Below are positions 1-42,009 of a stretch of 42,009 nucleotides of DNA, piece by piece. Source of the DNA: Chloroflexota bacterium. Its GTDB lineage: Bacteria; Chloroflexota; Dormibacteria; Dormibacterales; Dormibacteraceae. How positions within the stretch are numbered: position 1 is the stretch's first letter; the number at the start of each line of letters is the position of its first letter. The position numbers were made by a program, and so were the translations under genes. Location: NCBI GenBank assembly GCA_005881825.1, contig VBEO01000053.1:1-42009 (forward strand), given 5' to 3'. The notes beneath the pieces were generated by a model. It saw nothing but the letters and a program-made list of their open reading frames with translations, did no database searches and was not told where the DNA came from.

Positions 1-1
1 G

Positions 2-751
2 GTGATGTTCTTCGACGCCGGCAACATGGAGCGGTCGGGAGCGGCCGTCCAGCACATCGCCAGCCACGCCACCATCGTCAACATCGACCACCACACCACC
101 AACGCCATGTTCGGGCACCTCAACGTGATCCAGGCATCGCCGCCCGAGGGGGATGCCTCGGCGGTCGGCCAGATGGTGCTGGACATGCTGGTGGAGTTCG
201 GCTGGCCGATCACCCCGAGCATCGCCACCAACCTCTACACCGCCCTGATGACTGACACGGGCGGCTTCCGGCACGAGAACACCACGCCGAAGGCGCTGGA
301 AGACGCAGCGCAGCTGGCCCGGCTGGGGGCCGAGCCAAGCCACATCGCGACCATGGTCTACAAGTCGCGTCCGCTGACCACGCTGAAGCTGCAGGCGCTC
401 TCGCTGGCCTCGATGCAGGTCGAGGTGGAGGGCCGCCTGGCCTGGGCCAAGGTGAACCGGCGCATGCTGCACGAAGCGGGCGCGGTGATGGCGGAGTCGG
501 AGGGCATCATCGACACCCTCAACTCGATCGCCGGCCTCGACCTGGCCATCCTCTTCAAGGAGGTGAGCGGCAGCCTGACCAAGATCAGCGTGCGTAGCCG
601 CGGACCGATCGACGCCGCCGCGCTCTGTGGGCGTTTCGGGGGTGGGGGCCACCTGCGGGCGGCCGGTGCGGAGATCCGTCTGCCTCTCCAGCAGGCGATC
701 CCTAAGGTGCTGGACGCGGCCAAGGAGGCGATCGCCGCCGAAACGAGATGA
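2..751 (+). CDS. nrnA: DHH-family phosphoesterase, NrnA-like, 5' partial
   Basis: Bifunctional oligoribonuclease / pAp phosphatase of the DHH-DHHA1 family. It degrades 2-5 nt RNA and 3'-phosphoadenosine 5'-phosphate in the cytoplasm. The visible part holds the NIDHHTTN motif (about residues 27-34 of this fragment), which contributes metal ligands, and the C-terminal DHHA1 signature FGGGGHLRAAG, which binds substrate. The reading frame is open at the left edge, so the first DHH motifs (HxDxDxxG) lie outside the window and the listed start is only the edge of the sequence. It sits just upstream of truB and ribF, a common bacterial order. Family assignment is firm; the exact substrate is inferred from the family. 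Confidence 0.9.
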   Translation: MMFFDAGNMERSGAAVQHIASHATIVNIDHHTTNAMFGHLNVIQASPPEGDASAVGQMVLDMLVEFGWPITPSIATNLYTALMTDTGGFRHENTTPKALEDAAQLARLGAEPSHIATMVYKSRPLTTLKLQALSLASMQVEVEGRLAWAKVNRRMLHEAGAVMAESEGIIDTLNSIAGLDLAILFKEVSGSLTKISVRSRGPIDAAALCGRFGGGGHLRAAGAEIRLPLQQAIPKVLDAAKEAIAAETR

Positions 752-755
752 CCCA

Positions 756-782
756 CCCCACAAAATCTGCGATTTTGCGGGG
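756..782. repeat. Intergenic palindromic element, copy 1
   Basis: A 27-bp imperfect palindrome with arms CCCCACAAAATC and GATTTTGCGGGG around a TGC loop: 11 of 12 positions pair, with one A/C mismatch. An identical copy lies at 2591-2617. It begins a few bases after the nrnA stop and ends 9 nt before the truB ATG, so in RNA it would form a hairpin next to the ribosome binding region. No T-tract follows, so it is a poor terminator. Confidence 0.8.
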
Positions 783-791
783 AACCCCGGG

Positions 792-1673
792 ATGAGGCCG
801 GGCGTCCTGAACGTGATCAAGCCGGCCGGCGCCACCTCGTTCGCGGTCGTCAAACGCCTGCGCGACCTCAGCGGCGCGAGCAGGGTCGGCCACGCCGGCA
901 CCCTCGATCCGCTGGCCACCGGGGTGCTGCCGGTGCTCTTCGAGTCGGCCACCCGCCTCTCCGACTACGCGCACCGGCTGCCCAAGACTTATGAGGCGGA
1001 CATCCATTTCGGTTTCACGACGGAGACCGATGACGCCGAGGGCGAGCGGCACCCGGTCGCCGACGCGGGTGGGCTGAGCGCGGCGGCGGTGGCCGGCGCC
1101 CTCCGGCTGTTCGTGGGCAGGATCTCGCAGGAGCCGCCCGCCTTCTCGGCGGTCAAAGTGGACGGCGAACGCTCCTACCGGCGCGCCCGCAAGGGCGACC
1201 TGGAGCGCCCCGCCGCCCGAATGGTCGAAGTCCACAGCGCCGAACTGCTCGGCTTCACGCCCGGATCCGAGCCGATGGCGAGCGTGCGGGTGGTGTGCGG
1301 CAGCGGCACCTACCTGCGGTCGCTGGCCCGTGACCTGGGAGCGGCACTGCGGGTGGGGGGCTACCTGGGGAAGCTGGTGCGCACCGCCTATGGTCCGCTC
1401 CGCATCGAGGAGGGGGTGGAGCTGGCGGCCCTGGAGAGCGCAGACGACGTCGAGGCGCGGCTGCTCCCGTCTGAGGTCGTGCTGCCCGAGATGAGCGCCG
1501 TGCGGCTGACCCTCGAGCAGGAGGCGCAGGTCCGCCAGGGACGCCCGGTGCGGGTTCTGCCGGAGCCCTCGCCCGGCCCGCTGCGCGCGCACGGGTCCGA
1601 GGGGCGCCTGGTTGCGCTCGGCCACACCGACCCCTTACGGCGGACGTTCGTGCCCGAGAAAGTGCTCAACTAA
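792..1673 (+). CDS. truB: tRNA pseudouridine(55) synthase TruB
   Basis: Converts U55 of the tRNA T-loop to pseudouridine. The 293-aa product starts MRPGVLNVIKPAG, the usual TruB beginning, and carries the catalytic aspartate in GHAGTLDPLATG (D39). Downstream are the conserved KTYEA and GTYLRSLARDLG segments, and a C-terminal PUA-like region (GRLVALG). The ATG at 792 is chosen because the family start matches there; longer open frame upstream overlaps nrnA. It follows copy 1 of the palindromic element and precedes ribF by 5 nt. Length is normal and no defect is seen. Confidence 0.95.
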   Translation: MRPGVLNVIKPAGATSFAVVKRLRDLSGASRVGHAGTLDPLATGVLPVLFESATRLSDYAHRLPKTYEADIHFGFTTETDDAEGERHPVADAGGLSAAAVAGALRLFVGRISQEPPAFSAVKVDGERSYRRARKGDLERPAARMVEVHSAELLGFTPGSEPMASVRVVCGSGTYLRSLARDLGAALRVGGYLGKLVRTAYGPLRIEEGVELAALESADDVEARLLPSEVVLPEMSAVRLTLEQEAQVRQGRPVRVLPEPSPGPLRAHGSEGRLVALGHTDPLRRTFVPEKVLN

Positions 1674-1678
1674 CCGGG

Positions 1679-2587
1679 TTGCAGATTCACCGCGGCTTGC
1701 CCGCGCGGCCGCTGGGACCCGCGGTCATCACGATCGGCAGCTTCGATGGCGTGCACCTGGCCCACCAACGCCTGTTCCGGCAGGTCGTCGACGACGCGGC
1801 CGGCCTCGGCGCTGTGCCGGTAGCGGTCACTTTCGAGCCGCATCCTCGCTGCGTGCTGCAACCGGACCACTGCCCGCGGCTGCTGACCCTCCTGGATGAA
1901 AAGGCGGCCTTGATCGACGCCGGCGGCATCGCCGAGCTGGTCGTGATCCCGTTCGACCGCAACTTCTCCCAGAAGTCGCCCGCCGAGTTCATGGCCTGGC
2001 TGGGCGACGGCATGGAAGTGCGCGAGGTGGTGGCCGGCTACGACTTCGTCTTCGGCCGCCAGCGGGCCGGTACCTCAGCCTGGCTGCGCGAGCGCGGCTA
2101 TCCGGTGGTCGAGGTCGACATGGTGGAGATCGACGGCCGCCAGGTCCACAGCTCGGCGGTCCGCGGGCTGGTCGGATCGGGCGAGGTCGGCGCGGCGGCC
2201 GACCTGCTCGGCCGCCACTACTCGGTGCATGGCGAGGTGGTGGAGGGCCACAAGCGCGGCCGTCAGCTGGGGTTTCCGACCGCCAACGTGGCCGTGGGCA
2301 CTGCCAAGGCGGTGCCCGGGCCGGCAGCTTACGCGGGCTGGGCCCGCACCCGCGGGGGCGAGCGGATGGCGGCCATCTCGGTGGGCCACCAGCCCACGTT
2401 CGGTGGCGGCGACCTGGCCGTCGAAGCCCATCTGCTCGATTTCGACGCCGACCTGTATGGGCAGGATGTGGAGGTGCGCTTCGTCCAGCGCCTGCATCCC
2501 GACATCCGCTTCCCGTCGGTGGCGGCCCTGGTCGAGCAGATCGGCGAGGACGTGGACGAGACGCGCCGCCTGCTCACCGCCGGATGA
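1679..2587 (+). CDS. ribF: Bifunctional riboflavin kinase / FMN adenylyltransferase
   Basis: Makes FMN and FAD from riboflavin. The N-terminal nucleotidyltransferase half shows GSFDGVHLAHQ (about residues 20-30) and GYDFVFGRQRAG. The C-terminal flavokinase half shows the KRGRQLGFPTANV motif that binds ATP/Mg. The 302-aa length is typical. The start is a TTG at 1679, right after the truB stop, because the first conserved strand begins about 15 residues later. truB-ribF adjacency is widespread, so cotranscription is likely. The stop is followed directly by copy 2 of the palindromic element. Confidence 0.95.
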   Translation: MQIHRGLPARPLGPAVITIGSFDGVHLAHQRLFRQVVDDAAGLGAVPVAVTFEPHPRCVLQPDHCPRLLTLLDEKAALIDAGGIAELVVIPFDRNFSQKSPAEFMAWLGDGMEVREVVAGYDFVFGRQRAGTSAWLRERGYPVVEVDMVEIDGRQVHSSAVRGLVGSGEVGAAADLLGRHYSVHGEVVEGHKRGRQLGFPTANVAVGTAKAVPGPAAYAGWARTRGGERMAAISVGHQPTFGGGDLAVEAHLLDFDADLYGQDVEVRFVQRLHPDIRFPSVAALVEQIGEDVDETRRLLTAG

Positions 2588-2590
2588 TCA

Positions 2591-2617
2591 CCCCACAAAA
2601 TCTGCGATTTTGCGGGG
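2591..2617. repeat. Intergenic palindromic element, copy 2
   Basis: Base-for-base identical to the 27-bp element at 756-782. It again sits directly after a stop codon (ribF) and ends 7 nt before the next start (the TTG at 2625). Identical copies at equivalent positions 1.8 kb apart suggest a dispersed REP-like element rather than two independent terminators. Confidence 0.8.
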
Positions 2618-2624
2618 ACCCCGC

Positions 2625-3758
2625 TTGACCCGCGTCCTGGTCATCGGCGGCGGGCTGGCGGGGTGCGTGGCGGCCGCGGCCGCCGCCCGCGACGGCGCCG
2701 AGGTGACGCTGGCCTGGCGAGCGCCGGGCGCCACCGCCCTGTACTCGGGCGGCATGGAGATCGCCGGCGAGCTCGCGCGCCTGCCCGAGGGCCACCCGCT
2801 CTGCCGGCTGGGCATGGACGCCATGGGCATCGGATCCGAGCTGGACGATGCCCTCTCGGCTCTGGTCTCCTGGCTGCAGCGCGCGGGGCTGGAGCTCGTG
2901 GGCAACGCACGCCGCGCCGGGCTCTATGCCGACCTGCTGGGCCGCCCGCGGCCGGCCAACCTGGTTCCCGCCAGTGTGGCGCCCGGCGAGCTGTCGAACC
3001 TGCGCGGCCGCCGGGTGGCGGTGGTGGGGATCGAGGGGGTCTCCGAATACGACGCCGAAAGCACGGCCGAGGCCATGCGCGAGCTCGGCGGCGTCGATGC
3101 CTTCGCACATGCGGCCGAGGTGGCCGACCTCCCGCCGGGCGCTTCGCTGACCGATCTCTACGGGCGAGCCGCCCCCGCCCTGCGGGGTCTGCGCGCGGAG
3201 GCGGTGGCCTTTCCGCCCGGGCTGGCCGGCCTGCCGGATCGCGGCTTCGAGCTGCTGGCCGTGGCGCCCGGCCCACACGGCCACCGCCTCCAGCAGGCGC
3301 TGGAGGCGATGGTTGCCGCTGCCGGCGTGCGTTCGCTGCAGACGGCCGTGCACGGGCTGGAAGGCGAGGCAGGCCGGCTGCGGGCGGCCCTGGCCGGCGA
3401 CCAGGAGCTGGTCGCCGACAGCTTCGTGCTGGCGACCGGCCGCTTCATCGGCGGCGGCCTGGTGAAGCGCCGCCGCACCCATGAGCCGCTGCTGGGCCTG
3501 GGCGTCTTCTGGGAGGGCGAGCCGGCGGCAGTCAGCCGGCGGTTGCCGCGCCTCGAGTATCTCGAGCCCGGCCCGGCCTTCCAGGCGGGGCTGATGACCG
3601 ACGACCGCCTGCGACCCCTGGCTGCCGACGGTCGCGTCGCCTTCGAGAACCTGCGGGCGGCGGGCGCCGTCCTGGGCGGCTGGGACGAGGGCGGAGAGAT
3701 GGGCTTCGGCGTCCCGCTGCTCACGGGCTGGCTGGCGGGGCGCTGGTCGGCGATGTGA
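2625..3758 (+). CDS. GlpB-like flavoprotein (anaerobic glycerol-3-phosphate dehydrogenase subunit B family)
   Basis: A 377-aa NAD(P)/FAD-binding Rossmann protein starting with the dinucleotide motif VIGGGLAGCVAAAAAARDGA, then TALYSGGMEIAG. Near the C-terminus are SFVLATGRFIGGG and a GWDEGGEMGFGVPLLTGW segment resembling GlpB. GlpB normally works with GlpA and GlpC to oxidise glycerol-3-phosphate to DHAP and pass electrons to menaquinone; neither partner is seen in this window. The start is the TTG at 2625, just before the first strand. Its stop overlaps the GTG of the next gene (GTGA). With the AGPS-like and lipid-kinase genes downstream it may feed DHAP/G3P lipid metabolism; that role is inference. 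Confidence 0.7.
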   Translation: MTRVLVIGGGLAGCVAAAAAARDGAEVTLAWRAPGATALYSGGMEIAGELARLPEGHPLCRLGMDAMGIGSELDDALSALVSWLQRAGLELVGNARRAGLYADLLGRPRPANLVPASVAPGELSNLRGRRVAVVGIEGVSEYDAESTAEAMRELGGVDAFAHAAEVADLPPGASLTDLYGRAAPALRGLRAEAVAFPPGLAGLPDRGFELLAVAPGPHGHRLQQALEAMVAAAGVRSLQTAVHGLEGEAGRLRAALAGDQELVADSFVLATGRFIGGGLVKRRRTHEPLLGLGVFWEGEPAAVSRRLPRLEYLEPGPAFQAGLMTDDRLRPLAADGRVAFENLRAAGAVLGGWDEGGEMGFGVPLLTGWLAGRWSAM

Positions 3759-5053
3759 AGGCGGTCCATGACCTGTGGCCGCGCGGCGTCATCAGCCGGC
3801 GCGCGGGCGCGCCGGCGGCCGAAGTCGAAGTGCGCCGGCCGGCGACCTACGAGGAGGTCGCCAGCCTGCTCCGTTCTGGTACGCGCATGATCCCCTTCGG
3901 CGGCCTCAGCGGGGTGGTGGGGGCCGTGGCCCCAGACGCCGGCCAGGTCGCGCTCGACCTGGGCGGCTTCGACCGCATCCTCGCCATAGACGAGGTGGAG
4001 CTCACCGTGCACGTCCAGGCGGGCGTGCGGGGCCTCGACCTCGAGCAGGCCTTGAACGCGCGCGGGCTCACGCTCGGCCACCATCCCAGCTCACTGCCGG
4101 TGGCCACCGTGGGTGGCTTGATCTCGACCCGTTCCTCGGGCCAGGAATCGACGCGGCACGGCTCCATCGAGGACATGGTCCTGGGTCTGACCGTGGCACT
4201 CCCCGACGGCACGTTGGCCCGGCCACGCCCGGGACCGCGTTCGGCGGTGGGCCCGGCCCTGCACCAGCTGCTGGTGGGCGCCGAGGGCGGGCTGGGCGTG
4301 GTGTTGGACGCGGTACTGCGCGTGCACCGGCAGCCGGAGGCGGTCGAGGGCCGCGGCTGGCTTTTCGCCGACGTCGAGGCCGGCTTGGCGGCGGTGCGCG
4401 AGATCGTCCAGTCGGGGGTGCGCCCGCTCGTTCTGCGCCTCTATGATCCGGAGGACACGCAGTTCCAGGGCATCGCTGAACCGGGCTGCCTCTTAGTGGC
4501 GGCCACAGCGGGTGAGCCGGAGGTGGCTCGGGCGGAGGCGGCGGTGGTGGCGCGCGCGGCGGCCGCCGCCCGGGACCTCGGCCCTGAACCCTGGGAACGC
4601 TGGCGAAGGCACCGCTACGACCTCTCGGCGGAACGCATGCTGGACATGCTGGAGCCACCGGGCGCCTACCTCGACACCATCGAGATCGCCGCCGGCTGGC
4701 GCATCCTGCCGGAGGTCTATCGCGAGGTCAAATCCGCATTGACGGCCGGCTCCAGCCTCGCGCTCTGCCACTTCAGCCACGCCTATCCGCAGGGCTGCTG
4801 CGCCTACTTCACGTTTGCCGGTTCCTCCACCGACGAGGAGCAGGCGTTGGCCGCCTACGACCGCTGCTGGGCGGAGACCATGCGCATCTGCCTGGCCCGA
4901 GGCGCCACCATCAGCCACCACCACGGCGTCGGCCAGGCCCGGGCGGCGTGGGCGCGCCAGGAGCTGGACGGCTGGTGGCCGGTCTGGGAGAAGGTGCGTG
5001 CCGCCCTCGACCCCGGCGGTGTCATGAACCCCAAGGCTGTGGGCGGGCGATGA
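3755..5053 (+). CDS. FAD-linked oxidase, alkyldihydroxyacetonephosphate synthase (AGPS)-like
   Basis: A 432-aa flavoprotein of the VAO/PCMH FAD-binding family. The FAD-binding segment runs from about residue 25 to 190, with the PSSLPVATVGGLISTRSSGQ phosphate-binding stretch. Near the C-terminus is ATISHHHGVGQ, the histidine-rich signature of alkyl-DHAP synthases, and HFSHAYPQGC also resembles that family. AGPS swaps the acyl chain of acyl-DHAP for a fatty alcohol in ether-lipid synthesis. Other members of the superfamily are glycolate or lactate oxidases, but those usually lack the HHHG signature. The GTG start overlaps the upstream TGA, and its own stop overlaps the next ATG (ATGA), so the genes are coupled. 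Confidence 0.72.
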   Translation: MKAVHDLWPRGVISRRAGAPAAEVEVRRPATYEEVASLLRSGTRMIPFGGLSGVVGAVAPDAGQVALDLGGFDRILAIDEVELTVHVQAGVRGLDLEQALNARGLTLGHHPSSLPVATVGGLISTRSSGQESTRHGSIEDMVLGLTVALPDGTLARPRPGPRSAVGPALHQLLVGAEGGLGVVLDAVLRVHRQPEAVEGRGWLFADVEAGLAAVREIVQSGVRPLVLRLYDPEDTQFQGIAEPGCLLVAATAGEPEVARAEAAVVARAAAAARDLGPEPWERWRRHRYDLSAERMLDMLEPPGAYLDTIEIAAGWRILPEVYREVKSALTAGSSLALCHFSHAYPQGCCAYFTFAGSSTDEEQALAAYDRCWAETMRICLARGATISHHHGVGQARAAWARQELDGWWPVWEKVRAALDPGGVMNPKAVGGR

Positions 5054-5979
5054 AGCCGGTGCTGGTGGTCGTGAACCCTGCATCCGGCGGAGGTCGCACG
5101 GCGAAACGCTGGCCGGAGGTTGCCTCCGTGCTGGCGGGCACCGGCCTCGACTGCCAGGCGGTGTTCACCGCTGGTCCAGGAGACGCGACCCGGATCGCGC
5201 GCCAGGGCGTGCGCGAGGGCCGCGCGCTGATCGTGGCCGCGGGCGGCGATGGCACCATCAGCGAGACCGCGGCCGGCTTCTTCGCCGATGGCAAGCCGGT
5301 GCCGTGCGAGACCCGCTTCGGCGTCCTGCCCACCGGCACCGGCGGCGATTTCCGGCGCACCTTCAACATCCCGATCGATCCCCGCAGCGCCGCCCTGGTG
5401 CTGGCCGGCGGCGGGCGGCGCCGCATCGACGCCGGGCTGGTGCGCTACGTCGACCGCGATGGGCGTCCCGAGCAGCGGATCTTCGTCAACATCGCCGATG
5501 CGGGAATCGGGGGCGAGGTCGTCCACCGCGTCAACACCGGCCCCAAGTCCCTGCCCGGCCCGGTCACGTTCTACCTGGCGTCGGTGCGGACGCTGCTGTC
5601 CTGGAAAAACCGTCCGCTGGCGGTGACCATCGACGGCCTGCGCCGGGAGCTGGTCGCCCAGCAGGTGGTGGTCGCAAACTGCCAGTACTTCGGCGGCGGC
5701 ATGCGGATGGCGCCCACGGCGCTCCCTGACGACGGGCTGCTGGACGTGATCGTGGTCGGCGATCTGAACCCGGTCGAGAACGCGCGCGGCCTGCGCCGGA
5801 TTCGCAAGGGCACTCACCTCGAGGAGCGCAACCCCAAGGTCAAGGCCTACCGGGCCAAGCGGGTCGAGGTGGAGTCGGAGTTTCCGGTGCCGCTGGACGT
5901 GGACGGCGAGGACCCCGGCACCGTGCCCGCGATTTTCGAGGTGATCCCACAGGCGCTTACCTTGATGGTCCCAATGTGA
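5050..5979 (+). CDS. Diacylglycerol/lipid kinase, YegS/DgkB/LCB5 family
   Basis: A 309-aa lipid kinase. The DAGK catalytic domain shows NPASGGG (residues 9-15) and the nucleotide-binding GGDGT (65-69), followed by GVLPTGTGGDFRRTF. The C-terminal beta-sandwich half contains NCQYFGGGMRMAP and DDGLLDV, as in YegS. Such enzymes phosphorylate diacylglycerol or related lipids at the membrane using ATP. The ATG overlaps the AGPS-like stop (ATGA) and the last codon overlaps the next gene's GTG (GTGA). The coupled flavoprotein, AGPS-like and kinase trio suggests a glycerolipid or ether-lipid pathway; the true substrate is unknown. Confidence 0.85.
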   Translation: MKPVLVVVNPASGGGRTAKRWPEVASVLAGTGLDCQAVFTAGPGDATRIARQGVREGRALIVAAGGDGTISETAAGFFADGKPVPCETRFGVLPTGTGGDFRRTFNIPIDPRSAALVLAGGGRRRIDAGLVRYVDRDGRPEQRIFVNIADAGIGGEVVHRVNTGPKSLPGPVTFYLASVRTLLSWKNRPLAVTIDGLRRELVAQQVVVANCQYFGGGMRMAPTALPDDGLLDVIVVGDLNPVENARGLRRIRKGTHLEERNPKVKAYRAKRVEVESEFPVPLDVDGEDPGTVPAIFEVIPQALTLMVPM

Positions 5980-7376
5980 CCCGCGGCGTCATCGCCACCC
6001 CGCACTTCCTGGCCAGCCAGGCCGGCGCTGAGGTGCTGCGGGAGGGCGGCAATGCGGTCGACGCGGCGCTGGTCGCCGACGCGGTGCTCTGCGTCGTCTA
6101 CCCGCACATGACCTCGATCGGCGGCGACCTCTTCGCCCAGGTCTGGCCGGCAGGGTCGACGGTGACGGTGCCGGGCACCGTCGAGGCTTGGGGCAGGTTG
6201 CTGGAGACCTACGGCACCGTGGGTATGGGACGGGTGGTGGCGCCGGCGGTGGCGCTGGCGCGGGATGGCTTCCTGGTCACCGAGGGCCTTTCGCGCCACC
6301 TGCACGACCACTTCCAGTGGCTGATGACCGATCCCGAGGCTCAGCGCTTGCTGCCGCCGCTGATGCCAGGCATGCTGATGCGCAACCCGGACCTGGCACG
6401 CTCCCTGGAGCTGATCGGCCGGTTCGGCGTCAACGTCTTCTACCGGGGTGAGCTGGGCGCCGCCATCAGCTCTGCGATCGCGCGGCGAGATGGCCTGGTC
6501 ACGGCCTCCGACCTGGCCACCCACCGCGGGCGCTGGAGCACTCCGCTGGCGGCCAGCTATCGCGGCCTGACCGTCTACGAGATGCCGCCGCCCACCCAGG
6601 GCTTGCTGGCACTGGCGCTGATCCGGCGCCTGGAGCGGCTGACACCCGATATCCTGCGACCGGGGCCGCCCCTGGCGCGCGAGCTGTACCGGCTACGCGA
6701 CGTCGCCTACCCGCTGCGTGACCGGTACATCAGCGACCCCGACTTCGTGTCGGTGCCGGCCGAGCCTTTCCTGGACCCCGAAGTGGCCGGGGTGGGGAGG
6801 GGGGAGGCGATTCCCGAGGGCGACACCATCTACCTCTGCGCGGCCGACGAGGAGGGCAACCTCGTCTCGCTGATCCAGAGCGTCGCCAACTCCTTCGGTT
6901 CGGGCGTGATCGCCGAGGGCACCGGGATCCTGCTCCAGAACCGCGGCGTCTACTTCAGCCTCGAGCCGGAGCACGTCAACCGCCTGGAGCCGCGCAAGCG
7001 GACCATGCACACGCTGATCCCGGCGCTGGCGGCCCGGACCGGCGAAGACCGGCCCTGGGCGGCTTTTGGGTCGATGGGCGCGGACGGGCAGCCCCAGGTT
7101 CAAGCTCAGGTCTTCGTCAACCTGGCCGACGGCGGTCTCGACCCCGCCGCAGCGGTGGCGGCGCCCCGGGTGCGGGTGGCGCCCGGGGGCGGCGAGCTAT
7201 GGGTCGAGGCCGACTACCCAGGTGCAGACGAGCTGCAGCGCAGCGACCTGCCCGTGAAGCTGCTGCCGCCGCGCAGCACGTCCATGGGCCACGCGGCGGC
7301 GTTGGTGGTGGACGGGTCCGGGCAGTGGCGCGCCGGCGCCGACCCCCGATCAGACGGCTCCGTCGAATTCGCCTGA
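5976..7376 (+). CDS. Gamma-glutamyltransferase-family protein with an internal gap
   Basis: An Ntn-hydrolase of the gamma-glutamyltranspeptidase family, 466 aa. The start matches the family (RGVIATPHFLASQAGAEVL, GGNAVDAA). The autocatalytic site is present: the nucleophile threonine in GDTIYLCA, then SLIQSVANSFGSGV and the QNRG segment. No signal peptide is visible, so it may be cytoplasmic. Around 6145-6165 the protein jumps from GGDLFAQVWPAG straight to STVTVPGTVEAW. Family members carry about 35-50 extra residues there, including the conserved arginine region that contacts the gamma-glutamyl group, so the gene looks internally deleted in frame. The GTG start overlaps the kinase stop. Confidence 0.8.
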   Translation: MTRGVIATPHFLASQAGAEVLREGGNAVDAALVADAVLCVVYPHMTSIGGDLFAQVWPAGSTVTVPGTVEAWGRLLETYGTVGMGRVVAPAVALARDGFLVTEGLSRHLHDHFQWLMTDPEAQRLLPPLMPGMLMRNPDLARSLELIGRFGVNVFYRGELGAAISSAIARRDGLVTASDLATHRGRWSTPLAASYRGLTVYEMPPPTQGLLALALIRRLERLTPDILRPGPPLARELYRLRDVAYPLRDRYISDPDFVSVPAEPFLDPEVAGVGRGEAIPEGDTIYLCAADEEGNLVSLIQSVANSFGSGVIAEGTGILLQNRGVYFSLEPEHVNRLEPRKRTMHTLIPALAARTGEDRPWAAFGSMGADGQPQVQAQVFVNLADGGLDPAAAVAAPRVRVAPGGGELWVEADYPGADELQRSDLPVKLLPPRSTSMGHAAALVVDGSGQWRAGADPRSDGSVEFA

Positions 7377-7446
7377 ATCCCGATCCCTCTGGCGGCGGCG
7401 ATGATGCGGCGGCGCACCCTGACCCTGACACTCGCGAACGCGTCCA

Positions 7447-7500
7447 AGTGCCGGCACTCGCCATCGGCGATGAGTGAGAGAGGGCGCGAGTGCCGGCACA
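7447..7500. repeat. Pair of AGTGCCGGCAC palindromes 42 bp apart
   Basis: AGTGCCGGCACT, a perfect 12-bp palindrome, lies at 7447-7458. A copy differing only in its last base lies at 7489-7500. The start-to-start distance is 42 bp, about four helical turns. This falls in the 261-bp gap between ggt and rpsO and could be a pair of operators or half of a mosaic repeat. No factor is assigned. Confidence 0.6.
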
Positions 7501-7522
7501 TCTCGCAAGAATCGGCTGGTGG

Positions 7523-7590
7523 CAAGGGCGTTGCGCCGGCGCAGCAGCCTGATGCGGGTCCAGTCAAGGGCGTTGCGCCGGCGCAACGCC
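7523..7590. repeat. Direct repeat with a 22-bp perfect palindrome, upstream of rpsO
   Basis: The 21-mer CAAGGGCGTTGCGCCGGCGCA occurs as two copies, at 7523-7543 and 7565-7585, again 42 bp apart. In the second copy the sequence continues so that 7569-7590 is a perfect 22-bp palindrome with arms GGCGTTGCGCC / GGCGCAACGCC. It could act as a terminator for the ggt operon (no T-tract), as an operator, or as a REP-like element. Confidence 0.6.
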
Positions 7591-7620
7591 GATCGATCAG
7601 GGCCGAAGCCGGCCGGCCGG

Positions 7621-7626
7621 TATACT
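7621..7626 (+). promoter_or_regulatory. Possible -10 element of rpsO
   Basis: TATACT lies 11 nt before the TTG start of rpsO. A transcript starting about 7 nt downstream would be almost leaderless. No clear -35 element is seen at the right distance, so this is a weak call. Confidence 0.3.
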
Positions 7627-7637
7627 TACCGGTCGGT

Positions 7638-7904
7638 TTGGCAGTCGATAGCAAGAAAGCGAATCTGATCGGGGAGCACCGGCTCCACGAAACGGACACC
7701 GGGTCGCCCGAGGTCCAGATCGCCCTCTTCACGGAGCGGATCCAGCAGCTCACCGAGCATCTCAAGGTGAACAAGAAGGACCATCACTCCCGCCGTGGCC
7801 TACTTCTCCTGGTCGGGAAGCGGCGTCGACTGCTCAACTACCTGAGCCGCAACGACGTCGAGCGCTACCGCGCTCTGATCTCGAAGCTCGGGATCAGGAG
7901 GTAA
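7638..7904 (+). CDS. rpsO: 30S ribosomal protein S15
   Basis: Binds 16S rRNA helices 20-22 and nucleates assembly of the 30S platform. The 88-aa product has the S15 signature [23 protein letters not shown], then [23 protein letters not shown], and ends SKLGIRR. The start is the TTG at 7638 (family length 88-89 aa). No ATG or GTG fits, and the open frame upstream runs through palindromic repeats. It precedes pnp as in many bacteria; the long hairpin between them suggests joint transcription with processing. Confidence 0.95.
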
Positions 7905-7915
7905 TACAACAGGCC

Positions 7916-8012
7916 GGAGGTCGGTCCCCGGGTCAGGCCCTTGAAGGCCGGCGGTCGAGCTGCAAGCAGTTCCCGACCAGCCTTCAAGCACCTGGCTCAC
8001 CGACAGACCTCC
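7916..8012 (+). promoter_or_regulatory. Long stem-loop in the rpsO-pnp intergenic leader
   Basis: A 97-nt segment folds on itself with nested pairings. GGAGGTC (7916-7922) pairs with GACCTCC (8006-8012). GGGTCAGG (7930-7937) pairs with CCTGGCTC (7991-7998, two G-U). CTTGAAGGC (7940-7948) pairs with GCCTTCAAG (7980-7988). GGTCG (7953-7957) pairs with CGACC (7974-7978), and AGCTG pairs with CAGTT around a CAAG loop. It ends 8 nt before the pnp ribosome binding site GGAGG (8021-8025). In E. coli a comparable long duplex between rpsO and pnp is cut by RNase III and mediates PNPase autocontrol. The same role here is inference. Confidence 0.75.
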
Positions 8013-8031
8013 GCGCCAATGGAGGTAGTAC

Positions 8032-10147
8032 GTGGCGATAGTCACGAAGCAACTGAATGTGGCCGGACGGCAGGTCACCATCGAAACCGGCCGGGTGGCC
8101 GAGCAGGCCAATGGCGCGGTGGTCATCCGCGCCGGGGACACCGTCGTCCTGAGCACGGCCACCATGGCCAGGACGCCGCGCGAGGGCGTCGACTTCTTCC
8201 CGCTCACCTGCGACTACGAGGAGAAGCTCTGGCTTCCGCAACGACGTGCAGGTGGTCTCCACCGTGCTCAGCGTGGACCAGGAGAACGACCCCGCCATCC
8301 TCTCGATCAACGGCGCCTCGGCGGCGCTGACCATCAGCGACGTCCCCTTCGAGGGCCCCATCGGCGCCGTGCGCATGGGCTACATCGACGGCCAGGTGGT
8401 GGTCGACCCACCCCAATCCCGGATGGAGGACTCGCAGCTCGACCTGGTGGTCGCCGGCACCGCCGATGCCATCCTGATGGTCGAGGCCGGCGCCAAGGGC
8501 GTCACCGAGCAGGTGGTCGTCGATGCCCTGGAGATGGCGCACGACGACATCCGCGGGATCTGCGAAGGCCTGGCTCAGCTGCGCAATGAGGCCGGCATCG
8601 AGAAGTTCACCTTCACGCCCCCCAGCTACCCGCAGGAGCTGATCGACGCCGTCGACGAGTTCGTGGCCCCGCGCCTGGACGAGGCGGCCTTCAAGAAGGA
8701 GAAGTCGACCCGCAACACCGCGCTCGACGAGCTCCGCGCCGAGACGCTGAAGGCGGTCGGCGAGCGCTTTCCAGAGCAGTCTCTGGCCATCGGTTCGCTC
8801 TTCGACAAGAAGCTCAAGGACCGCGTCCGCCAGCGCATCATCGAAGAGGGCGTGCGGCCCGACGGCCGCGGTCCCCGCGACATCCGGCCGATCAGCGTCG
8901 AGGTCGGGGTTCTCCCGCGCACACACGGGTCGGGCCTTTTCACACGCGGGCAGACCCAGGCCCTGACGATCCTGACCCTGGGCACCATGGGCGACCAGCA
9001 GAAGTTGGACGGGCTCGGCCTCGAAGAGACCAAGCGCTACATGCACCACTACAACATGCCGCCGTACTCGGTGGGCGAGGCGCGCCCGCTGCGCAGCCCC
9101 GGCCGCCGCGAGATCGGGCACGGCGCGCTCGCGGAGCGCGCCCTGCTGCCGGTCGTCCCCAGCGTGGAGGAGTGGCCGTACACGATGCGGCTCGTCTCCG
9201 AGATCCTCTCCTCCAACGGCTCCACCTCGATGGCCTCGGTATGCGGCTCGACGCTGGCCATGATGGACGCCGGGGTGCCCCTCAAGGCGCCGGTGGCGGG
9301 CATCGCCATGGGCCTGGTCACCCGCGAGGGCGGGTATCGCGTGCTCACCGACATCCAGGGCGTCGAGGACGCGCTGGGAGACATGGACTTCAAGGTGGCG
9401 GGCACCCGCGAAGGCATCACGGCACTGCAGATGGACATCAAGATCAAGGGGCTCACCCGTGAGCTGATGGCCGAGGCTCTGGAGCAGGCCCGCGAGGCGC
9501 GGCTCCACGTGCTGGAGCGCATGCTCGACGTGATCCCCGAGCCGCGGCGCGAGATGAGCGCCTACGCGCCCCGCATCACCACCATCCAGATCAACCCCGA
9601 CAAGATCCGCGACGTGATCGGTCCCGGCGGCAAGGTGATCCGCAAGATCGTGGAGGAGACCGGCGCCCAGATCGACATCGAGGACGACGGCCGAGTCTTC
9701 ATCGCCTCTACGGATCAAGACGGCGCCAAGCGGGCGATCGACTGGATCAAGGGCCTGACCGACGAGGTCGAGGTGGGCCGCATCTACCGCGGCAAGGTGG
9801 TGCGCATCCTGCCCTTCGGCGCCTTCGTCGAGGTGCTACCCAACCAGGACGGCCTGGTCCACATCTCCAAGCTCACCGACCACCGGGTCGAGCGGGTCGA
9901 AGAGGTGGCCAACGTGGGCGACGAGATCATGGTCAAGGCGACCGAGATCGACAGCCAGGGCCGCCTCAACCTCTCCCGGCAGGCCGCCATCGAGGAGCTC
10001 ACCGCGCGCGGTGAGCCGATCGACGAGAGGATCGACAAGGAAGCCATGGCGGTGGCCCTGGCTTCACCGCCCCAGGAGCGCGAGGAGCGCCGGGGCGGCC
10101 GCAACGGCCGCGATCGCGGCGGCCGCGACCGAGGCCCCCGCCGCTAA
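8032..10147 (+). pseudogene. pnp: Polyribonucleotide nucleotidyltransferase, interrupted by a deletion with frameshift
   Basis: PNPase degrades RNA phosphorolytically from the 3' end. Translation from the GTG at 8032 (GGAGG upstream) gives the RNase PH N-terminus up to DYEEKL, then changes frame. From about 8230 the other frame continues with FRNDVQVVSTVLSVDQ to the end. The intervening block, about 38 residues in homologues and ending RLIDRPIRPLFPK, is absent, consistent with loss of about 113 nt. The rest is intact: second RNase PH core (GPGRREIGHGALAERAL), KH domain (IRDVIGPGGKVIRKI), S1 domain (GKVVRILPFGAFVEVL) and an Arg/Gly-rich tail. As written it cannot make full PNPase; an assembly gap is the likely cause. 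Confidence 0.85.
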
Positions 10148-10152
10148 ACGAA

Positions 10153-10180
10153 GGGGGCGGGGCCGCGAGGCCCCGCCCCC
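10153..10180. terminator. GC-rich hairpin between convergent pnp and the APC transporter
   Basis: A perfect 12-bp stem, GGGGGCGGGGCC / GGCCCCGCCCCC, with a GCGA loop. It starts 6 nt after the pnp stop and lies 19 nt from the stop of the convergent transporter gene. The minus-strand side is followed by a short T-rich run (TTCGTTT). It probably serves as a bidirectional terminator. Confidence 0.65.
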
Positions 10181-10199
10181 AAGAACTCAGTTCAGGCAG

Positions 10200-11735
10200 T
10201 TAGACCGAGGTCGGCTCGTGGGTCTCGTAGCGAGTGCCCACCGCCTTGGCAACCTCGGGCGTACGGGCCCGGACGATGGCGAACCAGAGGATGCCCGCCG
10301 CCGCCCAGGCGAAGAACCAGTAGGGAAGCGCGTCGTAGGGCGGCGTGAGCGGAGAAAAGTACTGCCCGATCAGTGGGATGGTGGTGGGCAGCCAGCTGGC
10401 ATAGAACACGATCACCATCGACGCCGCGCCGACGATGCCGGTCAGCCAGACCAGCGGCTTGCTCTCGCCACTCTTGGACAGGAAATAGGGCGCGGCCGCG
10501 GACACTAGTCCGTAGCCGAGCATGAAACCGAAAGTGGCCAGAGTTCCGAACCAGCCCGTCACCTCGACGGCGGTTTTCCCGAAGAGGATGAAACCGGCCG
10601 GAATCAAGAACATCGGCAGGCCGGCGACATAAATGCCAAGGTGCGGCGTCTTTCGCGACTTGTGCACGCGAGTCAGGAAGGCGAAGCCCATCTCGTCGTG
10701 CGAGATGGTCAGCATCATCCTGGCCGCGGCGTTGATGCAAGCCAGGGTGCAGGCGAACATGCTGCAGATGATCCCGATGTCGATGATCGGCGCCAGGAAG
10801 CCGATGCCCACCTTCTGGGCCAGGTCCGGCATCGGGGCCGAGCTCTTGGCGAACTGGTCGGTGCCCTGGAAGCCCAGCACCTGCGAGTAGGACACGATCA
10901 CGTAGAAGACGCCGACGATCAGCGCGCTCATGACGATCGCGCGCCCGATGTTCCTCTGCGGGTTTTTGGCCTCCATGCCCAGCGCCCCGGCGCTCTCGAA
11001 GCCCACGAAGGCGAAGATGGCCAGCGTCACGCCGACCAGCATGCCGCCGGGTTTGACGCCGTTGAAGGTGAACTGGTTGCCGTCTACCGGCCCGTGGGCG
11101 ATCCAGATCGTGACGCACAGGAAGAGGATGATCAGGATCGAGATCGACTCCAAAGTGAGCGAGGTGCGGGCCGACAGGCCCATGTCTGCGATCGCCACCG
11201 CGATCGGCAGGGCGGTATCGATAGCGAGCAGGACAAGGATGAGGGTGCGGTTGTCGGCGGATATCCCCATTACTCGGCTCAGGAAGTCACCGCCGAAGAT
11301 CGCGAAACCCAGGGTGGTCGCGATTCCGGTCGCAATGTAGCCGAGCAGCAGGCCCCAGCCGGACGCGTGCCCGGCGGCCGGCCCGAAGCCCCTGGTGACC
11401 CACACGTAGAAGCCGCCTGCCGAATTCATCTTGCGGGCGAACTGGGCCGCGCAGTAACCGACGCAGACCATGGTGATGACGGCCGCCACGAAAGACAGCC
11501 AGGTCCCGTTGCCAGCGTTCAGGAAGACCAGCAGCGGGAGCAGCGCCATGGCGGCCGAGGGCGCGGCGTTGGCGACGGATTGCGCCAGCACCTCCGGCAT
11601 GGTGAGCACGTTGCGGCGCAGGGTGGTGGCTCCGGCTGCCTGCGACGGCTCGGCCACGACCACGGTTTCCCTGAGCGGCGATGGGGACGGCGCGTCCCCA
11701 ACCGCCCTTCCGGGTGGTACCTGCGTTTCGGACAT
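10200..11735 (-). CDS. APC-superfamily amino acid/amine permease
   Basis: A 511-aa integral membrane protein with about 12 hydrophobic segments and cytoplasmic N- and C-terminal tails. TM1 carries the unwound-helix region (QSVANAAPSAAMAL), and GFESAGALGMEAKNPQRNIGRA matches the APC (amino acid-polyamine-organocation) family. The ATG at 11735 is preceded by the strong Shine-Dalgarno GAGGGGG. It lies 26 nt downstream of the copper amine oxidase on the same strand, so the pair is probably an operon for amine uptake and oxidation. The substrate cannot be read from sequence; a primary amine or amino acid is inferred from the neighbour. Confidence 0.85.
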   Translation of the reverse strand: MSETQVPPGRAVGDAPSPSPLRETVVVAEPSQAAGATTLRRNVLTMPEVLAQSVANAAPSAAMALLPLLVFLNAGNGTWLSFVAAVITMVCVGYCAAQFARKMNSAGGFYVWVTRGFGPAAGHASGWGLLLGYIATGIATTLGFAIFGGDFLSRVMGISADNRTLILVLLAIDTALPIAVAIADMGLSARTSLTLESISILIILFLCVTIWIAHGPVDGNQFTFNGVKPGGMLVGVTLAIFAFVGFESAGALGMEAKNPQRNIGRAIVMSALIVGVFYVIVSYSQVLGFQGTDQFAKSSAPMPDLAQKVGIGFLAPIIDIGIICSMFACTLACINAAARMMLTISHDEMGFAFLTRVHKSRKTPHLGIYVAGLPMFLIPAGFILFGKTAVEVTGWFGTLATFGFMLGYGLVSAAAPYFLSKSGESKPLVWLTGIVGAASMVIVFYASWLPTTIPLIGQYFSPLTPPYDALPYWFFAWAAAGILWFAIVRARTPEVAKAVGTRYETHEPTSV

Positions 11736-11761
11736 TTTTCTATCCCCCTCTCAGTAGTCCG

Positions 11762-13632
11762 TCAGTGACCGTTGTGCTGCGCGTGATCGCCGGCCGGATG
11801 GTGGCAGGCTTCCGGCACCGGCACGTCCAGTGACGGGTTGCCGTCGAAGAAGCCCTGCGGCTGCAGGTGGAAGCCGATGTACTTGACCGGCATCACGGGC
11901 CACTCCTCAGGCCGGACCGGGTGATGGGCGCCCATCGCTGGTCCGGGTCGTAAGCCGTCACCCACAGGTGATTGGTCGTAAACCGGGCCCGCGCCAGCGC
12001 CGGCGCCTCCGGCTGGTAGAAGGGCAGGATGTTCTCGCCCGGCATCAGCTTGTAGGCGACCGGTTCACCGAGCCCGTTCAGCTGGTTCGGGTTGGAGATC
12101 TTCCAGTAGCGCGCGGCCATGGGTTCGAGCTTGCGCTGCGCCTCGGACTCCTTCTTGAGCAGGCGCTTGTTCACCGTCCAGGCGTTGCCGTGCGGGTTCT
12201 CGGGGCCGGGCGGCACGGCTGCGCTGTCGCACTCGTAGACGGAGTTCTGAAGGCCGTCGACCATCATGTCGAGGCGGACGCTGAAGAAGTGTTGGTGGTT
12301 GGGCCCGTAGATGCCGGGGGCCACCACCTCGCCGTACTTCGGCTTCTCGCCCGGCGCCACGGCGCCATTGGACATGACGCCGGTCATCTTGACCTCGTAG
12401 CCGATGCCGCCGTCCTGGTAGAGGTACCAGAAGTAGCCGTACTCGTAGTTGCCGACGGTGGCGATCATGGAGACGACCAGGCGTCGCGAGCGGCGGACCT
12501 CGGTGGCCGTGGTCCGGAAGTCCTGGTGCTTCCAGAGGATCCCGTAGTCCTCCTCGTGCATGCAGATCGCGTTCTTCAAAATCAGCGGGTTGCCGTCGTT
12601 GTCGTTGATGACGCCGTCGAAGTAGCGGATCTCGCCCAGGCAGTCGCAGCCCAGCTCCAGGCTGTTGGCGAGCATGCCGATGCCGTACTCCCCCATGTCG
12701 AAGACGTTCTTGCGGTGATGAGTCGGCGCTGGATCGCCGTAGGGGATGAACATCTCGGAGAGCGAAGCCCGGTAAAGGATCGGCCGCTCGCGTCCTTTGT
12801 CTTTGTAGGAAACGGTGTAGAGCACCAGTCCCTCGCGCGGCGTGAAGCCGATCCGGAAGCTCCACTTCTGCCAGCGCACCAAGCGGCCTTCGACCTGGAA
12901 GCTGGGGCCGTCGGGCTGCGTGATCTCGATCGCCTTCAGATCCTGGCGCGGCCCGTCCGGGAAGTGCGGGAAATTCTCGGGATCACTGATGCGGTCGGCC
13001 TCGTAGTTGGCCTTGCGCTCCGGGATGGGAACGATGCCGTGGTCCTCGATGTCGACGACCTGGTTGGTGTCGAGGTCGAACTTCACGATCAGGCCCTCGA
13101 CGGGGCGGGCGTAGGCGAACTCGCCCTCGCCGGTGCGCAGCCAGGTCAGGGGGCGCACGAAGCGGCCCTTCTGCGGGTCGTCGGCCGCGCTGTTCCAGCC
13201 CACCGACCAGGGGTCCAGGATGGCCAGGCTGAAGTCGGTGACCCCGCGCTTGCGCATCGCCTCCTGCCATCGGGGGTCGGCCCTGACCGCCTCATCGGCG
13301 GCCATGAACTCCTCGAGCATGATCGAGGCCTGTACGTCGTCGAGCCGCTTGAAGGAAAGGACCTTCTCGTTGGTGATCGAGACCACCGCCTCGTAGGTCG
13401 TCTTTTCGGCACGTTCGCGGATGGCGATAAAGGCCTGGCGATCGATGCCGTTGCCATTGAAAGAGAGCACGGCCTGCTTGGCCGGTTCTTTGAGAGAGAC
13501 GTAAACGAAGCGAGCGCTGTCTTTTAAGCCTCGCTCACGCTTCAGGATCTGTGACGCCGCGGAAATCTCTTCCGGTGTCAGCGGATCCAACGGGTGCGTC
13601 ACACCCGCGGATGTCTTCGGCGCCGTTTGCAT
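11762..13632 (-). pseudogene. Copper amine oxidase, interrupted near the 3' end by a deletion with frameshift
   Basis: Primary-amine oxidase (copper/topaquinone): amine + O2 + H2O gives aldehyde, NH3 and H2O2. From the ATG at 13632 the main frame shows the N2/N3-like domains, the topaquinone precursor tyrosine in ATVGNYEYGYFW, and two copper ligands in NHQHFFSVRLDM. It runs to YDPDQRW near 11940 and then ends out of frame at 11893. Another frame continues with GAHHPVRPEEWPVMPVKYIGFHLQP to a stop at 11762; this holds the third copper histidine region. About 40-50 residues between these parts (the NQ...VLWYTFG region of homologues) are missing. It is probably an intact gene broken by an assembly gap. 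Confidence 0.85.
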
Positions 13633-13662
13633 GGACACCACCCCCGTATGAGTCGACTGCGA

Positions 13663-13688
13663 GCAAAGCGAGGTTAGTCTCGCAAATG
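13663..13688. other. Junction region between amine oxidase cassette and truncated dapB
   Basis: The few tens of bases between the divergent amine oxidase start (13632) and the first usable dapB codon hold a small inverted repeat, GCGAG-gttagt-CTCGC (13668-13683), and no room for the missing dapB N-terminus. Whether this is a genuine insertion boundary or an assembly join cannot be told from one sequence. Confidence 0.4.
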
Positions 13689-14363
13689 GGTTTCGTCAAA
13701 CGCGACTACGCCGGCGGCGTCGGCCGGGGTGACGACCTCGAAACCGCGCTGCAAAACCACCGGCCCCAGGTGCTGGTCGATTTCACGCATCCGTCGGCCG
13801 GCCTCGACAACGCTTTGGCCGCGGTGGCGGCGGGCGCCGCGCCGGTGGTCGGTACCTCCGGGATTCCGGCCGAGGACATCGAGCGCCTGGAGCGGGCCTG
13901 CGCGGAGCGGGGAGTGGGCGGGATCGTGGCGCCCAACTTCGCTGTCGGCGCGGTGCTCATGATGTGGCTGGCCGAAAGGGCCGCGCCCTTCTTCGACGCC
14001 GCCGACGTGATCGAGATGCACCATGCGGCCAAGGCCGATGCACCCTCGGGCACCGCCGTGGCCACGGCCCGGCGCATGGGGGTCGCGCGCGAGCGTCCGT
14101 TTGCGTACTCGCGCACCGAGAAGGTGGTGCTGGAGGGGGCGCGCGGGGCCGAGAGCGAGGGCGTGGCCGTCCACTCGGTGCGGCTGCCGGGCGTGCTGGC
14201 CGAGCAGGAGGTGATCCTCGGCCTGCCCGGGCAGACTTTGACCATCGCCCATCGCACCATCTCGCGCGAGTGCTATGCGCCCGGAGTGCTGCTGGCGATC
14301 CGGCGGGTGGCCTCCGGGCCCGGCTTTTTCCGGGGGTTGGAGCCACTGCTTGGCCTAGCCTGA
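13686..14363 (+). pseudogene. dapB: 4-hydroxy-tetrahydrodipicolinate reductase lacking its N-terminus
   Basis: DapB reduces 4-hydroxy-tetrahydrodipicolinate with NAD(P)H in lysine/diaminopimelate synthesis. The 225 visible residues include VLVDFTHPSA, PVVGTSGIP, APNFAVGAVLMM and the catalytic EMHHAAKADAPSGTA. Missing is the family's first ~45-50 residues with the GxxGxxG nucleotide-binding loop (usually VGAxGRMG). Upstream sequence in the same frame is antisense to the amine oxidase and does not resemble DapB. The ATG at 13686 is simply the first usable start. The gene is therefore 5'-truncated, either by the amine oxidase/permease segment joining here or by an assembly error. Confidence 0.8.
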
Positions 14364-14372
14364 GGCGGCCGA

Positions 14373-14426
14373 TTTTCATGAAAACGCCCCGGTTGCCGCT
14401 CCGGCGGGGCCGCAATTTCACGAAAA
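14373..14426. promoter_or_regulatory. Paired TTTCAYGAAAA palindromes upstream of asd
   Basis: TTTTCATGAAAA, a perfect 12-bp palindrome, lies at 14373-14384. A related TTTCACGAAAA lies at 14416-14426, and both are followed by ACGC. Aligned cores are 42 bp apart, four helical turns, with a GC-rich inverted segment between. They fill the 105-bp gap between dapB and asd. This could be an operator pair for the asd-dapA operon or a mosaic REP element. Confidence 0.5.
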
Positions 14427-14468
14427 CGCACCGAATGTGGGCCGCGGCCGCGCCTCTAAACTTGCCTT

Positions 14469-15494
14469 ATGCCTCCCCCCGCCGGTGAATTGAACATTGC
14501 CGTCGTCGGCGCGACCGGCATGGTCGGCCAGGAGATGCTGCGCATCCTGGCGCAGCGGGGGGTCGGCGCCAAGCGCGTGAAGGCCCTGGCCTCAGAGCGC
14601 TCCTCGGGACTGGAGATGCCCTACGACGGGGCCCGGATCCGGATCGAGGTACTCGACGAGAATGCGTTCGAGGGCGTCGACCTCGCACTCTTCATGGCCG
14701 GCAGCGATGTCGCGCTCCGCTACGCGCCGGTGGCCGCCGAGGCCGGCGCGCTGGTGGTCGACAACTCCAGCGCCTGGCGCATGAAGGAGAACGTGCCCCT
14801 GGTGGTTCCCGAGGTCAATCCCGAGGACATCCGCGACAACGAGGGCATCATCGCCAACCCCAACTGCTGCACCATCCCCCTCACCGTGGTCTTGAAGCCG
14901 ATCCAGGAACGCGCGGGCCTGGAGCGGGTCCTGGTCTCCACCTACCAATCGGCCAGCGGCGCCGGCAAGGCTCTGGTCGAGGAGCTGGAGGAGCAAACCC
15001 GGGCCCTGGCCGCCGGCAGCACGCCCGAGGTCACCGTCTACAGCCACCAACTCGCCTACAACGTGGTCCCCGGGGGCTGGAAGCCCGAGGCGGAGGGCTA
15101 CAACGAAGAAGAGGTCAAGATCGTCAACGAGTCGCGCAAGATCCTGCACCAGCCCGAGCTGCGGATAACCGCCAACTGCGTGCGGGTGCCGGTGCCCATC
15201 GGCCACGGCGAATCCGTCTTCGTGGAGACGCGCGAGATGCTGTCGGCCGGCGAGGTGCGCGAGCTGTTGGGCTCGGCGCCGGGCGTGATCGTGCAGGACG
15301 ATCCGCACGCCAAGTTGTACCCGACACCGCACGAGGTCGCGGGCCGCGACGAGGTCTACGTCGGACGCATCCGCAACGATCTCTCGGCCAGCCACGGCGT
15401 CGTGCTCTGGGTGGTCGCCGACAACCTCCGCAAGGGCGCCGCCCTCAATGCCTGGCAGGTGGCCGAAAAGGCCGTTGAGATGGGAGTGATCTAG
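14469..15494 (+). CDS. asd: Aspartate-semialdehyde dehydrogenase
   Basis: Reduces aspartyl phosphate to aspartate semialdehyde, the branch point to lysine/DAP, threonine and methionine. The 341-aa protein has the NADP-binding loop VVGATGMVGQEM (about residues 11-22), the catalytic cysteine in NPNCCTIPL, QSASGAGK, and the C-terminal RVPVPIGHGESVFVE with the catalytic histidine. The ATG at 14469 fits the family N-terminus. It lies between dapB and dapA (5 nt gap), a standard DAP operon. Complete. Confidence 0.95.
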   Translation: MPPPAGELNIAVVGATGMVGQEMLRILAQRGVGAKRVKALASERSSGLEMPYDGARIRIEVLDENAFEGVDLALFMAGSDVALRYAPVAAEAGALVVDNSSAWRMKENVPLVVPEVNPEDIRDNEGIIANPNCCTIPLTVVLKPIQERAGLERVLVSTYQSASGAGKALVEELEEQTRALAAGSTPEVTVYSHQLAYNVVPGGWKPEAEGYNEEEVKIVNESRKILHQPELRITANCVRVPVPIGHGESVFVETREMLSAGEVRELLGSAPGVIVQDDPHAKLYPTPHEVAGRDEVYVGRIRNDLSASHGVVLWVVADNLRKGAALNAWQVAEKAVEMGVI

Positions 15495-15499
15495 AAGAG

Positions 15500-16408
15500 A
15501 TGGCGACCAACATCGGCCGGCTGCTCACCGCCATGCTGACCCCGTTCACCCCCGACCGCGCCATCGACTATGGCAAGGCGGGCGAGCTGGCGGCGCTGCT
15601 CTGCGAGGACGGTTCCGACGGTGTGGTCGTTTTCGGCACCACCGGCGAGGCGCCGACGCTGAGCGACGAGGAGAAGATCGAGCTGGTGCGCGTGGTGCGC
15701 GCCGCCATCCCGGGCAAGAACGTGGTGGCCGGCGTGGGCACCAACAGCACGCACCACTCCGTCGAGATGGGCGAGAAGGCCATGCAGGCCGGGGCGGACG
15801 CGCTGCTCGCGGTCGTGCCCTACTACAACAAGCCGCCCCAGGAGGGCATGTTCCAGCACTTCAAGGCGATCTCCGAGGTGGGGCCCACGATCATGTACAA
15901 CATCCAGGGGCGCACGGCCATCAACATGACCGTGCAGACCACGCTTCGCTGCGCGGAGCTGCCGGGCGTGCTGGGCGTCAAGGAGGCCAGCGGCTCCCTC
16001 GACCAGATGAGCTTGATCTGCGCCGCCAAGCCGGAGCGGTTCCGGGTCTGGGCCGGCGACGACGGCATCGCCCTGCCCCTGCTGGCGGTGGGCGGCTATG
16101 GCGTGATCTGCGTGGTCAGCCACATTGCCGGCGGATCGATGAAGCGGCTCATCGAAGCCTACATGGCCGGCGACGTCGATAGCGCTCGCTCGATCCATCT
16201 CCGGCTGGCCCCGGTCATCAACGCCCTCATGACCACGGCCGCCAACCCGGTCCCGGTGAAGATGGTCGTCAACGAGCTGGGATTCAAGGCCGGGCCCTTC
16301 CGCCTGCCGCTGACGCCCCTCACGGACGAAGAGCTGGCGAAGGTCATGAAAACCGTGCGCGCCGCTGGGGACGTCATCACTTTCAAGCCAGGAGTCAAGG
16401 TCGCCTAG
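15500..16408 (+). CDS. dapA: 4-hydroxy-tetrahydrodipicolinate synthase
   Basis: Condenses pyruvate with aspartate semialdehyde in DAP/lysine synthesis. The 302-aa TIM barrel shows GTTGEAPTLSDEEK, the tyrosine in MYNIQGRTAIN and the Schiff-base lysine in GVKEASGS. The family usually has YNVPGRT, so the IQ substitution is a mild variant. The ATG at 15500 follows the asd stop by 5 nt with an AGAAGAG-like ribosome site. Complete. Confidence 0.95.
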   Translation: MATNIGRLLTAMLTPFTPDRAIDYGKAGELAALLCEDGSDGVVVFGTTGEAPTLSDEEKIELVRVVRAAIPGKNVVAGVGTNSTHHSVEMGEKAMQAGADALLAVVPYYNKPPQEGMFQHFKAISEVGPTIMYNIQGRTAINMTVQTTLRCAELPGVLGVKEASGSLDQMSLICAAKPERFRVWAGDDGIALPLLAVGGYGVICVVSHIAGGSMKRLIEAYMAGDVDSARSIHLRLAPVINALMTTAANPVPVKMVVNELGFKAGPFRLPLTPLTDEELAKVMKTVRAAGDVITFKPGVKVA

Positions 16409-16442
16409 CACCAATCCGGAGCTCGAGCTCCTGCACACGCAG

Positions 16443-16943
16443 GTGCTCGCCTGCAGCCGGTGCGGCCTGCATGCCACGCGCACGCAGGCTGTGCCGGGCA
16501 CGGGTCCCTGTCCCGCCGACGTGATGGTGGTCGGCGAAGCCCCAGGCTTCAACGAGGACGTCCAGGGCAAGCCCTTCGTCGGTGCTGCCGGCAAGCTGCT
16601 GGACAAGCTGCTGGAGCGCATCGGCCGCGGCCGGGACACCGTCTACATCACCAACGTCCTCAAGTGCCGCCCACCCCAGAACCGCGACCCCATGCGGATG
16701 CTGCCCGGCGTGGGCTCGATCAGCCGCGTGCACGGCCAGATCTTCATGCGCGGCGGCGTGGCCTTCATGCCCGTCTACCATCCTGCCGCGGCCCTCCACA
16801 ACGGATCGCTCGTGCGCGACCTGGAGCAGGATTTCGACCGCGTTCGCGGCTACCTGGACGAGGTCCTGAAGCCGCCTGAGCCGGAGCCGCTGGCCGAACC
16901 CGATCCGGAACCCTCAGCGGAGCAGCTCTCCCTCCTGAATTAG
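16443..16943 (+). CDS. Uracil-DNA glycosylase, family 4 (4Fe-4S), with an internal gap
   Basis: Removes uracil from DNA to start base excision repair. Seen: the first cluster cysteines CSRCGLH, the active-site motif GEAPGFNEDVQGKPFVGAAGKLLD, NVLKCRPPQNRDP with the third cysteine, and the C-terminal MPVYHPAA histidine motif. After NRDP the sequence jumps at about 16690 to MRMLPGVGSISRVHGQ. Family members have about 30 residues there, including ACRPYL, which supplies the fourth cluster cysteine, and the VxLGR strand. The deletion is in frame, so the ORF stays open but the cluster should be incomplete. The GTG start is uncertain: in-frame sequence before it (LELLHTQVLACSRC) looks family-like. 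The stop overlaps the next GTG (TAGTG). Confidence 0.8.
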   Translation: MLACSRCGLHATRTQAVPGTGPCPADVMVVGEAPGFNEDVQGKPFVGAAGKLLDKLLERIGRGRDTVYITNVLKCRPPQNRDPMRMLPGVGSISRVHGQIFMRGGVAFMPVYHPAAALHNGSLVRDLEQDFDRVRGYLDEVLKPPEPEPLAEPDPEPSAEQLSLLN

Positions 16944-18595
16944 TGACGGAACCGAAGCTCCGGTATGTGCCGCTTGGCGGGCTGGGCGAGGTCGGCCTGA
17001 ACATGTGGGCCCTGGAGTGGGAGGGCCAGGTCCTGGTGGTGGACGCCGGGCTCATGTTCCCGACCGAGGAGATGCTGGGAGTCGACCTCGTGATCCCCGA
17101 CGTGTCCTGGTTGCTCGAGGAGGGCCGGCGGGTGCTCGGCATCTTCCTCACCCACGGCCACGAGGACCACATCGGCGCGCTGGCCTTCGTGCTCAAGCGT
17201 CTCAACGTGCCCGTCTACGGCACCCGGATGACGCTGGGACTGGCGCGCCACCGGCTCAAGGAGCACCGGATCCTGCGCGAATCGGACCTGCGTGAGGTGC
17301 GCGCCGGCGACCGGGTGCAGCTGGGGCCGTTCCGGGTCGAGACCGTGGCCGTCTGCCACAGCATTCCCGACGGGGTGGCCCTGGCCATCCAGACGCCCGT
17401 CGGCCGGGTCGTCTACACCAGCGACTTCAAGCTGGATCCCGATCCTCTGTATGGCCCGCCAACCGATCTCGAACGCTTCCGCAAGCTCGGCGACGAGGGC
17501 GTGCTGCTTCTGCTCAGCGATTCGACGAACGCGGAGCGGCCGGGCGTCAGCGGCAAGGAGCGCGACCTGGTGCCGGTCTTCGAGGAGATCTTTCGGGACG
17601 CACCGGGCCGCATCGTGGTCTGCACCTTCGCCTCCAACATCCACCGCATCCAGCAGGTGGTCTCGCTGGCCGCCCGCCATGGCCGCCGGCTGGCGGTGGT
17701 GGGTCGGAGCATCCAGAATGCCTTCGAAACCGCTCGCGAGCTCGGCCACCTGGAGGTGCCGCCCGGGCTCGTGGCCCGCATCGAGGACCTGGCCGGCGAT
17801 CCCCGCGCCGTCCTGCTCAGCGCGGGCAGCCAGGGCGAGCCGCTCTCCGCCCTCTCACGGTTCGCGGCCCAGCGCCACAACCTGGTCAACGTTCAGGCCG
17901 GCGACTGGGTGCTGCTCTCGGCGCGGCCCATCCCCGGCAACGAGCGGCTCGTCAACCGGACCATCAACAACCTGTACCGGCACGGCGCGCGCGTCTTCTC
18001 GGCCGACACCGACCACGTCCACGTCTCCGGGCACGCCCATCGGGACGAGCTGCGCCAGCTGCTCGAGGCCGTCCGCCCGCGCTACTTCATCCCCGTCCAC
18101 GGCGAGTACCGGCAGCTTGTGATGCACGCCGAGCTGGCGCGGGAGGCGGGGATCGCCGACGACCGCCGGCTGGTGGTCGAGGATGGCCGCGCGGTCGATC
18201 TCACGGACGATTCCATGCGCGCGGGCGAGGAGATCAGCGCGGGCTTCGTGTTCGTCGACGGAGTCGGAATCGGCGACGTGGAGCGCGTGGTGCTGCGGGA
18301 CCGGCGGCACCTGGCCGGCGACGGCATCCTGGTGATCACGGTCGCCGTGGACCGGGAAAATGGGGCCGTGCTTTCGGGCCCGGAGCTGATCTCGCGCGGC
18401 TTCATCGAGAAGGACACCTCCGAGGATCTGATGCGGGAGGCACGGGAGGAGGTTCTGGCCACGGTGCGCAAGTTCCAGGGCGGGAGGCCGGAGTCCGAGA
18501 TCCTGCGCGAGGCGGTTCGTGACGCGGCCTCGCGCTTGCTGCACAAGCGCACCCGCCGGCGCCCGATGGTGATCCCGGTCGTCACCGAGATATGA
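16943..18595 (+). CDS. rnj: Ribonuclease J
   Basis: Metallo-beta-lactamase/beta-CASP RNase with endonuclease and 5'-3' exonuclease activity in mRNA decay and rRNA maturation. The 550-aa protein has the zinc motif HGHEDH at residues 71-76, GxHSIPDG, SDSTNAERPG and FASNIHRIQQ of the beta-CASP domain, then HVSGHAHRDEL and PVHGEYRQL, ending in the C-terminal domain. The GTG start overlaps the preceding TAG. It often follows dapA in Gram-positive-type genomes. With RNase Y (25596) and PNPase it forms a Bacillus-like RNA decay set. Complete. Confidence 0.95.
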   Translation: MTEPKLRYVPLGGLGEVGLNMWALEWEGQVLVVDAGLMFPTEEMLGVDLVIPDVSWLLEEGRRVLGIFLTHGHEDHIGALAFVLKRLNVPVYGTRMTLGLARHRLKEHRILRESDLREVRAGDRVQLGPFRVETVAVCHSIPDGVALAIQTPVGRVVYTSDFKLDPDPLYGPPTDLERFRKLGDEGVLLLLSDSTNAERPGVSGKERDLVPVFEEIFRDAPGRIVVCTFASNIHRIQQVVSLAARHGRRLAVVGRSIQNAFETARELGHLEVPPGLVARIEDLAGDPRAVLLSAGSQGEPLSALSRFAAQRHNLVNVQAGDWVLLSARPIPGNERLVNRTINNLYRHGARVFSADTDHVHVSGHAHRDELRQLLEAVRPRYFIPVHGEYRQLVMHAELAREAGIADDRRLVVEDGRAVDLTDDSMRAGEEISAGFVFVDGVGIGDVERVVLRDRRHLAGDGILVITVAVDRENGAVLSGPELISRGFIEKDTSEDLMREAREEVLATVRKFQGGRPESEILREAVRDAASRLLHKRTRRRPMVIPVVTEI

Positions 18596-18599
18596 GCCG

Positions 18600-19490
18600 A
18601 TGAAGCTGCCGCCGATGGCGCTGACGGCGCCATCTCTTTGCCCGCGCTGCGATGCGCCGGCGATCATGACCGACCACTGCATCCAGTGCGCACTGCCGCT
18701 GCGCCAGTGCGGATCCTGCCAGGGCATCGCGGGCCCGTTCGACCGCTACTGCGGCTTCTGCGGCTACGAACTGGTCCAGGGCGCACGCCGGGCGCCGCTC
18801 TGGCGCCTCTGGCTGCTCGCCGCCCTGATCCCCCTGGCTGCCGGGATCGCCTTCGGCTTCTCGCCCTGGGCCCGGCCGGCCGCCCACACGGTGGCGGGCA
18901 TCGTCGGCAATACCGAACCCACGCCCAACCCCGCGACCAGCCAGCAGCTGCGCAGCGACAGCCTCGCCTTCTCCTACGTGGCGCCCAAGGACTGGATCGA
19001 GACGGACTACAGCCGCGCGCCTGACCCATCCAGGGTCCTGCCCGAGGTCGTGGTCGTGCACTTCCCCCCGGACGCCGTCAAGGTTTCCGACGCCAAGGGC
19101 GATCTGCTGCAGGTGAGAGGCCAGGCCGCGATCCTGCTGCTGGGCCGGCCAGCCGGCGCCCCGCCGCCGGCTGTCGATCCGTCCGACCCGCAGGCCGTGC
19201 TGGCCGCCGAGGTCACGCCGCTGATCGCAGCTCCGCCCGCCGGTGTGAAATTCGAGGTGGTAACGCCGGTGCACGCTGTGACCGTCAATGGCCGCCCGGC
19301 GGCGGCGGTGGTTCTTCGCCTGACCCGCGACAGCGGTACCTACTACTTAGAGCGGGCCTACATCGCCTCGCCCACGACGGGCCGGCCGCCGCTGTTCGCG
19401 TTCAGCGCCCTGGTTCCCAGCAACGACTGGGACAGCGCGGGGGACAGCCAGCGCGTCGACCAGGTCCTGCGCTCGGTCAAACTTTCCTAG
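18600..19490 (+). CDS. Zinc-ribbon membrane-anchored protein of unknown function
   Basis: The 296-aa product has four CxxC knuckles (C14/C17, C27/C30, C37/C40, C51/C54), predicting two zinc ribbons in the cytoplasm. One membrane helix follows at about residues 68-88 (LWRLWLLAALIPLAAGIAFGF), then a roughly 200-residue outside domain beginning with a Pro/Thr-rich linker. That domain contains LAFSYVAPKDWIET and ends in a DQVLRSVKL helix, reminiscent of PsbP-like or lipoprotein-type folds (DW...V motifs), but I do not assign it. It starts 4 nt after the RNase J stop, so it is probably cotranscribed. Confidence 0.7.
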   Translation: MKLPPMALTAPSLCPRCDAPAIMTDHCIQCALPLRQCGSCQGIAGPFDRYCGFCGYELVQGARRAPLWRLWLLAALIPLAAGIAFGFSPWARPAAHTVAGIVGNTEPTPNPATSQQLRSDSLAFSYVAPKDWIETDYSRAPDPSRVLPEVVVVHFPPDAVKVSDAKGDLLQVRGQAAILLLGRPAGAPPPAVDPSDPQAVLAAEVTPLIAAPPAGVKFEVVTPVHAVTVNGRPAAAVVLRLTRDSGTYYLERAYIASPTTGRPPLFAFSALVPSNDWDSAGDSQRVDQVLRSVKLS

Positions 19491-19510
19491 GGCGGGGCAG
19501 GCCCCGTCCC
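19490..19510. terminator. Short GC hairpin between convergent genes
   Basis: GGGCGGGGC-AG-GCCCCGTCCC begins at the last base of the zinc-ribbon stop codon and ends at the stop of the convergent small gene. The stem has one bulge and a very tight loop and no T-tract. It may act as a bidirectional terminator. Confidence 0.4.
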
Positions 19511-19815
19511 TACAGGCCGGCCCGGTTCAGTTGGGCCCCGCACTCCACGCAGAACGTGTGGCGCGTGAGGTTGTGCTGCCCACAGCGCTGGCAGACCAGC
19601 CGCCGGGGCGGCTCGGCGGGCACCCAGCGCTCGCGGTCGTGGCGGTACCAGCTGCCGTCCTCAGGCCCGAGCACCCAGGACCGCCCCTCGCCGTCGACAA
19701 CGGCCAGCCCGCGCACCGCTGCCCGGAAGGCCCGTGCGTCGAGCACGCCCTGCCGGCGCTCCTCCTGGAGGGTGCGAAAGCGGTGCTCGGCCATACCGAA
19801 CGGGTCGACTGCCAC
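19510..19815 (-). CDS. Small zinc-ribbon protein
   Basis: A 101-aa protein with one C-terminal zinc ribbon, CQRCGQHN...FCVECGAQL. The N-terminal part has a W/Y-rich pattern, FRTLQEERRQGVLDARAF then GRSWVLGPEDGSWYRHDRERWVPAEPP. Such GxWYxxDxxxW segments recur next to zinc ribbons in soil terrabacteria, but I know no function. The GTG at 19815 has AGGA 8 nt upstream; the ATG at 19794 (MAEHRF) is an alternative. It is divergent from ftsK with a 50-bp shared upstream region, and its coding potential is supported by the intact metal site. Confidence 0.65.
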   Translation of the reverse strand: MAVDPFGMAEHRFRTLQEERRQGVLDARAFRAAVRGLAVVDGEGRSWVLGPEDGSWYRHDRERWVPAEPPRRLVCQRCGQHNLTRHTFCVECGAQLNRAGL

Positions 19816-19865
19816 CGGCTGATCCTATAAAGTCCGCTGCAGGCAGTCCCACAACCGGTCCTCCC

Positions 19866-22103
19866 ATGCGTCGCACCAACTACAAGAAGAAGACCTACTC
19901 GCGCACCCGCGCCCCCAGTCGCGCTCGACCGTCGAAGCGCGCGCACCCGCGGGGCCCGGTGCTGACCGCTCTCCAGGCCCGCGAAGCCGCGGGCGTGGTC
20001 CTGATCGGCAGCGCGCTGTTGGCCGTCGTCGCCGAGCTGATCGGAGGCGGCACACTGCTGCACGGGCTGGCGGCCTCGCTCAGCCAGGCTTTCGGCTACG
20101 GCTGGCCGCTGCCGGTGGCGGGGGCGCTGGTCTGGGGCGGGCTCTGGATCTACCCGCATGCTCCCCGGCTCCGCAAATCGGACGTGGCGGCGGTGCTCGG
20201 GGCGGCGCTGGCGCTGCTCGGGCTGCTGGCCTTCAACGGCGCCGGCGGCACCGCCGGCGCCTCGGTGCACCGCCTCATTTCCGGACTGGTCGGGGAGTGG
20301 GGCAGCGCGATCCTGCTGGTGGCGGCGCTGGTCTTGGGCCTGATCGTCGCCTTTCACTTCAGCCCCGGCATGCTCGTGGTCGGCGCCCTGGGCGCGGCGC
20401 GAGCAGGCTACGCGGAGCGGCGGCGGATCGAGGCGCTGGTCAAGGTCGCCAAGCCCGCGGCCAAGGCTGCCAACGCCGTGCCGGTGGCGGCCGGGCCGTC
20501 GGCAGCGCCGGCGACTGCCGAGCCGCCGGAGGCCATCGAGGCCATGCCCGCGCCCGCCCCCATCGACCTCCCGGCCTGGGTCACCGAGAAACAAGAGGTC
20601 CCGGAGCCGGAGCCCGACGTGATGCGGGTGGTCGCCGACGTGGAGGACGAACCCCCTGCGGTCGACTGGAAGCTGCCGCCGGTCTCCCTGCTCGACAGCG
20701 TCACCGCCCGCAAGGAGCGCATGCAGGACGAGATCAAGCGCAACGTGCGGGTGCTCGAGCAGACGTTGGCCACCTTCGGCGTGCAGGCCCGCGTGATCGG
20801 CGTCAATCCGGGGCCCGCCGTGACCCAGTACGAGATCCAGCCCGGCGCCGGCGTCCCGGTCAAGCGCATCACCGCCCTCCAGCACGACCTCGAGCTGGCG
20901 CTGGCGGCAGCGCCCCTGCGCATCGAGGCGCCCATCCCCGGCAAGTCGGCGGTCGGGGTCGAGGTGCCCAACAAGTCGGCCTCACTGGTCTCGCTGCGCG
21001 AGGTCATCGAGTCCAATCCCTTCAAGCTGGGCGGCCACAAGATCGCCCTGGCCATGGGCAACGACGTCAGCGGCCAGGCGGTGGTCGGCGACCTCACACG
21101 CATGCCCCATCTCCTGATCGCGGGCGCCACCGGCCAGGGCAAGAGCGTGTGCATCAACGCGCTGATCAGCTCGCTCCTCTTCCAGCTCACGCCTGAGCAG
21201 CTGCGGCTGGTGATGATCGACCCCAAGCGGGTCGAGCTGTCCGGATACAACAGCCTCCCGCACCTGGCGGTGCCGGTGATCGTGGAGTCGCATGCGGCGG
21301 CGGCCGCCCTGCGCTGGGCGGTGGCCGAGATGGAGCGCCGCTACAAGCTGCTCTCACACGAGGGCGTCCGCAACATCGCCGGCTACAACGACAAGGCGGC
21401 CGCCCAGAACGCCCGGCCCATGCCCTACGTGGTGATCGTGGTCGACGAGCTGGCCGACCTCATGATGGTGGCTGCCGGCGAGATCGAGGAGCTGATCTGC
21501 CGGATCGCCCAGCTGGCGCGGGCCGTGGGCATCCACCTGGTGATCGCCACCCAGCGGCCGTCGACCGACATCATCACCGGACTCATCAAGGCCAACATCC
21601 CCTCCCGGGTCGCCTTCGCCGTGGGCTCCCAGGTGGACAGCCGGGTCATCCTCGACCAGGGCGGCGCCGAGAAGCTCCTGGGCCGCGGCGACATGCTGTA
21701 CCAGCCGGTCGACGCCGGCAAGCCGACGCGCATCCAGGGCGCCTTCGTCGGCGACGCCGAGGTCGAAGCGCTGGTCAAGTTCTGGCGCGCGCAGGGCGAG
21801 CCCCGCTTCATGGAGGAAGTGCTCGACCAGCACGCCGGACCTCTGGCGGAAGAGGACGGCGGCTCCGAGCGGCGCCTGGACCCGCTTTTCGCCCGGGCCG
21901 CGCGGGCGGTGGCGGCTGAGGGAGCGGCATCGGTGTCGCTGGTCCAGCGCAAGTTCAACGTCGGCTACTCGCGGGCCGGCCGGATCATCGACATGCTGGC
22001 CGAGCACCGGGTGATCGGCGGCTACCAGGGCTCCAAGTCGCGCGAGGTCCTGATGAACCTGCCCGACGTGGACGACCTGCTCGAGCGCCTCGGCCTCGAA
22101 TGA
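19866..22103 (+). CDS. ftsK: DNA translocase FtsK/SpoIIIE
   Basis: Septum-anchored ATPase that pumps chromosome ends across the division plane. From the ATG at 19866 (745 aa) it has a basic N-terminus (RRTNYKKK), about four membrane helices to residue ~170, and a Pro/Ala-rich linker. The motor domain follows with Walker A GATGQGKSVC, PKRVELSGYN, Walker B VVIVVDELADLMM and RPSTDIITGLIKANIPSR. The C-terminal gamma winged helix (RKFNVGYSRAGRIIDML) recognises KOPS/SRS sequences. The longer open frame to 19734 is antisense to the zinc-ribbon gene and is not used. The stop overlaps the next gene by ATGA. Confidence 0.95.
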   Translation: MRRTNYKKKTYSRTRAPSRARPSKRAHPRGPVLTALQAREAAGVVLIGSALLAVVAELIGGGTLLHGLAASLSQAFGYGWPLPVAGALVWGGLWIYPHAPRLRKSDVAAVLGAALALLGLLAFNGAGGTAGASVHRLISGLVGEWGSAILLVAALVLGLIVAFHFSPGMLVVGALGAARAGYAERRRIEALVKVAKPAAKAANAVPVAAGPSAAPATAEPPEAIEAMPAPAPIDLPAWVTEKQEVPEPEPDVMRVVADVEDEPPAVDWKLPPVSLLDSVTARKERMQDEIKRNVRVLEQTLATFGVQARVIGVNPGPAVTQYEIQPGAGVPVKRITALQHDLELALAAAPLRIEAPIPGKSAVGVEVPNKSASLVSLREVIESNPFKLGGHKIALAMGNDVSGQAVVGDLTRMPHLLIAGATGQGKSVCINALISSLLFQLTPEQLRLVMIDPKRVELSGYNSLPHLAVPVIVESHAAAAALRWAVAEMERRYKLLSHEGVRNIAGYNDKAAAQNARPMPYVVIVVDELADLMMVAAGEIEELICRIAQLARAVGIHLVIATQRPSTDIITGLIKANIPSRVAFAVGSQVDSRVILDQGGAEKLLGRGDMLYQPVDAGKPTRIQGAFVGDAEVEALVKFWRAQGEPRFMEEVLDQHAGPLAEEDGGSERRLDPLFARAARAVAAEGAASVSLVQRKFNVGYSRAGRIIDMLAEHRVIGGYQGSKSREVLMNLPDVDDLLERLGLE

Positions 22104-22795
22104 CTCCGCTGGCTGAGGAGCGCCGTCGTCGCGGCCTCAGCCTGGAGCAGATCTCAGCCGCCACCCGCATCCGGGTCGCCCACCTGGCCGCTCTCGAGGA
22201 GGGCGACCTGGGAGCGCTGCCGGGGCCCGTCTACGCGCGCGGTTACGCCCGCACCTATGCGGCCTATCTGGGTGTCGAGGTCCCTGCCGAAGAGCCGGCG
22301 AGCATCACCTCCCTGTCGATCGACCGGGTCGTCCCGCGCCGGATTCCGAGGCTGGTGATGACAGGTCCGCTGCTTGGCGGCCTCGTCCTGGCACTGCTCT
22401 CCGGCCTGTTCCTGCTCTACGCCTGGCGCGAGATCGACTCCGCCCGCCAGGACTTTCTGCCCGCGGCCGCGCCCCGGACTGCGCTGGCTGCGCCGCCCAT
22501 CGCCTCGCCCATGCCGCTGCCCTCGATCCTGCCCAGCGCCGCCGCCACCCCGGCCGCGTCGACGCGGCCGATGGCTGTGCTCGTGCGCGCCACCGACCAG
22601 GTCTGGATCTACGTCGAGGTCGACGGCAACCCCTACTACGGAGCCGACGGGACTTTCCTGGGTCCGGGGGAGGAGGCCGGTTTCGTCGGCACCAGCATCA
22701 AGATCCGGTCTGGGCGCCCGGCGGCGACCCTGGTTTCGACCGACGGCCGGGACTTCGCCGCCATGAGCGCGACCAGCAAGGAGTGGCACGCTTAG
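22100..22795 (+). CDS. RodZ-like HTH membrane protein
   Basis: The 231-aa protein has an N-terminal HTH_25-type helix-turn-helix (RRRGLSLEQISAATRIRVAHLAALE, residues ~9-34, through GPVYARGYARTYAAYLGV). One membrane helix lies at about 83-105, followed by an Ala/Pro-rich stretch and a C-terminal DUF4115-like domain (VWIYVEVDGNPYY...GPGEEAGFVG). This is the RodZ architecture; RodZ links MreB to the cell wall and sets rod shape. The ATGA overlap with ftsK implies coupled translation. No mreB is present in the window, so a cell-shape role is inferred. Confidence 0.8.
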   Translation: MTPLAEERRRRGLSLEQISAATRIRVAHLAALEEGDLGALPGPVYARGYARTYAAYLGVEVPAEEPASITSLSIDRVVPRRIPRLVMTGPLLGGLVLALLSGLFLLYAWREIDSARQDFLPAAAPRTALAAPPIASPMPLPSILPSAAATPAASTRPMAVLVRATDQVWIYVEVDGNPYYGADGTFLGPGEEAGFVGTSIKIRSGRPAATLVSTDGRDFAAMSATSKEWHA

Positions 22796-22808
22796 AACCG
22801 GACCCCAC

Positions 22809-23861
22809 GTGAACGTCCCCAATCTGCTGACACTCAGCCGCCTGCTCGCCATCCCGGTGCTGGCGGCGCTCCTGTTCGGGCGTTTCGCAGCCCACGATCA
22901 GCTGGCGGCCGCGGTCTTCCTGGTCGCCTCCCTCACCGATACCCTCGACGGCACCCTGGCTCGCCGCCGGGGCCAGGTCACGGAGCTCGGCAAGTTCCTC
23001 GACCCCCTGGCCGACAAGCTCTTCATCCTGTCGGTCCTGATCTTCCTGGTCGCCCAGCAGGAGCTGCCGGCCTGGGTGGTGGTGGTGATCTTCGGCCGCG
23101 AGATGCTGATCACGATCCTGCGTTCGGTCAGCGCGGCCCAGGGCCACGTGATCGCGGCGACCCCGTTCGGCAAGACCAAGACCGCGACCCAGGTCGGCGC
23201 CGTGCTGCTCCTGATCCTGGCCCGCCCCTATCCAGAGCTGGGACTCCTGGCGCTGATTGGGATCGGCGTGGCGGTCGTGTTCACGGTATGGAGCGGCCTC
23301 GATTACCTCTACCGCTTCCGTCATGTCTTCGGGGGTGCGCCCGCCGACGCGGTGGAACTGCTGGCCGTCGACCTCCAGCGTCAGGGCCTCACGCTGGCCG
23401 TGGCCGAGTCCTGCACCGGCGGCGGGCTGGCCGCGCGCCTCACCGAGCGGCCCGGGTCCTCGCGCTGGTTCCTGGGCGGCGTGATCGCGTACTCCAACTC
23501 CGCCAAGCAGGACCTGCTGGGCGTCGACAACCGGCTGCTGGAAAGACACGGCGCGGTTTCCGCCGAGGTGGCTGCGGCCATGGCCCGCGGCGTGCGCCGG
23601 CGTCTGGGCTCCGACCTCGGCGTGGCCATCACCGGCATCGCCGGTCCCGACGCCGACGGCTCGGACAAGCCGGTCGGCCTCACCTTCGTGTCGGTAGCCT
23701 CAGCCGGTGAGGACCACTGCCGGCGCTTCGACTTCAGTAGCGACCGGCAGGCCAACCGGGAGCAGGCGGTCGAGGCCGCGCTGCGGCTGCTCCTTGACGT
23801 TCGAACAGGTGTTCGATACACTTCCGAAGCCCTCGACGACGCCGTCCAGGAGCCTTGTTAA
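22809..23861 (+). CDS. pgsA/cinA: Fusion: phosphatidylglycerophosphate synthase (PgsA) + CinA C-terminal amidohydrolase (PncC)
   Basis: A 350-aa two-domain protein. Residues 1-180 are a CDP-alcohol phosphatidyltransferase with the motif DTLDGTLARRRGQVTELGKFLDPLADK (DGxxAR...G...D...D) and several membrane helices; it makes phosphatidylglycerol phosphate. From about residue 185 follows a CinA C-terminal domain (AVAESCTGGGLAARLTERPGSSRWFLGGVIAYSN..., AITGIAGPDADG), a nicotinamide-mononucleotide deamidase. The two genes are usually separate neighbours before recA; here no stop separates them. The joint (RHVF-GGAPADAVELL) loses no obvious domain, but an assembly-made fusion cannot be excluded given nearby deletions. 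The recA promoter lies inside its last codons. Confidence 0.85.
   Translation: MNVPNLLTLSRLLAIPVLAALLFGRFAAHDQLAAAVFLVASLTDTLDGTLARRRGQVTELGKFLDPLADKLFILSVLIFLVAQQELPAWVVVVIFGREMLITILRSVSAAQGHVIAATPFGKTKTATQVGAVLLLILARPYPELGLLALIGIGVAVVFTVWSGLDYLYRFRHVFGGAPADAVELLAVDLQRQGLTLAVAESCTGGGLAARLTERPGSSRWFLGGVIAYSNSAKQDLLGVDNRLLERHGAVSAEVAAAMARGVRRRLGSDLGVAITGIAGPDADGSDKPVGLTFVSVASAGEDHCRRFDFSSDRQANREQAVEAALRLLLDVRTGVRYTSEALDDAVQEPC
23794..23822 (+). promoter_or_regulatory. recA promoter with LexA (SOS) box
   Basis: TTGACG (23794-23799), a 17-bp spacer and TACACT (23817-23822) form a sigma-70-type promoter. The perfect palindromic SOS box CGAACAGGTGTTCG (23802-23815) fills the spacer, so bound LexA would block RNA polymerase. 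It lies within the 3' end of pgsA/cinA, about 104 nt before the recA ATG. The same 14-mer recurs at 39717-39730. Confidence 0.88.
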
Positions 23862-23925
23862 GACGACTTTGACCTCGACCAACCATCACGCCACACTCAC
23901 GCCGAAGCACATGGAGGGCATCTGA

Positions 23926-24984
23926 ATGGAAAAAGAAAAAGCGCTCAGCACCGCCGTCTCGCAGATCCGCCGCAGCTATGGGGAGGGGGCGATCATGAAG
24001 CTCGGCGAGGCGGCCGCCCAGCGCGAGGTCAGCTCGATCCCCACCGGCGCCTTGCCGCTCGACCTGGCGCTGGGCGTTGGCGGCATCCCCAAAGGCCGCG
24101 TGATCGAGATCTACGGCCCCGAGTCGGCCGGCAAGACCACCGTCGCACTCCACGTGGTGGCCGAGGCCCAGAAGCTGGGCGGGGTGGCGGCGTTCGTCGA
24201 CGCCGAGCACGCGCTCGACCCTATCTACGCGTCCCGGATCGGCGTCAACATCGACGAGCTGCTGATCTCGCAGCCCGACACCGGCGAGCAGGCGCTCGAG
24301 ATCGTCGAGGTGCTGGTGCGCTCCAACGCCGTCGACGTGATCGTCATCGACTCGGTGGCGGCGCTGGTCCCCAAGGCCGAGATCGAGGGCGAGATGGGTG
24401 ACTCCCACGTCGGCCTCCAGGCCCGCCTGATGTCGCAGGCCCTGCGCAAGCTCACGGCCGCCATCTCCAAGTCCAACTGCGCGGTCATCTTCCTCAACCA
24501 GCTGCGCGAGAAGGTCGGGATCATGTTCGGCAACCCCGAGGTCCAGCCGGGCGGCCGCGCGCTCAAGTTCTATGCCTCGGTCCGTCTCGACATTCGGAAG
24601 GTCGAGACCATCAAGAGCGGGCTCGACTCGATCGGTGCTCGAGCCAAGGTCAAGGTGGTCAAGAACAAGGTGGCGCCGCCGTTCCGCACCGCCGAGTTCG
24701 ACATCCTCTTCAACGAGGGCATCTCCCGCGAGGGCGCGCTCATCGACGCGGCCGTCGAGTTCGGGATCATCGAGAAGAGCGGCACCTGGATGTCGTTCGG
24801 CGAGATGCGGCTCGGGCAGGGTCGCGAGAACGTGCGCAACTTCCTTCGCGAGAACCCGACCCTGGCCGGCGACATCGAAGCTCGCGTGCGCGAGAAGGCC
24901 GCCGGCCAGGCGGCGCCGCTCAAGACCTCCACCTCGGTGCGCACCGCGGCGCCGGTAGGCGCCGATGAAGAAGAGGAGGTCTAG
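23926..24984 (+). CDS. recA: Recombinase RecA
   Basis: Strand-exchange ATPase and LexA co-protease. The 352-aa protein shows Walker A GPESAGKT (residues 64-71), VDAEHALDP, the [15 protein letters not shown] Walker B and the L1/L2 loops ([36 protein letters not shown]). It ends in an acidic tail (GADEEEEV). The ATG at 23926 has GGAGG 12-16 nt upstream. It is driven by the SOS-box promoter at 23794-23822 and followed by overlapping recX. Complete. Confidence 0.97.
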
Positions 24985-25474
24985 GCTCCGAGACTCCTCC
25001 CCGCGCGAAGCGTGGGGAGGTCCGGCGCGGAGCGCCGGGGAGGGGGTCGCTGGGTGCTACGAGGCCGCGGTGAGGCTCCTGGCATCCCGCGCCCACTCGG
25101 CGCGCGAGCTGCGCCTCAAGCTGCTGCGGCGCGGGCATCCCTCTGACGAGATAAACGCCGCCCTCGAGCGCCTGCGCGAGGGCGGCTACCTGGACGACGC
25201 GGCCTATGCTCGCGCCCTGATCGGTCGAAGGTCAGGCGGCCGCGGGGCGCGCGCCATCGCGTCCGAGCTGGCGGCCAAAGGCGTCGACCGGGAGGTGGCG
25301 CGCACCGCACTGGCCGAGCTGAGCACCGAAGACGAGCTGCAGGCGGCCCAGGCGCTGGCGGAACGCCTCTGCCGGGCCGGCCCGCTCGACACCGAACGCA
25401 TCGGAGCCCGGCTGCTGAGGCGCGGCTTCTCGGTCGAGGTCGCGCGTGCGGCGCTGCGAGGTCTCCGGCTTTAG
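24965..25474 (+). CDS. recX: Regulatory protein RecX with an N-terminal palindrome-derived extension
   Basis: RecX caps RecA filaments and limits recombination. The conserved part begins [26 protein letters not shown] and contains [14 protein letters not shown] and [15 protein letters not shown], three RecX three-helix repeats, 169 aa in all. The ATG at 24965 lies inside recA (20-nt overlap), and the first ~30 residues are translated from two GC-rich hairpins (24996-25038). No canonical start exists between them and the conserved region; the GTG at 25070 would cut into the first repeat. So a palindromic element appears to have been inserted and is read through in frame. Confidence 0.85.
24996..25038. 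repeat. Tandem GC hairpins inside the 5' end of recX
   Basis: First hairpin: CCTCCCCGCGC-GAA-GCGTGGGGAGG at 24996-25020 (one G-T pair). Second: CCGGCGC-GGA-GCGCCGG at 25022-25038. The pair resembles mobile palindromic units seen in high-GC soil bacteria and sits across the recA/recX junction inside coding sequence. Confidence 0.7.
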
Positions 25475-25487
25475 ACTTGGGCGTTAC

Positions 25488-25509
25488 GCGCCCGGGTCGG
25501 CCCGGGTGC
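25488..25509. terminator. Hairpin downstream of recX
   Basis: A 9-bp stem, GCGCCCGGG / CCCGGGTGC (one G-T), with a TCGG loop, 14 nt after the recX stop. No T-tract follows. The rest of the 121-bp gap to rny holds only its ribosome site (GAGGTGA at 25580-25586) and a weak TTGAAA (25564-25569). Confidence 0.4.
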
Positions 25510-25595
25510 TTCGAGATCCCAAGGATTGAACGCCGGGGACCATTAGCGTCCGCGGCAGCACCTTGAAAACCGAATACGCGAGGTGAACCAAGCAC

Positions 25596-27140
25596 ATGCC
25601 TACCTACCTGATCGTGATTTTGGTAGCGGTGGTGACAGCGGTCCTCGCCGGTGGCATCGGTTACCTGCTCGCGACCTCGACGGTCGGCAAGCAGCAGCGC
25701 CTGGAGCTGGGCGAGCTCGAGGCCAAACACCAGCAGCGGTTGCTCGACGTCGAGGCCGCTGCCAAGGAAAAGCTGCTGGAGGCCAAGGAAGAGGCGGTCC
25801 GCATCCGCACCACGGCCGAGCAGGAGGCGCGTGAAACCAGGGCTCAGGCCCAGCAGGAGAAAACGCGCCTGCTTCAAAAGGAAGAGAACCTCGAGAAGCG
25901 AGCCGAGGACCTTACCCGCCGGGAGGAAGGCTTCTCAGCGCGCGAGCGCAGCCTGGAAGAGATCCGGGCCCAGCTCGAAGACGCGCTGGGCGCCCAGCTC
26001 CGCGAGCTGGAGCGCGTGGCTCAGATGACGCGCCAGGAAGCGCAGGGCGTTCTCATGACCCAGGTCGAGCAAGACCTCCGCAACGAGGTCGCGCGCAAGG
26101 TTCGGGAATCAGAGCTGGCGGCTCGCGACGAAAGCGAGCGCCGGGCCCGCGCCATCGTGACCGAGGTGATCCAGAGGATCGCCGCCGACCAGACAGCCGA
26201 GACCTCGGTCTCGGTTTTGCCGCTGCCGAACGAGGAGATCAAGGGCCGGATCATCGGCCGCGAAGGACGCAACATCCGCGCGCTCCAGCAGGCCACCGGA
26301 ATCGATCTCATCATCGACGACACGCCCGAGGCCGTGATCATCAGCGGCTTCGATCCGGTCCGCCGAGAGGTGGCCCGAACCGCCCTCAACAAGCTCATCG
26401 TCGACGGCCGGATCCATCCGGCCCGCATCGAGGAGGTTGTGGGCAAGGCCCGCCAGGAGGTCCTGCAGCGGGTCAAAGAGGAGGGGGAGGCGGCGGTCCT
26501 GGAAGTCGGCTTCCAGGGGCTGCATCCCGAGGTGGTCCGCCACCTTGGCATTCTCCGCTTCCGCACCAGCTACGGCCAGCAAGTCCTCAACCACTCGAAA
26601 GAGGTCGCCTACCTGGCCGGCATGATGGCCTCCGAGATCGGCGCCGACGTCCGCATGTCCAAGATGAGCGGGCTTCTGCACGACATCGGCAAGGCCATCG
26701 ACCACGAAGTCGAGGGTTCGCACGCGGTGATCGGGGCCGAGCTCCTGCAGCGGCACGGGGTTCCGGCGCCGGTTGTGCACGCGGTGCGCGCCCACCACTA
26801 CGACGAGGAGCCTCATACCATCGAGGCCTTCCTCCTGATCGCCGCCGACGCCATCTCGGCCGCCCGTCCGGGTGCCCGCCGGGAGACGCTGGAGGCCTAC
26901 ATCAAGCGGCTGGAGAAGCTGGAGGAGATCGCCAACTCCTTCCAGGGAGTCCAGCAGTCCTACGCCATCCAGGCCGGACGCGAGGTCCGGATCCTGGTCC
27001 GGCCCGAGCAGATCGACGATTCGTCGGCCCAGCTCATGGCCCGGGACATCGCCAAGCGGATCGAGAGCGAGATGAGCTACCCGGGTCAGATCCGGGTCAC
27101 GGTCGTCCGCGAAACCCGCGCCGTCGAGTACGCCAAATAA
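25596..27140 (+). CDS. rny: Ribonuclease Y
   Basis: Membrane-bound endoribonuclease that initiates mRNA decay. The 514-aa protein has an N-terminal membrane helix (residues ~4-26) and a long coiled coil to ~200 ([19 protein letters not shown]...). A KH domain follows ([18 protein letters not shown]), then the HD domain with [14 protein letters not shown] metal ligands and [12 protein letters not shown]. The ATG at 25596 has a GAGGTGA site upstream. It ends before a strong terminator, and ymdB follows, the usual Rny neighbour. Complete. Confidence 0.96.
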
Positions 27141-27152
27141 CCGCGACGTAGA

Positions 27153-27205
27153 GGAGGGGCTTGCCCCTCCCGAAGGGAGACCCCACTGAGGGGTCTCCCT
27201 TTTTT
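27153..27205 (+). terminator. Rho-independent terminator after rny
   Basis: A first hairpin GGAGGGGC-TT-GCCCCTCC (27153-27170) is followed by AAGGGAGACCCC-ACTGA-GGGGTCTCCCTT (27173-27201) and a six-T run (27200-27205). This is the only textbook intrinsic terminator in the window and closes the rny transcript. Confidence 0.93.
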
Positions 27206-27225
27206 GTTCTGTAGGCTTCCGCGAA

Positions 27226-28017
27226 GTGCCAGAGGGTGACTTCCGGATCTTGTTCGTCGCCGACGTCGTCGGCCGGCCCGGCCGAGAGGCCTTCCGGGCC
27301 CTGCTGCCGGACCTGAAGGCTGAGCTCAAACCGCATCTCACCGTGGTCAACGGCGAGAACGCGGCCGGCGGCTTCGGGATCACGGCCAAGATCTGCGAGG
27401 AGCTGCTGCGGGCCGGTGCCGACCTGGTGACCACCGGCAACCACGTCTGGGACCAGAAGCAGTTCGTCCAGGAGCTCCCCGAGCTGCGCCACGTGCTGCG
27501 CCCTCACAACTTTCCGCCCGGGGCGCCAGGCACCGGGGTGACGGTGGTCGAGGCCGACGGGGAGCAGGTGCTGGTCGTGAACCTCATGGGCCGCCTCTAC
27601 CTGCAGGACATCGACGACCCCTTCCGCGCTGCGGACGCCGTGCTGGCGGCCCACCCCGAGGTGCGAATCAGCCTCTGCGACATGCACGCGGAGGCGACCA
27701 GCGAGAAGGTGGCCATGGGCTGGTACCTGGACGGCCGCGTGAGCGCGGTGGTGGGCACCCACACCCACGTCCCCACCGCCGACGCTCGAGTGCTGCCCGG
27801 CGGCACCGCCTATGTCACCGATGTCGGCATGGTCGGGCCCCGCGACGGCGTGATCGGCGTCGACAAGGAGGCGGTTCTGAAGCGCTTTCTGACCGGAATC
27901 CCGCACCGCTTCGAAGTCGCGCAAGGACCGGTGACATTCAACTCAGTCGCGATTAGCATTGATAGACTCACCGGCCGGGCCAATTCGATTTCACGCAACG
28001 ATCGAGTACACAGTTGA
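27226..28017 (+). CDS. ymdB: YmdB-family metallophosphoesterase
   Basis: Calcineurin-like phosphoesterase (TIGR00282 type) with 2',3'-cyclic nucleotide phosphodiesterase activity in Bacillus. The 263-aa product shows LFVADVVGRPGREA, VNGENAAGGFGIT, TTGNHVWDQ, DMHAEATSEK and GTHTHVPTADARVLPGGTAYVTDVGM, the dinuclear metal site. The GTG start at 27226 lies directly after the rny terminator. It precedes spoVS, as in sporulating Firmicutes. Complete. Confidence 0.93.
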   Translation: MPEGDFRILFVADVVGRPGREAFRALLPDLKAELKPHLTVVNGENAAGGFGITAKICEELLRAGADLVTTGNHVWDQKQFVQELPELRHVLRPHNFPPGAPGTGVTVVEADGEQVLVVNLMGRLYLQDIDDPFRAADAVLAAHPEVRISLCDMHAEATSEKVAMGWYLDGRVSAVVGTHTHVPTADARVLPGGTAYVTDVGMVGPRDGVIGVDKEAVLKRFLTGIPHRFEVAQGPVTFNSVAISIDRLTGRANSISRNDRVHS

Positions 28018-28034
28018 TGACGGGGGTTCCAGTA

Positions 28035-28319
28035 ATGACGGGGGAGGGGCGCCAACCGGTAGAGGTGCTCAAGGTGTCGGCGACCTCGAAGCCGGTCGCG
28101 GTGGCGGGCGCCATCGCGGGCGTGATCCGCTCCCAGCAGCGAGTTGAGGTCCAGGCCATCGGCGCCGGCGCCATCAACCAGGCCGTCAAGGCGATCGCCA
28201 TCTCCCGCGGCTATGTGGCGCCAGGCGGGTTGGAGCTGATCTGCATTCCCTCCTTCATCGACATCTCGATCGACGGCGAGGAGCGCACGGGTATAAGACT
28301 CCTGGTGGAGGTGCGCTGA
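28035..28319 (+). CDS. spoVS: Stage V sporulation protein S (SpoVS)-like
   Basis: A 94-aa Alba-like fold protein: VEVLKVSATSKPVAVAGAIAGVIR, VEVQAIGAGAINQAVKAIAISRGY, IPSFIDISIDGEERTGIRL. In Bacillus SpoVS affects coat assembly and septation, but homologues are common in non-sporulating terrabacteria, so this is no proof of sporulation. The start could be the ATG at 28017 (overlapping the ymdB stop) or the ATG at 28035 with GGGGG upstream. The latter is nearer the usual ~86 aa length. The stop overlaps the proposed miaB CTG. Confidence 0.92.
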   Translation: MTGEGRQPVEVLKVSATSKPVAVAGAIAGVIRSQQRVEVQAIGAGAINQAVKAIAISRGYVAPGGLELICIPSFIDISIDGEERTGIRLLVEVR

Positions 28320-29581
28320 CCAGGTCTTTCCACGTCTGGACCATCGGGTGCCAGATGAACGTCGCCGACTCCGAGTCCCTGTCTCGCCGCCTTCTCGCCG
28401 CGGGTTATGTCGAGGAGCCCGAGTTGGAGCGGGCCGACGTGGCCATCCTCAACACCTGCGTTGTCCGCCAAGCCTCAGAGGACAAGGTCTACTCCAAGCT
28501 CCATGAGCTGCGGGCCTGGAAGACGCCCGACCGGACGCTGGCCCTGACCGGCTGCCTGGTGCGCAAGGAGGGCGAGACTCTGCGGCGGCGCTTCCCGCAG
28601 CTGGACCGGGTGGTGCCGATCGGGGAGTACGACGAGTTCGTCGCCGACCTCGGCGCCCGCTACGACCTTTCGTTGGGGGAGCCCATGCCGGTCGCCGGCC
28701 GCACCGGCGTCAGCCACTTCATCAATGTGATCGAAGGCTGCGATCACAACTGCACCTTCTGCATCGTGCCCAAGGTCCGCGGTCGCGAACGCCACAAGCC
28801 GCTCACGGCCGTTCTCGAAGAGTGCCGCACCGCGGTCGCCGAGGGTGCGCGCGAGGTCGTGCTGCTGGGCCAGAACGTCGACGACTACCGCGACCCGGAG
28901 GGCGGTGGCGGCCTGGCGGCGTTGGTTTCCCAGGTCGAGCAGATACCCGGCCTTAAGCGCCTGCGCTTCCTCACCTCGCACCCGCAGGATCTCGAGCCCG
29001 AGCTGCTGGAGGTGATGGCGCGCAGCCGCGTCATCGCCCACGAGCTGCAGCTGCCCATCCAGTCGGGCGACGACCAGATTTTGAAACGCATGGCGCGCGG
29101 GTACCAGGTGCGTCACTACCGCGCTCTCGTCCAGCGCGCCCGCGAGCTGATGCCGGACGTGGGCCTCTACACCGATGTGATCGTGGGCTTCCCGGGCGAG
29201 ACACGCGAGCGGTTCGAGAGCACGCGGCGCGTCATGGAGGAGCTGGAGTTCGACGTCGTGCACCTGGCCATGTACTCCCCGCGGCCGGCGACCTATGCGG
29301 CCGAGAAGATGATCGATGACGTTCCCGCCGACGAGAAGCGCCGGCGCATCAACGAGCTTCTGCAGCTGCAGCGCGGCATCGCCGCCCGCCGCGCCACCCG
29401 GTGGGTCGGCAGGGCCGTGCAGGTGCTGGTCGAAGGCGCCGACGAGCTCGGCCGGCCCTATGGCCGCAACCGGCAGGGCAAGCGCGTCATCGTGCTGCGT
29501 CAACGCCTGGAGCCAGGCGCGTTGGTGGACGTCGTCGTGAAGGAGGCTTCCGCCGGTCAGCTGACCGGAGTGGCGGCTTGA
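28316..29581 (+). CDS. miaB: tRNA-2-methylthio-N6-dimethylallyladenosine synthase MiaB, CTG start proposed
   Basis: Radical-SAM methylthiotransferase acting on i6A37 of tRNA. Seen: the N-terminal cluster motif TIGCQMNVADSE, NTCVVRQASED and TGCLVRKEG cysteines, the radical SAM triad EGCDHNCTFCIVP, and a C-terminal TRAM domain. The first conserved cysteine lies upstream of the first ATG (28355), and no ATG, GTG or TTG occurs in frame before it. The best start is CTG at 28316, overlapping the spoVS TGA (CTGA) with GGAGG at 28307-28311. That gives 421 aa beginning LTRSFHVWTIGC. It pairs functionally with miaA downstream. Confidence 0.93.
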   Translation: MTRSFHVWTIGCQMNVADSESLSRRLLAAGYVEEPELERADVAILNTCVVRQASEDKVYSKLHELRAWKTPDRTLALTGCLVRKEGETLRRRFPQLDRVVPIGEYDEFVADLGARYDLSLGEPMPVAGRTGVSHFINVIEGCDHNCTFCIVPKVRGRERHKPLTAVLEECRTAVAEGAREVVLLGQNVDDYRDPEGGGGLAALVSQVEQIPGLKRLRFLTSHPQDLEPELLEVMARSRVIAHELQLPIQSGDDQILKRMARGYQVRHYRALVQRARELMPDVGLYTDVIVGFPGETRERFESTRRVMEELEFDVVHLAMYSPRPATYAAEKMIDDVPADEKRRRINELLQLQRGIAARRATRWVGRAVQVLVEGADELGRPYGRNRQGKRVIVLRQRLEPGALVDVVVKEASAGQLTGVAA

Positions 29582-31898
29582 CCGACACGCCCGCGCTGCG
29601 CCAGTACCGCGAAGCGAAGGCGGCGCACCCCGATTCGATCCTTCTTTTCCGAATGGGCGACTTCTACGAGATCTTCTTCGAGGACGCCCAGGCGGCGGCA
29701 CCGATCATGGGCGTCACCCTGACCTCACGGCCGATGGGCAAGACCGGTCGCGCGCCCATGTGCGGTGTGCCCCACCACTCCTGGCAGGGATACGTGGGCA
29801 AGCTCCTGCGCGGCGGCCGCTCGGTGGTGATCTGCGAGCAGATGGAGGCGCCCTCCGGCAAGGGCGTGATCAAGCGCGAGGTCACCCGCGTCCTCACCCC
29901 CGGCACGGTGGTCGAGGACGCCTACCTGGAGCCATCGGCCCCGAACTTCCTGGTCGCCGCCTGGACCCGCGGTGCGGAGGCGGGGATCGCAGCCTGCGAC
30001 ATCTCGACCTGCGAGCTGCAGCTCTGCCAGCTGCCCGCCGAGCGGCTGGCGGCCGAGCTCGACCGCCTGCATCCCGCCGAGCTGCTGGCGCCGCCGGCGG
30101 TCGAGGCCTACAGGTTCGACCCGGCGCGCGGTCGCGAGCGCCTGAAGGAGATGCTCGGCATCCCCTTCGAGGCCGCCATCGGGGCCGAGGACGCGCCCCT
30201 GGCGGTCGGCGCGGCAGGCGTCGTGCTCGACTACCTGCGGTCGAACCAGGTGAAGGTCCAGCCGGGCCTCTTCCGTGTCAGGACCTACTCGCCCGACGCG
30301 ACGATGGCGCTCGACCCGGCGACGGTCCACAACCTCGAGCTGCCCGCCCTCTACCAGCTTCTCAATGCGTTACGAGAGGTGGGAGACCTCGAGCGGCTGG
30401 TCGGCCGCGCCGGCCAGGGCATCTCCTCGCCTCGCGAACTGGTCGCCCTCCGCCAATCGCTGGAGGCGCTGCCGGCCGTCAGCGAGGTCTTGCTCGAGGC
30501 AGGTGCGCTGGCTCTGCGGACACTGGCGGTGAGGGTGCAAGCCGCCCCTGATCTGGCCGGGCTGCTCGCGCGGGCCCTGGTCGACGACCCACCCGCCACC
30601 GCCCGGGAACCCGGCGCTGTGCGGGCTGGCTACGACGCGGCGCTGGACGGCATCCGCGACGCTTCCCGCACCGCCCGCGAGTACATCGCCGCCCTGGAGT
30701 CCAGCGAGCGGGAGCGCACCGGCATCCGGGGTCTGCGGGTCGGCTACAACCGCGTCTTCGGCTACTACATCGAGGTCAGCCACGCCCAGGCAGGAGCGGT
30801 GCCGGCCGACTACGTGCGCAAGCAGACGCTGACGGGCGCAGAGCGCTACATCACGCCCGAGATGAAGGAGCAGGAAGCTGTCGTGCTCAATGCCCAGCAC
30901 GACGCTCTGGCCCGCGAGCAGGAGGTGCTCCGCGATCTCTGCGACCAGGTGGCAGCCTCGGCCGAGCCACTGCTGAGCACGGCCGAAGCGCTGGGCGACC
31001 TGGACGCGCTGGCGGCCCTGGCCGAGACCGCCTCCGCACTGGGCTGGGTGCGCCCGGAGGTCAGCGCCGGCCTCGAGCTGCGCATCAACGGGGGCCGCCA
31101 TGCGGTGGTCGAAGCCGCCCTTCCCGCCGGCAGCTTCGTGGCCAACGACGTCGAGCTCGACCCCAACGGCCAGCAGGTGGTCGTGCTGACCGGGCCCAAT
31201 ATGGCCGGCAAGTCCACTTACCTGCGCCAGGTGGCGCTGATCGTCCTGCTCGCGCAGTGCGGTTCATTCGTGCCCGCCGACCGGGCGCGGATCGGGCTTG
31301 CCGACCGGGTCTTCACCCGGGTGGGCGCCCACGACGACCTGAGCTCGGGCATGTCGACGTTCATGGTCGAGATGACCGAGGCGGCCAACATCCTCAACCA
31401 CGCCGGCCGGTCCTCGCTGGTGATCCTCGACGAGGTAGGGAGGGGGACCTCGACCTACGACGGGATCTCGATCGCGCAGGCCCTGGTCGAACACATCCAC
31501 GACCGCGTCGGCTGCCGCACCCTGTTCGCCACCCACTACCACGAGCTCACCGCCCTGGCCGACCACCTGCCGCGGGTGTGCAACCAGCGCGTCGAGGTGG
31601 TGGAGGAGGGCGACCGGGTGCGCTTCCTGCACCGGGTGGTGCCCGGCGGCGCCGACCGCTCCTACGGCATCCACGTGGCCGCGCTGGCCGGGCTGCCGCC
31701 TTCGGTGATCGCGCGCGCCCGCCAGGTGCTGGGCGAGCTGGAGCGCCACCGGCCGCTGGAGCCGCCGGCCCAGCAGCTGGGGCTGCCGTTGGAAGCGGCC
31801 CCGGACCCGGTCGCGGCCGCGCTGGGGGAGCTCGACCTCGACCAGCTCACCCCCATCGAAGCCCTCCAGAAGCTGTACGAGATGCGCTCACGCCTGAC

Positions 31899-31902
<4 letters not shown>
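29578..31902 (+). CDS. mutS: DNA mismatch repair protein MutS, missing an internal block
   Basis: Recognises mismatches and recruits MutL. From the TTG at 29578 (overlapping the miaB TGA, GGAG upstream) 774 aa are encoded. The mismatch-binding domain has FRMGDFYEIF, followed by the connector, clamp, and ATPase with Walker A GPNMAGKST, LDEVGRGTSTYDG and FATHYHEL. Near 30340 the sequence passes from DPATVHNLEL directly to PALYQLLNALREVGDLERL. Homologues have about 55 residues there (the T-x-MG-x-R-x-L-x-RWL lever segment). The deletion is in frame, so the ORF is open but the product should misfold or lack part of the lever. Confidence 0.88.
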
Positions 31903-33407
<1,505 letters not shown>

Positions 33408-33411
<4 letters not shown>

Positions 33412-34277
33412 GACCGGTCCTGGTCATCGTCGGTCCGACCGGCATCGGCAAGACCCGCACCGCCTTCGAGGTGGCGCGCCGGCTGGGCGGCGACATCCTC
33501 GTCGCCGATTCCCGGCAGGCCTACCAGCGCCTGCACATCGCGACCAATCATCCGCCGGACGAGTACCGCGCACAGCTGCGCTACCGGGGGATCGAGTTCG
33601 CCGACCCGGTGAGCCAGGTCGCCAGCGTCTTCGACTTCCTCCGGGAAGCGGGGTCAGACGCTCCTGCGGTGGTCGAAGGCGGGAGCATGCTCTGGGTCGA
33701 TGCCCTCACCGAGGGCTTCGACCTGGCCGGCGTGCCTCCCGACCCCGCGCGGCGGGCCGAGCTCCAGGGCCTATCCACGGGGGAACTGGCGGCGGAGGTG
33801 CGGCGGCTCGACCCGCACGCCAGGGTCGACTTCAACAACCCGGTGCGCCTGGTCCGGGCCGTCGAGATCCTGGAGGCGGCCGGGCCGCCGCTGCACGCGG
33901 CGCGCCGGCGGCTGCCTCCGCGCTGGCCGTTTCGGCGTCTCGGCCTGGAGGCGCCGCCCGAGGTGATCGAGCGCCGCCTGCGCGTCCGGTGCCGGGAGCA
34001 GGTCGAGCGGGGCCTGCTGGCGGAGACCCAGGCCGCCCTGGACGCGGGCGTTCCGCGCGCGCACCCGGTCCTCACCGGTATTGGCTACGCCGAGGCGCTG
34101 GACTTCCTGGAGGGCCGGATCAGCGAGTCCGAGCTGCCGGAGCGGATGCTGATCTCCAACCGCCGCTATGGCCGGCGCCAGCTGGCCTGGTTCAAACGGC
34201 ACCCGGATACCACCTGGCTGCCGGCGGAGCCCGATCCGGTGCCCGCTATCCTGGGATTGCTGGAGACCGCCGTCTGA
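33408..34277 (+). CDS. miaA: tRNA dimethylallyltransferase MiaA, CTG start proposed
   Basis: Transfers a dimethylallyl group to A37 of tRNA. The P-loop VGPTGIGKT and the DSRQAYQRLHIATNHP substrate motif are clear, with VEGGSMLWVDALTEGF and RLVRAVEILEAAGPP later. The middle (YRGIEFADPVSQVASVFDF) is more divergent than in typical MiaA. No ATG, GTG or TTG occurs in frame before the P-loop, so the start must be non-canonical. The CTG at 33408 overlaps the mutL TGA (CTGA), has GGAGG 5 nt upstream, and gives LRPVLVIVGPTG, 289 aa. It provides the substrate for MiaB. Confidence 0.88.
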
Positions 34278-35554
34278 TCACCACCCAGCCCGTCAAGGAA
34301 CGGGCCTACCTGCTGGGCGTGCTCCTGCCTGGAACCCCCGCAGCCGCGCTGGACGAGCAGATGCGGGAGCTCGAGGAGCTCTCCCTCACCGCCGGCGCCG
34401 AGGTGGTCGCCTCCGAAGTCCAGCGCCGCGACGAGGTCGAGCCGGCGTTGTTCGTGGGCAAAGGCAAGGTCGAGGAGATCCGCGACCGCCGGGAGGAGCT
34501 GCGCTACGACCTGATCGTCTGCAACGAGGACTTGAGCCCGCGCCAGCAGCGCAACCTGGAGCGCGAGCTCAAGATCAAGGTCGTCGACCGGACCGAGCTG
34601 ATCCTGGACATCTTCGCCCAGCACGCCCGCACCCGGGAGGGTCGCCTGCAGGTCGAGTCGGCCCAGCTGCATCACCTGCTGCCTCGCCTGATCGGCGCTT
34701 ACGACTACCACCGCCAGGGCGGCGGCATCGGGACCCGTGGCGGCCCTGGTGAGCAGCAGATCGAGGTCGAGCGCCGCCGCATCCGCAAGCGTCTGAAGGA
34801 CCTGGAGCGGGAGCTCGAGGACGTGCGCCGCCAGCGCCAGCAGCAGCGCGCGGCTCGCCGCGGCTCCGAGCTGGTGACCGTCGCCATCGTCGGCTACACC
34901 AACGCCGGCAAGTCCACGCTGCTCAACACCCTGACTCGGGCAGGCGTCAGGGCCGAGAACAAACTCTTCGCCACTCTGGATCCGACCACTCGCCGCCTGC
35001 GCCTGGAGAGCGGCCGCGAGCTGCTCCTGACCGACACCGTCGGCTTCATCCAGAAGCTGCCGACCGACCTGGTCGCCTCATTCCGGGCCACGCTCGAGGA
35101 GGTGACCCACGCCGACATCGTGCTCCACGTGCTCGACGCCAGCGCACCCGCGGCGGTCGAGCACGCCGCCACCGTCGACGAGGTGCTGGGGGAGCTGGGC
35201 GCCGCCGACAAGCCCCGCGTGGTAGCTGTCAACAAGGTGGACCTCCTGGGACCTGCCGGCCGGCGCCGGATCCTGGGCGAGATCGGCAGCCGCTATGAGC
35301 GCGCGGTGGCCATCTCGGCTCTCAACGGAACCGGGCTGGACGAGCTGCTGGGCGCGCTGGAGACGGTGGCTGAGCAGGATATGGTCCGCCTCAAGATGCT
35401 GGTCCCCTACGGCCGCGAGCAGGTGCTTTACGAGCTGCGTCAGCTGGGCGGCCTGGAGGGCTCCGAGTTCACGGAACGGGGGACCGTGGCCTGGGGCCGC
35501 GCACCTCGCGCTTCGCTACACCGCTTCCAGCCCTTCCTGCTGGAGCCCGCCTGA
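34274..35554 (+). CDS. hflX: GTPase HflX, CTG start proposed
   Basis: Ribosome-associated GTPase that rescues or splits stalled ribosomes. The 426-aa protein has the HflX N-domain ([41 protein letters not shown]), the [14 protein letters not shown] glycine-rich loop and a coiled region. The G domain has G1 [11 protein letters not shown]3 DTVGF and G4 NKVD. The family start (ERAYLLGV) requires a start near 34274. CTG there overlaps the miaA TGA (CTGA) with GGAG 8 nt upstream; ATC at 34277 is the only other near option. Complete. Confidence 0.9.
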
Positions 35555-36708
35555 TGCCGGTGCAGATCAACCCGGTGCTGACACGCTTGCGGCCGTATCC
35601 GTTCCTGAAGCTGAACGAAGCCAAGAAGGCGGCCCTGGCGCGGGGCCTGAAGCTGATCGACTTCAGCGTGGGCGACCCCCACGAGCGCACCGACCCCGCT
35701 ATCCGCGAGGCGCTCATCGAGAGCGTGGAGGAGCGGTCGCGGTACCCGATGTCCGAGGGCCTTCCCGAACACCGGGAGGCGATCGCGGGTTGGATCCGAT
35801 CCCGCTACGGGGTGACGCTCGACCCCCATCGCGAGGTGGTGCCCACCCTGGGCAGCAAGGAGGCCATCTTCAGCCTGGCCCAGGTCGCGATCGACCCGGC
35901 GTCCGATCGCAACCTGGTGGTGGTCACCGAGCCCGGCTACCCGATCCCCGAGCGGGGCGCCGAGATGGTGGGCGCGCGCGTGCTGCGACTGCCGCTGCTG
36001 GAGGCCAACGGGTTCCTCCCCGATCTCGACTCGGTGCCGGATGGGGAGTGGGACCGGATCGCCATCTTCTGGATCAACTACCCCAACAACCCGACCGCGG
36101 CGGTAGCCCCGCTTCCGCTCCTGAACGAGCTGGCGGAGCGGGCCAGTCGGCACGGCTTCCTGTTGGCCTCGGACGAGGCGTACAGCGAGATCTACTTCGG
36201 CGAGCCCACGGCTTCGGCGCTGCAGGTGCGCGACCGCTCGCAGGTGGCTGTCTTCAACACCCAGAGCAAGCGCTCCTCGATGACCGGCTACCGCGCCGGC
36301 TTTGCGGCCGGCCCGCCGGAGCTGATCGCCGCCTTGAAGCTGTACCGGCCGCTCAATGGCACCGCGGTTCCGGAGTTCATCCAGCGCGCCTCGATGGAGG
36401 CGTGGGGGAGGGAGGACCACGTGGAGGCGATGCGCGCGGTTTATGCCGAAAAGCGGGCGCTCTTCATGGACTTCTTCCGCCGCCAGGGCGTGCGCATCGC
36501 CGGCTCGGAGGCGACCTTCTACCTGTGGTGCCAGGTGCCGGACGCCGCCTCATCGGAGGCTTTTGCCAACCGCTTACTGGAGCAGGGGGTGGTGGTGGCG
36601 CCGGGGTCATTCTTTGGGGACGCCGGCGAGGGCTACTTCCGGCTGGCGCTGGTGCCCACGATCGAGGATTGCCGGCGCGCGATCGAGATCCTGGAGTCGG
36701 TCCTCTGA
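35554..36708 (+). CDS. dapC: Aminotransferase class I/II, probable N-succinyl-diaminopimelate aminotransferase
   Basis: A PLP enzyme of 384 aa. FSVGDPHERTDP, the GSKEAIF phosphate site, NYPNNPT, SDEAYSEIYF and the Schiff-base lysine in FNTQSKRSSMTGYRAGF match DapC/LL-DAP aminotransferases. Its coupling to dapD makes N-succinyl-LL-2-amino-6-oxopimelate transamination the likely reaction; an LL-DAP aminotransferase (DapL-like) is possible. The ATG at 35554 shares a base with the hflX stop (TGATG), and its own stop overlaps the proposed dapD CTG. Confidence 0.85.
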   Translation: MPVQINPVLTRLRPYPFLKLNEAKKAALARGLKLIDFSVGDPHERTDPAIREALIESVEERSRYPMSEGLPEHREAIAGWIRSRYGVTLDPHREVVPTLGSKEAIFSLAQVAIDPASDRNLVVVTEPGYPIPERGAEMVGARVLRLPLLEANGFLPDLDSVPDGEWDRIAIFWINYPNNPTAAVAPLPLLNELAERASRHGFLLASDEAYSEIYFGEPTASALQVRDRSQVAVFNTQSKRSSMTGYRAGFAAGPPELIAALKLYRPLNGTAVPEFIQRASMEAWGREDHVEAMRAVYAEKRALFMDFFRRQGVRIAGSEATFYLWCQVPDAASSEAFANRLLEQGVVVAPGSFFGDAGEGYFRLALVPTIEDCRRAIEILESVL

Positions 36709-37523
36709 TCGCCGACTTGGCGGCGGTGATCGATCGCGCCTACGAGGACGCGGCGGCCCTGGAGGACGCCGGCGTGCGCGAGGCCGTGGAGCGGACGATC
36801 GCCCTGCTCGACCGCGGCGAGGTGCGCAGCGCCGAGAAGCGCCCCGAGGGCTGGGTGGTCAACGATTGGGTGAAGAAGGCGATCCTCCTCTACTTCCGGC
36901 TGCGCGGGATGGAGACCATCGAGCTCGGACCCTTCGAGTACCGCGACAAGATCCCCCTCAAGCACGACCTGGAAGCGGCCAAAGTTCGGGTGGTGCCACC
37001 GGCGGTGGCGCGCTATGGATCGTTCCTCTCCGAAGGCGTGATCCAGATGCCGTCCTACGTCAACATCGGGGCCTGGGTGGGGCCGGGCACCATGGTCGAC
37101 ACCTGGGCCACCGTGGGATCCTGTGCCCAGATCGGCGCCCGCGTGCACCTGGCGGGAGGCGTCGGCATCGGCGGCGTGCTGGAGCCGGTGAACGCGCGGC
37201 CGGTCATCGTCGAGGACGACGCCTTCATCGGCTCGCGGGCCATCGTGACCGAGGGCGTGGTGGTGGGCGCGGGCGCCATCCTGGGCGCCAACGTGGTTCT
37301 GACCGCCTCCACTCCGGTGGTCGACGTGACCGGCAGCGAACCGGTGGAGCACCGGGGTGCGATCCCACCCAACGCCGTGGTGGTGCCCGGCACCCGCGTC
37401 AAGAAATTCCCGGCGGGCGAGTTCGGGGTGGCGACCGGCCTGATCATCGGCTGGCGCAGCGCGCGCCAGGAATCGCGGGTCTCCCTGAACGACGCGCTGC
37501 GCGAGTTCGGCGTGTCGGGCTAG
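36705..37523 (+). CDS. dapD: Tetrahydrodipicolinate N-succinyltransferase DapD, CTG start proposed
   Basis: Succinylates tetrahydrodipicolinate in DAP synthesis. The 272-aa protein has the helical N-terminal domain (AAVIDRAYEDAAALED, RPEGWVVNDWVKKAILLYFRL) and a left-handed beta-helix of hexapeptide repeats (VGPGTMVDTWATVGSCAQIG, VHLAGGVGIGGVLEP). CTG at 36705 overlaps the upstream TGA (CTGA) with GGAG 8 nt before it. TTG 36717 and GTG 36726 are alternatives, though they trim the N-terminus. Its TAG stop interlocks with the convergent lexA stop at CTAG. Confidence 0.93.
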   Translation: MIADLAAVIDRAYEDAAALEDAGVREAVERTIALLDRGEVRSAEKRPEGWVVNDWVKKAILLYFRLRGMETIELGPFEYRDKIPLKHDLEAAKVRVVPPAVARYGSFLSEGVIQMPSYVNIGAWVGPGTMVDTWATVGSCAQIGARVHLAGGVGIGGVLEPVNARPVIVEDDAFIGSRAIVTEGVVVGAGAILGANVVLTASTPVVDVTGSEPVEHRGAIPPNAVVVPGTRVKKFPAGEFGVATGLIIGWRSARQESRVSLNDALREFGVSG

Positions 37524-38134
37524 TTGAGGAACCTCATGACGCCTTTGACCAAGCCCACGACCTGGGCGTCCGGCGCCACTATCGGCTGGTAGTCCTCGTT
37601 CTCCGGCAGCAGCCGGATCTGGCCATTGCGCCTGTCCAGCCGCTTGCAGGTGGCCTCGCCCTCGACCATGGCCACGATGATCTGGCCGTTGTCGGCGCTG
37701 GGCTGCGGGCGCACCAGGACCAGGTCGCCGTCGAGGATGCCGGCGTTGACCATGGAGTCGCCGCGCACCTTGAGCAGGAACCAGCCCTCCTGGGCCAGGG
37801 ATTCGGAGATCAGGATGTGGTCTTCGATGTTCTGCTCGGCCAGGATCGGGGTGCCGGCCGCCACGTTGCCGACGAGCGGCAGCCGGACGGCTCCGCGCGC
37901 CGTCTCCTCTTCACGCGTGTCTTTGACCAGCTGGACGGTGCGCGACTTGCTGGGGTCGCGGTGGATGAGACCGCGCCGCTCCAGCTGGTTGAGATGGTTG
38001 TGCACGGTGGAGCTGGAGGACAGCCCGACCGCTTCTCCGATCTCACGGACGCTGGGCGGGTAGTTGCGGGTGCGGCTGACGTGCCGGATGTACTCGAGGA
38101 TCCGGGATTGCCGGTCGGACAGTTCTTCGTTCAA
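37520..38134 (-). CDS. lexA: SOS repressor LexA
   Basis: Represses DNA-damage genes until RecA filaments trigger self-cleavage. From the TTG at 38134 (AGGT-type ribosome site in CACGAGGTCGCAA) it has 204 aa. A winged helix (SVREIGEAVGLSSSSTVHNHLNQLE) is followed by the S24 peptidase domain with cleavage site A93-G94 in NVAAGTP, nucleophile S127 in RGDSMVNAG and K164 in GEATCKRL. The longer frame from 38185 would start within the promoter and is rejected. It is convergent with dapD (stops overlap by 4 nt) and divergent from a LysM gene. Confidence 0.95.
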   Translation of the reverse strand: MNEELSDRQSRILEYIRHVSRTRNYPPSVREIGEAVGLSSSSTVHNHLNQLERRGLIHRDPSKSRTVQLVKDTREEETARGAVRLPLVGNVAAGTPILAEQNIEDHILISESLAQEGWFLLKVRGDSMVNAGILDGDLVLVRPQPSADNGQIIVAMVEGEATCKRLDRRNGQIRLLPENEDYQPIVAPDAQVVGLVKGVMRFLN

Positions 38135-38176
38135 TTGCGACCTCGTGGAAAGTGCTGAGCTGATGAGGCGAGCCCA

Positions 38177-38205
38177 TCCTAGCACCGAACAAGTGATCGC
38201 GCAAA
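38177..38205 (-). promoter_or_regulatory. lexA promoter with LexA box
   Basis: On the minus strand TTGCGC, a 17-bp spacer and TAGGAT form the promoter. The spacer contains CGATCACTTGTTCG (plus-strand 38186-38199), one base from the CGAAC-N4-GTTCG box. The layout is the same as at recA, so autorepression is expected. Confidence 0.75.
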
Positions 38206-38243
38206 CCTTTGTTCGTGGTATGCTGCCTTCGAACAGATGTACG
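38202..38243 (+). promoter_or_regulatory. LysM-gene promoter with two LexA-like boxes
   Basis: An extended -10 TGGTATGCT (core 38219-38224) faces right. It is flanked by CAAACCTTTGTTCG (38202-38215) and CGAACAGATGTACG (38230-38243), each one mismatch from the palindromic box. The second covers the predicted transcription start and the LysM start codon. A transcript would be almost leaderless. Confidence 0.65.
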
Positions 38244-38500
38244 TTGCTCTGCGACGAGCCTGGCTTCTGGTGGTGGTCCTGCTGTTCCTGTCGTTCGCCG
38301 GCGCCAGGGCGGCCTGGGGCGCCACGCCCACGGCCTACTCAACGGTGACCGTGCGCTCGGGCGACACGGTGTGGTCGATCGCCGCCGCGCGCTATCCGGG
38401 CGCCGACACCAGGGAGAAGGTGGGGGAGATCCTGGCCGCCAACGACCTTCACGATGCGCTGCTCAGGCCCGGGCAGCACCTGCGGGTGCCCAGCAGCTAG
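38237..38500 (+). CDS. LysM-domain envelope protein, YneA-like, divergent from lexA
   Basis: An 87-aa protein: N-terminal signal/anchor (residues ~1-29, LRRAWLLVVVLLFLSFAGARAAWGA), then one LysM domain (VTVRSGDTVWSIAAARYPG...VGEILAANDLHDALLRPGQHLRVP) that binds peptidoglycan. A short signal-anchored LysM gene divergent from lexA with SOS boxes between them matches B. subtilis YneA, an SOS-induced division inhibitor; actinobacterial lexA regions have analogues. Function here is inferred from architecture and position, not from sequence identity. The ATG sits in a LexA-like box with no Shine-Dalgarno. Confidence 0.8.
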   Translation: MYVALRRAWLLVVVLLFLSFAGARAAWGATPTAYSTVTVRSGDTVWSIAAARYPGADTREKVGEILAANDLHDALLRPGQHLRVPSS

Positions 38501-38520
38501 CCGCTCGCTACCCTGGCCGG

Positions 38521-39195
38521 GTGCCGCTGCAGCTGGTCACCCGGACGGGCTGCCATCTATGCGAGCAAGCAGAGGCGCTCCTGCGGGCGCGGGATGCCGA
38601 ATTCGACGCCCTCGACGTCGATTCCGATGCCGAGCTCTCGCGCCTGTATGACTTTCGGGTCCCGGTTCTGCTGCGAGCCGGCCGGGTGCTCGTTGAGGGC
38701 AAGATCGACGGCCCCGCGCTGGACCGGGCCCTGCCTGCCGTCCAAGCAGCGGGACCTGAAGCGGCGCGCGAGGTGCACCGGCTGACACAGCTGGCCTTTG
38801 CGGGGTACGGCTGGCTGACGCCGCCCTCGGGCGCGCTCTCCGAGACCGAGGACGATGTGCGCCGGGACCTGCGGGAATCGGGCGGGGCCCTGGCGCGCCT
38901 GGACGGCGCACCCGTCGGCGCACTGCGTATGCGGACCGAACCCAAGGCGCTGTGGGTGCGCCGGGTGGCGGTCGATCCTGCCCAACAAGGCCTGGAGGTG
39001 GGCCGGGCGCTGATGCGCTGGGCCGAACGGCTGGCTTCGGCGCGCGGCCTGCCTGAGGTCCGGCTGGGAGTTCGCGCGCAGCTGCCGGGCAACCGCGCCT
39101 TCTACGAAAGGCTCGGCTATCGCGTGCTGCGCGCCCACCCGCGGCCCGGCAGTGATGAGGTGCACTGGCTGGAGATGGTGACATCGACTCGATAG
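38521..39195 (+). CDS. Fusion: glutaredoxin-like domain + GNAT acetyltransferase
   Basis: A 224-aa protein. Residues 1-75 are a thioredoxin-fold glutaredoxin-like (DUF836) domain with a CxxC site (C11/C14 in TGCHLCEQ), the cis-proline strand FRVPVLL and GKIDGPAL. From about residue 80 it is a GNAT N-acetyltransferase: the GALRM strand, then LWVRRVAVDPAQQGLEVGRALMRWAE (acetyl-CoA loop, slightly altered from QxxGxG/A) and GNRAFYERLGYR. The redox and acetyl-transfer partners are unknown. The GTG at 38521 lies 20 nt after the LysM stop. The joint near 38750-38770 lacks an obvious linker, so a deletion-made fusion is possible. Confidence 0.78.
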   Translation: MPLQLVTRTGCHLCEQAEALLRARDAEFDALDVDSDAELSRLYDFRVPVLLRAGRVLVEGKIDGPALDRALPAVQAAGPEAAREVHRLTQLAFAGYGWLTPPSGALSETEDDVRRDLRESGGALARLDGAPVGALRMRTEPKALWVRRVAVDPAQQGLEVGRALMRWAERLASARGLPEVRLGVRAQLPGNRAFYERLGYRVLRAHPRPGSDEVHWLEMVTSTR

Positions 39196-39202
39196 CGCCG
39201 AA

Positions 39203-39237
39203 CGTGGCAGTCCCGAGGGGTGAGACCGCCACGTTTC
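39203..39237. terminator. Stem-loop after the Grx-GNAT gene
   Basis: AACGTGGC and GCCACGTT form an 8-bp perfect stem around a 19-nt loop, 8 nt after the stop. It could end the rightward transcript. The rest of the 127-bp gap to 39323 shows nothing recognisable. Confidence 0.35.
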
Positions 39238-39322
39238 AGCCCGAAGAGGGAGTGGCCCACGCTGGGCTCAATGCTGTCGATAATGACCGTTTAGGAAAGC
39301 TAGGAGCTCGATCCCAGCTCGC

Positions 39323-39697
39323 TCAGGCCGCCAGCAGCTCGGCCGGGGCCTCCTCCAGGCCGCGCAGGAACATCAGCAGCGGCAGCGCCGAGTCCTGGAA
39401 GCGTTCCTGCAGCCAGCGCCGGTCTGCGGCCGGCCGCGCCAGCTCCGCCAGCACCGACTCCAGCAAGCGCAGCGTGCGCTCCACGTGGCGGTCCAGCACC
39501 GCCGCACCCGGAGCGCCGCCGGCCCCGGTCAGGTCGGCGCGCCAGGCGCCGCGCACGTCTTGGCTGAGTCCCAGCAGCCGGGCCCGGGCCGACCGGGCCA
39601 GCTCGCCGTCGGCGGGCGCCGCCGCCAGGCGCTCCACGTAGTCGGTGTGGACCCGGATCAGCCGTCGGAGCCGCATCTGCGTGGCCAGGGTACGCAT
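39323..39697 (-). CDS. Unrecognised 124-aa helical protein under a perfect SOS box
   Basis: I do not recognise this protein. From the ATG at 39697 it reads MRTLATQMRLRRLIRVHTDY and is Arg/Leu/Ala-rich, almost certainly all-helical, with no cysteines, no signal peptide and no membrane helix; a late segment DSALPLLMFLRGLEE is the most hydrophobic. A longer reading from 39739 would place the LexA box inside the gene, so the inner ATG is preferred. The upstream palindrome is identical to the recA box, which makes it a likely DNA-damage-inducible gene. It is downstream of the methyltransferase on the same strand but has its own promoter. Confidence 0.7.
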   Translation of the reverse strand: MRTLATQMRLRRLIRVHTDYVERLAAAPADGELARSARARLLGLSQDVRGAWRADLTGAGGAPGAAVLDRHVERTLRLLESVLAELARPAADRRWLQERFQDSALPLLMFLRGLEEAPAELLAA

Positions 39698-39703
39698 GTT
39701 CGC

Positions 39704-39739
39704 ATCGACATCATAGCGAACAGGTGTTCGAAAGCGCAA
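39704..39739 (-). promoter_or_regulatory. SOS-box promoter of the unknown gene
   Basis: On the minus strand, TTGCGC and TATGAT are separated by 18 bp holding CGAACACCTGTTCG (plus-strand CGAACAGGTGTTCG, 39717-39730). The box is identical to that of recA and in the same position relative to the promoter elements. The predicted transcript starts about 6-8 nt before the ATG at 39697. Confidence 0.82.
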
Positions 39740-39740
39740 G

Positions 39741-40367
39741 TCAAGGTGCCTTGCCCTCGATCAGGTTGAAGAAACCCAGGGCCCAGCGGTGGATCCAGAC
39801 CACCTCCACCCCGGCCGCGCGCACGATCTCGAGCGTGCGGCGGTTGAAGTGGTCGGCGTCCAGGCGCACGGTCAGGGGATTGATCAGGTCCTGCAGCGCC
39901 GCCAGCGGCCAGAGATGCGAGCGCACGTGCTCGAAGAAGACCAGCCTGGCCCCCGGCCGCGCCACCCGCAGGGCTTCGCGCACTGCGCGCAGGGGATCGG
40001 GCACCGTGCACAGCACCAGGCTGAAATTCACCGAGTCGAAGACGGCATCGGCGAAGGGCAGCGCCTGGGCGTCGTTCTCCACCAGCTCGACGACCAAACC
40101 GGCCTCGCTGGCCCGCCGCCGGCACAGCCCCAGCATCTCCCGCGAGAGATCCACCCCCACCAGGCGCAGCTCAGAACCGGCCGGGTAGTAGGGGAGCGAG
40201 AGCCCCGAACCGATGCCCACCTCAAGCACGCGCCCCTGCACGCTCTCCCCCACCTTGCGGCGCGCGTCGCGCGTCAAGCGATCCAGAAAGCCGATGCCGC
40301 GGTCGTAGCGCTCGGCGTTGCGGTTGTAGTTCTTGCGGATGCGGCGGAGTTCGCGCTCCGGGGTCAC
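39741..40367 (-). CDS. Class I SAM-dependent methyltransferase
   Basis: A 208-aa protein with the Rossmann-fold SAM-binding motif VLEVGIGSGLSLPYY, the acidic motif GVDLSREML, NDAQALPFADAVFD and SLVLCTVPDP. It resembles small UbiE/phospholipid-type methyltransferases of the Methyltransf_11 group; the substrate is unknown. The GTG at 40367 overlaps the stop of the TetR gene (GTGA), giving coupled translation; the start at 40391 would lie inside tetR. Its stop lies next to the SOS promoter of the following gene. Confidence 0.85.
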   Translation of the reverse strand: MTPERELRRIRKNYNRNAERYDRGIGFLDRLTRDARRKVGESVQGRVLEVGIGSGLSLPYYPAGSELRLVGVDLSREMLGLCRRRASEAGLVVELVENDAQALPFADAVFDSVNFSLVLCTVPDPLRAVREALRVARPGARLVFFEHVRSHLWPLAALQDLINPLTVRLDADHFNRRTLEIVRAAGVEVVWIHRWALGFFNLIEGKAP

Positions 40368-40960
40368 GTCTCCGGCGCGAAGATCGCGCACAAGCCCCGG
40401 ATCAAGGCCTCCAGGTCGACGTCGGGGTCGACCAGGAAGTGGGAGGTGGCCTCGTACACGGCACCCACCACGGCCCGGCCGAAGACTTCGGGATCGATGT
40501 CGCGATAGAAGGGGTCGGCCGCGCCGTGCGCCCGCACCTCAGCCTCCACGATGTGCGCGAAGCGGCCCAGCACCCGGTGCCGAGCTTCCTCCACGGCCAG
40601 GTTGACGCCCACCGACTCCACCAGCAGCAGGCGCGCCAGCTGGGCCCGGGCCATGCAGTAGCGCACGAAGTGCGCAATGCCCCGGCGCAGCCGGGCCCGG
40701 TGGTCGGCGCCCTCGGCGCTGAACTCGAAGACCTCGGCGATCAGGCCGCCGCCCTGCTCCTCCAGCAGGTCGCGGACGCAGTCCTCCTTGGAGGTCCAGA
40801 ACTCGTAGAAGGCCGACTTCGAGGTCCGGGCCGCGGCCACGATGTCGTCGACCGAGGTCTCGTTGAAGCCGTCACGCGCGAAGAGCTCCATGGCGGCCTC
40901 GACCAGGCGCTGCTTGCGGGCGCCCCGCCGCTCTTCCCGATTCCCCGCCACCGCTGCCAA
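40364..40960 (-). CDS. TetR-family transcriptional regulator
   Basis: A 198-aa regulator with an N-terminal TetR helix-turn-helix: RLVEAAMELFARDGFNETSVDDIVAAARTSKSAFYEFWTSKEDC. The helical ligand-binding half (GIAHFVRYCMARAQLARLLL) is of the kind common in lipid/fatty-acid regulators. The TTG at 40960 has AGGGG about 9 nt upstream, overlapping the acyl-CoA dehydrogenase stop. Coupled to the methyltransferase and downstream of the dehydrogenase, it may control this fatty-acid-linked operon; no operator was identified. Confidence 0.88.
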   Translation of the reverse strand: MAAVAGNREERRGARKQRLVEAAMELFARDGFNETSVDDIVAAARTSKSAFYEFWTSKEDCVRDLLEEQGGGLIAEVFEFSAEGADHRARLRRGIAHFVRYCMARAQLARLLLVESVGVNLAVEEARHRVLGRFAHIVEAEVRAHGAADPFYRDIDPEVFGRAVVGAVYEATSHFLVDPDVDLEALIRGLCAIFAPET

Positions 40961-40969
40961 AGGAAACCC

Positions 40970-42009
40970 CTAGTTGTTGGCCGCCAGCGTCCTCGAAATC
41001 ACCAGCCGCTGGATCTCCGACGTGCCCTCGAAGAGTGTGTAGATCTTGGCATCCCGGTGCCACTTCTCGACCGGGAACTCCCGGATGTAGCCGTAGCCGC
41101 CGCAGATCTGGATGGCCTGCTCGGTGACCTTGACCGCCACCTCGCCGGCCTTGAGCTTGGACATCGAGCCCTCGGCCTTCTTGAACTCACCGCCGTTGCG
41201 GCTTTCCCAGAGCGCCTTCCAGATCAGGGCGCGGGCGGCCTCGATCTCGGTAGCCATGTCGGCCAGCATGAAGGCGATGGCCTGGTTCTCGATGATCGGC
41301 CGCCCGAACTGCTTGCGCTCCTTGGCGTACTGGAGCGCGAACTCGAAGGCGGCGCGGGCGATGCCCAGCGCCTGGGCGGCCACCACCGGCCGGGTGCCTT
41401 CGAAGGTCTTCATGGCCACGTTGCCGCGCGAGGACTGGCCGCTGCGCGCCCGCTCCAGCTTGGCCTGCAGCTTCTCCTCGCCGCCCAGCAGGCATTCGGC
41501 CGGGACCTTGACGTCTTTGAGGATGACGGTCGCGGTGTGCGAGGCGCGGATCCCCATCTTCTTTTCCTTCTTGCCCTGGCTGAGTCCGGCCGTGCCCGGC
41601 GGCACCACGAAGGAGGCCTGGCCGCGGCTGCCCAGCTCGGGCTCGACCGATGCCACCACCACGTGCACGTCGGCGATGCCGCCGTTGGTGATGAAGACCT
41701 TCTCGCCGTTCAGCACCCAGCTGCCGTTCTGGCGCACGGCCCGCGTCTTGTAGGCCGAGACGTCGGAGCCGGCGTCGGCCTCGGTCGCGCAGAAAGCGCC
41801 CAGGGCCGGCTTGTCGGGGGTGCCGTAGCAGCGCGGGATCCACTCCGAGATCTGCTCGGGCGTGCCCTGGTTGAAGATGGCGGCCACCGGCAGGCCGGTG
41901 CCCTGGATGGCCAGCGCGATGCCGGCGCAGCCCCAGGTCAGCTCTTCGGCGACCAGGGCGGGCATGATCCCGGTGCCGTCCCCGAAGGTCTGGCCCAGGA
42001 ACTCGTGCG
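40970..42009 (-). CDS. Acyl-CoA dehydrogenase, 5' partial at the window edge
   Basis: FAD enzyme forming the alpha-beta double bond of acyl-CoA in fatty-acid oxidation. Visible: CATEADAGSDVSAYKTRA, NGEKVFITNGG, GIRASHTATVILKDVKVPAE and the C-terminal CGGYGYIREFPVEKWHRDAKIYTLFEGTSEIQRLVI. The catalytic-base glutamate corresponds to FEGTSEIQ. The gene runs off the right edge in frame (HEFLGQTFGDGTGIM precedes the first internal ATG), so the true start is outside. The stop is 9 nt before the tetR start, suggesting an operon. Confidence 0.93.
   Translation of the reverse strand, partial: HEFLGQTFGDGTGIMPALVAEELTWGCAGIALAIQGTGLPVAAIFNQGTPEQISEWIPRCYGTPDKPALGAFCATEADAGSDVSAYKTRAVRQNGSWVLNGEKVFITNGGIADVHVVVASVEPELGSRGQASFVVPPGTAGLSQGKKEKKMGIRASHTATVILKDVKVPAECLLGGEEKLQAKLERARSGQSSRGNVAMKTFEGTRPVVAAQALGIARAAFEFALQYAKERKQFGRPIIENQAIAFMLADMATEIEAARALIWKALWESRNGGEFKKAEGSMSKLKAGEVAVKVTEQAIQICGGYGYIREFPVEKWHRDAKIYTLFEGTSEIQRLVISRTLAANN

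Follow-up and report, generated by a model that had tools for sequence, protein, structure and literature searches.

The gene designated here as sos4H appears to be a lineage-specific core gene of the LexA (SOS) regulon in one family of the Dormibacterota, the phylum of soil bacteria to which its host belongs, and LexA control of it is, on sequence grounds, near certain. Its product is predicted to fold as a four-helix bundle, and on the best reading of its role, to which we would give an even chance, it is a soluble SOS effector under tight repression that probably has a short life and works by binding another protein, perhaps as a checkpoint. The window in which it was found, meaning the whole 42,009 nt stretch of DNA analysed, has its relatives among the Candidatus Dormibacterota, the records of which are titled Dormibacteraeota, Dormiibacterota or Chloroflexi bacterium.

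The coding sequence occupies positions 39323-39697 on the minus strand, with an ATG at 39697 and a stop codon at 39323-39325, and orthologues align from the same methionine. In the initial annotation the gene had been given as an open reading frame at 39323-39739, which begins with a TTG upstream of the LexA box; the product length of 124 aa stands, while the true start is the ATG, as in the orthologues. Because dN/dS is 0.04-0.31 in close pairs and substitutions fall largely at third codon positions, sos4H is, by its pattern of change, a real protein under purifying selection.

The gene has conserved homologues, as a candidate SOS effector of the kind initially proposed should. A first search of 60 related genomes found full-length orthologues throughout one Dormibacterota family, with 36-47% identity to the window protein, and profile matches are present in 36 of the 42 genomes of this family; a single sos4H sequence searched against genome contigs gave no match, and it was the profile search of contigs that recovered the gene. 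Six family genomes have no match: in three of these (G017, G022 and G035) the lexA contigs stop near the locus, two (G014 and G451) have no lexA match either, and the last (G012) is only 59% complete, from which it follows that sos4H is probably universal in its family. Among 68 other genomes of the class there was only one marginal profile match (G042, E = 0.004), and a wider sample of the phylum yielded two weak matches (G221 and G228), with none outside the family being confident. One of these two was inspected and rejected as a homologue, being a 518 aa open reading frame that resembles trigger factor, and hence a chance similarity. A phage or plasmid origin was likewise rejected, as there were no relatives in phage, plasmid or viral collections. 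One unusual arrangement was seen at locus L043 of genome G015 (minus strand, around position 1797), where TetR and sos4H run together as a single 311 aa open frame; this in-frame fusion removes the sos4H promoter, LexA box and N-terminus, and either a real deletion or an assembly error could account for it.

The primary LexA box, CGAACACCTGTTCG on the sos4H strand, lies at 39717-39730. Its 14 bases, CGAACAGGTGTTCG, occur exactly at two sites, the other being the box of recA at 23802-23815 (recA ORF at 23926-24984), and a shuffled window is expected to hold 0.04 matches to the general pattern CGAACNNNNGTTCG. The initial observation that the same box sits within the -35/-10 spacer of both genes was borne out: at sos4H it fills most of the 18 nt separating the -35 element TTGCGC (39734-39739, minus strand) from the -10 element TATGAT (39710-39715, minus strand), the ATG following 12 nt further on, and at recA it lies between TTGACG and TACACT, with a spacer that is also 18 nt. 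The identity of the two boxes is exact in the window but is not conserved, and was discarded as meaningful in itself because their centres differ in two relatives. Conservation of the box in front of orthologues, on which the initial proposal of LexA control had been made to depend, proved high: in 27 of the 29 orthologues with a readable promoter, the ATG is preceded at a distance of 28-34 nt by a CGAACNNNNGTTCG box without mismatches. The remaining two have one mismatch (L035) or have lost the box (L045, genus g12). Ten palindromic positions are near invariant among the orthologues and the four centre bases vary; a TTG is also kept immediately before the box, as is a TAnnnT directly after it, and DNA further upstream shows little conservation. 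Since the box is retained by orthologues whose proteins are so diverged from that of the window, selection evidently acts on the operator. As the -10 element ends around 12 nt before the ATG, the predicted transcription start lies 3-6 nt before that codon. In genus g12, boxes at both sos4H and the lexA region are decayed or absent (L045 and L132 in G021; L128/L127 in G011), which suggests loss or change of LexA control in that genus.

The locus surrounding sos4H has a gene order conserved in the family: an acyl-CoA dehydrogenase, a TetR-type regulator and sos4H, convergent with a glutaredoxin gene and a LysM gene, the latter divergent from lexA. In the window, lexA (37520-38185, minus strand; Pfam LexA_DNA_bind and Peptidase_S24, with TIGR00498 above cut-off) is 1.1 kb from sos4H and has an imperfect LexA-like box with two mismatches at its start (38186-38199). 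The adjacent LysM protein (38237-38500, plus strand), identified through Pfam LysM, is presumed to be a division suppressor of the same SOS block; as its match to the NCBIfam YneA model (E = 8.6e-12) scores 44.9 bits, below the cut-off of 60, it is best described as YneA-like rather than as a certified YneA. Between it and sos4H, at 38500-39195 on the plus strand, is a glutaredoxin-like gene joined to a GNAT acetyltransferase domain, of which the glutaredoxin part is kept at this place across relatives; at L017 it is represented by a short stand-alone glutaredoxin-like ORF. Upstream of sos4H is the conserved TetR-type regulator (40364-40960, minus strand), and the methyltransferase gene lying between the two (39741-40391, minus strand) is present in some relatives only. 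No diverged copy of sos4H was found near lexA or TetR in other Dormibacterota families, in which perfect boxes near lexA sit around lexA or LysM genes and TetR is mostly absent.

A candidate second LexA operator, CGAACATGCGTACC, overlaps the sos4H start codon (39689-39702, minus strand), 28 nt from the first. Most orthologues read CGAAC-ATG-CGT-ACG at this point, a sequence that departs from the LexA palindrome at one or two positions and is 27-29 nt away from the first box. Arg-2 is written as CGT in 23 of 25 orthologues, although only 25 of the 410 other Arg codons in these genes are CGT, and the nucleotides at the start therefore appear to be constrained beyond the amino acid alone, with the proviso that the sequences share descent, such that neither operator nor codon counts are independent events. 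The excess of CGT could instead stem from a translation-start preference of nearly leaderless mRNAs. An operator is nevertheless the better reading, because the start-codon pattern recurs at a second gene: the altered half-site at sos4H (GTACG for GTTCG) reappears at the LysM gene, whose ATG is overlapped by CGAACNNATGTACG in 17 of the 18 members of the family examined, with another LexA box 23-28 nt away. In the window this LexA-like operator takes the form CGAACAGATGTACG, with two mismatches (38230-38243). Separately, in family f3 the lexA/LysM intergenic region contains three LexA-like boxes spaced 28-29 nt apart, and in family f4 the lexA loci read carry imperfect boxes only (loci L093-L105).

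The distribution of such paired sites was followed through the regulon of the host's own genome (3.09 Mb in 158 contigs, 92% complete), which contains 15 perfect LexA boxes, against none for a reversed control pattern. Besides sos4H, the boxed genes include recA, uvrB, a DEAD-box helicase, an ImuA-like RecA-fold protein, RmuC, dCMP deaminase and four DUF222 genes, partly with HNH (L004/L005, L007, L012 and L015); the 13E12 repeats of mycobacteria belong to DUF222. Several of these genes recur with boxes in genomes G006 and G010, both of which possess sos4H, and together the set is recognisable from its boxes as a coherent SOS regulon. A recX-like ORF, assigned by position and sequence, follows recA at 24965-25474. 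The DUF222 boxes are at gene starts, and three of the genes have twin boxes 29-31 nt apart. In G006 (L140) and G010 (L143), genes resembling DNA cytosine-methyltransferases were seen just downstream of perfect LexA boxes. Across the own genome and two relatives, twin sites are found at sos4H, LysM/lexA and three DUF222 genes, and are absent from the recA, uvrB, helicase, ImuA-like and RmuC/deaminase boxes, the background rate of twin sites being 3.3%. That sos4H shares this design with the YneA-like gene speaks for an effector under tight repression; because it is also present at DUF222 genes of obscure role, twin operators would seem to mark tight repression rather than division control.

The initial impression that the product belongs to no recognised family was upheld by HMM, sequence and structure searches. 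Searches of Pfam, NCBIfam, PHROGs, PADLOC and PDB sequences revealed no relative, giving only scattered weak matches in one or two members. The helical character attributed to it was likewise supported, as AlphaFold2, given the window protein and 24 relatives, predicts a confident four-helix bundle (pLDDT 91.6, pTM 0.84), and the model of a distant orthologue has the same bundle with a longer fifth, C-terminal helix. Foldseek comparison of two models with the PDB, and of one with viral structures, returned no match at E <= 0.001, and the matches obtained are generic bundles of talin-type, FAT, chemoreceptor and de novo kinds. Function consequently does not follow from the fold, the four-helix bundle being generic and without a significant structural neighbour. 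No transmembrane helix is apparent, judging from the charged, amphipathic character of the helices and the packing of all four in the predicted bundle. The invariant polar and aromatic residues are Thr6, Gln7, Arg12 and Arg15 at the start of helix 1, Trp52 at the end of helix 2, and Arg112 and Pro118 at the end of helix 4; going by the order of the helices, rather than by measured coordinates, these would cluster with both termini at one pole. No His or Cys is conserved among the aligned members, several of which lack His altogether, and this argues against metal or nuclease chemistry. The final residue is Ala in all 28 aligned members despite differing tail lengths, and also in the divergent G011 copy. 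The window protein ends LLAA, and tmRNA tags in the family end LAA, YAA or FAA; most orthologues end QRSA, which is not a known ClpX tag. A conserved C-terminal degradation tail is plausible on this pattern.

These features can be combined into a proposed mechanism. In undamaged cells, LexA bound to the perfect promoter operator, and probably to a weaker one over the start codon, would hold sos4H silent; RecA-triggered cleavage of LexA would then release the gene, whose transcript would be nearly leaderless. The encoded protein would be a soluble, non-enzymatic bundle that binds another protein through the conserved pole formed by its N- and C-terminal parts, and would be quickly removed by way of an exposed C-terminal tail always ending in Ala. 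Acting alongside the YneA-like membrane protein encoded next to lexA, it would most likely delay a cell-cycle step, whether of replication or of division. The operator, promoter, conservation, gene order, selection and predicted fold behind this scheme come from the sequence itself, whereas LexA binding, induction, the second operator and degradation are inferred. The checkpoint role and its target are the most speculative parts of this scheme, the favoured target being a guess by analogy with the division-suppressor-like gene that has the same operator design. The initial annotation had thought of a damage-checkpoint, division-inhibition or toxin-like gene, and a role in this range may be inferred. 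More ambitiously, sos4H might represent a new class of soluble four-helix-bundle checkpoint protein beside the YneA-like membrane inhibitor. Its mRNA would be almost leaderless, and LexA operators in the promoter spacer and across the start codon would let a single repressor block RNA polymerase at two places in the lineage's most tightly kept SOS genes; we put this forward tentatively, as a somewhat doubtful proposition.

The main rival to a checkpoint-type effector is a LexA-induced repair accessory, whose basic helix 1 would bind DNA or the RecA/SSB filament and aid repair or translesion synthesis, with no checkpoint being involved. Five arginines are conserved in helix 1 (Arg9, Arg11, Arg12, Arg15 and Arg23), whose net charge is +4 to +6 in most members, the rest of the protein being mostly acidic, and such a helix would also fit nucleic-acid binding; many of the other boxed genes in the own genome are, moreover, repair genes. 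However, the overall charge is near neutral, there is no homology to DNA-binding families, and recA, uvrB and the ImuA-like and helicase genes have single operators, unlike sos4H, leaving this explanation a serious but unlikely one. In most genomes the gene lies around 1-2 kb from lexA, and in the window and two relatives its distance to recA is around 15 kb; this placing, along with the small, single-domain product, might point instead to a feedback modulator that shapes or ends the response, whether anti-RecA in the manner of DinI or RecX or a LexA co-regulator. This is improbable, given that recA is already followed by a recX gene and that sos4H matches known modulators in neither sequence nor fold. 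Tight twin-operator repression would equally suit a damage-induced gene for a toxin or for programmed death, and a HEPN toxin appears at rank 26 of the Foldseek results with a non-significant E of 0.94; yet no partner gene is present, the absence of an invariant His precludes the HEPN R-x4-H motif, and the gene is vertically kept at a fixed position and absent from phage and plasmid records, making a toxin very improbable. A chance palindrome, or one serving some other regulator, with sos4H having nothing to do with SOS, is scarcely worth entertaining: some perfect boxes in these genomes do appear inside coding sequence, but this one is kept in nearly all readable promoters of substantially diverged orthologues, and its motif is also present at lexA and recA.

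The reading of sos4H as a tightly repressed effector makes it a credible candidate for an undescribed part of the bacterial DNA-damage response. To our knowledge, SOS effectors arise separately in each bacterial lineage and are small and unrelated, hence they are usually missed by annotation. Nothing on the SOS response of Dormibacterota was found among open-licence papers; within the same literature, a small LexA-controlled effector is a known kind of gene, but no description was found of this protein family, of the fold in such a role, or of the start-codon operator design. The analysis provides a defined, conserved and unannotated effector candidate together with a predicted regulon for the Dormibacterota, and the division between twin-operator genes (sos4H, YneA-like and DUF222) and single-operator repair genes amounts to a testable rule for recognising tightly repressed SOS effectors.

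Several known systems resemble sos4H in part. YneA and ChiZ, division suppressors with a LysM domain under LexA control, are comparable in belonging to an SOS block adjoining lexA under strict LexA boxing, the neighbour at 38237-38500 being itself YneA-like. YneA blocks septal wall synthesis by means of a transmembrane helix and a LysM domain (PMC13396833). By contrast, sos4H has neither and is predicted to be a soluble bundle, with none of its 28 members matching LysM. It also lacks a Pfam DinB match and the conserved His metal site or triad of DinB/YfiT. The DinB/YfiT proteins are damage-inducible four-helix bundles of a size similar to sos4H. HEPN toxins are likewise small helical bundles with weak Foldseek similarity to it, but sos4H is without their motif, has no antitoxin partner and is not mobile. 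A classical type II toxin-antitoxin module is not supported, in view of the fixed synteny, the vertical distribution as a core gene, the lack of a conserved small partner and the absence of members from phage, plasmid and viral collections; nor is identification as RecX, as there is no Pfam match and a separate recX-like ORF exists. With ClpXP substrates bearing C-degrons, the resemblance of the invariant terminal Ala and the LLAA of the window protein is suggestive only. Of the SOS division inhibitors known from other lineages, SidA and SosA are membrane peptides, and SulA has a fold different from the sos4H bundle, Pfam and NCBIfam scans giving no match to its sequence family. No sequence match links sos4H to any of the three, but like SulA, SidA and SosA it is small, lineage-specific and LexA-controlled, such proteins having no homology between lineages.
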